The notes under the pieces were generated by a model. It was not told where the DNA came from. It saw nothing but the letters and a program-made list of their open reading frames with translations, and ran no database searches. The translations under genes and the position numbers were made by a program. Positions 1 to 64,000 of a stretch of DNA of 64,000 nucleotides are shown in pieces. Positions within the stretch are counted from its first letter, which is position 1, and each line of letters opens with the position of its first letter. Source of the stretch: Candidatus Ruthturnera sp. Tsphm01 (GTDB lineage Bacteria > Pseudomonadota > Gammaproteobacteria > PS1 > Pseudothioglobaceae); the NCBI GenBank assembly GCA_030142985.1, contig CP125320.1, positions 1,121,639 to 1,185,638 on the forward strand, read 5' to 3'.

Positions 1-679
1 AAACCTCACAATAGCGATTAACAATACCTATTTTGACCAACAATGCATAGAGTTTACAACCTGCACAAAAACCAACAATTGCCTCTAGCCACATAAATAA
101 CAAGCACATCCACACCAAGTTGAGTGCCAACCAAGAAGGTACATAATTTTCATCAACAGGAATACTAGTGCCCAATAGATTGTTAACCCAAAGCGCAATT
201 GCGTCTGGATTAAAAAAGACGATACACACAGAGATAAAACTCGCCCCTATTATCCAAGCACAGCGCTTAGGGCTTATAGGCTTCCATTCTGGCTTTCTAC
301 CAATCACCAAAAAACTGGCTAATAAAATCGTAGGGGAAAATCGTGCACCAATAGTTGACATGCCTAGTAGCATTTCAATCAAAGCATAAACCAGTAATTT
401 GGTTTGAAAAGAATAGTCAAACACTCTTCTTGTTGCCTCCACCTGATAAATAATATTATTACCCCAATCAGTTTCAAAGGTATCCACTGAAGTGGTATTG
501 AGTACCACATTCCAAGTTGGTCCATACACCACATCAATCAAAGTGAAAACCATATAAATTGGGATAACCAACAAAATACCTGCACGAACACGTACAGCAG
601 TATTATTAATATGTATAGAATCCTCGCCTAAATCGCGAAACCAAAGATTTTTAATGATATTTTTTAGTTTATCTAACAC
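1..679 (-). CDS. DUF4395 family membrane protein (partial, C-terminus outside window)
   Basis: A minus-strand frame stays open for about 226 codons from a GTG at 679 to the left edge. It has several hydrophobic segments. The family signature near the end reads LEAIVGFCAGCKLYALL, and a middle block contains ARFSPTILLASFLVIG followed by a KRCAWIIG segment, both typical of DUF4395. It starts 34 bases after the soxB stop on the same strand, so it is probably co-transcribed with soxB. The GTG start is the first reasonable one but has no clear ribosome binding site. The frame is open upstream, so a slightly different start is possible. The function of DUF4395 is not established. Position next to soxB suggests, but does not show, a role in sulfur oxidation. 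Confidence 0.7.
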   Translation of the reverse strand, partial: MLDKLKNIIKNLWFRDLGEDSIHINNTAVRVRAGILLVIPIYMVFTLIDVVYGPTWNVVLNTTSVDTFETDWGNNIIYQVEATRRVFDYSFQTKLLVYALIEMLLGMSTIGARFSPTILLASFLVIGRKPEWKPISPKRCAWIIGASFISVCIVFFNPDAIALWVNNLLGTSIPVDENYVPSWLALNLVWMCLLFMWLEAIVGFCAGCKLYALLVKIGIVNRYCEV

Positions 680-713
680 GCTAAAATCAACATAATAATA
701 TTTATTAAAAAAT

Positions 714-2603
714 TTAAATCAACTCACCATCATAGTTTTCAATGCCAGGATTGTTATTCACGCCTTTAATGGTTGGATGATTGGCTTTAGTCAAATTAAG
801 GTGCTTTTGTTTACGCAAATAATCTGCTGCCACGTCCCACATTAAACGACCATTGCCAATACTGCCTACTTGCGCCCAACCTGATACTTTATAAGACTTA
901 TTCGGGTCAATAGGTGTACCTTCATCATCTTTCATATTGCTTATACGTTGACCAAGACCTAAAACTGGGTCAATCGTATAATCCATGCCACCCATACGCA
1001 CCATATCGCCACCTGACTGTAAATATGGGTCTTGTACAAATAAATTTTCAGCAATGCCTTCTAAAATTTCTTTAAGTTGCGCACCCTTTAACTCATTTAC
1101 GTAAGTTTCACCATAGGTCATTGAAGTGTTGGTCATTAAATCTTCCATTGTTACGTCATATCCTGCTGGCACGCTTGTACCCCAACGTACACCTGCTGAC
1201 ATGGCAAAATCTGCATTGTGCTCTTCACGTAGCGAATTAACCAGCACTTGATCCCATGTGCCCATAAAATTACCACGACGATATAAGGTTTGCTCAGTGG
1301 TGCATAATTTTTCTGTCAAAATAGCATCATAGGTTTTACCAACACGATCAGGGTTATTTGATGTCTTAGCACTACGCGCTTCAACTACATCTTTGTCATA
1401 TTTAGTAGTGCGCATTTTACTAATAAATGACACCATGGCCGCATCAGGCTTAATAAAGTTGGTCAAAATAGGCAGCATTTTATATTCATAGCCCATGACT
1501 TTATGGTCTTTAATATTCAAATCCATGACGCCAATATACTTGCCCGAGCACCCTGCATTAGTAACAACAGTCACACCGCCTGCATTCTTAACTTCAACCG
1601 GCTTAGGTATGCCATCATGTGTATGGCCACCAAAAATTGCATCAATACCACTAATGCGTGATGCCATTTTTATATCGACATCCATGCCATTGTGAGAAAT
1701 TATAATAACGGCATCTGGTTTTTCATTTTTACGAATGTCGGCAACCAACTCGCTCATTTCATCCTCGCGTAAACCAAACGACCAATCTGGAAAGAAATAT
1801 TTTTGTGGGTTGGCGTTTGACGTTCTTGGAAACGCTTGACCAATCACCGCAATACGATGACCACCGACATTTTTAATCACATAAGGCTTGAATGGTAGTC
1901 CTTCATCCTCATCAAACAGACCATTGCCACCATACTTTTCAGTCATGGTGATGTACTCATCACCCATCAATGCATCTTCCATAATACGTACATTTTGACC
2001 TAAAAAGTCACCTTTAAAGAAGCCAATGTTTTTTAGTGTTTCTTCTTCTTTGTAAGTAAATTCCCAATGGCCAACCATGACATCTACCCCTAAAATATTA
2101 CAAGCTTCAACCATGTCAGCACCACGCGTCCAAAGTGAAGTGCCTGAACCTTGCCAAGTATCGCCACCATCTAAGGTTAGTGTATTTTGTACACCACCTG
2201 CACTTTCACGCAATGAATCTAGCACGGTTTTAATTTGACCAAAACCACCAGTCTTGCCGTATTTAGCCGCTAAATCTTCAAAGTTGTTATAAGTAAAAGC
2301 ATAAGCATCAACCGAGCCCGCCTTAACGCCAATTTTTTTAAGTAACTTACTACCCACAACATGTGGCAACTGCCCAAAGGCAGAGCCAAAACCTAGATTA
2401 ACATTAGGCTCACGAAAATAATTAGGGAGTAAGTTGCCATGAGTATCGGTAATGTGCAAGATACGGGCATTGCCTGTTTTTGCCACCTCGTACCTATTGT
2501 CTTGAGAAGACAACTTATTTGCATCGTTCCCACAACCACTAATCAAGCCTGCTGCTGAACTAGCGCCCAATACTTTAATAAAATCTCTACGTGTTAATGC
2601 CAT
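714..2603 (-). CDS. soxB: SoxB, thiosulfohydrolase of the Sox pathway
   Basis: SoxB hydrolyses the sulfonate group off the SoxY-bound cysteine adduct and releases sulfate in the periplasm. The 629-residue protein has a twin-arginine export signal (TRRDFIK at 4-10) followed by a hydrophobic stretch and LISGC at 20-24, which could be a lipobox. The dimanganese metallophosphatase core is clear: ITDTHG (51-56), DGGDTWQGSG, GHWEF (the SoxB form of GNHE), SHNGMD and GGHTHD. A 5'-nucleotidase-like C-terminal domain follows. A GGGGAGAG ribosome binding site sits just before the ATG. No soxXAYZ genes are in view, so the rest of the system must be elsewhere. Length and motifs are normal for the family. 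Confidence 0.97.
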   Translation of the reverse strand: MALTRRDFIKVLGASSAAGLISGCGNDANKLSSQDNRYEVAKTGNARILHITDTHGNLLPNYFREPNVNLGFGSAFGQLPHVVGSKLLKKIGVKAGSVDAYAFTYNNFEDLAAKYGKTGGFGQIKTVLDSLRESAGGVQNTLTLDGGDTWQGSGTSLWTRGADMVEACNILGVDVMVGHWEFTYKEEETLKNIGFFKGDFLGQNVRIMEDALMGDEYITMTEKYGGNGLFDEDEGLPFKPYVIKNVGGHRIAVIGQAFPRTSNANPQKYFFPDWSFGLREDEMSELVADIRKNEKPDAVIIISHNGMDVDIKMASRISGIDAIFGGHTHDGIPKPVEVKNAGGVTVVTNAGCSGKYIGVMDLNIKDHKVMGYEYKMLPILTNFIKPDAAMVSFISKMRTTKYDKDVVEARSAKTSNNPDRVGKTYDAILTEKLCTTEQTLYRRGNFMGTWDQVLVNSLREEHNADFAMSAGVRWGTSVPAGYDVTMEDLMTNTSMTYGETYVNELKGAQLKEILEGIAENLFVQDPYLQSGGDMVRMGGMDYTIDPVLGLGQRISNMKDDEGTPIDPNKSYKVSGWAQVGSIGNGRLMWDVAADYLRKQKHLNLTKANHPTIKGVNNNPGIENYDGELI

Positions 2604-2683
2604 ACTCTCTCCCCAAAAAACTATTTGTTAAATAAAATAACCAAAAATTTAACTGATTTTTTCACCTAAAAAAAATAACACCT

Positions 2684-2697
2684 TTGTTCAAAATCAA
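2684..2697 (-). promoter_or_regulatory. Candidate FNR/DNR-type box upstream of soxB
   Basis: Read on the minus strand the site is TTGATTTTGAACAA, one mismatch from the FNR consensus TTGAT-N4-ATCAA. It lies about 80 bases upstream of the soxB start. A perfect version occurs upstream of ccoN at 32551 and an Fnr-family regulator is encoded at 61.4 kb. In AT-rich DNA a one-mismatch site can occur by chance. Confidence 0.4.
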
Positions 2698-2761
2698 AAA
2701 AGTGTCAGTTAGTATGAAGTATAACAAAAAGTAGGCAATTTAAAGATAATTTAAAAAAATA

Positions 2762-2788
2762 TTTACAGTGTCGCTAAAATCTTATAAT
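2762..2788 (+). promoter_or_regulatory. Candidate murE promoter, possibly leaderless
   Basis: TTTACA (2762-2767) and a perfect TATAAT (2783-2788) are separated by 15 bases. Transcription would start near 2795, which is the A of the preferred murE ATG. No Shine-Dalgarno sequence precedes that ATG. The spacer is shorter than the ideal 17. Confidence 0.45.
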
Positions 2789-2794
2789 ACTGAT

Positions 2795-4189
2795 ATGAAT
2801 ATTTCCCAGCTTTTAGCCAACATTGTACAAACCAAAATAGACATAGAGATACAGGGTTTATGTCTTAATACCCAAAGTGCGCAATCTGGTGATTTGTTTA
2901 TCGCCCTTCAAGGGGTGTCAGCACACGGCGCTGATTATATTGACCAAGCAATCGACAAAGGCTGCATTGCTATATTAGTTGACTCAAAAGATATAGAGTG
3001 TGCCATTCCATCTATTCGCATTGACAACTTATCTCAATATTTACAAACACTGGCAAGCACTTTTTATAGTAACGCCATAAAAGTTAATATCGTTGGTATC
3101 ACAGGCACGAATGGCAAAACTTCTGTTGCCTGCTTTGTCTCGCAATTACTAACCAAACTTGGGGTTAAAAATGGTTTAATTGGCACTTTGGGTATTACTC
3201 ATAGTGGACAGACATCCTTTAATACAACGCCAGATATTTTGACACTTTACCGAGTGTTGAATAATTATTACCAAAACGATATCAGGCATGCTGTACTTGA
3301 AATTTCTTCGCACGCACTTGATCAAGATAGAGTTGCTGGGCTGAATATTAAACAAGCAATATTTACCAATCTTACTCAAGATCATCTTGATTATCATCAC
3401 ACGCTTGATGAATATCAAGCAAGCAAACAAAAATTATTCGTTCTTGATTGTGTTGAATCCATTATTCTTAACCAAGACGACAATCATTACAAACATTTTC
3501 TAAATGCTGCCAAAGGCAAAAAGCAGACCAACTACTCTCTAAGTGATTTTGACTCAATCAAAACCATTGAGCAAGGCTTTTTAGTGCAATTAGACCATTA
3601 TATTTTTGAAATGCCGTTTCTAGGTGAGTTTAATTTACTAAACGTTTTAGCAGCATTAAGTAGTGTTGAAGCGCTTGGATTTAAACGCAATGATATTATT
3701 CCGCTGCTTTGTCAACTATTACCACCACCTGGCAGAATGCAAAAAATTGACCCTCATCTTGCTTGGATAGATTACGCCCACACGCCTGATGCCATTGAAA
3801 ACGCCATCACCACTTTACAAAAACACTATCCAAACTTTAAAATTCGCATTGTCTTTGGTTGTGGTGGTAACCGAGACAAAGACAAACGCGCAAAAATGGG
3901 AAAAACTGCCTCAAAATTAGCAGATACCATTATTTTAACCAACGATAACCCTAGATCTGAAAACCCAAGGTCCATTATTAATGACATCTTAAGTGGCATT
4001 GATGATAGTTATGAATTAGACATTATTGAAGACAGGCAGCTCGCCATTGAGACGGCAATGACAACACTTAAAGAAAATGAATGCTTACTAATTGCTGGCA
4101 AAGGACATGAAACCACACAACAGTTCTCTGATAAAACAATCTATCTAAATGACTTAGAAATTGCACAAAATAGCATTAAAGCCACTTAA
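2795..4189 (+). CDS. murE: MurE, UDP-MurNAc-L-Ala-D-Glu:meso-DAP ligase
   Basis: MurE adds meso-diaminopimelate to the UDP-MurNAc dipeptide in cytoplasmic peptidoglycan synthesis. The Mur-ligase ATP loop reads GITGTNGKTS and the DNPRSENP motif near the C-terminus is the signature for meso-DAP. The frame could begin at a GTG at 2768, but the ATG at 2795 (MNISQLLANIV) matches the usual start of the family and gives 464 residues. murF follows after a 507-base gap that holds a broken regulator gene. In most relatives murE and murF are adjacent and are followed by mraY, which is not present here. Confidence 0.96.
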   Translation: MNISQLLANIVQTKIDIEIQGLCLNTQSAQSGDLFIALQGVSAHGADYIDQAIDKGCIAILVDSKDIECAIPSIRIDNLSQYLQTLASTFYSNAIKVNIVGITGTNGKTSVACFVSQLLTKLGVKNGLIGTLGITHSGQTSFNTTPDILTLYRVLNNYYQNDIRHAVLEISSHALDQDRVAGLNIKQAIFTNLTQDHLDYHHTLDEYQASKQKLFVLDCVESIILNQDDNHYKHFLNAAKGKKQTNYSLSDFDSIKTIEQGFLVQLDHYIFEMPFLGEFNLLNVLAALSSVEALGFKRNDIIPLLCQLLPPPGRMQKIDPHLAWIDYAHTPDAIENAITTLQKHYPNFKIRIVFGCGGNRDKDKRAKMGKTASKLADTIILTNDNPRSENPRSIINDILSGIDDSYELDIIEDRQLAIETAMTTLKENECLLIAGKGHETTQQFSDKTIYLNDLEIAQNSIKAT

Positions 4190-4362
4190 CTTTTAGTTGG
4201 AAAACCTTACTTACTAATAAGAACCAACAAATAAGATCTCTGACTAGAAATAATTTTTTCCTGTTTAAAAATCAAACAATAAGCCAACACTAATATTATC
4301 CGCATCATCACTGTTTACCCCCATATTTTTCATTTATTTCCCTATTATTGTGTTGATAAGAA

Positions 4363-4413
4363 ACCACCTATAGTAGCTTTTGAGTTATACAGTTAAAGAA
4401 CTACTTAGGTGGT
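4363..4413. repeat. Imperfect inverted repeat between murE and murF
   Basis: ACCACCTATAGTAG (4363-4376) is mirrored by CTACTTAGGTGGT (4401-4413) with one bulged base and a 24-base loop. It lies just before the XRE relic. It may be a transcript hairpin or a degenerate end of a mobile element. The rest of 4190-4432 shows no gene. Confidence 0.5.
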
Positions 4414-4432
4414 ATTTACTATAGAGGTTTTT

Positions 4433-4671
4433 TTGCTGGATATAAACATTAGCAAGGCATGCTTAACCATTAGAAAAAATGTTAAAAACAACGCATGAAA
4501 AAAGGCATATCGCAATTAGCATTAGCATTAGAAATAGGGCATGAATCTGTTAGTATCATCTCTATGTCTGAAATTAGCATAAAAGATAAACACTTTAATA
4601 TTGAACATTTGTTAAAAATTTCTAAAATTTTACAAATAGATGTGTGTTGTTTCTTTGAAGGCGTTTTATAA
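4433..4671 (+). pseudogene. XRE-family helix-turn-helix regulator, frameshifted relic
   Basis: From ATG 4495 a 58-residue frame reads KKGISQLALALEIGHES... and ends ...LLKISKILQIDVCCFFEGVL, which is a Cro/C1-type helix-turn-helix domain. The family's usual N-terminal piece (LTIRKNVK) is encoded just upstream in another frame, starting near a TTG at 4433. A run of five A's at 4484-4488 sits between the two parts. Adding one A would join them as IRKNVKKQRMKKGISQ, which fits an intact domain. I therefore read it as a gene broken by loss of one base in a homopolymer, although a sequencing error is possible. It is wedged between murE and murF and is presumably of foreign origin. Confidence 0.65.
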
Positions 4672-4696
4672 TAGAGCCAACTAATCATAAATCCTC

Positions 4697-5950
4697 ATGC
4701 TACGAACTACCACAAACACTATTGCCCAAGTATTAAGAACAGATTGCACTATCAATGTTGAATTTAAAAACATTTGTACTGACACTCGCAAACGTATGGA
4801 TGGCGCTCTGTTTTTAGCTTTGGTTGGTGATAACTTTGATGCGCATGACTACATTGACCAAGCGCAACAAATGGGTGCAGTGGCAATTATTGCCAATAAA
4901 CCTATAGATAGTCAGTTACCAACATTAGTGGTGGATGACACACAAATTGCACTGGGTACAATTGCCAGTTGGCATCTTAAAAACATCAAACCTATTGTTG
5001 TTGCTATTACGGGTAGTAACGGCAAAACCACCACCAAAAACATGCTGGCAAATATCTTAAATTTGCAAGCACCAACGCTAAAAACTCAGGGCAATTTGAA
5101 TAACCATTTAGGCGTGCCAATGACCTTATTAACACTGGAAGAGCAACACCAATATGCAGTGATTGAAATGGGGGCTAACCATTTGGGAGAAATTGCACAC
5201 CTTTGTTCCTTGGTTAATCCTAATATTGCCATTGTAACCAATACGCTTGATGCGCACATTGGGGAATTTGGCGGGTTTGATAATTTAGTCAAAGCCAAAG
5301 GTGAGATTTACTCAAATAACTCACAAAATATTGTTAATACTCAAAGCACTTTTACAGGTGATGTTAGTTTTGGCAAAGGTGGTGATATTTTTGCTAGTAA
5401 TATTATTAACAGCAAGTTTGATTTAAATATCCATCAGCAAAAAATATCAATCACACTTAACCTGATTGGCACGCATAATGTTGAAAATGCCTTAGCAGCT
5501 AGTGCTTGTGCTTACGTATTAGGAATTGATATCAATCTAATCAAACAAGGTTTGGAAGCGACGAAGGCAGAACGTGGTAGATTAGAGACTATCAACACCA
5601 AAAAATTTAGAATCATTGATGACACTTATAATGCCAATCCACATTCTATGACTGCCGCCCTTGAAGCATTACAAGATTTTTCTGGGGAAAAAGTTGTCGT
5701 GCTTGGCGTCATGAAAGAATTAGGCAATGATTCAGAAGTACACCACTTTAAAATCGGACAATTAGCCAAAAAATATTCTGATACTTTTTATAGCTATGGT
5801 AAGATGGCACGGCACTACTATGGCATTCACTTTGACAACAAACAACAATTAGCCAACCACCTGTTAGTCAACCATGTCAACGCCACTATACTAATAAAAG
5901 GCTCTAGAACAGCAAAGCTGAATGAGTTGGTTGATTTACTAAAAAAATAA
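4697..5950 (+). CDS. murF: MurF, UDP-MurNAc-tripeptide:D-Ala-D-Ala ligase
   Basis: MurF attaches D-alanyl-D-alanine to complete the UDP-MurNAc pentapeptide. The 417-residue sequence has the Mur-ligase loop AITGSNGKTTTKNML and the family's central EMGANHLGEI motif, and the C-terminal DTYNANPHSM motif is intact. Length is slightly below the 440-460 usual in gammaproteobacteria, but all three Mur domains are present. A tRNA gene follows about 50 bases downstream where mraY would be expected. Confidence 0.96.
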   Translation: MLRTTTNTIAQVLRTDCTINVEFKNICTDTRKRMDGALFLALVGDNFDAHDYIDQAQQMGAVAIIANKPIDSQLPTLVVDDTQIALGTIASWHLKNIKPIVVAITGSNGKTTTKNMLANILNLQAPTLKTQGNLNNHLGVPMTLLTLEEQHQYAVIEMGANHLGEIAHLCSLVNPNIAIVTNTLDAHIGEFGGFDNLVKAKGEIYSNNSQNIVNTQSTFTGDVSFGKGGDIFASNIINSKFDLNIHQQKISITLNLIGTHNVENALAASACAYVLGIDINLIKQGLEATKAERGRLETINTKKFRIIDDTYNANPHSMTAALEALQDFSGEKVVVLGVMKELGNDSEVHHFKIGQLAKKYSDTFYSYGKMARHYYGIHFDNKQQLANHLLVNHVNATILIKGSRTAKLNELVDLLKK

Positions 5951-5962
5951 ACTCAATTCACC

Positions 5963-5991
5963 TTGACCTTTAATGTAAATATAGCGATAAT
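5963..5991 (+). promoter_or_regulatory. Promoter of tRNA-Arg
   Basis: TTGACC (5963-5968) and GATAAT (5986-5991) are spaced by exactly 17 bases. The start point would be near 5998, just ahead of the tRNA. A GC-rich stretch (CGCCC) follows the -10 box, as is common for stringently controlled stable RNA promoters. Confidence 0.7.
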
Positions 5992-6003
5992 AACGCCCTT
6001 GAT

Positions 6004-6080
6004 GCGCTCGTGGCTCAATTGGATAGAGTACTCGGCTACGAACCGAGCGGTTGCAGGTTCGACTCCCGCCGAGCGCACCA
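6004..6080 (+). tRNA. tRNA-Arg (anticodon ACG)
   Basis: The cloverleaf has acceptor GCGCTCG/CGAGCGC, anticodon stem CTCGG/CCGAG with loop CTACGAA, and an encoded CCA. The anticodon ACG would be edited to ICG by TadA. The T-stem GCAGG/CCCGC contains one A-C mismatch in its middle pair, a small sign of relaxed selection or RNA editing. Confidence 0.97.
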
Positions 6081-6116
6081 TATATATTTTTCAACACTTG
6101 TCATAACAACCAACCT

Positions 6117-6701
6117 ATGACCACAATTCCAAACATTCTAACCCTATCAAGAATTTTTCTAATTCCAGTGTTTGTAAGTTTGTATTATTTTCAGCCTGCC
6201 TACTCTATAACACCTGTGTTTACTTGGATTAATCTCTTGCTTACAGGCACTTATGCACTCATTAGTGCAACCGATTATTTTGATGGCTACCTAGCAAGAA
6301 AACTTAACATGACCTCACAACTCGGTGCTTTTTTAGACCCTGTTGCGGATAAACTCATGGTCTCCACTGCGCTCATCCTCTTAGTGGACTTCTATCCAAC
6401 TGATACACATTGGTATATTAGCGTTTGTGCGCTTATTATTATTTCACGTGAAATTTTAGTCTCAGCACTTAGAGAATGGATGGGAACTATTGGAAAAAGA
6501 TCAAATGTTTGTGTTTCTTGGATGGGTAAAGTGAAAACCTTTGTACAAATATTTGCCATTTTGTTTTTGTTATATCAGCAACCTTTTTTTGGACTGTTAA
6601 GTTTTGAAGTCGGTGTTGTTTTATTATTAATAGCAACTTTTTTAACCTTATGGTCTGGGTTAATTTATCTAAAGGAAGGGCTTAAAGCTTTTAATAATTA
6701 A
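6117..6701 (+). CDS. pgsA: PgsA, CDP-diacylglycerol--glycerol-3-phosphate 3-phosphatidyltransferase
   Basis: PgsA makes phosphatidylglycerol phosphate at the inner membrane. The CDP-alcohol phosphotransferase motif D-G-x2-A-R-x8-G-x3-D-x3-D is present as DYFDGYLAR...GAFLDPVADK. Several membrane segments follow. The frame is open into the upstream tRNA, but the ATG at 6117 (MTTIPNILTLSR) is the canonical family start and gives 194 residues. It sits between tRNA-Arg and tRNA-Gly. Confidence 0.96.
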   Translation: MTTIPNILTLSRIFLIPVFVSLYYFQPAYSITPVFTWINLLLTGTYALISATDYFDGYLARKLNMTSQLGAFLDPVADKLMVSTALILLVDFYPTDTHWYISVCALIIISREILVSALREWMGTIGKRSNVCVSWMGKVKTFVQIFAILFLLYQQPFFGLLSFEVGVVLLLIATFLTLWSGLIYLKEGLKAFNN

Positions 6702-6714
6702 TGCAAAATCCGAC

Positions 6715-6742
6715 TTGACTATTATCTAAAAAACACTATAAT
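6715..6742 (+). promoter_or_regulatory. Promoter of the tRNA-Gly/tRNA-Cys unit
   Basis: TTGACT (6715-6720) and a perfect TATAAT (6737-6742) are 16 bases apart, about 12 bases before the tRNA-Gly. Confidence 0.75.
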
Positions 6743-6753
6743 CTATCACCTAT

Positions 6754-6829
6754 GCGGGAATAGCTCAGCTGGTAGAGCATCACGTTGCCAACGTGAATGT
6801 CGCGAGTTCGAATCTCGTTTCCCGCTCCA
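6754..6829 (+). tRNA. tRNA-Gly (anticodon GCC)
   Basis: Acceptor GCGGGAA/TTCCCGC, anticodon stem TCACG/CGTGA with loop TTGCCAA, T-loop TTCGAAT and an encoded CCA form a standard cloverleaf. Confidence 0.98.
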
Positions 6830-6904
6830 AATTCAAAGACCTGTTCTTTTCAAAAAAAGGATGAATACAGGTATTTTTATTATCGCTTTTGCAAGTTTTA
6901 ACAT

Positions 6905-6978
6905 GGCTGGGTAGCAAAGCGGTTATGCAGGGGCCTGCAAAGCCTTACAGACCGGTTCGACTCCGGTCCCAGCCTCCA
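6905..6978 (+). tRNA. tRNA-Cys (anticodon GCA)
   Basis: Acceptor GGCTGGG/CCCAGCC, anticodon loop CTGCAAA, T-arm ACCGG-TTCGACT-CCGGT and an encoded CCA. The anticodon stem uses two G-T pairs. It is probably in the same transcript as tRNA-Gly. Confidence 0.97.
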
Positions 6979-6980
6979 TA

Positions 6981-7018
6981 AAACACAAAAGCCCGACTAC
7001 TGTCGGGCTTTTGTGTTT
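6981..7018. terminator. Strong bidirectional terminator
   Basis: A perfect 17-bp stem (6981-6997 with 7002-7018, loop TACT) has a core of GCCCGAC/GTCGGGC. It is flanked by A's on the left and T's on the right, so it can stop the tRNA transcript on the plus strand and the RDD/argG transcript on the minus strand. The stop codon of the RDD gene lies at its loop. Confidence 0.9.
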
Positions 7019-7460
7019 TTCCACTGTTTAAATTCTACTTTTTTTTCTGTTATTTTTTTAATCACTACTGTTTTTGCTAATTTATCGTGCCATCCTTGTT
7101 TTCTTTTATCGAATGCTACCCAAATAATACCTATCATAAATACCAGCGTCGCTGGAATATATGCAAAATATCGCCCTATGCTTTGCCCAACGCTTAATTT
7201 TCTACCAGTATCAGCATCAACTATCTTTATATTTAATGCCATTTTTCCAGGCGTAGCAGATTTATAAAACCAAAACAACACAACTGCAATAAATGGTAAT
7301 GTGTAATTTATTAAGAAATCATCAGGACCTAAAATCACCTCTTGACTTTCCCATACTAAATCACCATATATCATTGTTGTTAATGGTACAGTAATTAAGC
7401 CAATCAATAAAGCATCAATTAATGACGCACCAACCCTTATCCAAAAACCTGCATATTCAT
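6997..7460 (-). CDS. RDD-family membrane protein, reading frame broken near the N-terminus
   Basis: The clear part (residues IGLITVPLTT... to KNTKARQ) contains RDD-family features: a membrane segment, ATPGKMALNIKIVD, and a GWHDKLAKT end. The family's N-terminal motif (YAGFWIRVGASLIDALL) is encoded upstream of any start codon in this frame, up to about 7455. An ATG at 7460, preceded at six bases by a perfect AAGGAAGG ribosome binding site (7467-7474), is one base out of frame with it. One extra base between 7451 and 7460 would restore a normal protein starting at that ATG. This may be a real frameshift, a sequencing error, or a rare start codon. The nearest in-frame start is a TTG at 7407, which would remove the first membrane segment. 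Function of the family is unknown. Confidence 0.65.
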
Positions 7461-7472
7461 TTTCTGCCTTCC

Positions 7473-8684
7473 TTATTTTAAAGATTTTAAACGCAATCTC
7501 AGCGCATTAAGCTTAATAAAACCAGCTGCATCTTTTTGGTCATAAGCACCTTCATCATCTGCAAAAGTGGCAATTTTTTCACTAAAGAGTGAATTATCAG
7601 ACTTACGACCAACCACAATCACATTACCTTTGTAAAACTTTAAACGCACTTCTCCATTCACCACTTCTTGTGTTTGGTCGATAGCAGCTTGTAACATTTC
7701 ACGCTCTGGTGCAAACCAAAAACCGTTATAAACCATATTGGCATACTTTGGCATCAATTCATCTTTAAGGTGTGCCGCTTCTCTATCCAGAGTTAAACTC
7801 TCCATAGCTCGGTGTGCTTTTAACATTACTGTCCCAGCTGGTGTTTCATAACAACCGCGTGACTTCATACCTACAAAACGATTCTCAACAATATCATCAC
7901 GACCAATACCGTGTGTGCCTGCACGCTTATTCAAATCCTCCATGACACTGGCTGGACTCATTGTCTTGCCATTAATAGCAACAATATCACCCCGCTTATA
8001 AGTCAGTTCTACATATTCAGCCTCATCAGGTGCATTTTCAGGTGATACTGTCCAACGCCACATATCATCTTCTGGCTCTGCCCAAGGGTCTTCTAAAATA
8101 TCACCTTCATAAGAAATATGCAATAAATTTGCATCCATTGAATAAGGAGATTTTTTTGATTGTTTTTTGTAATCAATCTCAATACCGTGCTTATGTGCAT
8201 AATCCATTAAACTTTCACGCGAGGACAAATCCCATTCACGCCATGGTGCAATCACTTGGGTATCTGCGTCTAGCGCATAAGCATTCAACTCAAAGCGAAC
8301 TTGGTCATTGCCCTTGCCTGTTGCACCGTGGCTGATTGCATCTGCACCCACTTGTTTGGCAATTTCTACTAAACGTTTGGAAATAAGTGGACGGGCAATA
8401 GAAGTGCCTAATAAATACTCACCTTCATAAATAGCATTAGCACGGAACATCGGGAATACAAAATCACGTGCAAACTCTTCACGTAAATCTTCAATGTAAA
8501 TTTCTTTAACGCCCGCAACTTTTGCTTTAGCGCGTGCAGGCTCTACCTCTTCACCTTGACCAATATCAGCTGTAAAGGTAACCACTTCACACTGATAAGT
8601 ATCTTGTAGCCATTTAACAATAATACTTGTATCTAGTCCACCTGAATAGGCGAGTACTACTTTATTTATGTTTGCTTTGTTCAT
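7473..8684 (-). CDS. argG: ArgG, argininosuccinate synthase
   Basis: ArgG joins citrulline and aspartate using ATP in arginine synthesis. The N-terminal PP-loop [12 protein letters not shown] is intact and the length of 403 residues is usual. The ribosome binding site of the downstream RDD gene overlaps its stop codon. Its start codon overlaps the stop of the upstream DUF2914 gene (ATGA), which points to translational coupling. No other arg genes are near. Confidence 0.97.
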
Positions 8685-9091
8685 ATTTTTTTCTTATATA
8701 TTAATGTTTTGCTTAGAAGTATTTCATTTTTTTGATTGAGCACTTCAACTGTCCACTTCCCTGTCCACATATGCCAAATATTTTTACTTGACCATACGCG
8801 CCAGCGCTCGCCTTTAATATTAAAGCTGATTTGGGCTTTAATTTTTCCTTCACTTTCGCCTGTAGGGGTGTAAATCCAACGGTGTGTAATTTTATCACCT
8901 GTTAAATGACGAATATTGGTGAAAAAATAGATTTTACCTAAAGTATTGTCGGCTTCTGTGATTATCTCAATGGGCGTTCTATTTTCAACCGATTTGGCAA
9001 AAACAGCACTTGATACATGCTCATGCGCCCAACTTGCTAAAGCAGCATTGGCTAAAAATCCTAATAGTAATAATATATATTTTTTCATCAC
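8681..9091 (-). CDS. DUF2914 family exported protein
   Basis: A 136-residue protein with an N-terminal signal peptide ([18 protein letters not shown]). The DUF2914 signature is visible: [22 protein letters not shown] in the middle and [10 protein letters not shown] followed by a G-x-W-x-V strand near the end. It probably folds as a small periplasmic beta domain; its role is not known. It overlaps argG by four bases downstream and the YcgN-like gene upstream, so the three are likely one operon. Confidence 0.75.
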
Positions 9092-9537
9092 TTTACCCAG
9101 TCAATTATATGTAAATCAATTTCATCTTCATTCACTTTACTATCTAAAAAAGTGCGTCCACGCACGGAAACACCCGTTAAATGCACAGTTTCTACATCGC
9201 CACTAACCAGCGGATGCCAATCAAACAATGGCTTTTTCTCATGCAAAAGTCGATAGGCACATGTGCTTGGCAACCAATTAAATTTATAATCCCAATTTGG
9301 GTCAATGGTTAAACAATCTGGCACTAGTTGTTGACGCATCTCATAATGCGGACATTGACAACTTTGCTCGTCTATATAATGACAAACAACATCGGTAAAA
9401 TAAATATCGCCTGTGTCTTCATCCTCAAGTTTGTGTAGACAGCAGCGTCCACAATTATCGCATAAGGACTCCCACTGCGCGTGTGTCATATCTTCTAATG
9501 CTGTGTTTTCCCAAAAATTTGAAACACTGATTGTCAT
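9088..9537 (-). CDS. YcgN-like UPF0260 protein (cysteine cluster family)
   Basis: The sequence CDNCGRCCLHKLED with later CHYIDEQSCQCPHY and VPDCLTIDP matches the YcgN/YkgJ cysteine-cluster family, in which the cysteines are thought to bind zinc or iron. The end (LTGVSVRGRTF) is also typical. The frame extends to a TTG at 9558, but the ATG at 9537 (MTISVSNFWEN) is more like the family start and avoids a longer overlap with the Sel1 gene. Cytoplasmic; function unknown. Confidence 0.8.
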   Translation of the reverse strand: MTISVSNFWENTALEDMTHAQWESLCDNCGRCCLHKLEDEDTGDIYFTDVVCHYIDEQSCQCPHYEMRQQLVPDCLTIDPNWDYKFNWLPSTCAYRLLHEKKPLFDWHPLVSGDVETVHLTGVSVRGRTFLDSKVNEDEIDLHIIDWVK

Positions 9538-9544
9538 TAAAAGC

Positions 9545-11680
9545 TTATAAATTAGCAATTAAATATAACAAAATTTGCTTACCCTCTTGACTGCCCTTGC
9601 GTGTTGTTATACTTGACCAATAATACGCTTTATTGTAATTTATTTGTACACCAGCACCTTTCATATACATTATAGCCAAAGCATTTTGCGATTGAGTAAT
9701 GCCTTGGTTAGCAGACTGACGCATGAGTATAAATGCCGCCCTATTGTCTTTATGCACAACTTCACCTTTACCATAAAGTACACTCAAATTATATTGAGCA
9801 ATAGGATTGCCTTGCTCGACGCTAGCAAACAATGCTTCTAAATTAGTGCTTGATTTAGTATTGTGGCTAAGCGACTTAGCAATTTCATCTTGATTGGGAA
9901 TAAGATGGACTGTATTGTCAAATAATTGCTCGTTTAAATTAAAATCAATAATGGGTGAGAGGGTAATCGACTGTTGGGGTATTTTTGTCATAATTGGCTC
10001 AATAATAACTACCGGCTTGGTCATATTTTCAATGTTTTGAATGGTGTTTTTTTCTTGCTTGTTTTGTACTACTTGTTGCGGTTTGAACGATAATTTTTTT
10101 AACAATTTAATCGCTGATGCATTATTTTGATTAGCCGCTAATTCTAAATAATAAATAGCCTCTTCAACCATATCCTGATTAAAAAAACTTTTGCCTAATT
10201 GATATTGAGCTTTAGCATATCCTGCTTTTGCTGCTTTAAGTAAATAAGTTTTGGCTAACATTTCATCCTTAGCCACAACGCCACCCTTGTTATAAATCAA
10301 ATACAATTGATACTGCGACACTTGATGGCCTTTCATTGATAAATCAAGCAACGAAGCTAAGGCTTTTTTAACATCTTTATCAATGCCATTGCCTGTCAAT
10401 TGCAACAATGCCAAACGATAGCGCGCCTCTGGATGGTTTTGTTTAGCCGCTTTTTGATACCAATAAACGGCTTGTTTACTGTCTTTTTTAACACCTTGGG
10501 CTAATTGATAGCGTAGTGCCAATGAATACTGCGCTAATTTATGCCCTGCCTGAGCGGCTTTTAATAGCCACTTTACTGCCACTTGATAATTTTTATCAGC
10601 ACCTTCACCAAGTAAATATCTAAGTGCTAATGAGTATTGTGCGTTTGTAAACCCTTGCTGGGCAGATTTTGTGTATAAATCAAGAGCTCGATGGGCGTCT
10701 TTTTCAACACCATTGCCATTTAAATATAAGGTTGCTAAATTGTATTGCGCTTGTGCATGACCATTTTTCGCTGCTTTTTTATACCAAGCAACAGCACTGG
10801 GTAAATTGCGTGCTACTTTAAAACTTTTGCGATAAATCACACCCACCAAAAATTGTGATTGTGCATCATTTTGATTGGCCGCCATTAACGCCCAATGTAG
10901 GGCTTTAATATCATCTTGCTTAACCAAATAGCCAATTCGATACAACACTGACAACCTAGATTGCGCATCAATAAAACCTTGATTTGCGGACTTTTTATAA
11001 AAATATAACGCCTTGCTAGAGTCCCCTTCACGCTCATAGAAATCAGCCAAATAAAATTGTGCCTCAGGGTCAAATTGCTTAGCTGCTGTTTCATACCATT
11101 GTTGCGCTAGTATTAAATCTCTATCAGCACCAATACCCAACTCATACAATTTAGCAAGATTGAGTTGCGCAGGTCCATATCCCAATTTAGCTGCTTTTTT
11201 ATACCAAAATAACGCCTGAATGTTATTAATCGGTGTACCTTCACCACGGCGATACATAACCGCCAAATTATACTGCGCACTGACAAAACCTTGCATGGCT
11301 GATTTTTCATACCAATATAGTGCTTGTTCTAAATTTTTACCAGCACCTATGCCGTAATAATACCCATTAGCCACATTAAATTGTGCACTTGCATAGTTTT
11401 GCTCAGCCACCTGCAAATACCAATAAAAAGCTAATTTATCGTCTGCTGTCACATTAATGCCATTATGATACATATTTGCTAAACTAAATTGCGACCTAGC
11501 ATCGCCACTCTTGGCTGATATTTTTAATTTAGTTAGCAGTTGTTCAGCAGACAATGGCACATCTAATTGAGGTGTACTTAATTGTTGCTGGATGACTTTA
11601 TTGTTATTAGTGGGTTGTAAAATTTGCAGCGCCTGTATTGGCAAAGAAAATAAAAGAATAAGATAGATAAATTTAATCAT
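9545..11680 (-). CDS. Large Sel1-repeat protein, exported
   Basis: After a signal peptide (MIKFIYLILLFSLPIQA) nearly the whole 711 residues are Sel1-like repeats of about 36 residues. The recurring pattern is A-x-x-x-Y-x-K-A-A-x-x-G followed by A-Q-x-x-L-A-x-x-Y-x-x-G-x-G-V-x-K-D. I count at least a dozen. A less regular linker (about residues 525-610) separates the main array from two final repeats. Sel1 repeats form alpha-alpha solenoids that hold protein partners, often in envelope or host-contact settings. The partner is unknown. Repeats within such a gene are prone to recombination, so its length may differ among strains. Confidence 0.85.
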   Translation of the reverse strand: MIKFIYLILLFSLPIQALQILQPTNNNKVIQQQLSTPQLDVPLSAEQLLTKLKISAKSGDARSQFSLANMYHNGINVTADDKLAFYWYLQVAEQNYASAQFNVANGYYYGIGAGKNLEQALYWYEKSAMQGFVSAQYNLAVMYRRGEGTPINNIQALFWYKKAAKLGYGPAQLNLAKLYELGIGADRDLILAQQWYETAAKQFDPEAQFYLADFYEREGDSSKALYFYKKSANQGFIDAQSRLSVLYRIGYLVKQDDIKALHWALMAANQNDAQSQFLVGVIYRKSFKVARNLPSAVAWYKKAAKNGHAQAQYNLATLYLNGNGVEKDAHRALDLYTKSAQQGFTNAQYSLALRYLLGEGADKNYQVAVKWLLKAAQAGHKLAQYSLALRYQLAQGVKKDSKQAVYWYQKAAKQNHPEARYRLALLQLTGNGIDKDVKKALASLLDLSMKGHQVSQYQLYLIYNKGGVVAKDEMLAKTYLLKAAKAGYAKAQYQLGKSFFNQDMVEEAIYYLELAANQNNASAIKLLKKLSFKPQQVVQNKQEKNTIQNIENMTKPVVIIEPIMTKIPQQSITLSPIIDFNLNEQLFDNTVHLIPNQDEIAKSLSHNTKSSTNLEALFASVEQGNPIAQYNLSVLYGKGEVVHKDNRAAFILMRQSANQGITQSQNALAIMYMKGAGVQINYNKAYYWSSITTRKGSQEGKQILLYLIANL

Positions 11681-11727
11681 AAGTTTGTTTTAACCAATTA
11701 AAAATTACTCCCTATTTTAATCTGAGT

Positions 11728-12609
11728 TTAACTAATTTGTGCTAATAATCGACTAACACCTATTGCTACACCAGCACATTGAGGCAAAGGCTGGCTAAGC
11801 TTAGATAAAAATGGCGTATCAATTTGCGGTACAGGTCTACCAAGTTGCTTGCGTTTAGCAATTTCACGTGTAAAAACTTGCTGGTATTCACCCTTGGTTT
11901 GCAACTCATCATAGCCATTTGCCACTTCAACGCCATTTAGATACAACTCAAAACGATGTGCTACTTGGTATTCAACTTTGGCAAGTGCAGATTGTGACTT
12001 GGGGTAATCATAAATAAAACACAGGGGTAGATTTTTTAACTTCGGCTCAATTAAATGCACAAAAAGCAACATTTGCAGTTCTTCAATCCAAGCAAAATCA
12101 GTACTCAAACCTAATTTTGAGGCGATTATTTTAAGTGCATCAAAATCAGTATTCAGAATATCAATATTAGCATATTGATTAAAAACTTGAGCGTAGGATA
12201 ATTGCTGTACTTTATCTTGAATGCCTAATTCTTGCAACAAATTAACTATGTCAGCCATTAACTGATGAATATCAAAACCCAGACGATAGTATTCAAGCAG
12301 AGTGAATTCATTAGAATTGCACTCACCTTTCTCGTTATCACGAAACACTTGGCAAATTTGGTAAATATCTCCACTCTCATTCGCCAGCAGTTTTTTCATT
12401 TCCAGCTCTGGGGAGGTGTGTAGATATTGTGTGCTTTGCATGCCAATATCAGCATTAACACTCAATGAAATACTGTCAATATAAACATCACTCGTTGGTA
12501 TGTTTAGCAGTGTTGGTGTTTGAACTTCTAAGACTGCTTGTTGCTCAAAGAATTGTCTAATTTTTTGAATAACTCGCTGTCTTTTAATCAGTGCTAATTT
12601 GCCCTGCAT
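11728..12609 (-). CDS. epmA: EpmA, EF-P-(R)-beta-lysine ligase (class II LysRS-like)
   Basis: A 293-residue homologue of the catalytic core of class II lysyl-tRNA synthetase without the anticodon-binding domain. Motifs include TSPELEMKKLLA, ICQVFRDNEKG with NEFTLLEYYRLGFD, and the C-terminal GVAIGVSRLL. The last motif usually has D where this protein has S (GVDRL). It lies directly downstream of efp, whose product has the lysine that EpmA modifies. The usual partner EpmB, which makes beta-lysine, is not in the window. Confidence 0.92.
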   Translation of the reverse strand: MQGKLALIKRQRVIQKIRQFFEQQAVLEVQTPTLLNIPTSDVYIDSISLSVNADIGMQSTQYLHTSPELEMKKLLANESGDIYQICQVFRDNEKGECNSNEFTLLEYYRLGFDIHQLMADIVNLLQELGIQDKVQQLSYAQVFNQYANIDILNTDFDALKIIASKLGLSTDFAWIEELQMLLFVHLIEPKLKNLPLCFIYDYPKSQSALAKVEYQVAHRFELYLNGVEVANGYDELQTKGEYQQVFTREIAKRKQLGRPVPQIDTPFLSKLSQPLPQCAGVAIGVSRLLAQIS

Positions 12610-12677
12610 GCTTTAATCGTTAAACAGAAATGTCATTTTTCTTACGCAGATAATGCAAGAAAAAGCAAAATTTACCA

Positions 12678-13241
12678 CTACGCACGCCCTGCATATTCAT
12701 TAGTACGTGTATCTACTTTCACTTTATCACCAATGCTAACAAAAAGAGGCACTTGCACCACAACCCCTGTGTTCATTGTAGCTGGCTTACCACCTGTACC
12801 CGCAGTATCGCCTTTTAAGCCTGGGTCAGTATCAAGCACTTCAAGAATAACATGATTAGGTGGGGTGACTGAAATAGGATTATCATTCCAAAGCGTCACC
12901 GTGCACATATCCTGTTCAACCAAATAACCTTTAGCATCACTCATATAAGTACCATCAACGGCATACTGCTCAAATGAATCTGGATCCATAAAATTCCATG
13001 CACTGCCATCATTATATAGATATTGTAAATCCAACTCCATCACATCAGCACCCTCTAAAGACTCGCTAGATTTAAAGGTTTTAATCAGTGTTTTGCCAGT
13101 AATTAAGTCTTTAAATTTAACTCGATTAAATGCCTGACCTTTACCCGGTTTTACAATTTCGTTATTCACAATCGAGCAAGGGTTGCCATCTAGCATGAGT
13201 TTTAAACCGTTTTTGAATTGGTTTGTAGAGTAATTTGCCAT
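12678..13241 (-). CDS. efp: Elongation factor P
   Basis: EF-P relieves ribosomes stalled at polyproline. From the ATG at 13241 the protein is 187 residues ([12 protein letters not shown]...). An upstream in-frame start at 13268 adds nine residues that do not fit the family. Lys34 in KPGKGQAF is the site lysylated by EpmA, encoded next door. All three beta-barrel domains are present. Confidence 0.97.
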
Positions 13242-13321
13242 TTTTTTAAAACTACAAAAATAAAACACTTCATTTTACGCAAATATCAAACCATGCCAAA
13301 TTTTGTTTGTAAAATAACCCC

Positions 13322-13387
13322 ATGCTAAAAATCAAAGACATTGACTATATTCAAAAAGAATCGCTCAAAAAACATATTGATTGCTAA
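13322..13387 (+). other. Short 21-codon frame, possible gene remnant
   Basis: MLKIKDIDYIQKESLKKHID then C and a stop. It precedes an 82-codon frame in a different register and has no good ribosome binding site. It could be the start of a broken gene that continues in the next frame, or nothing. Confidence 0.2.
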
Positions 13388-13629
13388 ACTTTGGTTGGCT
13401 GATTATGGAATATTGTATTTTAAGCGGTCAAGACCTAGTTGTTTATGAAGAGACTAATATAATTATGTTGTTTGAGAGCAGGTTAGACACCAAACAACAT
13501 GTGGTTTGTGAAATAAACGAACATATTATGTTTTATAATGGTTTTATAAAATATAAGTGTGGTGGCTTGTTAGAGAATTTTTTTCCCAAAATTAAGACTG
13601 TAAATAATGAGAACCAAAGAATTAGGTGA
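13381..13629 (+). CDS. Hypothetical protein or gene remnant
   Basis: Up to 82 residues (a later ATG at 13405 gives 74). I do not recognise it. It is not repetitive and has no signal peptide. Its end overlaps the start of the DUF3883 gene by 23 bases. The base composition is more AT-rich than the flanking core genes, so it probably arrived with that gene. It may be the tail of a larger gene whose front has decayed. Confidence 0.35.
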   Translation: MLNFGWLIMEYCILSGQDLVVYEETNIIMLFESRLDTKQHVVCEINEHIMFYNGFIKYKCGGLLENFFPKIKTVNNENQRIR

Positions 13630-14539
13630 TATTTTAAAAAATAAGTATGACAATGCGTTGCAAGGTGAAAAAGTTACGCAAATTTACTTGTTTGCCATTT
13701 CTCACGCAAAGGAAATACAAGGAAATAACTATCGTATTTCAGAAATTGTTAGCTATTCAAATATCAGTCAATCTTTTGAAACTGAAATATCCAAAGGCAT
13801 TAAACTAGCAAAATATGTGGAAATTGAAAAAAGCAACTCTTTGTTAAATGCAAAAAACTTTATAGAATTAGGACAAATATTAAAGTCAATGTATGAAAAT
13901 TCTGCCGAAAGAGAAATGACAACAGCAGTCCGTTTATTTGGCATTAAATACGCATTGGAAATTAATAATTGTGAGCATTCAATTGCAACCATAACTATTG
14001 CGGCAGGGCTTTCAAGAAATTATGCTGTTGAAATATCAAAGGGTGTAAATTTGGCAAAATATGTTAAATGCAAATCAACTGTAGGTAAAGAATTTAATAC
14101 CCACAAAGTTATTAACAATATGGATAAGCCAATCATTAAATCAAGATTTAAAAAATTACAAGAAACAGGGTCAAAAGCGGAAACTTATTTTATAAATAAT
14201 TACAATGATATTGATATATTTAAAAATGGTAAATTACAAGATGCCAGACTTTTTGGCGATGGCTATGATTTTCAAATAGATGTTGATAGTAAATTTTATT
14301 TGGCAGAAGTTAAGGGCATTAAAGAAAACAAAGGTAAGTTTAGGCTAACTGAAAATGAATATCAAAAAGCATTAGAATATAAGAACGATTATATTGTTAC
14401 ATTGGTATTAAATTTAGACAAAATACCGAGGTTTTTACAAGTAGAAAATCCAATAAAAAACCTAAAATTTAAAGAAAGACAAATTAATGCTAAAATGATA
14501 ACATTAGTTGACGATAAACAAGCACAACTCACCCATTAG
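13607..14539 (+). CDS. DUF3883 domain protein with duplicated N-terminal domain, putative nuclease
   Basis: The 310-residue protein has three parts. Residues 5-73 and 87-155 are two copies of one 69-residue helical unit that align without gaps. Both begin ELGxILKxxYxN and end with EISKG followed by LAKYV. Each looks like a small DNA-binding fold. Residues about 190-280 match the DUF3883 / PD-(D/E)XK pattern: GSKAETYF (E192), GDGYDFQI (D221), LAEVKGI (E234, K236), then FRLTENEYQKA. DUF3883 domains occur in restriction and anti-phage proteins. The gene is an isolated, AT-rich insertion between efp and sucC with no methyltransferase beside it. Nuclease activity is an inference from the motif. 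Confidence 0.7.
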   Translation: MRTKELGDILKNKYDNALQGEKVTQIYLFAISHAKEIQGNNYRISEIVSYSNISQSFETEISKGIKLAKYVEIEKSNSLLNAKNFIELGQILKSMYENSAEREMTTAVRLFGIKYALEINNCEHSIATITIAAGLSRNYAVEISKGVNLAKYVKCKSTVGKEFNTHKVINNMDKPIIKSRFKKLQETGSKAETYFINNYNDIDIFKNGKLQDARLFGDGYDFQIDVDSKFYLAEVKGIKENKGKFRLTENEYQKALEYKNDYIVTLVLNLDKIPRFLQVENPIKNLKFKERQINAKMITLVDDKQAQLTH

Positions 14540-14600
14540 GTTTTACTTGGAAAATAAATTTGAACAGTTTTTAAATAAAAAATCCTAATTATAAAAAATA

Positions 14601-14630
14601 TTGTCGATAAAAAAATCGAAAAATGATAAT
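14601..14630 (+). promoter_or_regulatory. Candidate sucCD promoter
   Basis: TTGTCG (14601-14606) and GATAAT (14625-14630) are 18 bases apart, 35 bases before the sucC start. Confidence 0.45.
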
Positions 14631-14665
14631 TTTGTAATTTACCGACAAAAATTGTAAACCACCCC

Positions 14666-15826
14666 ATGCACATACACGAATACCAAGCTAAAACATTATT
14701 TAGCTACAAACACATTCAAATTCCCAAAGGCATTCTTATTGATAGTACTGCCAAGGCTAGCAGTGCTTGCAAGGCTTTGGGGGGTGATGTTTGGGTTGTT
14801 AAAGCCCAAGTTCATGCAGGGGGGCGTGGCAAGGGTGGTGGGGTTGTTTTGTGTCGTAGCGTTGAAGAGGTTGAGCGTGCGTGTGGTCAATTATTAGGCT
14901 CGCAACTGATTACACCACAAACAGATGCTAAAGGGTTGCCAGTGGGTCAATTATTAATTGAATCTGGGCAAAATATTAAACGTGAACTGTATCTTGGCTT
15001 GTTGATTGATAGACAAACGCAAAAAATCACTGTTTTGGCTTCTACTGAGGGTGGCATGGATATTGAAAAAGTTGCCAGTGAAACGCCTGATAAAATCATT
15101 AAATTTGGTATTGATCCACTGGGCAGTTTATCTGTGCAAAATTGCACCTTTTTGGCAGAAAAACTAGAGCTTAATGCTGAACTCACCAAGCAATTTAACA
15201 ATACTCTTTTGGGATTGTATGAAATTTTCACTCAAAAAGATGTCAATTTAATTGAAATTAATCCACTTATTGTTACTCATCAAAATCAATTATTAGCGCT
15301 TGATGGTAAAATTGATTTTGATGATAATGCGCTGTATCGCCATGAAGATATTGCTAAATTGCGTGATATTTCACAAGAAAATGAAAAAGAAAGACTTGCT
15401 AGTGAATATCAACTTAACTATATTTCACTTGATGGCACAATTGGCTGCATGGTGAATGGTGCAGGATTAGCAATGGCAACGATGGATTTAATTGAGCATT
15501 TTGGTGGCTCGCCTGCTAATTTTTTAGATGTGGGTGGCGGTACAACTGCTGATAGGGTCGCTAAAGCCTTTGAATTGATTCAAACCGAGGCGAATGTTAA
15601 AGGCATTTTGGTGAACATTTTTGGTGGTATTGTGCGCTGTGATTTAATCGCACAGGGCATATTACAAGCCATTGAAACAGTTGGCTTAACCCTACCAATT
15701 GTAGTACGCTTGGAAGGTACTAACGCCCCAGAAGGGTTAGACCTGCTTAGCAAGTCTAAATTTAATATCCATGTAGAATCTGATTTAACCAAAGCCGCTA
15801 TCAAAATTGTGGAGCTGACCAAATGA
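14666..15826 (+). CDS. sucC: SucC, succinyl-CoA synthetase beta subunit
   Basis: The ADP-forming beta subunit of the TCA-cycle enzyme. An ATP-grasp domain carries [10 protein letters not shown] near residue 52, followed by IEINPL and the C-terminal ligase block [18 protein letters not shown] and FGGIVRCD. The 386-residue length is normal. The start MHIHEYQAK is canonical. It overlaps sucD by four bases (ATGA). Confidence 0.96.
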
Positions 15827-16692
15827 GTATTTTAATTGACAAAAATACACGAGTAATCACCCAAGGCTTTACAGGCAAGCAAGGCACATTCCACTCCGAA
15901 CAATCCATTGCCTATGGCACACAATTTGTCGGCGGCGTAACGCCAAACAAAGGCGGACAAAAGCACCTAGATTTACCTGTTTTTAACACAGTAACAGGAG
16001 CGATGGATGAAACGAATGCTAATGCTAGCATGATTTATGTACCGCCTCAATTTGCTTACGCCTCAATACTTGAAGCCATTGAAGCGCAAATGCCTATAAT
16101 TGCTTGTATCACCGAAGGCATTCCCGTGCAAGATATGCTTAAAATTAAAGCCATTCTAAAAACATCTAACTCAATTTTGATTGGTCCTAACTGCCCAGGT
16201 GTCATTACACCCGATGAATGCAAATTAGGCATTATGCCTGGCAACATTCACCAAGCTGGCAGTGTTGGTGTCATATCACGTTCAGGCACACTTACTTATG
16301 AAGCAGTGCATCAAACCACCCAAGCGGGACTTGGGCAAAGTACCTGCATTGGCATTGGTGGCGACCCTATTCAAGGTATGAGTTTTATTGATTGCCTAGC
16401 CCTGTTTGAAGCAGACCCAAAAACCAAGTCTATCATTATGGTGGGTGAAATTGGTGGCTCAGCTGAAGAGGAAGCGGCAGAGTACATCAAATCTCACGTG
16501 TCCAAACCTGTGGTGTCTTATATTGCAGGGCTGAGCGCCCCAAAAGGCAAGCGCATGGGGCACGCAGGTGCAGTTATTAGTGCTGGCACTGGTAAAGCAA
16601 TCGATAAAATCAACGCCTTAAGAAAAGTCGGCGTGGCAATTGCACCCACACCCGCAACTATGGGCGAAACCTTACTTGAAGTATTGGCGTGA
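15823..16692 (+). CDS. sucD: SucD, succinyl-CoA synthetase alpha subunit
   Basis: The CoA-binding and phosphohistidine-bearing subunit, 289 residues. Visible motifs are [12 protein letters not shown], the [10 protein letters not shown] block, SRSGTLTYE, and GHAGAVIS, which contains the active-site histidine. Overlaps sucC at its start and the oxidoreductase gene at its end, so the three are translated as one unit. Confidence 0.97.
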
Positions 16693-17459
16693 AAAAACCC
16701 ATTGTTGTCTTAGGTATTGGCGAATTAGGGAGTATTTTCTCTCGTGCTTTTTTAAAGAATAATTACCCTGTTTACCCTATCACCCGACAAACCAATATTG
16801 ACGAGTTGGCAAATACCATCAGTCCAGAATTTATCTTAGTTTGCACAGCAGAAGCTGATTTACAAAATGCGCTTCAATCTATTCCTAAACAGTGGAAAGA
16901 TAGAGTTGCAATGATGCAAAATGAGCTCCTGCCTCGTGATTGGCAAACGCATAATTTTACAAACCCCACTGTGATTTCAGTTTGGTTTGAAAAAAAGAAA
17001 GGCATGGATTCTAAAATATTAATCCCATCCCCTGTCTATGGTAAAAAAGCACAAATCCTAGTTGACTCTTTGGCTTTAATTGACATTCCCGCCCACACAC
17101 TTAACTCTGAAGAAGCACTATTATTTGAATTGGTTTTAAAAAATCTCTATATTTTAACCACCAACATTGCAGGACTGGCCATTGAAAAAGACGCAACGGT
17201 TGATGACTTACGCAATCAATATCTAGACTTAATGCGTGATGTATCAGGCGATGTATTAAGACTTCAAGGCGCACTTACAGGTAAAACTTTTAGTGAAAAC
17301 GATTTAGAGAAAAGTATGATAAAAGCCTTCCAAGGCGATTTAAAACACAAATGCATGGGCAGATCTGCACCTGCAAGACTAACACGCGCACTTGAACTAG
17401 CAAAAGCGTTTAACTTATCTGTACCGACACTGGAAAAAATTGAAAGTAAATATTCTTAA
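16689..17459 (+). CDS. Rossmann-fold oxidoreductase of unknown substrate in the sucCD operon
   Basis: The 256-residue protein begins with a GTG that overlaps the sucD stop (GTGA). Residues 5-20 ([16 protein letters not shown]) are a GxGxxG dinucleotide-binding loop. The all-helical second half resembles the ketopantoate-reductase / 6-phosphogluconate-dehydrogenase C-terminal domain. I cannot name the substrate. Tight coupling to sucCD suggests a role near C4 metabolism or cofactor balance, but that is an inference. Confidence 0.7.
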
Positions 17460-17461
17460 CT

Positions 17462-17560
17462 GAGACCTTTGCATAAATAGGGATGATTGTTCACAATCAA
17501 CATAAGTTATGGGTTAATTGTGAGAGTGAGTTGGAAAAATTAGCCTTAATTTGTGGCTTA
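17462..17560 (+). mobile_element. IS5-type relic, 5' end only
   Basis: GAGACCTTTGCATAAAT (17462-17478), then GGGATGATT, is the same terminal repeat found at 23494, 27040, 32633 and 45786. About 64 bases further on, GTGAGTTGGAAAAATTAG would encode VSWKN-stop, matching the MSWKN start of the transposase fragment at 26958. No right end is visible. The rest of 17560-17660 shows no gene. Confidence 0.6.
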
Positions 17561-17660
17561 ATAGTCTGACACATGCCACATTTACACTACCAAATAAATA
17601 CCAATACTGCTTCTTTTTCATGCTTTAAGACGTCTAGTTGAGCTTGACTCTTAATATTAA

Positions 17661-18017
17661 TCATAACCTTTCTTTTAACTGGGTAAAAAACGCCTCGAAA
17701 CTGGGTAACTCTAGTTGGGATTGTCTTTGTTTTTTGCCCCACATTGGCTCAGGAAAATAACTATCTGTTTTAAAACGCGCCATAATATGCCAGTGAACTT
17801 GTGGTAATACGTTGCCAAAAGAGGCGATATTAATCTTATCTGCATTGAAATAACTTAACATTAACTTTTCAGTAATGTCAATAATTCTAAAAATTTCGGT
17901 TTTTTCATCCAATGTGCATTCGCTGAATTCTTTAATGTTGCGCTTGGCGGATACCTTAACCCAAGGAATTTCGCTAGGTTCAATCTCTAAGGTAATTAAC
18001 GTATTTTCATAAATCAT
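17661..18017 (-). CDS. HIT-family nucleotide hydrolase
   Basis: A 118-residue cytoplasmic protein of the histidine-triad superfamily. The motif region reads NVLPQVHWHIMARF with PMWG following, the pattern seen in the bacterial HIT subgroup that has R in place of the third His region. Such enzymes usually cleave dinucleoside polyphosphates or AMP conjugates. The frame is open further upstream inside queA, but ATG 18017 (MIYENTLITLE) is the natural start and overlaps the queA stop by 11 bases. Confidence 0.8.
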   Translation of the reverse strand: MIYENTLITLEIEPSEIPWVKVSAKRNIKEFSECTLDEKTEIFRIIDITEKLMLSYFNADKINIASFGNVLPQVHWHIMARFKTDSYFPEPMWGKKQRQSQLELPSFEAFFTQLKERL

Positions 18018-19029
18018 TTTTTTTCTCCAAAAGCATCGCATCGCCATAAGAAAAAAATCGATATTTTTGATTAATGGCATGTTGGTACATATCCATCATT
18101 TGTATGCGTCCGATAAAGGCACTTACCAGCATTAATAATGAAGACTTTGGTAAATGGAAATTGGTAATTAAGCGATCAACAATTTGAAATTGATAGCCAG
18201 GATAAATAAAAATATCGGTTTCACCTTTCAGGGCGGTAAGTTTACCATTTTTAACACTGGACTCTAAAACCCGTACAGCGGTTGTGCCGACTGCAATAAT
18301 ACGCCTACCATTTGCCTTAGTTTGGTTAATTTTATCAATGGTTGCTTGGCTAATCTCAAACATCTCGCTGTGCATAACATGGTCTTTAATGTTGTCAGTT
18401 TTGACAGGTACAAACGTACCCGCACCAACATGCAGTGTAACGAATGCGTGATTAATCCCTTGATTTTCTAGCCTTGCTAACAATTTATCATCAAAATGTA
18501 GCCCTGCAGTTGGCGCTGCCACTGCACCATCTTGGGATGCGTACACAGTTTGGTAGCGACTTAAGTCTTGAGCATTATCTGCTCTTTCGATATAAGGTGG
18601 TAATGGAATATGCCCGATATTATCAAGCAAATCAAGCAAAGAATTGGTTTCAAATATTAGCGTATAAAAACTATTGTTCTTTTGTTGTATTGTAACGTGA
18701 GCGCCATTTTCTAAAGCAATACAACTGCCAATTTTAGGCGCTCTGCTGGCTCTAATCATCGCCAGTGCTTGATTTTCGCCTAAAAGGCGTTCAATCATAA
18801 TTTCAACCTTGCCACCTGTTGCTTTTGTGCCAAACAAGCGTGCAGGAATAACTTTAGTGTTGTTCATTACCAATAAATCACCCGATTGAAGAAAATCGCC
18901 TATTTGGTTAAATTGTGCATCTATAATGCTTGATTGATTAATTAAAAGTCGTGAATCTGTTCTATTTTTTGATGGATTTTGGGCGATAAGATAAGCGGGC
19001 AAATCAAAATCAAAATCTTTTAATTGCAT
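18007..19029 (-). CDS. queA: QueA, S-adenosylmethionine:tRNA ribosyltransferase-isomerase
   Basis: QueA builds epoxyqueuosine on tRNA. The start MQLKDFDFDLPAYLIAQNP, the central DGAVAAPTAGLHF and the late FHLPKSSLLMLVSAF are all signature blocks. Length 340 is usual. It overlaps the end of rnfG by 10 bases and the HIT gene by 11. tgt is not adjacent in this window. Confidence 0.97.
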   Translation of the reverse strand: MQLKDFDFDLPAYLIAQNPSKNRTDSRLLINQSSIIDAQFNQIGDFLQSGDLLVMNNTKVIPARLFGTKATGGKVEIMIERLLGENQALAMIRASRAPKIGSCIALENGAHVTIQQKNNSFYTLIFETNSLLDLLDNIGHIPLPPYIERADNAQDLSRYQTVYASQDGAVAAPTAGLHFDDKLLARLENQGINHAFVTLHVGAGTFVPVKTDNIKDHVMHSEMFEISQATIDKINQTKANGRRIIAVGTTAVRVLESSVKNGKLTALKGETDIFIYPGYQFQIVDRLITNFHLPKSSLLMLVSAFIGRIQMMDMYQHAINQKYRFFSYGDAMLLEKKNDL

Positions 19030-19628
19030 GGTGTTTTACTAAGCAAGCAAGGCTTGTTTAGTAACTCTAAAACTTCATAAGTGGCAGTAACAATAGCGCG
19101 TGGAGTAATGGTTGCGCCAGTAAATGCATCAAATATACCGCCGTCTCGTTTTACTTTCCAATTTTGCTTGGTTGGATTTGAAAGTGAAAGCCCAAGGAAT
19201 TGCTCAATCCAATTTGATTTCTTGAGCTCAATTTTATCACCCAGGCCTGGGGTTTCTTTATGCATTATAACGCGAATGCCTAGAAGTTTTTTATCAACAC
19301 CAACGCCTGTCAATAAGCGAATATCGCCGTTATAACCATTGGGATAAGTGTGTTCAATCAAATAAGCAAATATTTTATAATTCTTCTTTGCTGGGTAAAT
19401 ATTAACAACTTGTATTACATTGTGTAATTTAAGTGTTTTGGTATATTTATCTGCCAATATATCATTACTATAACCACTAACCAACTCGCCTAAGCGTTGA
19501 ATTAATAATTGCTTTTCATTATAAATAATCACATCTTTGGTGCTGGTTTGGGTGAGTGAAACAAAAAATACACTCACCGCTGTGAACACAAACAACAAAG
19601 CCCCTGATTTTAAAATAGCGCGCAACAT
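19020..19628 (-). CDS. rnfG: RnfG, Rnf electron transport complex subunit G
   Basis: A 202-residue membrane-anchored periplasmic flavoprotein. One N-terminal membrane segment precedes an FMN-binding domain, and the covalent FMN site is TGATIT in DAFTGATITPRAIV. It is the last rnf gene in this operon. rnfE, which normally follows, is missing. Confidence 0.95.
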   Translation of the reverse strand: MLRAILKSGALLFVFTAVSVFFVSLTQTSTKDVIIYNEKQLLIQRLGELVSGYSNDILADKYTKTLKLHNVIQVVNIYPAKKNYKIFAYLIEHTYPNGYNGDIRLLTGVGVDKKLLGIRVIMHKETPGLGDKIELKKSNWIEQFLGLSLSNPTKQNWKVKRDGGIFDAFTGATITPRAIVTATYEVLELLNKPCLLSKTPCN

Positions 19629-20575
19629 TATTGCCCAAATACCTTGGGTTGCGTAAAGCTATCAATAAGTGGTACGGTCATGTTCATTAATAATACCGCA
19701 AAAGCAACACCATCAGGATAGCCACCAAAAGTTCGGATGATAACAATTAACACACCTATCAAAAAGCCATAAATTATTCTACCTTTAGGTGTGGTACTGG
19801 CAGACACTGGGTCGGTTGCAATAAAAAATGCGCCTAACATCGTACCACCAAGCATAAGATGATTTTGAGTGGACAAATATAAATCAGTGTTGCCAACAAA
19901 CAATAATATTGAACTAATCACAATACCTGCTAAAAAAGCCACAGGAATTTGCCAAAAAATAACTTTTTTGAACAATAAATATAAACCGCCCAATAAAAAT
20001 CCTGCATTAATCCATGCTTGAGAGGGTGAATGCAGGTCTAATTGTTGAATTGAGCCTGCAAATGACAAGCTGTTTTTTGCCTCATCCAGTGTTGTTGCAC
20101 TGCTAATTACATCGATATTACTTAAATCAAATACCACGTCTAAAGCCTGACCAAGACTTAAAAAATCAACCTGCCAAGTGCTCATTTGTAGTGGGTAAGA
20201 AATCAGTAAAAATACGTAGCCTAGCATGGCAGGATTAAATGGATTATTACCCAAGCCACCGTACAACTGCTTGCCAAAAATAATCGCGAAACTCACACCC
20301 ACCACAATCACCCACCATGGCGCAATACTAGGGATAGAAATGGCCAGTAAGATTGCCGTGAGTACTGCTGAGCCATCACTGATTGAGCTGATAACATCAC
20401 GACCTCTGAGTGCTAGAAATACTGATTCAACTACAATGGCTGTTATCACGCCCAGTGCTATTTGCAACAACACCCCCCAACCAAAGAAATAATAAGCCGC
20501 CATCACACCTAATACTAAGGCATAAATCACTTGGCGCATCATCCATGAAATTGAGCTAAATATTGGTGTTATCAT
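19628..20575 (-). CDS. rnfD: RnfD, Rnf electron transport complex subunit D
   Basis: An integral membrane flavoprotein of 315 residues with many hydrophobic helices. The motif SSATT (in NIDVISSATTLDEAK) is the usual covalent FMN attachment site. Overlaps rnfC by four bases and abuts rnfG. Confidence 0.95.
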   Translation of the reverse strand: MITPIFSSISWMMRQVIYALVLGVMAAYYFFGWGVLLQIALGVITAIVVESVFLALRGRDVISSISDGSAVLTAILLAISIPSIAPWWVIVVGVSFAIIFGKQLYGGLGNNPFNPAMLGYVFLLISYPLQMSTWQVDFLSLGQALDVVFDLSNIDVISSATTLDEAKNSLSFAGSIQQLDLHSPSQAWINAGFLLGGLYLLFKKVIFWQIPVAFLAGIVISSILLFVGNTDLYLSTQNHLMLGGTMLGAFFIATDPVSASTTPKGRIIYGFLIGVLIVIIRTFGGYPDGVAFAVLLMNMTVPLIDSFTQPKVFGQ

Positions 20576-22062
20576 TTTTTATCCTTTGCTTGTTGTACTC
20601 GCTGCATTGCCTCAGCAATTTTTTGTTTTTGAGACTGCTCTTTTGCCATTTTTTCTTTTAAGGTTTTTTTCTTATCCGTCATCATCTGTGCACGTTCAAG
20701 CTTATTGCGCTCTAGGCGATATTCTCTAAATTCAAATCTTTCTCTAGCAATGTTAATTCTATTCTGCTCATGGGTTTGTTGTTTGTTAAGCGCCTTAGCA
20801 AAAGAAAAATAACTCACTAATGGTATGTGGCTTGGGCAAACATAATCACAACAAGCACATTCGATACAATCAAGCAAATTATAATTCAAAGCATCTTTAA
20901 TGTTCTCACTTTTAGCATGCCAATAAAGCTGCTGAGGAAGTAGCCTCACAGGGCAAACTTCTGAGCATTGACCACAACGAATACACTCCTGAACAACGGG
21001 TTTTAACACTTGATTATTGACAAAAATAGCACTGGTGGTTTTGCTAATAGGTATGTTAATATCAGTAACATCAACCCCCATCATCATACCGCCTATACGG
21101 TAATTATGCGCTTGATTGTTGGGACTAACTATTGAAACAAGATGCTTAAACGACGCGCCTAAACGCACTTCAAAGTTATTAGGCTTAACACCATCTCCAG
21201 TTACTGTAACAATACGTGACACTAGTGGCCTGTGGTTAATAACTGCATCAAACACCGCTTTAGCAGTCGCTATGTTTTGGCAAATAATACCTTTATCCAC
21301 AGCAAAACCTCCTGATGGAATTTCAACATCAAGTAATGCTTTGATGAGTAGTTTTTCAGCACCAGAGGTATATTTAGTTGGAATTTGGTTAATGCTAATT
21401 TTGTCATTATGATTAAACATTGATAATGCTTGGTAAGCTGCTTGCTTATCATCTTCAATGGCAATGATTACACGCTTCGCGCCACAGATATGTAGCAAAA
21501 TTTCTACGCCACGAATAATTTCTCTTGGATGAAATTGCATCAAAGCATCATCACACATAACACCTGGCTCGCATTCAGTGCCATTGATAATCAAAGTATG
21601 GCAATCTACAACCTTGCCAATCTTAACATGGGTCGGAAATCCAGCACCACCCAATCCTACAATGCCTGATTTTTGAATAGTTTCAATTAAGACCTCTGTT
21701 GAATAATGCAAAAAATCAACATGATCATTTTTTCTATCTATCCACTTATCTTTACCATCAGACTCAATAGTAATGCATTCAGATTTAAGCTCTGATTGAT
21801 GTACTGTGGTTTGCTTATCAATACTCAAAACTACACCAGAAATTGAGGCGTGAATTGATACACCAAAACCGCCCTTAGGACTGGCAACGACCTGCCCAGC
21901 AAGTACATAATCACCAACACTTACGCAAGGCTTTGTTTGCCCACCAAACTGCTGTAAAGGCAGAACTATCTTTGTTGGTAGTGACGCCTGAATAATCTCA
22001 ACCTTATTCACTGGATAAAGATTATTAATCACAATACCACCATTAAATAAGTAATTAGCCAT
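20572..22062 (-). CDS. rnfC: RnfC, Rnf electron transport complex subunit C
   Basis: The soluble NADH-oxidising subunit with FMN and two 4Fe-4S clusters. [12 protein letters not shown] and [12 protein letters not shown] belong to the NuoF-like flavin domain. [12 protein letters not shown] and [12 protein letters not shown] bind the clusters. A charged Lys/Glu/Gln-rich tail follows and is probably coiled coil. The start is taken as ATG 22062 ([11 protein letters not shown]), which overlaps rnfB by 8 bases; an ATG five codons earlier is possible. Confidence 0.96.
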
Positions 22063-22612
22063 GTTTAACCTTGGCAATATTTGGCTTAAATGTGGTTAGT
22101 TCAGACTCAATTTCTTGCACATGAATACAATCAACAGGACACACAGGAATGCACAAGTCGCACCCTGTACATTCATCAATAATTACTTGAGTCATCACTT
22201 TAGAAGCGCCTACAAACGCATCCACAGGACATGCCTGAATACACAAAGTACAACCAATACAAACAGCCTCATCCACAAATACCACATGGCTAGGTTTGGT
22301 CTGCCCATGCTCAGCATTCAATGCTAAAGTTTCAACTCCCAGAAGCTCTGCCAGTGCATCAACCCCTTCTTGCCCGCCAGGTGGGCATTGATTAATTTGC
22401 GCCTCACCGCTAGCAATCGCCTGTGCATAAGGACGACACCCAGGATAATCGCATTGACCACATTGAGTTTGCGGTAAAATGATATCTATCTGATCGACCA
22501 AAGGATTGCCTTTTAACTTAAATTTAACCCCAGCGTATCCTAGTACCAAGCCCAATGCTAATGCCAAAACAGAGAAAATTAAGACCGATTCAAACAACTC
22601 AAGCAAGTCCAA
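22055..22612 (-). CDS. rnfB: RnfB, Rnf electron transport complex subunit B
   Basis: The ferredoxin-like subunit, 185 residues. A hydrophobic N-terminal anchor is followed by CGQCDYPGC, then two ferredoxin motifs [12 protein letters not shown] and [12 protein letters not shown]. Overlaps rnfA by 14 bases and rnfC by 8. Confidence 0.96.
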
Positions 22613-23174
22613 TAAAACCCATAAATGCCATAGACATCAACCCAGCAGTAATCAAAGCAATAGGTGTACCTTTAAATGCGGTTGGTACATCGGCCGTATC
22701 AATGCGCTCACGCATGGCTGAAAACAACACCAATACAAATGAAAATCCAATGGCAGCGCCGAAACCATAAACACCTGATGCTAAAAACCCATGATCTTGA
22801 TTAACATTTAGCAATGCCACGCCAAGTACAGCACAGTTAGTGGTAATAAGTGGTAAGAATACACCTAGAGATTGGTGTAAAACAGGGGAGGCTTTATTAA
22901 CCACCAACTCTGTAAAACCAACCACACCCGCAATGGTCACAATAAAGGCAATGGTTCTTAAATATTCCATCCCAAATGGAACCAAAATATAAGTATTAAT
23001 TAAATAACTAGAAACACTCGCCAAAGTCAGTACAAAAGTCGTGGCAAAGCCCATACCAACCGCAGTATCAATCTTTTTTGACACCCCCATAAACGGGCAT
23101 AATCCTAAGAACTTAACCAAGACAAAGTTATTGACTAAAATTGTACTTACTAAGATTAAGACATACTCATTCAT
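22599..23174 (-). CDS. rnfA: RnfA, Rnf electron transport complex subunit A
   Basis: A six-helix integral membrane subunit of 191 residues ([20 protein letters not shown]). [16 protein letters not shown] carries a conserved membrane-embedded Cys region. Its ATG overlaps the TGA of the toxin gene upstream (ATGA), so rnf translation may depend on reading through the toxin gene. Confidence 0.96.
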
Positions 23175-23704
23175 AATAAATCACACAAAGCCTGACGAAT
23201 ACCATCTAATTCACCACTTGTTATATTGCCAATCTTGGTGTTCACTCTGCTCTGTGATAAAGAACGGATTTCATAAATACAAGCATCTGAATCCTTTTTG
23301 AGCTGTTGCCTTTTACTAATAAAATAACGATAAGGTTGGTTATTCTTAATCACCAAACTTGAAAGTGGCACAACCACAACAGTTGTAAATAGCGCTAAAT
23401 CCTGATTATCGCTTAGAATAATGGCAGGTCTTAATTTTCCAATCTCGCCCATTTTTGTAGGCTTAAAATCAACCAGACAAATATCGCCTTTATGAGACCT
23501 TTGCATCTATGAGTGATTAACAAAATTACGGATTTTATTAAATTGGGAATTTTTTAAATACCCTGCTAGCAGGGTTAAGGGTGTTTTTACCCTCCCAAAG
23601 GACTGCTTAGCATCGCTGAAAAAGTTGCTAAGTTGATGGAAGATGGTATTTTTATGATTATTCATAGATGTAAAAGTCTCTTTATTAAGTTTACTCAATG
23701 CCAT
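23171..23704 (-). pseudogene. MazF/PemK-like toxin gene split by a miniature element
   Basis: The body (23171-23493) encodes KGDICLVDFKPTKMGEIGKL and RPAIILSD, the MazF/PemK beta-barrel fold. The original start is ATG 23704 (MALSKLN), overlapping the antitoxin stop by 14 bases. A 187-bp element at 23494-23680 lies between them. Removing it with one copy of its ATAAA (TTTAT) duplication restores MALSKLNKGDICLVDF in frame. Now translation from 23704 runs into the element and stops. The body keeps an open frame from an ATG inside the element's end (23506, MQRSHKGD), but this has no ribosome binding site. It is therefore either dead or weakly expressed. Toxins of this family cut RNA; activity here is not shown. 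Confidence 0.85.
23494..23680. mobile_element. Miniature inverted-repeat element (MITE), 187 bp
   Basis: The left end GAGACCTTTGCATCTATGA (from 23494) and the right end, read inward on the other strand, GAGACTTTTACATCTATGA (from 23680), form terminal inverted repeats of about 25 bp with few mismatches. The flanks are TTTAT at 23489-23493 and TTTAT at 23681-23685, a 5-bp target duplication. There is no transposase. Internal sequence is similar to the element at 45626-45786. Confidence 0.9.
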
Positions 23705-23942
23705 CTCCTGCCGTCCCATCTCCTATCGAATCAAGTATTTGGGCTTGCGCTGCGCGTTTGGCATTCTCAAGACGCTTTTTGTTGTTAAGTTCAGTTAAAA
23801 ATTTTAAAAAATCAACCTTGAATTTACTAGGTACAAAATAGCCAATTTCCTTCTTCTTTCTACCATTAATGATATTAATCACTTGGTCAGTTTGGAAAAA
23901 ATCAACTGATTTACGCATATCTGCCATAGTCGCCTGAATCAT
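23691..23942 (-). CDS. Antitoxin of the MazF-like pair
   Basis: An 83-residue protein (MIQATMADMRKSVDFF...) that ends in a charged Lys/Arg/Ala-rich segment and GDGTAGDGIE. A good ribosome binding site (AGGAGA) precedes the ATG. It sits immediately upstream of and overlaps the original start of the toxin gene. I do not recognise the family by motif; the assignment as antitoxin rests on position and size. With the toxin broken, it may be under no constraint. Confidence 0.65.
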   Translation of the reverse strand: MIQATMADMRKSVDFFQTDQVINIINGRKKKEIGYFVPSKFKVDFLKFLTELNNKKRLENAKRAAQAQILDSIGDGTAGDGIE

Positions 23943-23990
23943 TACATTCTCCTATTTTGTCAAATCATTATGTAACATTATAATGCAATA

Positions 23991-24731
23991 TTAAAATTGA
24001 ATAACTACTTTTACAACCCCAAACGAACTAACCAATAACAATGCACCACCCACCCAACGCTTAAATAAATCGTCATTCTCTATAATTCTTTGGTGCAATT
24101 TAAGCCCGATAATATGTCCAATCGCAGCTATAGGAATCAAGCTCAAAGATAGTTGCCAATCAATCATCACACCAAACGTTACAAAAGTGCTTATCTTAAT
24201 GCCCACCAAAATAAACCACAATACAAACAAAGTATTACGCAGATATTCCTTCGCCACATGGCGCATATACACAGCCACAATCAAAGGCGCGCCAGTGAGC
24301 GAAACACCTGCCACATAGCCACCCAACATTAATAGTAATTTATCCACCCATGGCTGATGTGAGGTAATCTTTTGGTTAAAAATCCAAATAATTGAATAAA
24401 AAATCGTGATTGAATATACAAACACAATCATCGCCTTATCAGGCAATGACAACAACCCAAATACCCCAATCAAAGTTGGCGGAATAATCCAAAAAAGCGA
24501 GCGCCTAAGATAATACCAATCCACTTGTTTAATAGACTTAAACAAAGTCAATAAAGAGAAAAATAACAAATGAAGTCCAATTATAGGCAGCCAATAAACA
24601 GGTGACGCACCCACTAGCAACATCAACGGCAAACCAAGTGCCGCACCACCAAACCCAAGCCCTGTGCGCACAAATCCCGTCCATAGAAAAATCAAACCAA
24701 CTAAAAATAATTCCGTATTAGAAAAGACCAT
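23991..24731 (-). CDS. TauE/SafE-family sulfite exporter-like permease
   Basis: A 246-residue membrane protein with about eight hydrophobic helices. GFGGAALGLPLMLLVG near the N-terminus and GVSLTGAPLIVAVYM in the second half are the paired repeats of the TauE/SafE family. Members export sulfite, sulfoacetate or other organosulfur anions. In a sulfur oxidiser a sulfite or sulfonate role is plausible. It lies between the antitoxin gene and the integron integrase. Confidence 0.8.
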   Translation of the reverse strand: MVFSNTELFLVGLIFLWTGFVRTGLGFGGAALGLPLMLLVGASPVYWLPIIGLHLLFFSLLTLFKSIKQVDWYYLRRSLFWIIPPTLIGVFGLLSLPDKAMIVFVYSITIFYSIIWIFNQKITSHQPWVDKLLLMLGGYVAGVSLTGAPLIVAVYMRHVAKEYLRNTLFVLWFILVGIKISTFVTFGVMIDWQLSLSLIPIAAIGHIIGLKLHQRIIENDDLFKRWVGGALLLVSSFGVVKVVIQF

Positions 24732-24752
24732 ATCCTTAACTATTTACCAACT

Positions 24753-25739
24753 CTATAACCTATCCAAAGGTGACACCACTCCTTGCCCACCTTGGCGTAA
24801 AACATGTGTGTAAATCATTGTCGTTTGTATGTCGCTATGTCCTAATAACGCTTGAATGGTGCGAATATCCGTACCTGTTTGCAATAAATGCGTGGCAAAC
24901 GAATGCCTAAACGTGTGCGCTGATATTTTTTTATCGATACTCCTACATTTTTTAACCACAACTTTAATGGCTTTGTTCACTGCTGACTGGTCAATGTGGT
25001 GTCTTCTCTCAACACCACTTCTTGGGTCAACTGCAATATTTCTACTAGCAAATACATATTGCCAGCCAAACTCCTTATTAGCATTCGGATATTTTTTAGC
25101 CAAAGCATTCGGTAAATAAACACCACTATAACCCTCTTTTAGATCCATCAAGTGCCTTTCTTTTCTTTGCAACAAGTGTGCTTTTAATAATGGGATTAAT
25201 TTATTAGCAAGTGGCGTCACCCTATCCTTTTTACCCTTGCCATCCCGAATAGTTATTTGACAATATTCAAAATCAATATCCTGAACTCTCAAGCGCACCA
25301 ACTCAGAAATTCGCAAACCGCCACCATATAGTAACTGCACCATTAAAATATTTGTGCCACTAAGTTTTGACAACACTTCTTTTACCTCTTTGATGCTTAA
25401 CACCACAGGAATGCGCGGTTGTTTCTTGCTACGTGCCGCCTGCACATTTTCGAGTGGTTTGCTCAGCACCTTACTGTAGAGAAAAACCAACGAATTTAAC
25501 GCCTGATTTTGAGTGCTTGCTGCCACATTTTTCTTTACCGCTAAATCCGTTAAAAAACTCTCAACCTTATGTTCAGAATTCTCAAACAACCCCTGCTTGT
25601 CCCTCATTTGCGAGAACTTAATAAATCGCTTAACCCAATCGCAATATGTGTTTTCTGTTTTATAAGCATAATTCATTCGTCGCATCAACTCTCGCATTTG
25701 CTGAATGATGGGTTTATTTTCTGTTATCATGATTGTCAT
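24753..25739 (-). CDS. intI: IntI, integron integrase
   Basis: A 328-residue tyrosine recombinase. Catalytic residues are seen in GGGLRISELVRL, HTFRHSFATHLL and GHSDIQTTMIYTHVL. The extra domain that separates IntI from XerC/D is present: KKYPNANKEFGWQYVFAS, then DPRSGVERRHHIDQSAVNKA. The end VLRQGGQGVVSPLDRL also matches IntI. It points away from a cassette on the plus strand, the standard integron layout. The full length and intact active site suggest it may work. Confidence 0.95.
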   Translation of the reverse strand: MTIMITENKPIIQQMRELMRRMNYAYKTENTYCDWVKRFIKFSQMRDKQGLFENSEHKVESFLTDLAVKKNVAASTQNQALNSLVFLYSKVLSKPLENVQAARSKKQPRIPVVLSIKEVKEVLSKLSGTNILMVQLLYGGGLRISELVRLRVQDIDFEYCQITIRDGKGKKDRVTPLANKLIPLLKAHLLQRKERHLMDLKEGYSGVYLPNALAKKYPNANKEFGWQYVFASRNIAVDPRSGVERRHHIDQSAVNKAIKVVVKKCRSIDKKISAHTFRHSFATHLLQTGTDIRTIQALLGHSDIQTTMIYTHVLRQGGQGVVSPLDRL

Positions 25740-25893
25740 GATTAAATTATGTAATTAATTTTTTTACTTAAATAGCGTATATTAAGTAAAAATTTATTTT
25801 AGACTAAGAAAGTGGCAAAAATACAGCATTTTTACATAGTGTTGTTTTTAATAGAGTGTATAAAGGAATATGTCCTTATACTAATAGTTATAC
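25740..25893. other. Putative attI region with recombination core GTTATAC
   Basis: The AT-rich stretch lies between intI and the first cassette gene and would hold attI and the cassette promoter. The core GTTATAC at 25887-25893 marks the attI/cassette junction. It is the exact reverse complement of the R'' core (GTATAAC) of the cassette's own attC at 26350, as expected for a cassette boundary. No LexA-type CTGT-N8-ACAG box is visible. Confidence 0.75.
25761..25792. repeat. Perfect inverted repeat in the attI region
   Basis: TTTTTACTTAA (25761-25771) and TTAAGTAAAAA (25782-25792) form a perfect 11-bp inverted repeat with a 10-base spacer, about 25 bases upstream of intI. It could be an operator for intI, an integrase binding region, or a hairpin. 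Confidence 0.6.
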
Positions 25894-25896
25894 GTA

Positions 25897-26343
25897 ATGA
25901 ATATCATAATTTCTATATTTGCATGGACGGTTTACTCAGTTATTACATTGTTGATTATCACAAATGTTATTTGTGAGATATACGATAAATGGTTTAGTAA
26001 TTTCTACATTAATCTAGTTGGTCTCATAATTACTTGTTGTGGAATCTTGATTTACTCAGTTTCAACAATGCAGTTTGGGTCGTTGAAAAAATTAAGTGGC
26101 ACTAAAGAAGATACACTAGAAACCAAAGGTATTTACATGCATTCAAGAAACCCTCAGTTTTTAGGATGGTGGTTACTGTTAATTGGTCTATTTATAATGC
26201 AGCCTAATTATTTGTCATTATCTTTGTTTTTACTTGGCATTTTATTTGGATTTATCCAAATAAAATTTGAAGAAAGGAGCTTGTTCTTGAGGTATGGTGA
26301 CCAATATATTGAATATATGAGTAGTGTTCGTAGGATTATTTAA
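25897..26343 (+). CDS. Cassette-borne PEMT/ICMT-like membrane methyltransferase
   Basis: A 148-residue membrane protein that fills the first integron cassette. Its ATG is three bases after the recombination core and its stop is seven bases before attC. Four or five hydrophobic helices are followed by the isoprenylcysteine carboxyl methyltransferase / phospholipid methyltransferase pattern: GIYMHSRNPQFLGWW, then KFEERSLFLRYGDQYIEY. Such proteins use S-adenosylmethionine to methylate lipids or small membrane substrates. The substrate is unknown. Confidence 0.85.
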   Translation: MNIIISIFAWTVYSVITLLIITNVICEIYDKWFSNFYINLVGLIITCCGILIYSVSTMQFGSLKKLSGTKEDTLETKGIYMHSRNPQFLGWWLLLIGLFIMQPNYLSLSLFLLGILFGFIQIKFEERSLFLRYGDQYIEYMSSVRRII

Positions 26344-26349
26344 CAAAAT

Positions 26350-26406
26350 GTATAACAAATCATTCCACCTGACCGCTGACGCGTCAGGTGATTTCAGGCG
26401 TTATGT
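26350..26406 (+). other. attC recombination site of the cassette
   Basis: A 57-bp site bounded by R'' GTATAAC (26350-26356) and R' GTTATGT (26400-26406). Between them, AAATC pairs with GATTT and ACCTGAC pairs with GTCAGGT around the loop CGCTGACGC. Layout and length match short attC sites. The terminal GGCGTTATG is classic. Confidence 0.88.
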
Positions 26407-26589
26407 GTAGAGTTACAAATTAAAAGAAAGGGGGTGGTAGAATTATGGTCTACATTAGAATAAGCCCATAAGAGAGAGTTCGTTTGTTAGCGGTAATTTT
26501 AGAGAATAAACAAATCGAAAACCAATTTGACAACAGCTTGAAGGAGTGTAATCCTCCCATTTTTAACCACTGCTAAAAATAGAATTTCC
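26407..26589. other. Possible remnant of a second cassette, no gene seen
   Basis: By integron logic a next cassette would begin at 26401. The stretch contains no open frame of useful length and no second attC. It runs into the decayed end of an IS fragment. Confidence 0.4.
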
Positions 26590-27040
26590 GTTGTTTAAAT
26601 AGCCTCAAGTAGCTTTCTTGGTGCTGAGTAGTTGCCTGAAACGCCAAATGCTAGAATGATCAGGCACATTTTCAGACAAAGACAAATCAATAAAACGTCT
26701 GAACATTAAATCTCTGGCAATTTGCTTTTCTAGCGCCTCATCACTTAGACCGTACCAAGCTTGAAGGATTAGGATTTTAAACATTATCAGTGGCGGATAA
26801 CTGGGTGCACCCCTAATAGAAGAATACAAGTTCGAAAGTGTTTGTTCTATCTCGTTCCAGTTGATGATGTTGTGTACATCATCAAGTTCTGATAGGGATT
26901 TGTGATCTACAACAAGAGAATCTGCAAATGAGTTTTGTTGGGTGTTTTTCCAAGACATTTTTGATATTTTTAAAGTTGTTTTTAGATGGGTGTTATTTTA
27001 CTAGATTGTTGGGTTTTTAGTTGATTTATGCAAAGGTCTC
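26590..27040 (-). mobile_element. IS5-family insertion sequence, truncated
   Basis: One intact end, GAGACCTTTGCATAAAT read on the minus strand, starts at 27040. The transposase start lies 82 bases inside. The element fades out near 26590 without a second end. It is the only piece in the window that links the GAGACCTTTG terminal repeat to transposase coding sequence. Confidence 0.8.
26605..26958 (-). pseudogene. IS5-family transposase, N-terminal fragment
   Basis: The 117 residues (MSWKNTQQNSFADSLVV...) contain the DUF772-type N-terminal domain: PPLIMFKILILQAWYGLSDE, RDLMFRRFIDLSL and VPDHSSIWRFRQLL. The DDE catalytic domain is missing. A stop follows STKKAT, and degraded downstream sequence suggests an indel near 26610. 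Confidence 0.88.
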
Positions 27041-27654
27041 TTTATATATAAATAAATAGGGGATGTACTATAAGGGCTGTCTTTTTGATCCAAAAAGTAA
27101 TCATGCACTTTATATTCATAACTTTCTATTTCTATTTTTTTGTTCTTCACAGAGCAACAAGGTAAAGGATTAAAAAAATCTCCCGTCTTATTGCCGCTTC
27201 TAATTACTCGTAAATAGTCTAAATTCAGTAAAAAACAAACTCCTTGATTAAAGGTTATTTTTTCAGAATAAATCTCTATGGTCTCATTCTTTATTAGGTT
27301 AATCTGTTCATGTTTTTTATTTTCACCGATCCATTTAAAGGGTACATTTATTACATCAGACCATGCAGAGTATTGGTTTCTAATATTTAAAAAATCGCTA
27401 TAACTATAGTCACAACCAAACTCTTCCTTCCAGTTCACACTTTGAATAGTTTTATGTATCTCTTTATCTGGTATATGCTTTTTGCCTTGTTGTGTAATTT
27501 TATAAAGTGTTTTAAGCTCTAACCCTTCATAAAAATATTGCAATGCCTTCCATCCTATTTCCCATTGCTGTTGTAGTATTTTGAGAATTTTATCGTTATC
27601 TCTAGTGAACTCGTCGCTAACACATATGTATGTTTTTTCCTTATATTTAAGCAT
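27001..27654 (-). CDS. Unknown protein, C-terminus replaced by an IS end
   Basis: A 217-residue frame that overlaps the integrase stop by 8 bases. I do not recognise it. It is soluble-looking, with aromatic and charged residues, and has no signal peptide. The last 12 or so residues (RPLHKSTKNPTI) are translated from the terminal repeat of the IS5 element at 27040, so the natural end is lost. It is probably cargo of the tRNA-Thr element carried with the P4-type integrase. Confidence 0.6.
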   Translation of the reverse strand: MLKYKEKTYICVSDEFTRDNDKILKILQQQWEIGWKALQYFYEGLELKTLYKITQQGKKHIPDKEIHKTIQSVNWKEEFGCDYSYSDFLNIRNQYSAWSDVINVPFKWIGENKKHEQINLIKNETIEIYSEKITFNQGVCFLLNLDYLRVIRSGNKTGDFFNPLPCCSVKNKKIEIESYEYKVHDYFLDQKDSPYSTSPIYLYIKRPLHKSTKNPTI

Positions 27655-28837
27655 TTTTTAATTTATCCAAATAGTCAGCCCACTCTTGCATCATTGTCAC
27701 ACGTTCGACTAAGTATTGAGCATGGTTATAAGCAGCCTTTACTTTATTTTTTTCTGCATGTGCTAATTGACGTTCGATAACACCACCTCTAAACCCAAGC
27801 TCATGAAGTCTAGTTGAGGCCATATGTCTGAATCCATGGGTTGTAAACTCATCTTTACCCAGTCCCAATCGTCTAATGCCAGCCCTTAAACTTTCAGGCG
27901 AGATGGAAGTGCTTTTATCACGAATACTTGGAAATACAAACTCACTATTAGATTTAATGCTCTTAATTTTTTGCAATAAAGCAACAACTTGATGAGGCAA
28001 TGGAACTAGGTGCACTGTACCCATTTTCATACGTTTTGCACCTATTCTAATCATTCTGTCATTAAAGTCTATTTCATCCCACCTAAGACCAGCTAACTCA
28101 TTTGGGCGTAAAAACAAATAAGGCGCTATCTTTAAAGAAAATGCAATTTGATAACTACCTTGATAATCATCAAGCATTCGCAAAAGTCCTCCAATTTCTT
28201 TAGGATCTGTAATGGTTGCGTAGTGTTTAACTTTTGGTTTTTGAAAAATATCGCTAGGTAAGTCTCTAGTTGGGTCTCGCTCCACTATTCCAAGACCAAC
28301 ACAATAACGAAAAACTCGGCTTGTGTGGCTTCTAACTTTTTGCAAGGTTTCAAGCGCACCTATCTTTTCAATAGTTTTAAATACTGCTAGCAATTCTTGT
28401 GGCGTTATTTCACCAATTGCTTTATTGCCGATATGAGGAAATAAATAACGCTCCCCTTGCTGCCCCACCTTCCTTATGTGTCTTGCACTCCAATTATTGC
28501 TATTTTGAGCGTGCCACTCATAAAACATATCACCAAAAGTTCTTTTTTCCTGCTCTTGCTTTAACAGCTGAAGCTTTTTCTGGGCTTTTGCGACCCTTGG
28601 ATTAATGCCTTGAATTAACAACTTCCTAAAGCCATCCCTAATACTCCTCGCCTCAGCTAAACTAATCAAGGGATACGGACCTAATGAAATCATTGTCGCC
28701 TGGTCATTAAATCGATAACGATACCTCCAATGCTTTACACCTTTAGGTGTTACTTCTAAAGCCAAGCCGTTTGTATCAGCAATGCGATATACATGGCTCT
28801 TCGCTTTACAGCTCTTTATTTTTTGATCAGTAAGCAT
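27647..28837 (-). CDS. P4-type tyrosine integrase of a tRNA-Thr-linked element
   Basis: A 396-residue integrase with the DUF4102 N-terminal domain (LTDQKIKSCKA, GLALEVTPKGVKHWRYRYR) and a C-terminal catalytic domain: LRPNELAGLRWDEID, HGFRHMASTRLHE and AYNHAQY with the nucleophilic tyrosine. It is divergent from, and lies about 200 bases from, the 3' end of tRNA-Thr, the usual arrangement for islands that insert into tRNA genes. No phage structural genes are in view. Confidence 0.93.
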   Translation of the reverse strand: MLTDQKIKSCKAKSHVYRIADTNGLALEVTPKGVKHWRYRYRFNDQATMISLGPYPLISLAEARSIRDGFRKLLIQGINPRVAKAQKKLQLLKQEQEKRTFGDMFYEWHAQNSNNWSARHIRKVGQQGERYLFPHIGNKAIGEITPQELLAVFKTIEKIGALETLQKVRSHTSRVFRYCVGLGIVERDPTRDLPSDIFQKPKVKHYATITDPKEIGGLLRMLDDYQGSYQIAFSLKIAPYLFLRPNELAGLRWDEIDFNDRMIRIGAKRMKMGTVHLVPLPHQVVALLQKIKSIKSNSEFVFPSIRDKSTSISPESLRAGIRRLGLGKDEFTTHGFRHMASTRLHELGFRGGVIERQLAHAEKNKVKAAYNHAQYLVERVTMMQEWADYLDKLKNA

Positions 28838-28995
28838 AAACGTATAAAATGTGAGTAGAATTAAATAATTTATAAGAGCGTTTCCAGCTTATACTTTTAT
28901 TTTACTCACTTTACTAATCTTTTTCAGTATAACTTGATATAACTTAGTATATTTTAAAAAGAGAAAATACTAGTAAAATAGCTTGTATACAGGCG

Positions 28996-29022
28996 TAAAA
29001 AAAGGCTATCTAATGATAACCT
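28996..29022 (-). terminator. Terminator of tRNA-Thr
   Basis: On the minus strand AGGTTATC-ATTA-GATAGCCT forms an 8-bp stem with one G-T pair, followed by seven T's, 12 bases after the tRNA CCA end. Confidence 0.75.
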
Positions 29023-29033
29023 GATTTTATAGA

Positions 29034-29109
29034 TGGTGCCGAAGGCCGGACTCGAACTGGCGACCTACTGATTACAAATCAGTTGCACTACCAACTGTGC
29101 TACTTCGGC
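29034..29109 (-). tRNA. tRNA-Thr (anticodon TGT)
   Basis: Acceptor GCCGAAG/CTTCGGC, anticodon stem CTGAT/ATCAG with loop TTGTA and anticodon TGT, and an encoded CCA. A P4-type integrase lies beyond its 3' end, so this tRNA is the likely attachment site of the island. I saw no second copy of its 3' end in the window. Confidence 0.97.
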
Positions 29110-29121
29110 GTTAAAGGGGAG

Positions 29122-29127
29122 ATTATA
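29122..29127 (-). promoter_or_regulatory. -10 box of tRNA-Thr
   Basis: TATAAT on the minus strand, 13 bases before the tRNA. The -35 region is weak. Confidence 0.45.
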
Positions 29128-29218
29128 CCTACAAAGCCTAATAAATATTTTTTAAAAAATTATCTTCTAAATAATTTATTTCGGATTAAAAAAATTTACG
29201 TAGAGGTTGCTAAATACC

Positions 29219-30121
29219 TTATTTAACAGCAACACCGCCACCTAATTGGTGCACATAAACAGCAAGTTTTTTAATTTGAACAGCATCAATAACACTTGAG
29301 TGACTAAATGCTGGCATAACAGCATCTTGCGTCAATGAATCATTTGCTTGACCTACACCATGTAAGATTGTACGCACAATTGATGCATGTTGATCGTCTG
29401 CTTTAAAGCGATAAATGCCATCACTTAAATTAGCACTACCTAACAACTGATTGCCTTTCATATCAGGACCATGACAAGCAATACAGCCTTTATTCATATA
29501 TAAATCTTTAGAGGTTGGATCAGGATTGCCATTTTTGCCCTTACCCGTTTCAATTAAAAAAGTAGCCAATGTACTTGCACCAGCATCTGAAATACCCAAC
29601 ATACGCGCTGGCATATTTCCTTTTCGACCATTAGTAATGGTTGCGCTAATTTGTGATAACTTACCACCATACAGCCAATCATCATCAGCTAGAATAGGAA
29701 AGCCTGTATTGCCCTGACCAGCGGCGCCATGGCAAGCTGCACAATTATCACCAAATAGAACCTTGGCTGTTTTGATGGCGTAGGTTCTTAACTCATCATC
29801 AAGTACAATTTCTTCTAATGATTTTTCAGCAATAGCTTTCTCAGTGCCGGCAAATTTTTTTTCACGATAAGCCTCTAATTGAGCAACGCCTTCGTTCATT
29901 TCACTAATTTGCGTCCAATTGGCAAAGCCTTTGTTGTGCTCACCGAACCAAGGAATGGTTGGGTAGTAAAGTGTGTAAACCACAATAGCAAGTGTGCCAA
30001 TATACAAGGACAACATGTACCATCTTGGCGGACGATTATTTAACTCTCTAATGTCGTTTTCTTCATCCCAAAAATGCCCTGTATTGTTCTCACCTGGAAA
30101 TGGATTCTTATGTTTACTCAT
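29219..30121 (-). CDS. ccoP: CcoP, cbb3-type cytochrome c oxidase diheme subunit
   Basis: A 300-residue membrane-anchored diheme cytochrome c that passes electrons to CcoO and CcoN. Heme sites are CAACH and CIACH. One membrane helix lies near residue 45 after the typical HKNPFPGENNTGHFWDE start. ATG 30121 is chosen because AGGAG precedes it; an earlier ATG at 30154 overlaps ccoQ. Confidence 0.96.
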   Translation of the reverse strand: MSKHKNPFPGENNTGHFWDEENDIRELNNRPPRWYMLSLYIGTLAIVVYTLYYPTIPWFGEHNKGFANWTQISEMNEGVAQLEAYREKKFAGTEKAIAEKSLEEIVLDDELRTYAIKTAKVLFGDNCAACHGAAGQGNTGFPILADDDWLYGGKLSQISATITNGRKGNMPARMLGISDAGASTLATFLIETGKGKNGNPDPTSKDLYMNKGCIACHGPDMKGNQLLGSANLSDGIYRFKADDQHASIVRTILHGVGQANDSLTQDAVMPAFSHSSVIDAVQIKKLAVYVHQLGGGVAVK

Positions 30122-30140
30122 TGTCTTTTCTCCTCTTAAC

Positions 30141-30281
30141 TCAATCTTTGTCATTTACAAAGTTGCGCAAGTCTTCAAATTTTTGCTTATTTTTTGGCCT
30201 AAAAGCATAAAAATAAGCAATCGCTAATAACACAAATATAATAATCGCCACAATGGCGCCAATTTTGTCAACTAAGGTCAT
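30141..30281 (-). CDS. ccoQ: CcoQ, small cbb3 oxidase subunit
   Basis: A 46-residue protein with one membrane helix (IGAIVAIIIFVLLAIAYFYAF) and a basic tail (RPKNKQKFEDL), as in CcoQ/FixQ. Its ATG overlaps the ccoO stop by one base (TAATG) and it sits in the expected place before ccoP. It stabilises the complex. Confidence 0.88.
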   Translation of the reverse strand: MTLVDKIGAIVAIIIFVLLAIAYFYAFRPKNKQKFEDLRNFVNDKD

Positions 30282-31012
30282 TACTCTCTGTAAGTAACGC
30301 CGTTTTCAAATTTAATCATATTACCTAATGATTGCAAATAAGCCACCATTGCATCCATTTCACTCTTGCCTTCAACGGTAGCTGGCGCTTGTGTAATATC
30401 TGCCTGCGTATAAGGCACACCGACTTTGGACAAGCCACTCATGTGTGTGGCAATTGTTTTGCCATCAACCAAAGCGCTTTCTAAGAAGCGATATTTTGGC
30501 ATGACTGACTCTGGCACAACCGCTTGTGGATGACGTAAATGCAAAATATGCCATTCGTCAGAATATTTACCGCCAACGCGCGCTAAATCAGGACCTGTTC
30601 TTTTAGAGCCCCACTGAAATGGGTGGTCATATTTTGACTCCACCGCTAAAGAGAAGTGACCGTAACGCTCTTTTTCATCTCTAAATGGTCGTATCATTTG
30701 CGAATGACATAAATAACAACCCTCACGCTGATAAATATCACGACCTGCTAATTCTAAAGCGGTTAAAGGTCTTACACCATCACCAGGCTTCCAATCAGAC
30801 AGCGCTTGACCTTCAGAACGAAGCCATAATAAACTTTTTGTGCTACCGTCAGTTGCAATCACTTCGTCTTTGATTGCTTCAGGATTGGTAAACAAAGGAA
30901 CAATTTCTACGATGCCTGCTAATGACACTGATAGTGCCATAAACAAATACATACCAAAAATATTTTTTTCTAGCTTAACCTGTAAACTTTCTCTTACGTT
31001 TTTATTTGCCAT
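30281..31012 (-). CDS. ccoO: CcoO, cbb3-type cytochrome c oxidase monoheme subunit
   Basis: A 243-residue membrane-anchored monoheme cytochrome c. The heme site is CYLCH in [20 protein letters not shown], a hallmark of CcoO. The N-terminal helix is [20 protein letters not shown]. Confidence 0.96.
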
Positions 31013-31026
31013 AGTCCGCTCCCTCT

Positions 31027-32445
31027 TTATGCGTTAGCCGTTTGACCAGCACCTGATCTACGAATGGTCGTCACAATATTAATTAACATGATAATTGCAC
31101 CTACTAATACCAATGCACCACCTGCGGCTCTCATGACATAATAAGGATGCATGGCCGACACTGACTCGGCAAACGTATAAGCCAATGTACCATATTCATC
31201 ATACGCTCTCCACATTAAGCCTTGCATGATGCCTGATATCCACATTGCCACAATATAAACCACCGTGCCAATTGTATGTACCCAAAAGTGAATGCCTAAG
31301 AGTTTTTGAGACATTTTCACGTTATAGATTTTTTCAATCATATGATACATCGCACCTGCTGCTACCATAATATTCCAGCCCAATGCGCCAGAATGCACAT
31401 GACCAATCGTCCAGTCTGTGTAATGCGACAAAGCATTAACTGTCTTTGCTGCCATCACCGGACCTTCAAATGTACTCATGGCATAGAATGCTAAAGACAT
31501 AATCAAGAAGCGCAAGATGTAGTCTTCGCGCAAACGATCCCAAGCGCCTGACAACGTCAAGATGCCATTAAGTGCGCCACCCCATGATGGAATAATCATG
31601 GCTAATGAAATTGTTGCGCCCAATGAGCCCGCCCAATCTGGTAATGCTGTATATTGAAGGTGATGCGCACCTAGCCATACATAACCAAACATCAATGCCC
31701 AAAAATGAATCACTGATAAGCGATAAGAATATACGGGGCGCTGCGCTTGTTTTGGTACAAAATAATACATAATGCCTAAGAAACCTGCTGTTAAGAAAAA
31801 ACCAACAGCATTATGCCCCCACCACCACTGAATCATTGCATCTTGAACACCAGAGAAAATTGAATAGGATTTGAAAGCACTTACTGGAATGGATAAATTA
31901 TTAACCACATGAAGATAAGTAACCATGACCATCATGCCCATAAAAAACCAATTAGCCACATAAACGTGCGGCACTTTATTGCGATCACGAATATGAATGG
32001 TCATAATAAAGTTATATAAATAAGTAGCCCATGACAGGGTAATTAAAATATCAATCGGCCATTCTAATTCTGCATACTCTTTGGATTGGGTTAAGCCTAA
32101 AGGCAGTGTAATGACCGCTAAAACAATCACAGTATTCCATGACCAGAACGTAAACCAAGCCATTTTATTGGACCAAAGTCGGGTTTGGTTAGTGCGCTGT
32201 ACAATATAAAAAGCGGATGCCATCAGCGCTGAACCACCAAAAGCAAAAATAACAGCGTTGGTGTGCAGGGGTCTTAATCGACCAAACTGGAAATAAGGTA
32301 AGTCTGTGCCTAAATCATTAAGAAAAGGAAAGGCTAGTTCAAAGGCAATGTATACACCAAGCAGTGTACCTACTACCAAGTAAACAGATGCCATAATGGC
32401 AAACCATTTAACAACGTCCAAATCATACTTTTCTGTTAAATTCAT
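31027..32445 (-). CDS. ccoN: CcoN, cbb3-type cytochrome c oxidase catalytic subunit
   Basis: The heme-copper catalytic subunit, 472 residues and about 12 membrane helices. [25 protein letters not shown] and [18 protein letters not shown] carry heme and copper ligands. ATG 32445 has an AGGAC ribosome binding site; a TTG one codon earlier is less likely. First gene of ccoNOQP, with an FNR box about 106 bases upstream. Confidence 0.97.
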
Positions 32446-32550
32446 CAATAGTCCTCTTTGTTTTTAGTTAATATCCTGATTCTTTAATAAAAGAAATAGG
32501 TTTGAATTCTACACTAGCTCCTATGATACAGTCAACCGTACCATGGTTTC

Positions 32551-32564
32551 TTGATATAAATCAA
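32551..32564. promoter_or_regulatory. Perfect FNR box upstream of ccoN
   Basis: TTGATATAAATCAA matches TTGAT-N4-ATCAA exactly. cbb3 oxidase operons are classic targets of Fnr/Anr regulators under low oxygen. A regulator with the matching E-x2-S-R recognition residues is encoded at 61.4 kb. Confidence 0.85.
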
Positions 32565-32606
32565 TTTTCTTATTTTTTTATCAACAGTTTTGTTTTAGGT
32601 TTTTCT

Positions 32607-32633
32607 AATCATCCCTGTTTATGCAAAGGTCTC
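32607..32633 (-). mobile_element. Solo end of the GAGACCTTTG miniature-element family
   Basis: Read on the minus strand from 32633, GAGACCTTTGCATAAAC then AGGGATGATTAGAAAAA matches the element at 45626-45786 for about 34 bases and then diverges. It abuts an IS3-type relic. No opposite end is visible. Confidence 0.7.
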
Positions 32634-33157
32634 TTGTGGTTATAAAAATAAACATAACTCTCTACATTTTGCACAACTTCATAATGGTTTACAAAACCTT
32701 GACAGGCGATATACAGCGGTCTATGTGGATAATTTAATCTTTCAGTCTTTAGTCTTTTAAAAAAAATTGCTTCATGGCTGTATTGTCCATTGCATTTTGT
32801 GCCAATTGAGCGTTAGGTTGTTTTAATAAAGTCCAACCAGCTGGCCTGTCTAGATGCTAAATTAAGGATGCTGGATAAACAATTACAGCCTTAATAAGTT
32901 TTAATATGGGTAATACCAATCATCTAATGAGTATTACTTGTTTGTTGATTAAAATCACGATTAAGAAGGTTGCCTCTTTTATGTAACTTGTCAGTATTAG
33001 AGCAATAATGGCGTTTTTTAAGTTGTATAGCTTTAATATTAGCCTTGTTCGTCTTGGTAGTTATATTACTCACTGATTGTCCGTGGCGAACAAGACTGTT
33101 GCCTTTTTATGTTTGATATTGTAAGGCTTTTGTGTCCAAGTTTTTCAAGCCACTACA
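32634..33157 (-). mobile_element. IS3-family relic with decayed transposase
   Basis: The right boundary (33133-33157), read inward, starts TGTAGTGGCTTGAAAAACTT, an IS3-type terminal sequence also seen at 61251-61275. Broken frames inside give LLNRDFNQQTSNTH, ITHIKTY, then DNTAMKQFF, LKTERLNYPHRP and VYFYNHK, which line up with the integrase core of IS3 OrfB. Several frameshifts and stops make it inactive. The left side ends exactly at the GAGACCTTTG end at 32633. Confidence 0.75.
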
Positions 33158-33183
33158 CTAATAATGTACTTAAAAACCAAGTA

Positions 33184-33957
33184 TTATAGCCTGACCTCTA
33201 TGCCGTTTTCTTGCATGGCTTGTTTGGCTTGTTGTATCGTATATTCACCAAAATGAAAAATACTGGCCGCCAACACTGCATCAGCATTACCTTTTAATAC
33301 ACCTTCAGATAAATGTTCTAAATTACCCACGCCACCAGAAGCAATAACGGGTACACCCACCGCATTAGAAACAGCTTTAGTGAGTAGCAAATCAAATCCT
33401 GTCTTAACGCCATCACAATCCATTGAGGTAAGCAACACCTCGCCAGCACCATGGTCACCTTGAGTCATTTTAACCGCCCACTCAATAGCATCAACACCCG
33501 TTGGCCTGCGCCCGCCGTGAGTAAAAATTTCCCATTTTAATGGACGCTCAGCCACTCTTTTGGCATCAATTGCAATCACAATGCATTGCGAACCAAACTC
33601 TTCACTTAACTGGTTGATTAAACCAGGGTCAAAAATAGCAGCAGAATTAACAGCAACTTTATCCGCGCCTGCATTTAGCATCGCGCGCACATCAGCCGAC
33701 TTACGAATGCCACCACCCACAGTTAGCGGGATAAACACTTGTTCGGCAATCGCCTCAACCATATGTATCATGGTATTTCTACCCTCAATTGATGCGGTAA
33801 TGTCTAAAAAAGTAATCTCATCAGCACCTTCAAGGTCATAACGCTTAGCCACTTCAACTGGATCGCCAGCATCTTTAATGTCAACAAACTTAGTGCCTTT
33901 AACCACGCGACCATTACGCACATCAAGACAAGGAATAATTCTTTTTGCTAAACTCAT
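33184..33957 (-). CDS. hisF: HisF, imidazole glycerol phosphate synthase cyclase subunit
   Basis: A TIM-barrel enzyme of histidine synthesis, 257 residues. [19 protein letters not shown] is the canonical start, and VGGGIR and VIASGGVG are phosphate-binding loops. ATG 33957 is chosen over 33984. It stands alone here; other his genes are elsewhere. Confidence 0.96.
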
Positions 33958-34027
33958 AAGGATAAATTTTACCGCACGCACCAACTCTATATTAACTGTG
34001 TTTACTGATTGCCTGCAATGCTATGGG

Positions 34028-34033
34028 TATAAT
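34028..34033 (+). promoter_or_regulatory. -10 box close to the uppS start
   Basis: A perfect TATAAT ends 11 bases before the uppS ATG. Transcription from it would leave a leader of about five bases. The -35 match is poor. Confidence 0.35.
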
Positions 34034-34044
34034 CTAACTTTGTT

Positions 34045-34746
34045 ATGAGCACGCTTAAACACATCGCAATTATCATGGACGGCAATGGTCGTTGGGCATC
34101 AAAACGTTCTTTACCCCGTATTCTAGGACACCAACAAGGGATTAAAGCGGTGCGTGGTGTTGTTAAGGCTTGTGCAATGCGCGGTATTAAAACACTTACT
34201 TTGTTTGCTTTTAGTAGCGAGAATAAAAATCGTGCGGCTGAAGAGGTTTCTTTGTTATTTAAATTATTTCTTGGCGTGCTTAAACAAGAAGTTAAAAAAC
34301 TCAATAAACACAATATCAGACTAAAAATAATTGGTGATATGTCCTTATTTCCTGCCAAAATCCAACAAACAGCACTTGATGCACAGGCACTACTTGCTAG
34401 CAATACTGGTCTAACGCTAGTGGTTGCAGCTAATTATGGTGGTCAATGGGACATTGTTCAGGCAGCAACTAAAATGGCCAAAGCAACTATTGCTGGCGAC
34501 ATAGAAGCCAGTGATATTAACATAGATAGTTTTTCACAATATCTGTCATTAGCTGATGAGCCAACTGTTGATTTGTTAATTCGCACCAGTGGCGAACTTA
34601 GAATTAGTAATTTTTTATTGTGGGATGTTGCTTATAGTGAGTTTTATTTCACAGAAACGCTATGGCCAGATTTTAACGAGTCTGAACTAATGAAAGCCAT
34701 CACCAGTTTTAATAATCGTAATCGACGTTTTGGCACAAGACTTTAA
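34045..34746 (+). CDS. uppS: UppS, undecaprenyl pyrophosphate synthase
   Basis: Makes the C55 lipid carrier for cell-wall synthesis. IIMDGNGRWASKR and the late RTSGELRISNFLLWDVAY motif are diagnostic of cis-prenyltransferases. 233 residues. First gene of uppS-cdsA-dxr. Confidence 0.97.
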   Translation: MSTLKHIAIIMDGNGRWASKRSLPRILGHQQGIKAVRGVVKACAMRGIKTLTLFAFSSENKNRAAEEVSLLFKLFLGVLKQEVKKLNKHNIRLKIIGDMSLFPAKIQQTALDAQALLASNTGLTLVVAANYGGQWDIVQAATKMAKATIAGDIEASDINIDSFSQYLSLADEPTVDLLIRTSGELRISNFLLWDVAYSEFYFTETLWPDFNESELMKAITSFNNRNRRFGTRL

Positions 34747-34755
34747 GGAAAAATC

Positions 34756-35556
34756 ATGCTAATACAAAGAATCATCACCGCACTCATTTTAGCGCCACTA
34801 TTTGTTTGGGCAATGTTTGCCATGCCCAGCCATTATTTCACACAATTACTTTTGGTTTTTGTTGCACTTGGCGCATGGGAATTCTCACGTTTAATTAAAT
34901 TTAAGCGCTTAGTTGCTAGATTGTCATTGGTGATTGGTATTGTTGCATGCGCACTCGTCATTCAAAACAATACTCAATCTATTAAGCTTGTACTTTACTT
35001 ATCCGTTTTATGGTGGATGGTTAATTTATACTGGGTACTGAACTATCCTAATAAAACCAATCTGTGGTTTAACCCGCTTATTGTTCGTATCACAAGTGGC
35101 GTATTGTTATTAGTGCCCATGTGGGTTGCGTTAATTACTTTACAACAGCAATACGGCGCTGAATATTTCTTGCTACTCATGCTGATTATTTGGGGCGCTG
35201 ATTCTGGCGCTTATTTTACTGGCAAAGCAATTGGTAAACGAAAACTAGCGTCAAAAGTAAGCCCAGGAAAATCAATTGAGGGCGTGATTGGTGGTATTAG
35301 TGTTGCCTTAGTGGTTATGATTATGTTTTTACAATATCAAAATATAGCAACCAGTCAATATTTGAGTTATTTACTATTAACCATTGTTGTCGCTAGCGTG
35401 TCAGTATTGGGCGATTTGTTTGAAAGCTTATTTAAACGTGTCTCAAACATTAAAGACAGTGGACAAATCTTGCCTGGACATGGTGGCGTTCTAGACCGAA
35501 TTGACTCCCTCACAGCGGCAGCGCCATTCTTTCTACTGGGGCTTGGCTTAATATGA
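34756..35556 (+). CDS. cdsA: CdsA, phosphatidate cytidylyltransferase
   Basis: An integral membrane enzyme that makes CDP-diacylglycerol, the substrate of PgsA at 6.1 kb. The signature KVSPGKSIEGVIGG and the C-terminal DSGQILPGHGGVLDRIDS block are present. 266 residues; overlaps dxr by four bases. Confidence 0.96.
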   Translation: MLIQRIITALILAPLFVWAMFAMPSHYFTQLLLVFVALGAWEFSRLIKFKRLVARLSLVIGIVACALVIQNNTQSIKLVLYLSVLWWMVNLYWVLNYPNKTNLWFNPLIVRITSGVLLLVPMWVALITLQQQYGAEYFLLLMLIIWGADSGAYFTGKAIGKRKLASKVSPGKSIEGVIGGISVALVVMIMFLQYQNIATSQYLSYLLLTIVVASVSVLGDLFESLFKRVSNIKDSGQILPGHGGVLDRIDSLTAAAPFFLLGLGLI

Positions 35557-36704
35557 AAAACATAACCCTGCTCGGTGCGACTGGCTCTATTGGCAAAAGC
35601 ACCTTGTCGGTAGTGGATTTACACCCTGATAAATTTAATATTTTTGCTCTAAGTGCCAATACCAACTGGCAACAAATGCTTGATTTATGTAACAAATACC
35701 AGCCTAATTATGCGGTCATGGTAGATGAGCAATCTGCTGAAAAACTATCAAACGTTATTACCACTGATACCCAAATACTTAGTGGCGCTCAAGCGTTAGA
35801 TAAAGTTGCCGCCCATCAAGACACCGACCTTGTTATGGCCGCTATTGTGGGCGCTGCTGGTATGTCCTCAGCATTGTGTAGCGCCAAAGCGGGCAAGCGC
35901 ATTATGCTTGCAAACAAAGAATCGTTGGTATTGGCAGGCGATATTTTTATGAAAGCAGTGAAAGAATTTAATGCCGAACTAATTCCTGTTGATTCAGAAC
36001 ACAGTGCAATTTTCCAGTGCTTAAAAAGTGGCAAAGCGGGTCTAAATAAAATCCAACTAACCGCCAGTGGTGGTCCGTTTTTGCGCACACCGATTAGCAA
36101 ACTTAAATCCATCACCCCGGATCAGGCCTGCGCACATCCAAACTGGTCAATGGGGCGTAAGATTTCGGTTGATTCTGCCACCATGATGAACAAAGGGCTG
36201 GAAGTGATTGAGGCGCATTACTTATTTTCACTCAGACCAGAACAAATTGATGTGTTGGTACACCCACAAAGCATTGTGCATTCATCAGTCTATTATGAAG
36301 ATGGCTCAACGCTATCCCAATTAGGCAATCCGGATATGCGTAGCGTCATCTCATATGCCATGAGTTATCCACAACGTATTAACTCTGGCGTTGCCGCACT
36401 TGACTTGACTAGTATTCCTGTCTTAGAGTTTTACCAACCAGATTTTGAAAAATTTACTTGCCTTAAACTGGCTTTTGAAGCGCTAAGCAAGGGTGGCAAT
36501 GCTATGGGCACTATGAATGCAGCTAATGAAATTGCAGTTGAGAATTTTCTTAACCATCAAATCGGTTTTTTAGATATACCAAAAATTATTGACCAAACGT
36601 TAAGTATCATGAAACACACAACGCTCAACTCTTTAGAAGAGGTTGTTAATAATGACCTTGTTGCCCGTGAAATGACCCGTGAAATCATCAAGCAATATGG
36701 GTAA
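35553..36704 (+). CDS. dxr: Dxr, 1-deoxy-D-xylulose 5-phosphate reductoisomerase
   Basis: The committed enzyme of the non-mevalonate isoprenoid pathway. LLGATGSIGKSTL binds NADPH; LANKESLVLAG, PVDSEHSAIFQ and VDSATMMNKGLEVIEA form the metal and substrate site. 383 residues. In many relatives rseP and bamA follow; here a peptidoglycan peptidase follows. Confidence 0.97.
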   Translation: MKNITLLGATGSIGKSTLSVVDLHPDKFNIFALSANTNWQQMLDLCNKYQPNYAVMVDEQSAEKLSNVITTDTQILSGAQALDKVAAHQDTDLVMAAIVGAAGMSSALCSAKAGKRIMLANKESLVLAGDIFMKAVKEFNAELIPVDSEHSAIFQCLKSGKAGLNKIQLTASGGPFLRTPISKLKSITPDQACAHPNWSMGRKISVDSATMMNKGLEVIEAHYLFSLRPEQIDVLVHPQSIVHSSVYYEDGSTLSQLGNPDMRSVISYAMSYPQRINSGVAALDLTSIPVLEFYQPDFEKFTCLKLAFEALSKGGNAMGTMNAANEIAVENFLNHQIGFLDIPKIIDQTLSIMKHTTLNSLEEVVNNDLVAREMTREIIKQYG

Positions 36705-37815
36705 GATCTATACAAGTATATTGCTGATATTGATGTTTTTTAGCACGGTATCTGCTTATGCTGGCAACAACACACATCACTTTGTTGTTAAACGCGGTGA
36801 CTCACTAAGCCAATATTTTTCCAAGCTTGGATTGTCTAATCGATTGCTTGTCAATCTGCTTTTTGCCAATAAAAACAACAAAAAACTCAACCGGCTTACT
36901 ATTGGTCATAAACTAACCATTAGGCTGCATAATAATCGACAATTCAAGTCTCTAACTTATCAGTTAAATCGTAAAATCAGCCTAAACATTGTGCTTAACG
37001 GTCATTACTTTTCCACCATTTTTAACAGACAATCCAAACAAATGCCTAGTGGCTTGTCCACAACAGTGGTTAATATTAATCACTCCTTTGGCATTGATGC
37101 ACAAAAATCAGGGGTTGGTTTTAGTACTATCAACCTTATTGTTAAAGTATTTTCATGGCAATTAAACTTTAATACCGACCTTAAAAAAGGCGATCGATTT
37201 ATCATTATTAATGACTTTGGTGAGAAGCCAGCAGCTATCATTTATCAAAGCATTGTCAAAAATAAATCCATTGAAGCATTTGCTTATAAAAACAAACATG
37301 GACATGTTGATTACTTTAACCGCTTTGGTCATTCTCTGAGCGCCTCTTTTTTAAGAGCGCCTTTAAAATACAAACGAGTTAGCTCCAAATTTCAACTCAG
37401 GCGCTACCACCCAATCTTAAAAACTTGGCGTCCCCATCGAGCCATTGATTATGCGGCTAGCTACGGTACGCCTGTTTATTCTACTGCCAATGGCGTAATC
37501 ACTACTAAAGGCAGGAAAGGCGCACTTGGCAAGGCTATCATCATTCAACATGGTTTTGATTATACCACTGTTTATGCACATCTATCAAAATATGCCAAGA
37601 ACCTATACAAAGGTAAAAAGGTTAAAAAAGGTCAAATAATTGGCTATGTAGGCTCAACAGGCCGTTCAACAGGTGCACACTTGCATTATGAGCTACATTA
37701 CAAAGGCAAAAGAAGAAATCCGCTCACTTATAAACTGCCCATACAAAAGAGCATTAGTTATGCCAATTTGCAGGATTTTAAAGCCAAGGTTAGTAATATT
37801 TTAACTAGTTTGTAG
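36697..37815 (+). CDS. M23-family peptidase (MepM-like), exported
   Basis: A 372-residue exported protein. The signal peptide is MGKIYTSILLILMFFSTVSAYA. A LysM-like or OapA-like segment (FVVKRGDSLSQYFSKLG) precedes a linker, and the LytM zinc peptidase has RPHRAIDYAASYGTPV and GAHLHYELHYKGK. It probably cuts peptide cross-links in the cell wall. ATG 36697 overlaps the dxr stop by 8 bases and is favoured over an earlier ATG at 36679. Confidence 0.9.
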   Translation: MGKIYTSILLILMFFSTVSAYAGNNTHHFVVKRGDSLSQYFSKLGLSNRLLVNLLFANKNNKKLNRLTIGHKLTIRLHNNRQFKSLTYQLNRKISLNIVLNGHYFSTIFNRQSKQMPSGLSTTVVNINHSFGIDAQKSGVGFSTINLIVKVFSWQLNFNTDLKKGDRFIIINDFGEKPAAIIYQSIVKNKSIEAFAYKNKHGHVDYFNRFGHSLSASFLRAPLKYKRVSSKFQLRRYHPILKTWRPHRAIDYAASYGTPVYSTANGVITTKGRKGALGKAIIIQHGFDYTTVYAHLSKYAKNLYKGKKVKKGQIIGYVGSTGRSTGAHLHYELHYKGKRRNPLTYKLPIQKSISYANLQDFKAKVSNILTSL

Positions 37816-38425
37816 TTTGGGTGTCAATCCAAATACGCCAACTGGGCGGATTAAGGTCAGATAAATAGCCCAATTTTATGTATTGCTTTTGATATGCCTG
37901 TGCGCCTGCAACATGATTTAATATTGCAAACGTAATTAACGCATCAATATAGCGTACTTTTTTAGTGCCTGGCACTAGCGACTCATTACGAATAATAGCG
38001 GCCATTAATGCAGATTTTGCATTACCGTGTACTTTAAAGGACTCCTCAAATAAATTTAATGCCAAAAATTCATTTTTAATAAAACCATCACTACCATCAA
38101 GCAAATTTAAGGCGTACTCATACAAGGCGGGGTCGTAACTTCTTCGCACCAATTTAATCAAAATCTCATTGGCTTCACGTTCTAAAGGGGCGTATCCCAT
38201 CAACTTGCTGCCGTATCGAACTTGTCTTGAAATCTCATACATGGCATCAAAATCGCCCAAATCAAAAGCGCCTTTTAATAATAAAGACTGCCCCCTTAAT
38301 GCCACATTACGCGAACCAATCTCATGGCCAACTTTGATAAGCCGTAACGCGCCTTCTGACAGCGTTGAGGCAATTGCCGAATGCTGCACAAGTGCGCAAA
38401 TAATGAGAATTTTTCTTAGCATCAT
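37805..38425 (-). CDS. Exported helical-repeat protein of unknown function
   Basis: A 206-residue protein with a signal peptide (KILIICALVQHSAIAS) and helical segments resembling degenerate Sel1/TPR repeats (ALYEYALNLLDGSDGF, then LALNLFEESFKVHGNAKSAL). It converges on the peptidase gene and overlaps its end by 11 bases. Function unknown. Confidence 0.6.
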   Translation of the reverse strand: MMLRKILIICALVQHSAIASTLSEGALRLIKVGHEIGSRNVALRGQSLLLKGAFDLGDFDAMYEISRQVRYGSKLMGYAPLEREANEILIKLVRRSYDPALYEYALNLLDGSDGFIKNEFLALNLFEESFKVHGNAKSALMAAIIRNESLVPGTKKVRYIDALITFAILNHVAGAQAYQKQYIKLGYLSDLNPPSWRIWIDTQTTN

Positions 38426-38524
38426 AACTTGACTATTATTTTACCATGGCTTAAGTTATCATAATTTACAAGCCTAGCCATACAATTGATTAAAATAACA
38501 CTTAAATTATGCACACGTAAACTC

Positions 38525-39403
38525 ATGGGAACACTATTTAGCACAAGCCTAAGCCTGCCACTGATTCAAAAAGGCAAAGTTAGAGATATTTATAACATTG
38601 ACGATAAACGCATGTTGATTGTTACCACTGATCGACTCAGCGCTTTTGATGTTGTTTTTGATGACCCTATTGCCAACAAAGGTGCCATCTTAACCGAGAT
38701 GGCAAATTTTTGGTTTGAAAAAACTAGGCATATCATTCCTAATCACTTAACTTTTGAGCCACTTGATAGCGTTTTAAATACCAAAGAGGCGGCTCTAATT
38801 AAAGATCGTGGCATTATTGTTAAAAAACTCAAACCCCTTGCTGTTGAGGCTATTGTTCGTGGCTATATTATTGGCTCTGGCTGGAAAGACTACCAACAAA
38901 TAGGTAAGATTTGTGGCATCAAACTACCCGCCAACCTACAACTAGCCGAAAAGTTGCCTAAGGCACTCTACACCCCTTCCACAAAAGCAGATTTAGGCGA
39001 ACATGATGCTAATATTAATTTTGATAAAACGGTTGAAATTTTGGGTCAAAATCTGGCTGAACAAGTCAAGCAAGCAAGCCTTAAAATTTATCAATTTGCT
39101 GCTGATTATGCTTTAGAGCGTGGCATTATTATCGCTGATACCAAGTTTGAATTTGGGCTGGATGAGCATAACCAATTAACCTTAATGGATGAAGTGCTAA
39201 CGCCCGATTCATCACGCTTTTGGTCAAAAACTGATTATCAAGTAGGCGCTAGCCCCAAAAGTTTTGACAAGCAAATTGTGCGTGATTATTTAGAAACGCT
39301 AGATTGGGACAAGACTCCACCTGCGCCAATACTACCCCAATCCATTATTCAACAAACCGCTGACAAATACAAAGAAGTTAAGCAACGATTAATGCAAAAT
39401 TAA
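38525..39403 (+). CDS. purC: PurC, SAICAR synthase
   Basis: Purine synthesis enzyme, 292 residues. It is the longer ADE1-like form (GKVRDIYNIDDKRMLIVTTD, VEAIVRGYIIGSGWKDYQ, DTKFEFGLDEHN), not the short E. coli type. ATG 38525 (MGTLFSTSLSL) is chosen over an earlier in-frame ATT/ATG-like start at 38486, whose extra residues look non-coding. Confidence 0.95.
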   Translation: MGTLFSTSLSLPLIQKGKVRDIYNIDDKRMLIVTTDRLSAFDVVFDDPIANKGAILTEMANFWFEKTRHIIPNHLTFEPLDSVLNTKEAALIKDRGIIVKKLKPLAVEAIVRGYIIGSGWKDYQQIGKICGIKLPANLQLAEKLPKALYTPSTKADLGEHDANINFDKTVEILGQNLAEQVKQASLKIYQFAADYALERGIIIADTKFEFGLDEHNQLTLMDEVLTPDSSRFWSKTDYQVGASPKSFDKQIVRDYLETLDWDKTPPAPILPQSIIQQTADKYKEVKQRLMQN

Positions 39404-39408
39404 AAACC

Positions 39409-40209
39409 ATGCAAATTAATGGACTTATTGCAAAAATGCACACCCACTTGAATAGTGGCGTGGCACAGTATCAGCTGCCAATGGGTGATAAATTGCTAAC
39501 TATGAATGATTTGGTGGGCGAGCAAATCAGTCTTGAATTTGATGGTGAAATTGTTTGCTCAAATTGTAAAAAACGCACCAATAAAAGCTATTCTCAAGGA
39601 TTTTGCTATCCTTGTTGTCGGCATTTAGCTCGGTGTGATTTGTGTATTATGAAGCCTGAAACTTGCCATCATCACCTTGGCACTTGCCGTGAATTGCAAT
39701 GGGGGCTGGATAATTGCTTTAATCCGCACGTTGTTTATTTAGCCAATTCGTCTGGGGCAAAGGTTGGCATTACTCGCAAAAGCAACATTCCTAGCCGTTG
39801 GATTGATCAAGGCGCAATCGCTGCACTGCCAATACTTGAGGTGAATAATCGGCTCAAATCAGGGCAAATTGAAGTGGCACTTAAGGATTATGTTAGTGAT
39901 AAAACCAACTGGCGAAAAATGCTTAAAAATGAGGTGGGGTATGTCAACCTAGGCGCAACGCGCGATGATTTGCTTAAAAAAATAACTCACTTGATTGATG
40001 ATTTAAACGCAATCGTACTAGATAATGAGGTTTTGGAAATTAATTACCCTGTGGTAGAATACCCTAGCAAAATTAACTCATTAAATTTTGATAAAATCCC
40101 TAAAATTGAAGGCGTTTTGCAAGGCATTAAAGGACAATACTTACTGCTTGACACAGGCGTGCTAAACATTAGAAAATTTAACTCGTATCATATTACACTA
40201 ACTTATTAG
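39409..40209 (+). CDS. DUF2797 family protein
   Basis: A 266-residue protein with a zinc-ribbon-like cysteine region ([20 protein letters not shown], then [20 protein letters not shown]) and a [20 protein letters not shown] segment typical of the DUF2797 GIY-YIG-like fold. Function unknown. It starts five bases after purC. Confidence 0.8.
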
Positions 40210-40219
40210 GAAAATAAAC

Positions 40220-40546
40220 ATGGCGGATTTAGAAATACAAGATTTAGAAACTGGCACAGGCGCTACTTGCAAAATGGGTGATTTTGTCTCAATGCACTAT
40301 ACTGGTTGGCTCACTAATGGTAAAAAATTTGACTCTAGCATCGATAGAAACGAACCCTTTGACTTTAAACTTGGTGTTGGGCAAGTAATTCCTGGCTGGG
40401 ATCAGGGTGTTGATGGTATGTGTGTTGGTGGCAAGCGTAAACTCACCATCCCCTCAAAACTTGCCTATGGTGAGATGGGTGCAGGCGATCTTATTCCACC
40501 AAGTGCCACGCTGGTTTTTGAAGTTGAATTATTAGCCATTCAATAA
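40220..40546 (+). CDS. FKBP-type peptidyl-prolyl isomerase
   Basis: A 108-residue single-domain FKBP without a signal peptide. [28 protein letters not shown] and the [13 protein letters not shown] end are standard. AGGA precedes the start. Probably a cytoplasmic foldase. Confidence 0.94.
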
Positions 40547-40577
40547 TTTATCCTAAACTAACACAAACCAAACAACA

Positions 40578-41765
40578 ATGAACGATGACTTTCCACGAAT
40601 AAAAAGACTACCCGCTTATATCTTTGCGGTTACTAACGAGTTAAAGGCCAAGGCGCGTACTCGTGGTGAAGATATTATTGACTTTGGTATGGGCAATCCT
40701 GACCAACCAACGCCTGATCATATTGTTGAAAAACTGGTAGAAGCAGCACGACGTAAAGACACGCATCGTTACTCTACTTCTCGTGGCATTCCACGATTAC
40801 GCAAAGCCATTGCCAATTGGTATAAAAGGCGCTTTGATGTTGATATTGACCCAGAAACTGAGGCCATTGTTACCATTGGCTCTAAAGAGGGGCTGTCTAA
40901 TTTAGCACAGGCTGTTGTGGGCAGTGGTGATACGGTATTAGTGCCTAACCCTGCTTATCCTATTCATCCGTATGGATTTGTGATTGCAGGTGCAGATATT
41001 CAGCACGTGCCTTGTGGCCCAGATGATGATTTCTTAGCAGAATTAGAACGTTCTATTAAAAACACTTGGCCAAAACCAAAAATGCTGGTTTTAAATTATC
41101 CGTCTAATCCAACCACACAATGTGCTGAATTGGATTTTTTTGAAAAAGTCATCAAAATTGCCAAAGAGCATGAAATTTGGGTGGTGCAGGATTTAGCTTA
41201 TGCAGACATTGTATTTGATGGCTATGTGGCGCCCAGTATTCTGCAAGTAGAAGGCGCTAAAGAGATTGCTGTTGAGTTTTTCTCGTTGTCAAAAAGCTAC
41301 AACATGCCTGGCTGGCGTGTGGGCTTTATGGTGGGCAATCCGACCTTGATAAGTGCACTTGCCAAAATTAAATCTTATCTGGATTATGGTATGTTCACTC
41401 CCATTCAAGTTGCTGCTATTGAGGCATTAGAAGGCGATCAAAGTTGTGTGAAAGAAATATCTGGCATGTACCAAGACAGACGCAATGTGCTTTGTGGTGG
41501 TTTAAGGTCAATTGGCTGGGTGGTGACACCACCTAAAGCCACGATGTTTGTTTGGGCAAAAATTCCTGAATTTTATCAGCATATGGGCTCGCTAGAATTT
41601 ACCAAAAAACTACTAAAAATCGCAAAAGTTGGCGTGTCACCCGGTATTGGCTTTGGCAGTTATGGTGATCAATATGTGCGTTTTGGTCTGATTGAAAACG
41701 AACATCGAACCCGCCAAGCGATTCGAGGTATTCGCGAGATGTTTAAACAAGATGGCTTGTTATAA
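40578..41765 (+). CDS. alaC: AlaC-like PLP-dependent aminotransferase
   Basis: A 395-residue class I aminotransferase. The start region [19 protein letters not shown] and [17 protein letters not shown] match the AlaC (YfdZ) group that makes alanine from pyruvate and glutamate. The PLP lysine is in [15 protein letters not shown]. Closely related LL-diaminopimelate aminotransferases cannot be excluded by eye. Confidence 0.85.
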
Positions 41766-41792
41766 AAACGAATTTAATGCAAACTCAAAATC

Positions 41793-42629
41793 ATGAAACT
41801 ATCATCCAGCGAATTCAAAAACTCTAATCACAAACGCTTAACGCTATTAGGCATGTCAGGTGTTGGAAAAACACACTTAGCAAAACTCCTTAGTCGCCAG
41901 GGTAAATACTTCCATTATTCTAGCGATTATCGCATTGGTGCTGAATATTTGAGCGATAAAATTTTAGACAACATCAAAAACCATGTTAGACAAGACAAGC
42001 GGCTTAAGAGCCTGCTGGATAATGAGTCTATCAGCATCCAAAATCATATTACCTTTGATAATTTGTCATCAGTATCTGCTTTTTTGGGCAAGGCTGGCAA
42101 TCCTGAGCTGGGTGGCACGCCCATTGATACTTTTGTTGCCCGTCAAATAATGCACTTAAATGCAGAAACTAAAGCCATGCTTGATGTGCCACAATTTATA
42201 CAAAGAGCCAGAACACAAGGGTTTAATCATTTTATTAATGATACAGGTGGTAGTCTATGTGAATTGGATGATAAACAGGTATACCAAACTCTGGCTGACA
42301 ATACAGTGGTTCTTTACATTAAAGCCAGTAAAATTAACGAAGTTGCTTTGATTGAGCGTGCACAAACACACCCAAAACCTTTGTATTATCAGGCGGGCTT
42401 TCTGAAACAACAACTAGAGATTTACTTACAAAAAAATCAGCTAATTTATGTCGCACAAATCGACCCAAACGAGTTTGCGCGCTGGGTGTTTCCACGCCTG
42501 CTTGAACATCGTAAACCAAAATATGAATCCATCGCTAAAAAATATGGCCACACCATTGACAGCGAGAGCTTGTATCAGTGCAAGAGTGCTGACGAGGTCT
42601 TTGAACTTATTTATGGAGCAATGAACTAA
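41793..42629 (+). CDS. P-loop ATPase of unknown role
   Basis: A 278-residue protein with a Walker A loop GMSGVGKTHLA near residue 20, of a kinase-like fold. A later INDTGGSLCELDD could be the Walker B region. It ends one base into the metA start (TAATG), so the two genes are coupled. The substrate is not recognised. Confidence 0.7.
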   Translation: MKLSSSEFKNSNHKRLTLLGMSGVGKTHLAKLLSRQGKYFHYSSDYRIGAEYLSDKILDNIKNHVRQDKRLKSLLDNESISIQNHITFDNLSSVSAFLGKAGNPELGGTPIDTFVARQIMHLNAETKAMLDVPQFIQRARTQGFNHFINDTGGSLCELDDKQVYQTLADNTVVLYIKASKINEVALIERAQTHPKPLYYQAGFLKQQLEIYLQKNQLIYVAQIDPNEFARWVFPRLLEHRKPKYESIAKKYGHTIDSESLYQCKSADEVFELIYGAMN

Positions 42630-43684
42630 TGCCACTAATTGCACATTCAGATTTGCCTTCTTTTTCGCGCCTAAAAGACGAGGGTGAAACCATTCTATCA
42701 AAAGACAGGGCAAATAATCAAATCATTCGTGAATTACACATCGGCTTATTAAATATGATGCCAGATGCCGCGCTTGAAGCAACCGAGCGCCAATTTTTTC
42801 GCCTTGTTGGGCATTCTAATCAAATTGCACAATTTTATCTGCATCCATTTACACTAAAGTCAATCAAGCGTGGCAAAAAAATAAGCAAGCACATTAAGCA
42901 ATATTATCAAACTTTCGAAGACATTAAAACTCAAGGGCTTGATGCGCTGATTATTACAGGCGCACATATTGAGCAAGCAGATTTGCAAAAAGCGCCTTTC
43001 TATGAAGAATTAGAAGAAGTGGTTGACTGGTCGTACGCTCATGTTACTTCAACACTATGCTCGTGTTTGGCAACGCACGCTGTCTTGGAGTTTAGATATG
43101 GACAAAAACGCCAAGCTATTGGCGAAAAATGTTGGGGTCTATTTCCACACCAAGTACTAGACCGACAACACCCTTTAATGAATGGCGTAAATACACGCTT
43201 TGATGTACCACATTCTCGCTTTAATGAAATTTCAAAAGCGCAATTTGATGCTGCTGGGGTTAAAATTTTGGTTGGAAGCAAAATCGGTGCACACTTAGGC
43301 GTTAGCGAAGACTTATTAAGAATTGTATTTTTTCAAGGTCACCCAGAATACGACACCATTAGCCTATTAAAAGAATACAAACGCGATATTGTTGCTTATT
43401 TAGAAAAAACACGGAATGAATATCCGCCCTTTCCTGAGCACTATTTAACCGAACAAAGCAAAGCCATTCTTAATGAGTATAAGTCCAAGCTTTTGTCCGC
43501 AGAGTTTGGTATTGCGGACTTCCCTGAACAACTAATTAGCAAAACCTTAAATAACACTTGGGGCAACGCCACTAATGTCATCATTAACAACTGGATTGGT
43601 TGTGTTTACCAAACGACCCATGAAGATATTAACAAGCCATTTATGGATGGCATTAATCCACATAACCCACTTAATTTAAAATAG
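42629..43684 (+). CDS. metA: MetA-family homoserine O-acyltransferase
   Basis: The first committed enzyme of methionine synthesis, 351 residues. The nucleophile lies in TSTLCSCLATHAVLEF and the catalytic His in FQGHPEYD. The specificity loop reads ITGAHIEQADL. The residue matching position 111 of the family is E, which in characterised members goes with acetyl-CoA, whereas G goes with succinyl-CoA. The product may therefore be O-acetylhomoserine. Stop and next start overlap (TAGTG). Confidence 0.9.
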   Translation: MPLIAHSDLPSFSRLKDEGETILSKDRANNQIIRELHIGLLNMMPDAALEATERQFFRLVGHSNQIAQFYLHPFTLKSIKRGKKISKHIKQYYQTFEDIKTQGLDALIITGAHIEQADLQKAPFYEELEEVVDWSYAHVTSTLCSCLATHAVLEFRYGQKRQAIGEKCWGLFPHQVLDRQHPLMNGVNTRFDVPHSRFNEISKAQFDAAGVKILVGSKIGAHLGVSEDLLRIVFFQGHPEYDTISLLKEYKRDIVAYLEKTRNEYPPFPEHYLTEQSKAILNEYKSKLLSAEFGIADFPEQLISKTLNNTWGNATNVIINNWIGCVYQTTHEDINKPFMDGINPHNPLNLK

Positions 43685-44709
43685 TGCGTCCAATTTCAAG
43701 ACCACTGCTGAAGTGGTTTGACCGGTTTGGTCGTCACAACCTGCCTTGGCAAACGATACAAGACACGCCAAACAACCCTTATCATGTTTGGCTGAGTGAA
43801 ATCATGTTGCAGCAAACTCAAGTAACAACAGTTATTGATTATTTTAATAATTTTATTCAGCATTTTCCTACGCCGACCTCTTTAGCCAGCGCTTCTGAAG
43901 ATGCGGTATTGGCCCAATGGGCAGGCTTGGGGTATTACGCCAGAGCAAGAAACTTACATACAACTGCCAATATCATTATGAACCAATACCAAGGCAATTT
44001 TCCAACTGAGTTTAAACAAGTGATTGACTTGCCTGGTGTGGGCGAATCCACAGCAGGCGCTATTTTATCCATTAGCTTTAATCAAAACCACGCCATACTT
44101 GATGGCAATGTTAGGCGCGTACTCTCAAGATATCACCAAGTTAAGGGACATTGCGGGCAAAGCAAAACACTTAAAGAACTGTGGCGCTTAGCTAGATATC
44201 ACACGCCTAATGAGCACAATGCTGACTATACACAAGCCATCATGGATTTGGGCGCAACCCTGTGCACTCAACGTAAACCAGATTGTGAACAGTGCCCAAT
44301 CCAATCCGATTGCTTGGCACGACAAACCAATACCCAAGACAAATACCCCAACCCAAAGCCAAGGAAGAACAAACCCATCCGTTCAATTGCCATGCTAATT
44401 TTTAAAGATGACAAACATAACATCTACTTACAAAAACGCCCAAACAAGGGCGTTTGGGGCGGACTGTGGAGCTTTATAGAGTGCACAGATAATGACAAAG
44501 ATATTCAGCAAACCATAACTGATTTTCACCCATCAGCTTTGATAGAAAAGAGCCTAGCCACTTTTAAACATAGCTTCACCCACTATCATTTACTGATTCA
44601 CCCGATACTCATTCACTGTCCAGATGTCAGGGGTGAGTTCAAATCCTTGTCGCAGTTAAATATTGGCGTGCCAAAACCAGTTGATAACATCATCTGCCAA
44701 TTAGATTAA
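43684..44709 (+). CDS. mutY: MutY, A/G-specific adenine DNA glycosylase
   Basis: Removes A mispaired with 8-oxoguanine. IMLQQTQVTTV, the helix-hairpin-helix LPGVGESTAGAILS, the 4Fe-4S motif CTQRKPDCEQCPIQSDC and a Nudix-like C-terminal domain are all present. 341 residues, GTG start overlapping the metA stop. Confidence 0.96.
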   Translation: MRPISRPLLKWFDRFGRHNLPWQTIQDTPNNPYHVWLSEIMLQQTQVTTVIDYFNNFIQHFPTPTSLASASEDAVLAQWAGLGYYARARNLHTTANIIMNQYQGNFPTEFKQVIDLPGVGESTAGAILSISFNQNHAILDGNVRRVLSRYHQVKGHCGQSKTLKELWRLARYHTPNEHNADYTQAIMDLGATLCTQRKPDCEQCPIQSDCLARQTNTQDKYPNPKPRKNKPIRSIAMLIFKDDKHNIYLQKRPNKGVWGGLWSFIECTDNDKDIQQTITDFHPSALIEKSLATFKHSFTHYHLLIHPILIHCPDVRGEFKSLSQLNIGVPKPVDNIICQLD

Positions 44710-44720
44710 AATAAGCCTTT

Positions 44721-45647
44721 ATGAAACTCATTCGTGGCTTACAAAACTTAAAATCTCATTTGGGCAGTGTTGTTACTATTGGCAACTTTGATGGTGTACA
44801 TACAGGGCATCAAAAAATTATTCAAACCTTGGTTAGCAAAGCACAAGCCATGCATTTGCCATCAGTACTTGTTTCGTTTTCACCAACGCCACAACACTTT
44901 TTTGGGCATGCGCAAGCCACACTGAGTAGTTTTAAGCAAAAACACGCCCTGCTTACAAGCCTTGGAATAGACGAGCACTTGTTAATTAATTTTAATACGC
45001 CATTCTCACAACTCTCTGCTGATGCCTTCATTCAGCAGGTACTACTAGAAAAACTCAATGTCAAGTATTGCTTAGTTGGCGATGATTTTTGTTTTGGTGC
45101 CAATCGAACAGGTGATTTTTCCTTATTAAAAGCCTTTAATTTTGAAGTAGAAAAAACACCTACCGTGGTTCACAACTTTGACAGAGTTAGTAGTTCAAAA
45201 ATTAGACAATCTCTTAGAGAGGGTGATTTTGACCTGACAAATCAGCTATTAGGGCGAGAATTTTCAATCTCAGGTAAAATCATTCACGGCCAAAAACAAG
45301 GTAGAGCCATTGGCTTTCCTACAATCAACATTCCCATTAAAAGAAAAATCAGCCCATTATTAGGCGTGTTTGCCGTTAATGTAGCATTAAATGGTGAGAT
45401 TTACAACGGCGTGTGCAATCTTGGCAAGCGTCCCACAGTTGAAGGTGAAACAATCTTGTTAGAGGTTTTTTTATTTGACTTTAACGGTCAAGTTTATGGT
45501 GAAAATGCTAAGGTTGTATTCAAATGCAAAATTCGCGATGAACAAAAATTTGATTCTTTTTCAGCGCTAAAGCAACAAATAAAGTCAGACGTTAAAGATG
45601 CCAAAAACTTTTTTTTAACCTCTAAAAGACCTTTGTATAAATATTAA
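44721..45647 (+). CDS. ribF: RibF, bifunctional riboflavin kinase / FAD synthetase
   Basis: Makes FMN and FAD. The N-terminal nucleotidyltransferase has TIGNFDGVHTGHQ and the C-terminal kinase has GRAIGFPTINIPI. The last residues (RPLYKY) and the stop are supplied by a miniature element inserted at 45626. Without the element the protein would end TSKY. The change is limited to the extreme C-terminus, so the enzyme should be active. ileS and lspA, which often follow, are absent. Confidence 0.96.
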   Translation: MKLIRGLQNLKSHLGSVVTIGNFDGVHTGHQKIIQTLVSKAQAMHLPSVLVSFSPTPQHFFGHAQATLSSFKQKHALLTSLGIDEHLLINFNTPFSQLSADAFIQQVLLEKLNVKYCLVGDDFCFGANRTGDFSLLKAFNFEVEKTPTVVHNFDRVSSSKIRQSLREGDFDLTNQLLGREFSISGKIIHGQKQGRAIGFPTINIPIKRKISPLLGVFAVNVALNGEIYNGVCNLGKRPTVEGETILLEVFLFDFNGQVYGENAKVVFKCKIRDEQKFDSFSALKQQIKSDVKDAKNFFLTSKRPLYKY

Positions 45648-45786
45648 TAATCATCAAAACACCACCTTTCACCAACTTGTAAACTTTCTAAAAACACTCT
45701 TAGTTCTGCTAGGAGTGGATTTATAAAATTTCCAAGTTGATAAAATTTGTTATTTTTCTAATCATCCCTATTTATACAAAGGTCTC
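45626..45786. mobile_element. Miniature inverted-repeat element (MITE), 161 bp
   Basis: The left end AAGACCTTTGTATAAATA (45626) and the right end, read inward, GAGACCTTTGTATAAATA (45786) are terminal inverted repeats. The flanks TCTAA (45621-45625) and TCTAA (45787-45791) are a 5-bp target duplication. Its reverse complement aligns along its length with the 187-bp element at 23494, including a shared CTAGCAG core and GATTATT near the end. Confidence 0.9.
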
Positions 45787-46309
45787 TCTAAATATTAATA
45801 TTTGCTTACCTGTTGTCTTTTTAAATAAACATTAATGAATTTAGGAGGCACGTTGTAGGAATGTTATTACCCTTATGTTGATTAAACCTTGTAGGTTTGT
45901 TGCTTCAAACAAAGTCAGCTAGCCTAATGAATTGGTATAAAAATGCTTAATTTTCTGTTTAGTGTAATTTTTGCCTCATACAGTCCTTTGATAGCCTTAT
46001 TTAGCGTTTCTCGCCCCATTGGCTCATAAGTCTTTATTAATGCTTATCAGTCTGAAAGATATTACAATATCTGTAAGATACATAATTTTTTCTGTTTATA
46101 AAGGAACAGCCTTTACTTGTTAAAATGCAAGCTTCATCAAATTTATCACTGCTTGTTATATTGATAACTAAAACTTTTTTTGTTGGTTGTGATTGGTTAA
46201 AACGATAAAAAGATGGTTGGTATTGTCATATGAATTTTTAGGCGTTACTAAGAGCATGACAGCTCTTTGTAACGGAATAAACACTAATTAAACAATTGTA
46301 GCAACGATT
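45787..46309. other. Gene-free decayed stretch
   Basis: No open frame of useful size on either strand. A minus-strand run near 45960-46040 reads TYEPMGRETLNKAIKGLYEA, probably a gene fragment, which I cannot assign. Confidence 0.4.
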
Positions 46310-46600
46310 TGCTTTCTTCAATTCTTTCTAATGCTATTTTTATATCGCTTTTGTCTTACCCATGGCAATAAAAATATCCTCATAAGATACTGGTATTGAT
46401 GTGCCGTTAGGATTACTCCATTCATCCCAACCGTCAGTAATCGATGGACAAAACTACCACTAGATAGATTGTAAGTTTGTGGTAAAAACATACCATGAGG
46501 CATGGAAACAATATTATCAAACGACACTGGCTCGGCATATTTCTCCAGTGAGAGTCTATCTACAAAATAAAGCAACTTTACTAATAAGAGAGTGAGGCGC
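46310..46600 (-). pseudogene. Panacea/SocA-like (DUF4065) gene, frameshifted
   Basis: One frame gives LYFVDRLSLEKYAEPVSFDN, then IVSMPHGMFLPQTYNLSSG, the core of the DUF4065 (Panacea) domain found in proteolysis adaptors and antitoxins. The match continues in another frame as TDGWDEWSNPNGTSIPVSYE, then DIFIAMGKTKAI. A frameshift near 46455 separates them and the N-terminus is missing. Confidence 0.7.
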
Positions 46601-46782
46601 TACTTGTGGTTTTTTTTTGCTAAAGCTCTTTGAGATAAGCCAAATTTATTTCTTTGTTCAAGCCAAAGCTTACGCAAAGTGGCATGTGCATTTGAATGGA
46701 TTGATTGTCTAAATTTAACATATCTTATTGTGCCTATTTTTTGGTAGACAATAGAAATTGAAAACACACAAGAATAAGCCAC
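46600..46782 (-). pseudogene. XRE-type helix-turn-helix fragment
   Basis: A short frame contains HATLRKLWLEQRNKFGLSQR and ALAKK, which matches the start of an XRE DNA-binding domain and then ends. The rest is lost. It may have been the regulator of the adjacent DUF4065 gene. Confidence 0.5.
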
Positions 46783-46877
46783 TAATGACAGTTGGTCTGT
46801 TTGGCGGTGTTGGCATTATTCACAACACGAAAAAACCAAAAAAGCGTTAAAAAAAGACTGCTACTCCTGGGCTTACT

Positions 46878-47915
46878 TTAAATAAGTTTCCAGTCAAGTG
46901 TTTTGGTTGCCATAAATGGCACAATATCACTATGCGCAAAAGGATAGCTTGCTGGCACGATCCAATCTTGCTTTTTGAGTGTAATGGTCTGCGTATTATG
47001 AGACAAATTATAAAAATCTGCGCCGAATTTTGAGGCAAAGCCTTCTAGTTTATCCAGTGCGTTTTGGCGTTCAAAAACCGTTGCATAAAGCTCAATGGCA
47101 CAATGTGCGGTAAAAATACCAGCACAACCACAAGTAGATTCTTTATCTGTCTTGGCATGTGGTGCAGAATCTGTGCCTAAGAAAAACTTAGTATTGCCGC
47201 TAGTTGCAGCGTCTAATAGCGCTAATTGATGCGGATTTTTGCGCTTTAAAACTGGCAAGCAGAAGTAATGTGGCTTGATACCGCCTACCAACATATCATT
47301 TCTATTAGCTAAAAGATGGTGTGGTGTAATGGTTGCTGCTATTTTATGATGACTTGCCAAAACAAAATCAACGGCATCTTTGGTGGTAATGTGCTCAAAC
47401 ACGATTTTCAACTCAGGAAAATCACTTGCTACTTGGTTCAACACCTCGTCAATAAACACCGCTTCACGGTCGAAAATATCCACCTCACTACGCGTTACTT
47501 CACCGTGTACCAAAAGTGGCATGCCTAATTTTTGCATACTTTCTAGCGTTGGATACAGTTTGGTAATATCGGTCACACCACTATCTGAGTTGGTCGTTGC
47601 CCCTGCAGGGTACAGCTTAGCTGCTACAACGTTATTATCAATTGCTTCTTGAATGTCTTTAGGCGTGGTGTTGTCTGTCAAATATAAAACCATTAATGGG
47701 TTAAATTTGCTGTCTTTTGGCAGTGCGGATAAAATCTCTTCTTTATAAGCGCGCGCCTGAATAGCGTTAGTCACAGGGGGGGTTAAATTAGGCATAATAA
47801 TCGCTCTGCCCATTTGCGCCGCTGTCATACCAATAATTGATTTTAATGCTGCGCCTGAACGCACGTGTAAATGCCAGTCGTCTGGTTTGATTAGGGTTAT
47901 TTGTTGATTGCTCAT
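46878..47915 (-). CDS. pyrC: PyrC, dihydroorotase
   Basis: Pyrimidine synthesis enzyme of the short class, 345 residues. The metal site begins [28 protein letters not shown] carries the carbamylated Lys, and [10 protein letters not shown] the active-site Asp. Its ATG overlaps the stop of the broken fic gene (ATGA). Confidence 0.96.
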
Positions 47916-48420
47916 TTGTTCAAAAAAGTAATTTTAGTATATGGATGTTTGAATATGCTATTAATAAGGTCTTGTAAATAAATTTTAGGACAGTGTCTGT
48001 GAATTTTCTGCTTGTATTCTTGTTGTAGGTTTTTAATGTCATTAACCAATATCAAACTATTTTTAGCTGTTTTTGCCACGGCTCTTAGCATAAAAACTAC
48101 CCGCTCCGACCAGGTATTATCGTCTCGAACACTCTGCAATAGGCGATAGTAACTGTCTTTATTGTGGTTAATATAACGAAATACAGAACAGGTATGTCTA
48201 ATAGCCTTTGCTGTATTAGGTAAATAATATTAATAATGCGTCCATTGCCGTCATAAAACGGATGGATGCTTTCAAATTGATGATGAATAATTGCCATTTT
48301 AATTAGCGGGCCTAGTTTATCCTCTGTATTAATAAATCGCTCTAAATCACGCAACAACTCTGGTAATTGTTCTGGTTCTGGTGGGATGTAAACTGTTTCT
48401 TGGGTAGTTTTATTTTTCAA
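47912..48420 (-). pseudogene. Fic-family AMPylase gene, 5'-truncated and frameshifted
   Basis: The catalytic motif HPFYDGNGR is intact in IHHQFESIHPFYDGNGRI. After RLLDIPVLYF the frame shifts; the sequence RYINHNKDSYYRLLQSVRDD continues in the other frame from about 48185. Losing four bases from a TCTC-like stretch would explain it. The N-terminal half, including the usual inhibitory region, is missing upstream of VYIPPEPEQLPELL. Fic enzymes transfer AMP to target proteins; this copy should be inactive. Confidence 0.82.
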
Positions 48421-48489
48421 AGTCGTTTTTTAAAATATTAGCAATATATTGCATAATTACGTTCAAAAAAATACTGATTTTAATACATA

Positions 48490-48546
48490 CCACTTATTAA
48501 GTGTTCAAAAAATGCAGTTTTTGAACACTTAATAAGTGGGTTTTTT
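48490..48546 (+). terminator. Perfect 22-bp hairpin with T-run on the plus strand
   Basis: Arms 48490-48511 and 48518-48539 pair perfectly around ATGCAG, followed by TTTTTT at 48541-48546. This is a terminator for plus-strand transcription. Yet the nearest genes on both sides run on the minus strand, so it would stop antisense transcripts, or act as a 3' stem for the anmK message. Confidence 0.75.
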
Positions 48547-49606
48547 ATATTTGGTAAATCGCACCCAGTACTCTTTCGCTCTTAGCGCCTGTTACTGATG
48601 GTAAATTTGACGGCAAACCTGCTAAAGTTCGTTGGGCAAAAAAACCAAACGCAGCGGCTTCTACATAATCTACAAATACGCCCAAATCATTGGTCAATGT
48701 AACTTTACTGTCAGGGTTTTGATAAACTAAACGCTCAAACAAAAATAAATTATGCACGCCACCACCACACAAATACACATCTGCCCCTAAGGGAATATTT
48801 GCAGAAACGCTCATTACTGTTAACTCTATTAGAGTTCTTTGTACATCTTCAAGTCGTTCAGTATCGTTTAAATGTTGCGACAACCAGTCTAAATTAAAAT
48901 ATTCTGGGCCTGTGCTTTTGGGGTGGTTATGATGGAAGTAATCATCTGTAAGCATTGAGTTTAATAAGGCTTGGATTACCACTCCAGAACGCGACCAAAT
49001 ACCGTCTCGATCATAATCCAATCCTTTGTGCTTTTTTATCCAGTTGTCTAGCAACGTATTGGCAGGACCTGTGTCAAATCCGATTATCTTGCCATTAAAA
49101 CTGTGGGTGATATTAGCAATACCACCTAAATTAATAATTACACCGTCTTTGCCATTAAGCATATGCTGATGGTAAAGTGGCGTGAGTGGCGCGCCCTGCC
49201 CATCAGCAGCCACATCTTGCATGCGAAAATCAGCCACTGTGGTAATATTCGTTTGTTCAGCAATCAATGCACCATGTCCAATTTGCATTGAATACTTGCC
49301 ACCTTGGTGGAAAATACTTTGCCCATGTGAGCCGATTGCTTTGATATTTTTTGCCTTAAGCCCTGCTTGTTGCAATAATAAATACACTGTATCAGCAAAG
49401 CAACTAGCCACTTGAATGTCAACATTAGCCAAATTTTCTAATGAAGTTTTTGAATTTTGGGTAAGTTCTAATAGGCTTTGCTTTAGCTTGTCAGAGTAGG
49501 GAAGATAAGCTTGAGTTAGTATTTTCTTACCTGCCCCATTGATAATAACGCCATCAACGCCATCAAGACTGGTGCCTGATATTAAGCCGATGTAGTTATT
49601 AGCCAT
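48545..49606 (-). CDS. anmK: AnmK, anhydro-N-acetylmuramic acid kinase
   Basis: Recycles peptidoglycan sugar. The start region [21 protein letters not shown]-type signals and [15 protein letters not shown] are typical. ATG 49606 is chosen over 49636 because [13 protein letters not shown] is the family start. It overlaps the secA stop by 8 bases. 353 residues. Confidence 0.95.
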
Positions 49607-52277
49607 GACACTTTTTATATTTTTTGCCTGAGCCACAAGGACAAGGATCGTTTCGCCCTATTTTTTTCTCTTCTCTTTGATATGTGTTTTGTTGGGCGGC
49701 TTCTACTTCAGCGTCATCAACACCTAGCGTTCCAACTTCTTCATGTTGAGCCTGTGCGCCTTCATTGTTTTGCTGTTCAACATCTGAGGCGTTGGTATTT
49801 TCATTAATGGTGACACTTGATAGGGATTTAACAATTTCTATATTAATAGTGTCTAGCAGTGAGGTAAACATAGTAAACGATTCACGCTTATATTCTTGTG
49901 TTGGATTTTTTTGCGCATAGCCACGCAGATTAACACTTTGGCGTAAATAATCCATGGCCGCCAAATGCTCTTTCCAATAGTGATCAAGAGTTTGTAACAT
50001 AACTGCTTTTTCAAATTCACGCATGGGCTCAGTGCCAACCATGTCTTCTTTGTGGCTACAAATTGTGCTGAGTCCTTGGATAATTCTTGATTTCAGTTCG
50101 TCAATATCAACACCTTCATCAAGCCACTGTTGTAATGGAATATTTGCCGCATAATCTGATTTTAGCGCATTATGCAAACCTTCAACGCTCCAATCCTCTT
50201 CCATTAATTCGGTTGAAATATAGTCTGAAAAAAGCACTTCGATGACTTTTTCTCTAATAGAGATAAAGCGGTCTTGAACATCATTGACACTCATCAAATC
50301 ATCACGCAATTGATAGATAACCTTTCTTTGATCATTGGCAACATCATCATATTCTAAAAGGTGTTTACGTGCATCGTAGTTCATGCCTTCTACTTTTCTT
50401 TGGGCGTTTTCAATGGCCCGATTGACCATTTTGTGTTCAATCGCCTCGCCCTTTTCCATGCCTAATCTTTGCATCATAGAGGCCATTTTTTCGCTGGCAA
50501 AAATACGCATTAAATTATCTTCTAACGACAAATAAAAACGCGTTGAACCCACATCGCCCTGACGTGCAGCACGACCACGTAATTGATTGTCTACTCGACG
50601 TGATTCATTGCGCTCTGTGCCTACAATATGCAAGCCACCTACTTTAATAACATTGTCGTGCTGAATTTTCCAATCGACTTTTTGTTGATCTGTTGCCTCT
50701 TCAGGCGGTTTACCACCGAGGACAATATCAGTGCCTCGTCCTGCCATATTGGTCGCAATAGTAACTGCGCCAATGCTACCAGCATTGGCAATAATAATAG
50801 CCTCTCGCTTGTGTTGTTTAGCGTTTAAAATTTCGTGTTTGATATTGTTTTTTTCTAATAGGGCGGAAATTAATTCTGAATTTTCAATACTACTAGTACC
50901 CACTAAAACTGGCTGCCCAGTTTGCCGACAATTGGCAACATCGAGCGCAATAGCCTCAAACTTTTCTTGCGTTGTTAGATAAATTTGGTCTGATTTGTCT
51001 GTGCGTGCAGAAGGTTTGTTAGGTGGAACAATCACGGTTTCCAATCCGTAAATATCTTGGAACTCTACCGCTTCAGTATCGGCAGTGCCTGTCATGCCTG
51101 AAAGTGTTGTATAAAGCCTAAAATAGTTCTGAAAAGTAATTGAGGCGAGTGTTTGGTTCTCTTTTTTAATGCTCACCCCTTCTTTGGCTTCAATAGCTTG
51201 ATGCAACCCTTCTGACCAACGACGACCCGGCATAGTCCTGCCAGTAAATTCATCAACAATCACAACCTCGTCGTCTTGCACAATATAGTCCACATCTTTT
51301 TGGAATAAAATATGTGCACGTAATGCTGAATTAATGTGTTGCATTAACAAAATATTGCTTGCATCATAAAGACTAGCACCCCTTGGCAAGGCATCAGCAT
51401 CAATTAATAAGCGCTCGGCTTTACCATGACCATCGTCAGTCAAAAATACTTGCTTGTGCTTTTCATCAACGGTGTAATCGCCAACCATTTCAATAACCAT
51501 TTCCTTGCCTTCGCCACTTTCTGTTTGCTTGGTAAAATTAGGAATCATATGATTAATGGCTTGATAAGTTTGCGCATAATCATCTGCTGGGCCAGAAATA
51601 ATCAAAGGCGTTCTAGCCTCGTCAATTAAAATCGAATCTACCTCATCCACAATGGCAAAATTAAGCGCACGTTGCACCTTTTGCTCAGAAGTAAATGCCA
51701 TATTATCACGAAGATAATCAAAACCAAGTTCATTATTAGTTGCATAAGCAATGTCACATAAATAAGCAGCTTGTTTGTCTTCATGTGCCATGTTTGAGGT
51801 AATAATGCCCACGTTCATGCCTAAAAAATCGAACACTTTGCCCATCCATTGTGCGTCACGAGTTGCTAAGTAATCATTTACAGTGACTATGTGTACACCT
51901 TTGCCACTAAGCGCATTAAGATAGGCAGGCAAAGTTGCCACTAACGTTTTACCTTCGCCCGTACCCATCTCTGCGATATTACCATCATTAAGCACTATGC
52001 CGCCAATGAGTTGAACATCAAAATGTCTAAGCCCTAGCACTCGTGTTGATGCCTCGCGAATTACAGCAAATGCTTCAACAAGGATTGAATCTAGGGTTTC
52101 TTGATTGTTAATTCTGTTTTTAAATTCTTGAGTTTTGGACTTAAGTTGCTCGTCACTAAGCGCTTGCATGTTTGGCTCTAATTCAGTAATTTGACCAACA
52201 GTTTTGTATAATACTTTGATGAGTCGATCGTTTCTAGAACCAACAATCTTTGATAAAACTTTATTTATAATACTCAT
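49599..52277 (-). CDS. secA: SecA, preprotein translocase ATPase
   Basis: The motor of Sec export, 892 residues. Walker A is [14 protein letters not shown]. The DEAD-like motif lies in [19 protein letters not shown]. Helicase motifs include [14 protein letters not shown] and the [13 protein letters not shown] region. The C-terminal zinc finger [18 protein letters not shown] that binds SecB is present. Divergent from the dciA-like gene. Confidence 0.98.
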
Positions 52278-52331
52278 TATAGAATATATTTAAATTAATT
52301 TAAAAAAAACTATTTTCTCATAGATATATAA

Positions 52332-52646
52332 ATGTGTCAGTATAAAACTCTAACAAATCTTGCAAATTTTGTGCCCAGTGGTCAACTTGGGCAACTATTT
52401 TCCCAAGCAAAGACCTATAACCAAATTAATATTGAACTTGCTAAGCTTTTACCAAGCACACTAAAGCCACTTGAATTGTGCCTAATTAAAGACAACACGG
52501 CAATCTTAATAACCCATAATCAAGCCATTGCCTTTAGAGCTCAAAAGCAATTAACGACATTATTAGAACTTTTGACACAAATACCGATTCTTGAGCATAT
52601 AACACACGTAGAAATCAAAATTAGTATCAACAAACAACACTCATAA
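52332..52646 (+). CDS. DUF721 protein (DciA-like)
   Basis: A 104-residue protein with the DUF721 pattern (LPSTLKPLELCLIKDNTAIL, then LITHNQAIAFRAQKQLTTLLE). In bacteria lacking DnaC, DciA proteins of this family help load the replicative helicase. Placed opposite secA, a common arrangement. Confidence 0.75.
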   Translation: MCQYKTLTNLANFVPSGQLGQLFSQAKTYNQINIELAKLLPSTLKPLELCLIKDNTAILITHNQAIAFRAQKQLTTLLELLTQIPILEHITHVEIKISINKQHS

Positions 52647-52656
52647 CAATTATCTA

Positions 52657-52683
52657 TTGCATAAAGCTAATATACATTATAAT
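52657..52683 (+). promoter_or_regulatory. Candidate petABC promoter
   Basis: TTGCAT (52657-52662) and a perfect TATAAT (52678-52683) are 15 bases apart, about 58 bases before petA. Confidence 0.5.
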
Positions 52684-52741
52684 AATTGGGGTTTAAAAGT
52701 TAGATTTTATTTGCGAATATTCAAAATAAAGGACAACCCCT

Positions 52742-53338
52742 ATGTCAGAACAAGAGATAGACTTAAAGAAAAGACGCTTTTTAACGGGCGCTACAAGCGT
52801 GGTTGGTGCGGTAGGTGTTGGTTTTGTCTTGGTGCCATTTTTATCGTCATGGATGCCTTCAGCGAGAGCAAAAGCTGCTGGCGCGCCCGTTGATGTTAAT
52901 ATTAGCAAGTTAGATAATGGGCAGTTGGTTAGAGTTTTGTGGCGGAAAAAGCCTGTTTGGATTTTTAAGCGCGACAAAACAACCATTGAAAATTTAGGCA
53001 CGTTGGACAGTGTCTTAACCGATCCTAATAGCAATGAACTTTCTCAGCAGCCAAAATACACTAAAAATCTTTATCGCTCAATCAATCCTGATATTGCCGT
53101 TATTGTTGGCGTTTGCACCCACTTAGGCTGTTCGCCAACCTATAGACCTGAGTTGGGTGCTGCTGATCTTGGCGGGGATTCATGGAAGGGTGGTTTTTAC
53201 TGCCCTTGTCATGGCTCTAAGTTTGATTTAGCAGGTAGAGTTTATGCGGGCGCTCCTGCACCAACAAATTTAGTTATTCCACCTTATTATTTTGTCGCCG
53301 ATTCTCTCATTCGAATTGGCATTGACCCAAAAGCATAA
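52742..53338 (+). CDS. petA: PetA, Rieske iron-sulfur subunit of the bc1 complex
   Basis: A 198-residue membrane-anchored 2Fe-2S protein. The Tat-like N-terminus is KKRRFLTGATSVVGAVGVGF. Cluster ligands are in CTHLGCSPTY and CPCHGSKFD. AAGGA lies before the ATG. First gene of petABC. Confidence 0.96.
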   Translation: MSEQEIDLKKRRFLTGATSVVGAVGVGFVLVPFLSSWMPSARAKAAGAPVDVNISKLDNGQLVRVLWRKKPVWIFKRDKTTIENLGTLDSVLTDPNSNELSQQPKYTKNLYRSINPDIAVIVGVCTHLGCSPTYRPELGAADLGGDSWKGGFYCPCHGSKFDLAGRVYAGAPAPTNLVIPPYYFVADSLIRIGIDPKA

Positions 53339-53351
53339 TCAGGAGAATAGG

Positions 53352-54575
53352 ATGAACAACAATAAAAACTGGATTGACCAAAGATTCCCATTAACCAAGG
53401 TTTGGAACGAGCATTTAGCAGAGTATTACACTCCTAGAAATTTTAATTTCTGGTATTTTTTTGGCTCACTAGCTATGTTGGCATTGGTCATGCAGATTGT
53501 AACGGGTATTTTCTTAACCATGCACTTTAAGCCTGATGCGGCACATGCCTTTGCTTCAGTTGAATATATTATGCGTGATGTTAACTGGGGTTGGCTCATT
53601 CGCTACTTGCATTCAACGGGTGCCTCTGCATTTTTCATTGTTATTTATTTACACATGTATCGTGGTTTGCTTTATGGCTCATACAAAGCCCCGCGCGAGT
53701 TAATTTGGATTTTAGGCATGGTACTATATATTGCATTAATGGCAGAAGCCTTTATGGGCTACGTATTGCCATGGGGGCAAATGTCATATTGGGGTGCGCA
53801 AGTTATTATCTCTTTATTTGGCTCAATACCCGTATTTGGTCCAGATATCCTAACCTTTATATTGGGCGACTATGCCGTTGGTGACCCTGCGCTAAATCGT
53901 TTCTTTTCATTACATGTGATTGCTTTGCCGTTGATTTTAGTTATTTTGGTGTTTTTGCATATTGTGGCATTACACACAGTAGGCTCAAACAATCCAGACG
54001 GGATAGAAATTAAGAAAAATAAAGACAAAGACGGTATTCCTAAAGACGGCATTCCGTTTCACCCATACTACAGTGTTAAGGACATTGTAGGCGTGGTGGT
54101 ATTTTTAATGATTTTCTCAGCTGTTGTGTTTTTTGCTCCAGCAATGAATGGCTATTTCTTAGAAAGTGCTAATTTTGTTGAAGCAAACCCACTTAAAACA
54201 CCTAGTCACATTGCACCACTTTGGTATTTAACACCTTTTTACTCGGTGTTAAGAGCTATTCCACCTATGTTTGGTTCACAATTTCCAGGCGTTGTTGGTA
54301 TGTTTGCGGCGTTATTAATTTTAATTGCACTGCCGTGGTTAGACAGATCTAGCGTGAAATCAATTCGCTACCGTTCATGGCCTTACAAGGTTGCTTTAGG
54401 CGTCTTTGTTATCAGTTTTGTCGTGCTTGGATACTTAGGTATGCAGCCAGTAACACCAATTAATGCACTACTAGCAAGAGTATTCACAGTCACTTATTTT
54501 GGGTTCTTTATTTTAATGCCTTGGTTTACCTCCATTGGAAAAACCAAGCCAGTGCCAACAAGAGTAACGGAGTAA
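53352..54575 (+). CDS. petB: PetB, cytochrome b of the bc1 complex
   Basis: The quinol-oxidising membrane subunit, 407 residues. Heme-ligating helices are seen in RYLHSTGASAFFIVIYLHM and SLHVIALPLILVILVFLHI. The Qo-site motif PEWY appears as PLWY in HIAPLWYLTPFYS. ATG 53352 has AGGAG upstream; an earlier in-frame start overlaps petA. Confidence 0.96.
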   Translation: MNNNKNWIDQRFPLTKVWNEHLAEYYTPRNFNFWYFFGSLAMLALVMQIVTGIFLTMHFKPDAAHAFASVEYIMRDVNWGWLIRYLHSTGASAFFIVIYLHMYRGLLYGSYKAPRELIWILGMVLYIALMAEAFMGYVLPWGQMSYWGAQVIISLFGSIPVFGPDILTFILGDYAVGDPALNRFFSLHVIALPLILVILVFLHIVALHTVGSNNPDGIEIKKNKDKDGIPKDGIPFHPYYSVKDIVGVVVFLMIFSAVVFFAPAMNGYFLESANFVEANPLKTPSHIAPLWYLTPFYSVLRAIPPMFGSQFPGVVGMFAALLILIALPWLDRSSVKSIRYRSWPYKVALGVFVISFVVLGYLGMQPVTPINALLARVFTVTYFGFFILMPWFTSIGKTKPVPTRVTE

Positions 54576-55445
54576 ATGATGAAAAAAAAATTACACATAG
54601 CACTAACAACAGTCGCAATTTTAATTTTCTCTTTTAATGTCTTTGCATTAACCGAGATTCATATAGACCATGCTAATACTGACATTAATGATAAAAAATC
54701 ATTACAAAGAGGTGTAAAATTATTTATGAATTACTGCTCTGGCTGTCATTCAATCCAATTCATGCGCTACAATCGTATTGGAAAGGACTTATTCTTAGAT
54801 GATGTTATTGTTGCTTATGAGAAAGCAAAAGTGGCTATGTTAAATAACCAGCCGCTAAAGCATGATGATTTTATGGCTTTTTCAAGGGCGTTTGACAGTG
54901 AAATCACTAGTCTCGACCAAGCTAAAAGTTTTTTTGAAAAAAGCCCTAAAGAAGGAATTAAAGAGAATCTAATAAAAGCTACTGATAAGGTGGTGGGAAA
55001 AAACCTAATATTTACCAATGAAAAGGTAGGTTCACTAATCACTTCAGCCATGTCTGTTTCTAATGCTAATCAATGGTTTGGCAGAAACCCAGACTTATCT
55101 TTGGTGTCGCGCTCAAAAGGCGTAGATTGGGTATATTCTTACTTACGTGGATTTTATAAAGACGATTCACGTGTGTTTGGTGTAAACAACCATGTACTAA
55201 AAAATGCTTCCATGCCAGATGTTTTATGGCAGTTAAAACAAAATAAATCTAGCAAAGAATTTGACCAAGATATCAGAGATATTACCAACTTCCTAGATTA
55301 TGTTAGTGAGCCAGCTAAGTTAGTACGATTTGACCTTGGTATTAAGGTGCTAGGCTTTTTGTTTGTCTTGTTCATTTTTGCCTATTTACTGAAAAAAGAA
55401 TACTGGAAAGATGTTAAATACGGCAAATGGCGTGCCAAGGATTAA
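54576..55445 (+). CDS. petC: PetC, cytochrome c1 of the bc1 complex
   Basis: A 289-residue exported cytochrome with signal peptide, heme site CSGCHSIQFMRY, and a C-terminal membrane anchor (VLGFLFVLFIFAYLLKKEYW). It starts directly after the petB stop. Confidence 0.95.
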   Translation: MMKKKLHIALTTVAILIFSFNVFALTEIHIDHANTDINDKKSLQRGVKLFMNYCSGCHSIQFMRYNRIGKDLFLDDVIVAYEKAKVAMLNNQPLKHDDFMAFSRAFDSEITSLDQAKSFFEKSPKEGIKENLIKATDKVVGKNLIFTNEKVGSLITSAMSVSNANQWFGRNPDLSLVSRSKGVDWVYSYLRGFYKDDSRVFGVNNHVLKNASMPDVLWQLKQNKSSKEFDQDIRDITNFLDYVSEPAKLVRFDLGIKVLGFLFVLFIFAYLLKKEYWKDVKYGKWRAKD

Positions 55446-55475
55446 TTTCTAATACAAGTAAAACTTACTCCATAT

Positions 55476-55525
55476 AACAGTGTTTTCAAAGACGCTGTTT
55501 TTTATTTTCAAAGACGCTGTTTTTT
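55476..55525 (+). terminator. petABC terminator with duplicated 3' half
   Basis: AACAGTGTTTT pairs with AAGACGCTGTT (allowing G-U pairs) and is followed by T's. The 21-base unit from 55483 (TTTTCAAAGACGCTG plus T's) is repeated at 55505-55525, giving a second T-run. Confidence 0.7.
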
Positions 55526-55541
55526 TTTAAAGGTAATTATT

Positions 55542-56171
55542 ATGTTAACAAAACCCAATCCTGCTTCAACAACACTTTATTCTTCACCACAAGATGTGAA
55601 ATCCCATGCATTGCGCTTCATTATGGCTGAGAAGAATATTGAAAGAGAGGTGTTAAATTTAAAACTTGAGGAGGTTCCTGAAGAAATTTTAGAACTTAAC
55701 CCATGCCAATCATTACCTATTTTGTTTGATAGGGGGGTTGTTTTATACGATCTTTCAGTGGTGATGGAATACCTTGATGAGCGCTTCCCATTCCCTCCAT
55801 TGCTACCTGTGGATCCGATTGAAAAATCGGAGAAAAGATTGCTTATCTTTAGGTTTACTAGGGCACATGGTTGTTGGTTTGAATTGGTGAACACCATTGA
55901 ATCAGGCAGCAAGAAAGATGCTAGTGAAGCGCGCAAAATTCTAAAAAGCCATCTGATTGAATTGGTGCCTTTATTTGCTTATAAATCTTTTTTTAAGAGT
56001 GACAATATGACCATTGTTGATGCCTGTCTAGGTGTTTTATTATGGCGTTTAAAAAAGCTTGACATTGAGTTAGGCGCACCAGGAAGGATTGTTACAGATT
56101 ATGCAAATAGACTTTTTGCTAGGGATAGTTTTAAAGCAAGCCTAACCGACTGCGAAAAAGAATATAACTAA
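55542..56171 (+). CDS. sspA: SspA, stringent starvation protein A
   Basis: A glutathione-transferase-fold protein that binds RNA polymerase, 209 residues. Match blocks include LYSSPQDVKSHALRFIMAEK, LPILFDRGVVLYDLSVVMEY and LDERFPFPPLLP. Cotranscribed with sspB six bases downstream, and following petABC, as in many gammaproteobacteria. Confidence 0.93.
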   Translation: MLTKPNPASTTLYSSPQDVKSHALRFIMAEKNIEREVLNLKLEEVPEEILELNPCQSLPILFDRGVVLYDLSVVMEYLDERFPFPPLLPVDPIEKSEKRLLIFRFTRAHGCWFELVNTIESGSKKDASEARKILKSHLIELVPLFAYKSFFKSDNMTIVDACLGVLLWRLKKLDIELGAPGRIVTDYANRLFARDSFKASLTDCEKEYN

Positions 56172-56177
56172 AAAATA

Positions 56178-56534
56178 ATGACCTTGCTTTCTATAGTGCC
56201 CTACTTAATCAAAGCTTATCACACATGGATGGAAGACACTAAACTAACCCCTCATATACTGGTCGATTGCACCTATTTAGGCGTGGTTGTGCCAAAGCAA
56301 TTCATTCAACAGGATAAAATTGTTCTAAATATTGCCAGCAATGCAACGCATGACTTAGTTATCAATAATGACAACCTTAGTTTTAAAGCAAGATTTTCTA
56401 ATAAATCAGTTGATATATTTGTGCCTATCAATGCGGTTGCTAGCATTTATGCGAGTGAAAATGGCGAAGGCATGTTTTTTGAAACTGAAGTTAAAGAAAC
56501 TGAAAAAAAACCAAACTTAACACTACTTGATTAA
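56178..56534 (+). CDS. sspB: SspB, ClpXP adaptor
   Basis: A 118-residue adaptor that delivers ssrA-tagged proteins to ClpXP. PYLIKAYHTWMEDTKLTPHI and LVDCTYLGVVVP, then RFSNKSVDIFVPINAVASIY are characteristic. The short C-terminal tail, where the ClpX-binding motif would be, ends KKPNLTLLD. Confidence 0.92.
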   Translation: MTLLSIVPYLIKAYHTWMEDTKLTPHILVDCTYLGVVVPKQFIQQDKIVLNIASNATHDLVINNDNLSFKARFSNKSVDIFVPINAVASIYASENGEGMFFETEVKETEKKPNLTLLD

Positions 56535-57172
56535 AGCATTAATAAGATTTTCTTAACTTGGCTCTCAAATACCGCTAAATCACCTTGATTAAACACACTG
56601 ATATCAATGTTCGTATATTGAGCAATTGCTTGTGCATTTTTTAGCAAATTAGGTTGAACCTGATTCAACACCAACATGCTTATATTAAGCCCACAATGCT
56701 GAGCCGCGCCAATACTAAGTAGCGCTTGATTAACCGCACCTAGTTCGTCTTTGATTACTAAAACCACTGGCATATCAAGTGCTTGAATTAAATCACTGTT
56801 TAATGCTTGTGTCGCTATTGGAGAAAACAACCCACCCGCCCCCTCAACAACAACAAACTCATCTGCTATACAAGCATCAACCAAATCATCTAGGGCAATC
56901 TTTAATCCCAGGGTTTGACTTGCAATCTCTGCGCTACTACATGCCTCAAACTTATATCGGCATATTTTGTCAATTGACTCATTAATATTGCAAGCCTTGG
57001 ATAATAATAAGGCATCCTTTGGTATTAACTGTCCACTCTGATTTTCACAGTCACTTTCAACTGGTTTTCTAGCATTTACTTTACGAGTATTTGCTAATAA
57101 CCTAATCAAATGTTGGGCAATAAATGTTTTACCAACATTGGTGCCACTACCACTAATGAATAATCCTTTCAT
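56531..57172 (-). CDS. bioD: BioD, dethiobiotin synthetase
   Basis: Biotin pathway enzyme, 213 residues. P-loop GSGTNVGKT at residues 6-14; RKPVESDCE and VVEGAGGLFSPI are substrate and metal regions. ATG 57172 (MKGLFISGSGTNVG) is preferred to an earlier start at 57217 that would overlap pyrD. Other bio genes are not in view. Confidence 0.93.
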   Translation of the reverse strand: MKGLFISGSGTNVGKTFIAQHLIRLLANTRKVNARKPVESDCENQSGQLIPKDALLLSKACNINESIDKICRYKFEACSSAEIASQTLGLKIALDDLVDACIADEFVVVEGAGGLFSPIATQALNSDLIQALDMPVVLVIKDELGAVNQALLSIGAAQHCGLNISMLVLNQVQPNLLKNAQAIAQYTNIDISVFNQGDLAVFESQVKKILLML

Positions 57173-57211
57173 GAATAATAATTTTAACAGCAAAAATGTA
57201 TAATACCATCC

Positions 57212-58177
57212 ATGCATAATAATTTAAAAACCCAGTTCTGCGGGCTTTCACTAAATTCACCCATTATCCTTTTATCAGGCTGTGTTGGCTTTGGTGAGGA
57301 GTATACACGGATTGATGGATTCTCTAATGCTGATGTGGGTGCTGTTTGTCTTAAAGGCACAACCTTAGAGCCACGCCTTGGCAATATCCCTCATCGAGTA
57401 ACTGAAACACCTAGTGGCATGATTAACGCCATTGGGCTGCAAAATCCTGGTGCTGATGCGGTGATTAACAACATCCTACCAAAATTGAATAAAGCCGAAA
57501 CTCGTTTTATCATCAACATTTCTGGCTCATCTGTTGAAGAATATGGCGAAATTGCCAAACGCTTTGACGATACAGACATTGATGCGATTGAAATTAACAT
57601 TTCCTGCCCAAACGTCAAAGAAGGTGGCGTGGCTTTTGGCAATGACCCAGATATGTCTTATCGAGTCGTAGAAATTTGCCGAAAAAACACTACTAAATCC
57701 ATCATCACTAAATTATCACCCAATCAAACCGACATTGCTTTTGGTGCTCAACGCTGTATTGAAGCAGGTACTGACGGCTTGGCAGTAATTAACACACTTA
57801 TGGGTATGGCCATTGACACCAAAACCAAAAAGCCAGTCATTGGCAACAATCAAGGCGGTCTATCTGGTCCTGCTATTAAGCCCATCGCTTTGTTAAAAGT
57901 ACATCAAGTTTATCAAGTCAGTAAACACCATAATGTACCCATCATTGGTCAAGGCGGCATTACCACTGCTAATGATGCAATAGAATTTATCATCGCAGGT
58001 GCAGCCACTGTTGGCATAGGTACGGCGTTGTTCTATGACCCGTTAGTGTGTCATAAGATTAATGATGATATTAGTGAATATTTAAATAAAAACAACTTGA
58101 ATAGTGTTGGTGATTTGGTGGGTACATTAGAGCTCAATTCTGCCATATCGAAACGTGACATCGATTTAGATAAATAA
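57212..58177 (+). CDS. pyrD: PyrD, class 1B-like dihydroorotate dehydrogenase
   Basis: A 321-residue soluble FMN enzyme. [37 protein letters not shown] (catalytic Cys) and [12 protein letters not shown] match class 1B enzymes as in Bacillus, which use NAD through PyrK. The class 2, membrane-bound form common in gammaproteobacteria has Ser at the active site and an N-terminal helix, both absent here. No pyrK is adjacent. Confidence 0.92.
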
Positions 58178-58184
58178 AAACCTT

Positions 58185-60635
58185 ATGAATTTAGAATACG
58201 ACGCGCAAGAAATTGAGAAACAAGCGCAAAAATATTGGCAAGAAAATAAATCTTTTGAAGTTAGTGAAGACACCTCAAAAGAAAAGTATTACTGTCTGAG
58301 TATGTTTCCCTATCCGTCTGGGCGTTTGCACATGGGGCATGTGCGTAATTATAGTATTGGCGATGTGATTTCACGCTATCAAAGAATGCAGGGCAAAAAC
58401 GTCATGCAGCCGATTGGCTGGGACGGGTTTGGCTTGCCAGCTGAAAACGCCGCATTAAAAAACAAAGTTCCACCAGCTAAGTGGACTTATGAAAATATCG
58501 ACTATATGAGAAAGCAATTAAGCCAATTGGGCTTTGGCTATGATTGGTCGCGCGAAATTGCCACTTGCCACTCAAAATATTATCGCTGGGAACAGTGGCT
58601 ATTCATTAAGTTATTTGAAAAAGGCTTGGTGTATAAGAAAGATGCTATTATTAATTGGGATCCTGTTGACCAAACCGTATTGGCAAATGAACAAGTGATT
58701 AATGGGCGTGGATGGCGTTCTGATGCGTTGATTGAGAAAAAAGAAATTTCACAATGGTTTATGCGCATCACTGACTATGCCGATGAATTACTTAGTGGTT
58801 TAGACAAACTCAATGGTTGGCCAGATGCTGTCAAGACCATGCAAAAAAATTGGATTGGTAAATCTGTTGGTTTAGAGGTTGACTTTCCTAGACGCAATGT
58901 TGATTCGCTTAGGGTTTACACCACTCGCCCAGACACACTCATGGGTGTTACTTATTTAGCCATTGCCAGCGAACACCCTATTGCGCTTGAGGTTGGCAAA
59001 AACAACCCCCAAGTGCAAGTCTTTATTGACGAGTGTAAAACTCTGCAAACCACCGAAGCAGCGATGGAAACCATGGACAAAAAAGGCATTGATACAGGGC
59101 TAAAATGCACGCATCCAATCACAAATGATGACGTGCCTATTTGGATTGCTAATTTTGTCTTAATGGGCTACGGCACAGGCGCGATTATGAGCGTGCCCGC
59201 ACATGATGAACGGGATTATGAGTTTGCCAAAAAATATGGCATTGCCATCAAACAAGTCATTAATAAAAGTGTAAGCATTGATAAAAACGCCACGACTGAT
59301 AAAGGCGTGTTGTTTAACTCAGGTGAATTTAACGGCATGGACTTCAACCAAGCCTTTAACAGCATTGCCAAAGCCTTAACAGACAAAAATCTAGGCGGCA
59401 AAAAAACCAACTACCGTTTACGGGACTGGGGCGTATCACGCCAACGTTATTGGGGTTGTCCAATCCCCATCATTAATTGCCTAAGTTGTGGGGCGGTGGC
59501 AGTGCCTGAAACTGACTTGCCCGTTGTCTTGCCTGAGGAGGTAAGTTTTGATGGTATTGGCTCGCCCATTAAAAAAATGCCAGAATTTTATCAGACCACT
59601 TGTCCAAAATGTGGCAAGTCAGCACAGCGAGAAACTGATACTTTCGATACTTTCTTTGAATCATCTTGGTACTTTGCCCGCTATACTTGCAAAGATAATA
59701 GCGAAAAAATGCTAGATGAGCGTGCCAACTATTGGCTAGCCAACGGTGGTGTAGACCAATACATTGGCGGTATCGAACATGCAATTTTGCACTTGCTTTA
59801 TGCTCGATTTTTTAATAAATTATTACGCGACGAAGGTCTTATTAAAAATGATGAGCCTTTTAAGAACTTACTCACCCAAGGCATGGTGCTTAAAGACGGC
59901 GCTAAGATGAGCAAATCCAAAGGCAACACTGTTGACCCTGCACAAATGATTGAAAAATATGGTGCTGATACAGTGCGTTTATTCATCTTATTTGCTGCGC
60001 CACCAACCCAAGACCTAGAATGGAATGACTCAGGACTAGAGGGCGCACACCGCTTTATTAACAAGGTTTATCGCTTGATTGGGGGCTTTATTCAAGACCA
60101 TAAAAATCACGCTATTGGCACCTTGGACAATCTTGACAAAGCCCAAAAAGATATACGCCTTAAGACCTATCAAACACTCAGTAAAATTACCGATGATATG
60201 AGCCGTAGGTATTTGTTTAATACCGTTATTGCCGCACTTATGGAGCTGTGTAATACCTTGTCTAGGTTTAGTGATACTAGCGAAACCTCTATGGCGCTCC
60301 GTCAAGAATCTATTTATATTTTACTTAAAACTCTAAGCCCAATTGCGCCACACCTATGTCATCACTTATGGCAAGAATTGGGCAATACAAAGGCGATTAT
60401 TAACGAGCCGTGGCCAAATATTGATGAATCTGCACTACTTCAAGACGAAGTGCAAATTATCGTTCAAGTCAACGGCAAATTACGCGCCAAACTGATGCTT
60501 AGTGTTGATACCGATAAAGCACAAGCTGAAGTACAAGCATTGGCGAATGAAAATATTGTCAAATTCACCGAAGGCAAAACTGTTGTCAAAGTGATTGTCG
60601 TGCTGAATAAGTTGGTTAATATTGTTGTTAAGTAA
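58185..60635 (+). CDS. leuS: LeuS, leucyl-tRNA synthetase
   Basis: Class I synthetase, 816 residues. HIGH-type motif is [16 protein letters not shown] and the KMSKS loop is [12 protein letters not shown]. The CP1 editing domain ([12 protein letters not shown], then SVPAHDERD) is present. lptE, the usual downstream neighbour, is missing; decayed DNA follows. Confidence 0.98.
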
Positions 60636-60639
60636 CTGT

Positions 60640-60758
60640 AAGACCTTTGTTGGGCAATTCTGTTATCATTAGTAAGTTAAGGGTTTACAGCCTCATAACA
60701 GTTATGCTGGCTAAGTGATGAATACAATAATTCAACAAAGCAATACGAGGTAAACTAA
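60640..60758. other. Decayed stretch with a possible miniature-element end
   Basis: AAGACCTTTGTTGGG at 60640 resembles the AAGACCTTTG end of the element at 45626 but diverges after 10 bases. No gene is seen. Confidence 0.3.
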
Positions 60759-61058
60759 AAAATAGTAACATTATTATACAGATCAATTATTGAACTTTGC
60801 GGCCTAGGTTACGGCAATAATGAAAAAACCTTAAATGATTGGTTGAAAAATAAAACAGAAATAAACATCACAAAATAGGTTAAAAGTGAAGGCATTTATG
60901 CAGTGTATGCTTTTCTTGAAAATAAAATAGTTAGTTTTGGTTTATCTACAAACAACGAAGAAATTTTACTTCTTTATGTTTTGACAGAATTTAAAAACAA
61001 ATATATTGGCAAATCCATAGACCTCTATATTGAAAGACTGTTGTCATATAGGTATTAA
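60759..61058 (+). pseudogene. GNAT acetyltransferase-like relic with internal TAG
   Basis: A single frame reads LLYRSIIELCGLGYGNNEKT, LNDWLKNKTEINITK, a TAG at 60876, then VKSEGIYAVYAFLENKIVSF and LLLYVLTEFKNKYIGKSID. The last block is the acetyl-CoA-binding part of GNAT enzymes. There is no start codon after the TAA at 60756, so the N-terminus is lost too. Confidence 0.6.
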
Positions 61059-61361
61059 AAAGAACATATAAAGAAGCGCTGTAAATTACTGATTTTATTA
61101 ACACATTTGTCTAATAAATCATGTCAATTCCCAATTTTCACTTATAAAAAACCTGAAATAGAGTTTTTAGAAACTGATATTTTCAGTCATCTTCTGAGCA
61201 GGTGTTAAACACCTAACCGCTAAATAAATCCTTTTACAAAGACATCTTTGTGTCTGAATTTTTCAGACCACTACAATAAGTCAGGCAACTTCACCGTTTT
61301 ATATAATATGGCTGACTAATTAAGTTTTGTGTAAATTTAAGCTGGTTATGGTCTAAATCTT
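61059..61361. other. Gene-free stretch with an IS3-type end
   Basis: No open frame. It contains a small palindrome AGGTGTTAAACACCT at 61200 and, at 61251-61275, an IS3-type terminal sequence (read inward, TGTAGTGGTCTGAAAAATTC) similar to the one at 33133-33157. Confidence 0.55.
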
Positions 61362-62087
61362 TTATTGGTGCGCGCATTGATTAATTTTGAAAGATATACA
61401 GTTTGATCCAGTCACTTTATCACAATAGCCACATAATTCATGACCATTAGTCAATTTTATTTTTTTATTGTCTAGGGCAATGCCGTCTTTTTTAAGTTCT
61501 GCCAGCGCTCTTGAGAAAGATTCTGGCCTCATACCTAAATAGGCAGCAGTTAAGGATTTTGAATAAGGCAATTTAAATGTGTTGTTAATTTTGCTGTGTA
61601 CCAAGCACCAGCCAACTTTTTCTTTGGCAGTTTTTAGTTGCAACACTTCGGTGCTTAGCATAAGGGATTGTACGTTATCAGCTAAAAATTGAATAATGTT
61701 AAGTGAAAATTGATGGTTTTCTGCCATTAAATTAGCCACCGCCTCTGCTGGAAAATAAAGCATAGTGGTTTTTTTAACAAAATCTGCGGCCACATCGTAG
61801 TTAGGGGAGAAATACATTGGTGAAACAACTTCTTTTTTGCTAATAATGCGCAGTACAATCTCATCGCCTCTTTCGTCAATTTTGGTTAGTTTAAATAGCC
61901 CCTCATAGTTAATATAAAGTTTAGAATGTTTAGTTGTGTTAAAAACCACCATTTCGCCTTTGTGAAACTGCTTAACCTGCATGGTAGGCAGAAATTTTTT
62001 TAAATCTTCTTCTGTTAAGTATTTGAAAATTGGCAGTCTTAATAAGAAATTGTAGTATAGGTTTAGGTGCTTTTTAGCGGGAATCAT
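61362..62087 (-). CDS. Crp/Fnr-family regulator with C-terminal cysteine cluster
   Basis: A 241-residue regulator with an N-terminal cyclic-nucleotide-like beta barrel, a dimer helix and a helix-turn-helix (SLTAAYLGMRPESFSRALAE). The recognition helix has E-x2-S-R, the residues by which FNR reads TTGAT. The FNR N-terminal cysteines are absent. Instead four cysteines lie at the C-terminus (C219, C222, C230, C238 in LCGYCDK...NCISFKINQC). These could bind iron-sulfur or zinc. It is divergent from hemN. Confidence 0.88.
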   Translation of the reverse strand: MIPAKKHLNLYYNFLLRLPIFKYLTEEDLKKFLPTMQVKQFHKGEMVVFNTTKHSKLYINYEGLFKLTKIDERGDEIVLRIISKKEVVSPMYFSPNYDVAADFVKKTTMLYFPAEAVANLMAENHQFSLNIIQFLADNVQSLMLSTEVLQLKTAKEKVGWCLVHSKINNTFKLPYSKSLTAAYLGMRPESFSRALAELKKDGIALDNKKIKLTNGHELCGYCDKVTGSNCISFKINQCAHQ

Positions 62088-62133
62088 GGCGTGTATTTTA
62101 TCATCTAAAGCAATTTTGTTGGTTGTTTAAATC

Positions 62134-62142
62134 TGCTATAAT
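62134..62142 (+). promoter_or_regulatory. Extended -10 promoter element of hemN
   Basis: TGCTATAAT (TGn plus a perfect TATAAT) about 70 bases before the hemN ATG. A weak TTGTTG lies upstream. Confidence 0.5.
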
Positions 62143-62214
62143 TTAGAATTGTTACCAGTTCCTTACTTAATTTTGGGAAGCTTTTATTTTTTTTAGATAA
62201 GAGTTTTGATTAAT

Positions 62215-63576
62215 ATGAGTTTATTTGACCTAGCCTTAATTAAAAAATATGACCGTTTTGGTCCAAGATACACTTCTTATCCAACAGCGAATAACTTTAA
62301 AGCACTGACTCAAGATGAATACCAAGCCCAAGTTGTTATTAGTAATATGCGAAAAAATCCTATTTCGTTATATTGCCATATTCCATTTTGCGATACTGTG
62401 TGTTTTTATTGTGGTTGTAATAAAATCGTTACCAAGGATAAAACTAAAGCTGAACCTTATTTGGAAAGATTGTTTAAAGAAATTGAGCAGCAGGGCGCAT
62501 TATTCAACCATTCACGCAAAGTTGAACAAATGCATTTTGGTGGTGGCACGCCAACATTTTTATCCAACGCACAAATCATTCGTTTAAGTGAGAAGCTACA
62601 AAGCATATTTAATTTTACTGATGATGGCGAATATTCTATTGAGGTTGATCCTAGAGGGGTTGATGAAGACACAATTAAGGCATTAGCGCAAGCTAGATTT
62701 AACCGCATTAGTTTAGGTGTGCAGGATTTTAATGTTGATGTGCAAAAGGCGGTTAATCGCGTTCAGAGTTTTGAACAAACCAAAGCAGTGATGGACTTAT
62801 CTAGGGCGTACGGGCTTGAATCCATTAGTATTGATTTGATTTATGGACTGCCCAAGCAATCAGTACAAACTTTTGAAACGACACTTGATCAAGTTGCTGA
62901 GTTACGCCCTAACCGTATTTCATTGTTTAACTACGCTAACTTACCAGAACTATTTAAACCACAACGCCGTATTGACGTTTTGATGTTGCCATCGGCTGAT
63001 GAAAAGCTGGCTATTTTTAAATATTCAATGGATTTCTTGTTGAGTCAAGGCTATGTGTATATCGGCATGGACCATTTTTCTTTGCCAGAAGATCCGCTAG
63101 CAATTGCGCAAAGTAAAAGGCAACTATATCGAAATTTCCAAGGCTATTCTACTCATGCACAGTGCGATATTATTGGCTTGGGGCTTAGTGCGATTGGGCA
63201 GGTGGGGGATGGTTTTTCTCAGAATGAAAAAAACATTGAGAAATATTACCAAAGAATTGATGGGGGTGAATTGCCCATTATTAAGGGTCAAATTATTAAT
63301 CAAGACGATAAGATTAGGCGTTTGGTGATTATGGATTTGATTTGTCATTTTGAGTTAAGTTTTACTAAAATCGAACAAACTTTTGATATTGTGTTTGAAG
63401 ATTATTTTGCAGACAGTTTGTTTGGGTTGAGCGAGATGGCTGAGGATGGTTTGCTTGAAATAACAAACCGCTCAATTAAGGTAATGGACAAAGGTCAATT
63501 ATTGATTCGTAATATTTGCATGGTATTTGATGCATACCTTGCTTTGAGCAAAACACAATTTTCAAAAACTATTTGA
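62215..63576 (+). CDS. hemN: HemN, oxygen-independent coproporphyrinogen III dehydrogenase
   Basis: A radical-SAM enzyme of heme synthesis, 453 residues. The cluster motif is CHIPFCDTVCFYCGCN. RFGPRYTSYPTANNF at the start and the HFGGGTPTFL block are diagnostic of true HemN. ATG 62215 is preferred to a TTG at 62206. Convergent with lolA, overlapping by 8 bases. Placement beside an Fnr-type gene fits anaerobic control. Confidence 0.96.
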   Translation: MSLFDLALIKKYDRFGPRYTSYPTANNFKALTQDEYQAQVVISNMRKNPISLYCHIPFCDTVCFYCGCNKIVTKDKTKAEPYLERLFKEIEQQGALFNHSRKVEQMHFGGGTPTFLSNAQIIRLSEKLQSIFNFTDDGEYSIEVDPRGVDEDTIKALAQARFNRISLGVQDFNVDVQKAVNRVQSFEQTKAVMDLSRAYGLESISIDLIYGLPKQSVQTFETTLDQVAELRPNRISLFNYANLPELFKPQRRIDVLMLPSADEKLAIFKYSMDFLLSQGYVYIGMDHFSLPEDPLAIAQSKRQLYRNFQGYSTHAQCDIIGLGLSAIGQVGDGFSQNEKNIEKYYQRIDGGELPIIKGQIINQDDKIRRLVIMDLICHFELSFTKIEQTFDIVFEDYFADSLFGLSEMAEDGLLEITNRSIKVMDKGQLLIRNICMVFDAYLALSKTQFSKTI

Positions 63577-64000
63577 GCACATCAAATTCTGGCGCAAGGT
63601 TTAGTTTAAAAGCATTTATTTTAATGCTTGGATTGATGGCAACCGAATTAAAGGTAACTAAAATTGTTTGATTCAGTTCATTGTTAAGAGTAATGGCTTG
63701 TAGCGTGTTATCTTTGAAGCCAAAACTCAATTGGTTGTCTTGCTGGGTGCTGTACCAATTAATCTGATCTTGTGTGTGTGTGTATTGTGGCATATGGCTG
63801 ATATTATTAGGCTGATTAACAAGCCAATATAATGGTGTTTGTGCTAGGTCAGTTGTTTGCATTAAACTGGCTTGTTCTAATTCAATATCGACCAGCCACA
63901 GTTCAGTATTATTTAACAGTAGTATTTGCTCGTTTGGTATTAGTGTGTGCCAAATAAGTTGTTGTGGGCGTTTAAATAATAAAGCGCCAGAAGTGCTGGC
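63569..64000 (-). CDS. lolA: LolA, outer-membrane lipoprotein carrier protein (partial)
   Basis: The minus-strand frame is open to the right edge. The visible 143 residues include ALLFKRPQQLIWHTLIPNEQ, ELWLVDIELEQ and TPLYWLVNQP, which match the concave barrel of LolA. The N-terminus and signal peptide lie outside the window. Confidence 0.85.
   Translation of the reverse strand, partial: ASTSGALLFKRPQQLIWHTLIPNEQILLLNNTELWLVDIELEQASLMQTTDLAQTPLYWLVNQPNNISHMPQYTHTQDQINWYSTQQDNQLSFGFKDNTLQAITLNNELNQTILVTFNSVAINPSIKINAFKLNLAPEFDVLK

Follow-up and report, generated by a model that had tools for sequence, protein, structure and literature searches.

The window analysed here, a stretch of 64,000 nucleotides from Candidatus Ruthturnera sp. 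Tsphm01, encodes a regulator of the Crp/Fnr superfamily that ends in a tail of four cysteines with the spacing C-x2-C-x7-C-x7-C. This tail is a real and conserved feature, and sequence comparisons indicate that the regulator carrying it recurs, sometimes fused to a nitrate-sensing NIT domain, beside the nitrate-respiration genes of distant bacteria. In oxygen-poor waters, sulfur oxidation by SUP05 bacteria is coupled to the reduction of nitrate. The source organism, a marine sulfur bacterium, appears to alternate between the respiration of oxygen and of nitrate by means of a regulator of Fnr shape; the putative metal-sensing cysteines of this regulator are placed at the end of the protein opposite to their usual position.

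The regulator of the window and its cysteine tail

The regulator gene, its domains and its divergent neighbour are located as follows (positions of the window):

61362..62087, minus strand: Crp/Fnr-family regulator of 241 amino acids with a four-cysteine C-terminal tail (open reading frame from ATG to stop)
61716..61973, minus strand: sensor domain (cNMP-binding-like), residues 39-124, without cysteine (PF00027, 27.5 bits)
61431..61583, minus strand: Crp-like helix-turn-helix, residues 169-219 (PF13545, 35.4 bits, cut-off 27)
61509..61523, minus strand: recognition residues E189-S-F-S192-R193, of which E189, S192 and R193 are invariant in 42 aligned sequences
61365..61439, minus strand: C-terminal module, residues 217-241, C219-x2-C222-x7-C230-x7-C238, a spacing conserved exactly in 41 of 42 aligned proteins
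62215..63576, plus strand: hemN, oxygen-independent coproporphyrinogen III oxidase, divergent neighbour of the regulator (TIGR00538, 598 bits)

The assignment to the Crp/Fnr superfamily is based on both domains and on the fold. The match to PF00027 is exactly at the cut-off (27.5 bits for a cut-off of 27.5) and the helix-turn-helix is clearly above its own. The predicted structure has a Crp/Fnr fold; in the fold comparison, A. fischeri FNR (Z 19.0, with 217 residues aligned at an rmsd of 3.1) and Clr (18.9) were tied as best hits. The alignment with FNR extends to residue 225 and that with PrfA to residue 234, and the model is barely covered by this comparison beyond about residue 227. In AlphaFold2 the tail was modelled with pLDDT values of 62 and 59 (residues 221-230 and 231-240) from a mixed alignment and of 87 and 84 from the alignment of the family alone.

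An earlier note, made from the sequence alone, had described the protein as Fnr-type. The fold and the E-x2-S-R residues agree with this description as far as the superfamily is concerned, but the protein is not FNR proper, with 16.1 bits against the NCBIfam Fnr model for a cut-off of 228. The best NCBIfam model is FtrB (NF006901), which also remains below its cut-off (84.4 bits for 211). This cut-off is exceeded by two tail-less, nar-linked proteins (L282, 327 bits; L276, 218 bits) and is missed by all four tail-bearing proteins tested (84-136 bits). The only cysteines of the protein are at positions 161, 219, 222, 230 and 238. The first of them being C161, the N-terminal cluster cysteines of FNR are indeed missing, as the note had stated, and its observation of a cysteine motif at the extreme C-terminus was also correct. 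When the letters of the protein were shuffled 20,000 times, the spacing of the motif never arose.

The source genome belongs to the Thioglobaceae/SUP05 group and consists of a single contig of 1.52 Mb. No Crp/Fnr protein besides the window regulator was detected in it, and no other Crp-type helix-turn-helix scored above the Pfam cut-off. Five weaker matches are present, of which the longest (L083) reads by eye as ParB beside a ParA-like frame and the remaining four are in frames of 53-81 amino acids. A canonical FNR was considered as a second regulator of this genome and rejected, the Fnr model giving no match at 1e-8. The interval between leuS and the regulator contains no open reading frame of at least 60 amino acids wholly inside it, and among 15 loci compared it showed only a 54-bp match to one same-genus locus.

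Conservation, distribution and gene neighbourhoods of the family

The earlier note had proposed conservation of the C-terminal cysteines in close homologues as a check, and they are conserved. In a first alignment, the four cysteines and the E-x2-S-R residues were kept in all 25 rows (two of which, L012 and L013, are alike). In the wider alignment A4, composed of 42 sequences (the others being 21-72% identical to the window protein), C219, C230 and C238 are among the 12 invariant columns, and the tail cysteines are as strongly conserved as the DNA-contacting residues. Outside the tail, cysteine never occurs in more than 8 of the 42 sequences of any column. The single exception to the spacing is the nar-linked relative L257, where Tyr replaces the second cysteine of the tail. 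Broken copies of the same genus were excluded from the alignments, and identical cores were counted once, including in the upstream-site count given below.

In the order, 31 of 83 genomes contain a match at E<=1e-10. Judged by their tails, 18 genomes have a full-length short form, seven have only a distant, mostly long form, five contain broken pieces, and one (G049) gives one weak match. The five genomes with a broken regulator all belong to the same genus as the source organism (G039, G040, G036, G037 and G042; loci L019-L022, L024 and L047-L050); close relatives of the source organism have lost the regulator gene. In G039 and G040, hemN beside the broken regulator is also split between frames. 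The long forms are represented by seven frames of 509-558 amino acids, while the frames seen in G055 and G050 amount to only 279 and 270 amino acids, respectively.

In a sample of the class (369 genomes, 30 loci returned), the tail was seen by eye only in the source genome and in the same-genus G040, and in none of the inspected loci outside Thioglobaceae. In a sample of the phylum (398 genomes), the exact tail was found among the inspected loci in three genomes from outside the class. In the class of G755, 11 of 385 genomes match at E<=1e-20, two of which were already known. Among the twelve other-class loci, the exact tail is encoded in an open frame at ten (L249 starts at a contig end); the other two are L257 and, with the tail in a frame that is broken, L255 from G928. 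L255 was kept in the context count and left out of the tree, of A4 and of the site count. Loci L297 and L258 were left out of all comparisons. Two Ruegeria plasmid matches align across the tail region, yet have no tail. Viral contigs gave 34 pattern matches, none of which is a relative.

The phylogenetic tree was calculated from 88 rows of the core only, the alignment ending before the tail. All 41 family rows, among them L257, fall into a single group separate from 40 tail-less rows, with a support of 93/95 that is short of the level marked in this tree (95 and 80). The 24 short forms from Thioglobaceae group at 100/100. The branching order of the tail-less controls is unsure because of long branches among them, and the tree contained no named DNR or NarR. 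Judged by sequence, the tail-bearing regulators appear as a separate group, distinct from FNR proper and next to tail-less FtrB-like and other Crp/Fnr regulators, which extends across Thioglobaceae (SUP05) and another proteobacterial class. Two relatives without the four-cysteine tail, L200 and L201, show another possible C-terminal motif, C-x2-C-x5-C, which is perhaps a separate cysteine design.

A NIT domain was confirmed by Pfam in eight relatives (L041, L042, L043, L045, L046, L225, L227 and L249) and is assigned by length in L044. It is N-terminal in all five long Thioglobaceae forms scanned (E 1e-23 to 3e-29), and is followed by the Crp/Fnr part and then by the same four-cysteine tail. 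Among the proteins from other classes, it was detected in three of eight scanned. The window protein has no NIT domain according to Pfam. The wide flanks come from six of the nine Thioglobaceae NIT-form loci: in four, inspected one gene at a time, narK-narK-narG and the regulator are divergently oriented, and the remaining two both contain narK, one of them also narG. In the source genome, nar is located away from the regulator; the genes mogA and narK that flank the place of the NIT form in G004 and G062 are present there, and the NIT form is missing. The NIT fusion is a more surprising part of these results than the tail itself.

The gene context of 40 family loci was compared with that of 36 tail-less loci, over at most about 9 kb on each side and much less for some. 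At least one of nar, cco, hemN, nrd (nrdDG), nor or nap is present at 36 of the 40 family loci and at 17 of the 36 controls (p 6e-5), a test that was not blind because the list of markers was made after some family loci had been inspected. The marker genes are found at 21 of 22 short Thioglobaceae loci, at all six NIT loci and at 9 of 12 loci from other classes; at the latter, nar is present at eight, moeA at seven and nrdD at four. Like in the window, hemN adjoins many relatives of the regulator. The "nor" call is based on context and a COX1 match, NCBIfam having no model for that subunit at 1e-20. Taken alone, nar shows no enrichment, being present at 19 of 40 family loci and at 13 of 36 control loci (p 0.36), which indicates that the control of nar is probably older than the tail. 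Since tail-less relatives also flank nar and carry binding sites, neither the role nor the site is special to the tail.

Of the 83 genomes covered in the order, 20 have both a tail-bearing regulator and narG (over its cut-off), five and five have one without the other, and 53 have neither (p 2e-10); all five genomes with narG and without the regulator belong to the genus of the window. The association of ccoN with the regulator is weak (20, 5, 29 and 29 genomes; p 0.015). The genomes in all these counts are related, so the p-values are optimistic and kinship inflates the associations of both narG and ccoN. A second copy of the short regulator is located near napA in five loci (L034, L035, L036, L037 and L051), with napGH-like genes recognized by eye in L035; the copies of the short regulator thus seem split between nap and nor/hemN/cco.

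Predicted binding sites and targets

The earlier note had also reported a perfect site before ccoN, which was found together with a gene identified as ccoN by TIGR00780:

31027..32448, minus strand: ccoN, cbb3 oxidase subunit I, predicted target (658.7 bits, cut-off 583)
32551..32564, no strand assigned: predicted binding site TTGATATAAATCAA upstream of ccoN, a perfect TTGAT-N4-ATCAA whose position is kept in close relatives

The distance from TTGATATAAATCAA to the start of the conserved ccoN match is 108 bp (about 110 bp before ccoN). The window contains 17 sites with one mismatch for 5.9 expected and four TTGAY-N4-RTCAA sites for 0.66 expected, values that none of 100 shuffles reached in either case. 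Among the four, only the ccoN site is outside a long open reading frame. The gap between the regulator and hemN in the window contains no TTGAY-N4-RTCAA site. In the source genome, 24 exact TTGAT-N4-ATCAA sites are present, 18 of them inside open reading frames, so that most are not promoter sites, and six intergenic; the latter include the ccoN site and one in the divergent gap between a dapD-like gene and ccoG (ccoN and ccoG by NCBIfam). The narK gene of the source genome is preceded by the perfect palindrome TTGACCTAGGTCAA. As no other Crp/Fnr protein was found in this genome, the window regulator would be the natural reader of the ccoN, ccoG and narK sites. Inverted repeats with CCAACTTGG-like arms were observed upstream of narK of the source genome (L248, 4519-4880) and at 45670-45742 of the window. 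By eye they resemble a small mobile element, and one is located where two relatives keep a NIT-type regulator.

A TTGAY-N4-RTCAA site is located at most 300 bp upstream of the regulator gene in 27 of 41 family loci, for 0.12 expected from shuffles, and downstream in 11 of 41. The corresponding values for the tail-less controls are 19 of 40 and 7 of 40, the upstream difference having a p-value of 0.12. Since the controls also have upstream sites, the site characterizes the wider E-x2-S-R group as a whole, and it supports the DNA specificity and not the tail. For the close type of ccoN, a perfect site 107-119 bp upstream accompanies the intact short form in 10 of 11 genomes and is absent from all five genomes whose regulator gene is broken (p 0.001; an identical change is shared by three of them). 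It is also found in 9 of 17 genomes without a short-form match (p 0.05 compared with the intact group), a set in which a tenth genome has a site elsewhere, G078 offers only 115 bp and G066 has a NIT form. The DNA specificity of the regulator and its role in respiration can be considered well supported. Genome-wide site counts were rejected as evidence: the source genome has 24 sites compared with three for the reversed control, but the excess is similar in genomes without the gene. In the order, TTGAT-N4-ATCAA outnumbers its reversed control in 82 of 83 genomes, whether the regulator is present or not (the counts are equal in G047), and the reversed pattern may be a poor control for such counts.

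Proposed function and comparison with known systems

The kind of function proposed in the earlier note is reasonable. The protein, its conserved tail, the grouping of the family, the sites and the gene neighbourhoods are observed; we infer the dimeric state, the DNA binding, the cofactor, the signal and the direction of regulation as follows. A homodimer would bind TTGA(T/C)-N4-(A/G)TCAA through the E-x2-S-R helix. The cysteine module of 25 residues, placed right after the DNA-binding wing, would most likely hold an iron-sulfur cluster, whose build-up or loss in response to O2, NO or redox state would alter DNA binding, in the manner of Bacillus Fnr and unlike E. coli FNR. In the source genome, the regulator would control ccoN, ccoG and narKGHJI; in relatives, the short regulator would work alongside NIT-fused copies or be replaced by them. 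By analogy with characterized proteins, an iron-sulfur cluster in the tail is rather probable: the C-terminal [4Fe-4S] cluster of Bacillus Fnr and the C-x2-C-x7-C of anamorsin make it plausible. The proposal as a whole, a one-component regulator of microaerobic and nitrate respiration whose tail carries an iron-sulfur cluster (or zinc) and which is switched by O2, NO or redox state, is likewise favoured, with some reserve. Points against it are that tail-less relatives share the linkage to nar and the sites, that site counts do not follow the presence of the gene, that the gap between the regulator and hemN has no site, that the perfect ccoN site persists in genomes without a short form, that close relatives have lost the gene, and that four cysteines would also suit zinc or disulfides.

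Excerpts of a SUP05 proteomics study report that, in strain EF1, Nar was detected only without oxygen and that Cbb3 was higher in oxic growth (PMC6509183). The latter speaks against a simple anaerobic activation of ccoN. The regulator may therefore activate nar and repress cco, or the EF1 copies may differ.

Other explanations of the tail have to be considered. It could be a zinc module with a structural task, making the DNA-binding domain more rigid, sensing being then N-terminal, or directed to nitrate in the NIT fusions. Zinc would agree with four cysteines that include a C-x2-C pair and with the good confidence of the tail prediction, and the presence of the tail both with and without a NIT sensor may indicate a shared structural part; however, neither His nor Asp reaches 30 of the 42 sequences of A4 in any column of the sensor domain, many family loci consist of oxygen-controlled genes, and the C-terminal cysteine extension of Bacillus Fnr is described in excerpts of PMC3520743 as binding a [4Fe-4S] cluster. 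The zinc module is doubtful to us, though worth keeping in mind. It can overlap with an ordinary regulator of DNR/NnrR or NarR type, responding to haem/NO or to nitrate/nitrite, in which the tail would be a lineage ornament; the likelihoods worded here are not meant to sum to one. That DNR is the third-best sequence match among solved structures (E 8e-12), that nar-linked relatives without a tail exist and that NarR is described as sensing nitrate/nitrite without a cluster (PMC8139620, in excerpts) agree with such a regulator, which is nonetheless unlikely given the conservation of the tail cysteines on par with the DNA-contacting residues and the lack of any alignment column with His in at least 30 of the 42 sequences, leaving no conserved His haem ligand in view.

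Redox-active cysteines are mentioned within the superfamily for PrfA and FixK2 in parts of PMC12937710, and the tail could in the same way be a thiol switch forming disulfides in O2 that alter DNA binding; the four-cysteine spacing fixed across two classes (41 of 42) exceeds what disulfides need, and we regard this switch as improbable. Finally, the window gene could be decaying and no longer important, as suggested by the broken copies in five same-genus genomes. This is very improbable, since its full-length frame, four cysteines and recognition residues are intact at 72% identity to intact relatives, and since the ccoN site of the window is perfect, whereas each of the five genomes with a broken gene has at least one mismatch there (the same change in three).

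Compared with these explanations, the iron-sulfur sensor remains our preferred reading. A bolder version of it, to which we give slightly less than an even chance, is that of a separate proteobacterial Fnr-like family with a C-terminal four-cysteine iron-sulfur sensor, which replaces FNR in some SUP05 genomes, including the source genome; its NIT-fused members would be single-polypeptide gates that sense nitrate through one terminus and O2/NO through the opposite one and switch the divergent narK-narGHJI operon. The available excerpts of PMC6509183 name no regulator of the switch between O2 and nitrate (neither Fnr, Crp nor the word regulator), and the tail regulator offers a concrete candidate for it in SUP05, with sites and a domain logic. 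The tail would also represent a second C-terminal cysteine design within the Crp/Fnr superfamily, and the NIT fusion makes signal integration in one protein testable.

The window protein shares with FNR of E. coli and A. fischeri the fold, the E-x2-S-R residues, the TTGAT-N4-ATCAA site and the kinds of target genes. It differs from them by the missing N-terminal cluster cysteines and by its low score with the Fnr model; Gram-negative FNRs are described with an N-terminal cluster in the accessible parts of PMC12937710. A second FNR-like family is present in Thioglobaceae (L123-L138), with N-terminal cysteines (C-x2-C) and Val in place of the Glu of E-x2-S-R (V-H-[IV]-[SN]-R); in four genomes that belong to a single genus, its distance from ccoN is about 0.8-1.2 kb.

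The nearest models and structures, FtrB and DNR, connect the protein to the NarR/DNR/NnrR/FtrB-like regulators, and the linkage to nar is shared by tail-less relatives; these relatives, as far as inspected, have no cysteine module. DNR and NnrR sense NO through haem and are not known to have a cysteine cluster. The window protein has the cysteine module, and no His column of A4 reaches 30 of 42 sequences. NarR controls nar in addition to sensing its signal without an iron-sulfur cluster (PMC8139620, in excerpts); in the present family, nar is found at less than half of the loci and not at the window copy, and the cysteines are present. NasR is described as a one-component nitrate sensor in which a NIT domain is carried by ANTAR (PMC8199190, in excerpts), whereas in relatives of the tail family it is carried by a Crp/Fnr protein with the cysteine tail. 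ArnR of Corynebacterium controls narKGHJI and has a [4Fe-4S] cluster on cysteines towards its C-terminus, but in this NO-relieved repressor a winged helix domain precedes the sensory domain, which is C-terminal, a layout unlike Crp/Fnr (PMC12343034, in excerpts). RedB of Rhodobacter was set aside as a comparison, the words "cysteine" and "CXXC" being absent from the accessible text of PMC9603854. Among the matches listed in the literature covered, mostly other than subscription papers and partly in excerpts, no account of a C-x2-C-x7-C-x7-C tail or of a NIT-Crp/Fnr fusion was found.

The M2 motif of anamorsin, CX2CX7CX2C, binds a [2Fe-2S] cluster according to excerpts of PMC8251831; its C-x2-C-x7-C part, common to the tail, makes the tail spacing compatible with iron-sulfur binding, although the protein is unrelated and the final spacing different. 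The closest parallel in design is the Bacillus-type Fnr (B. subtilis, B. cereus), also a Crp/Fnr regulator with a cysteine-bearing C-terminal extension, in which the last three cysteines and an Asp hold an oxygen-labile [4Fe-4S] cluster (PMC3520743, in excerpts). As described there, its spacing is C-x2-C-x4-C plus Asp, and the window family is set apart by its four cysteines. A C-terminal cluster in an Fnr thus has a precedent in Bacillus, from which the present tail differs in spacing and in lineage.
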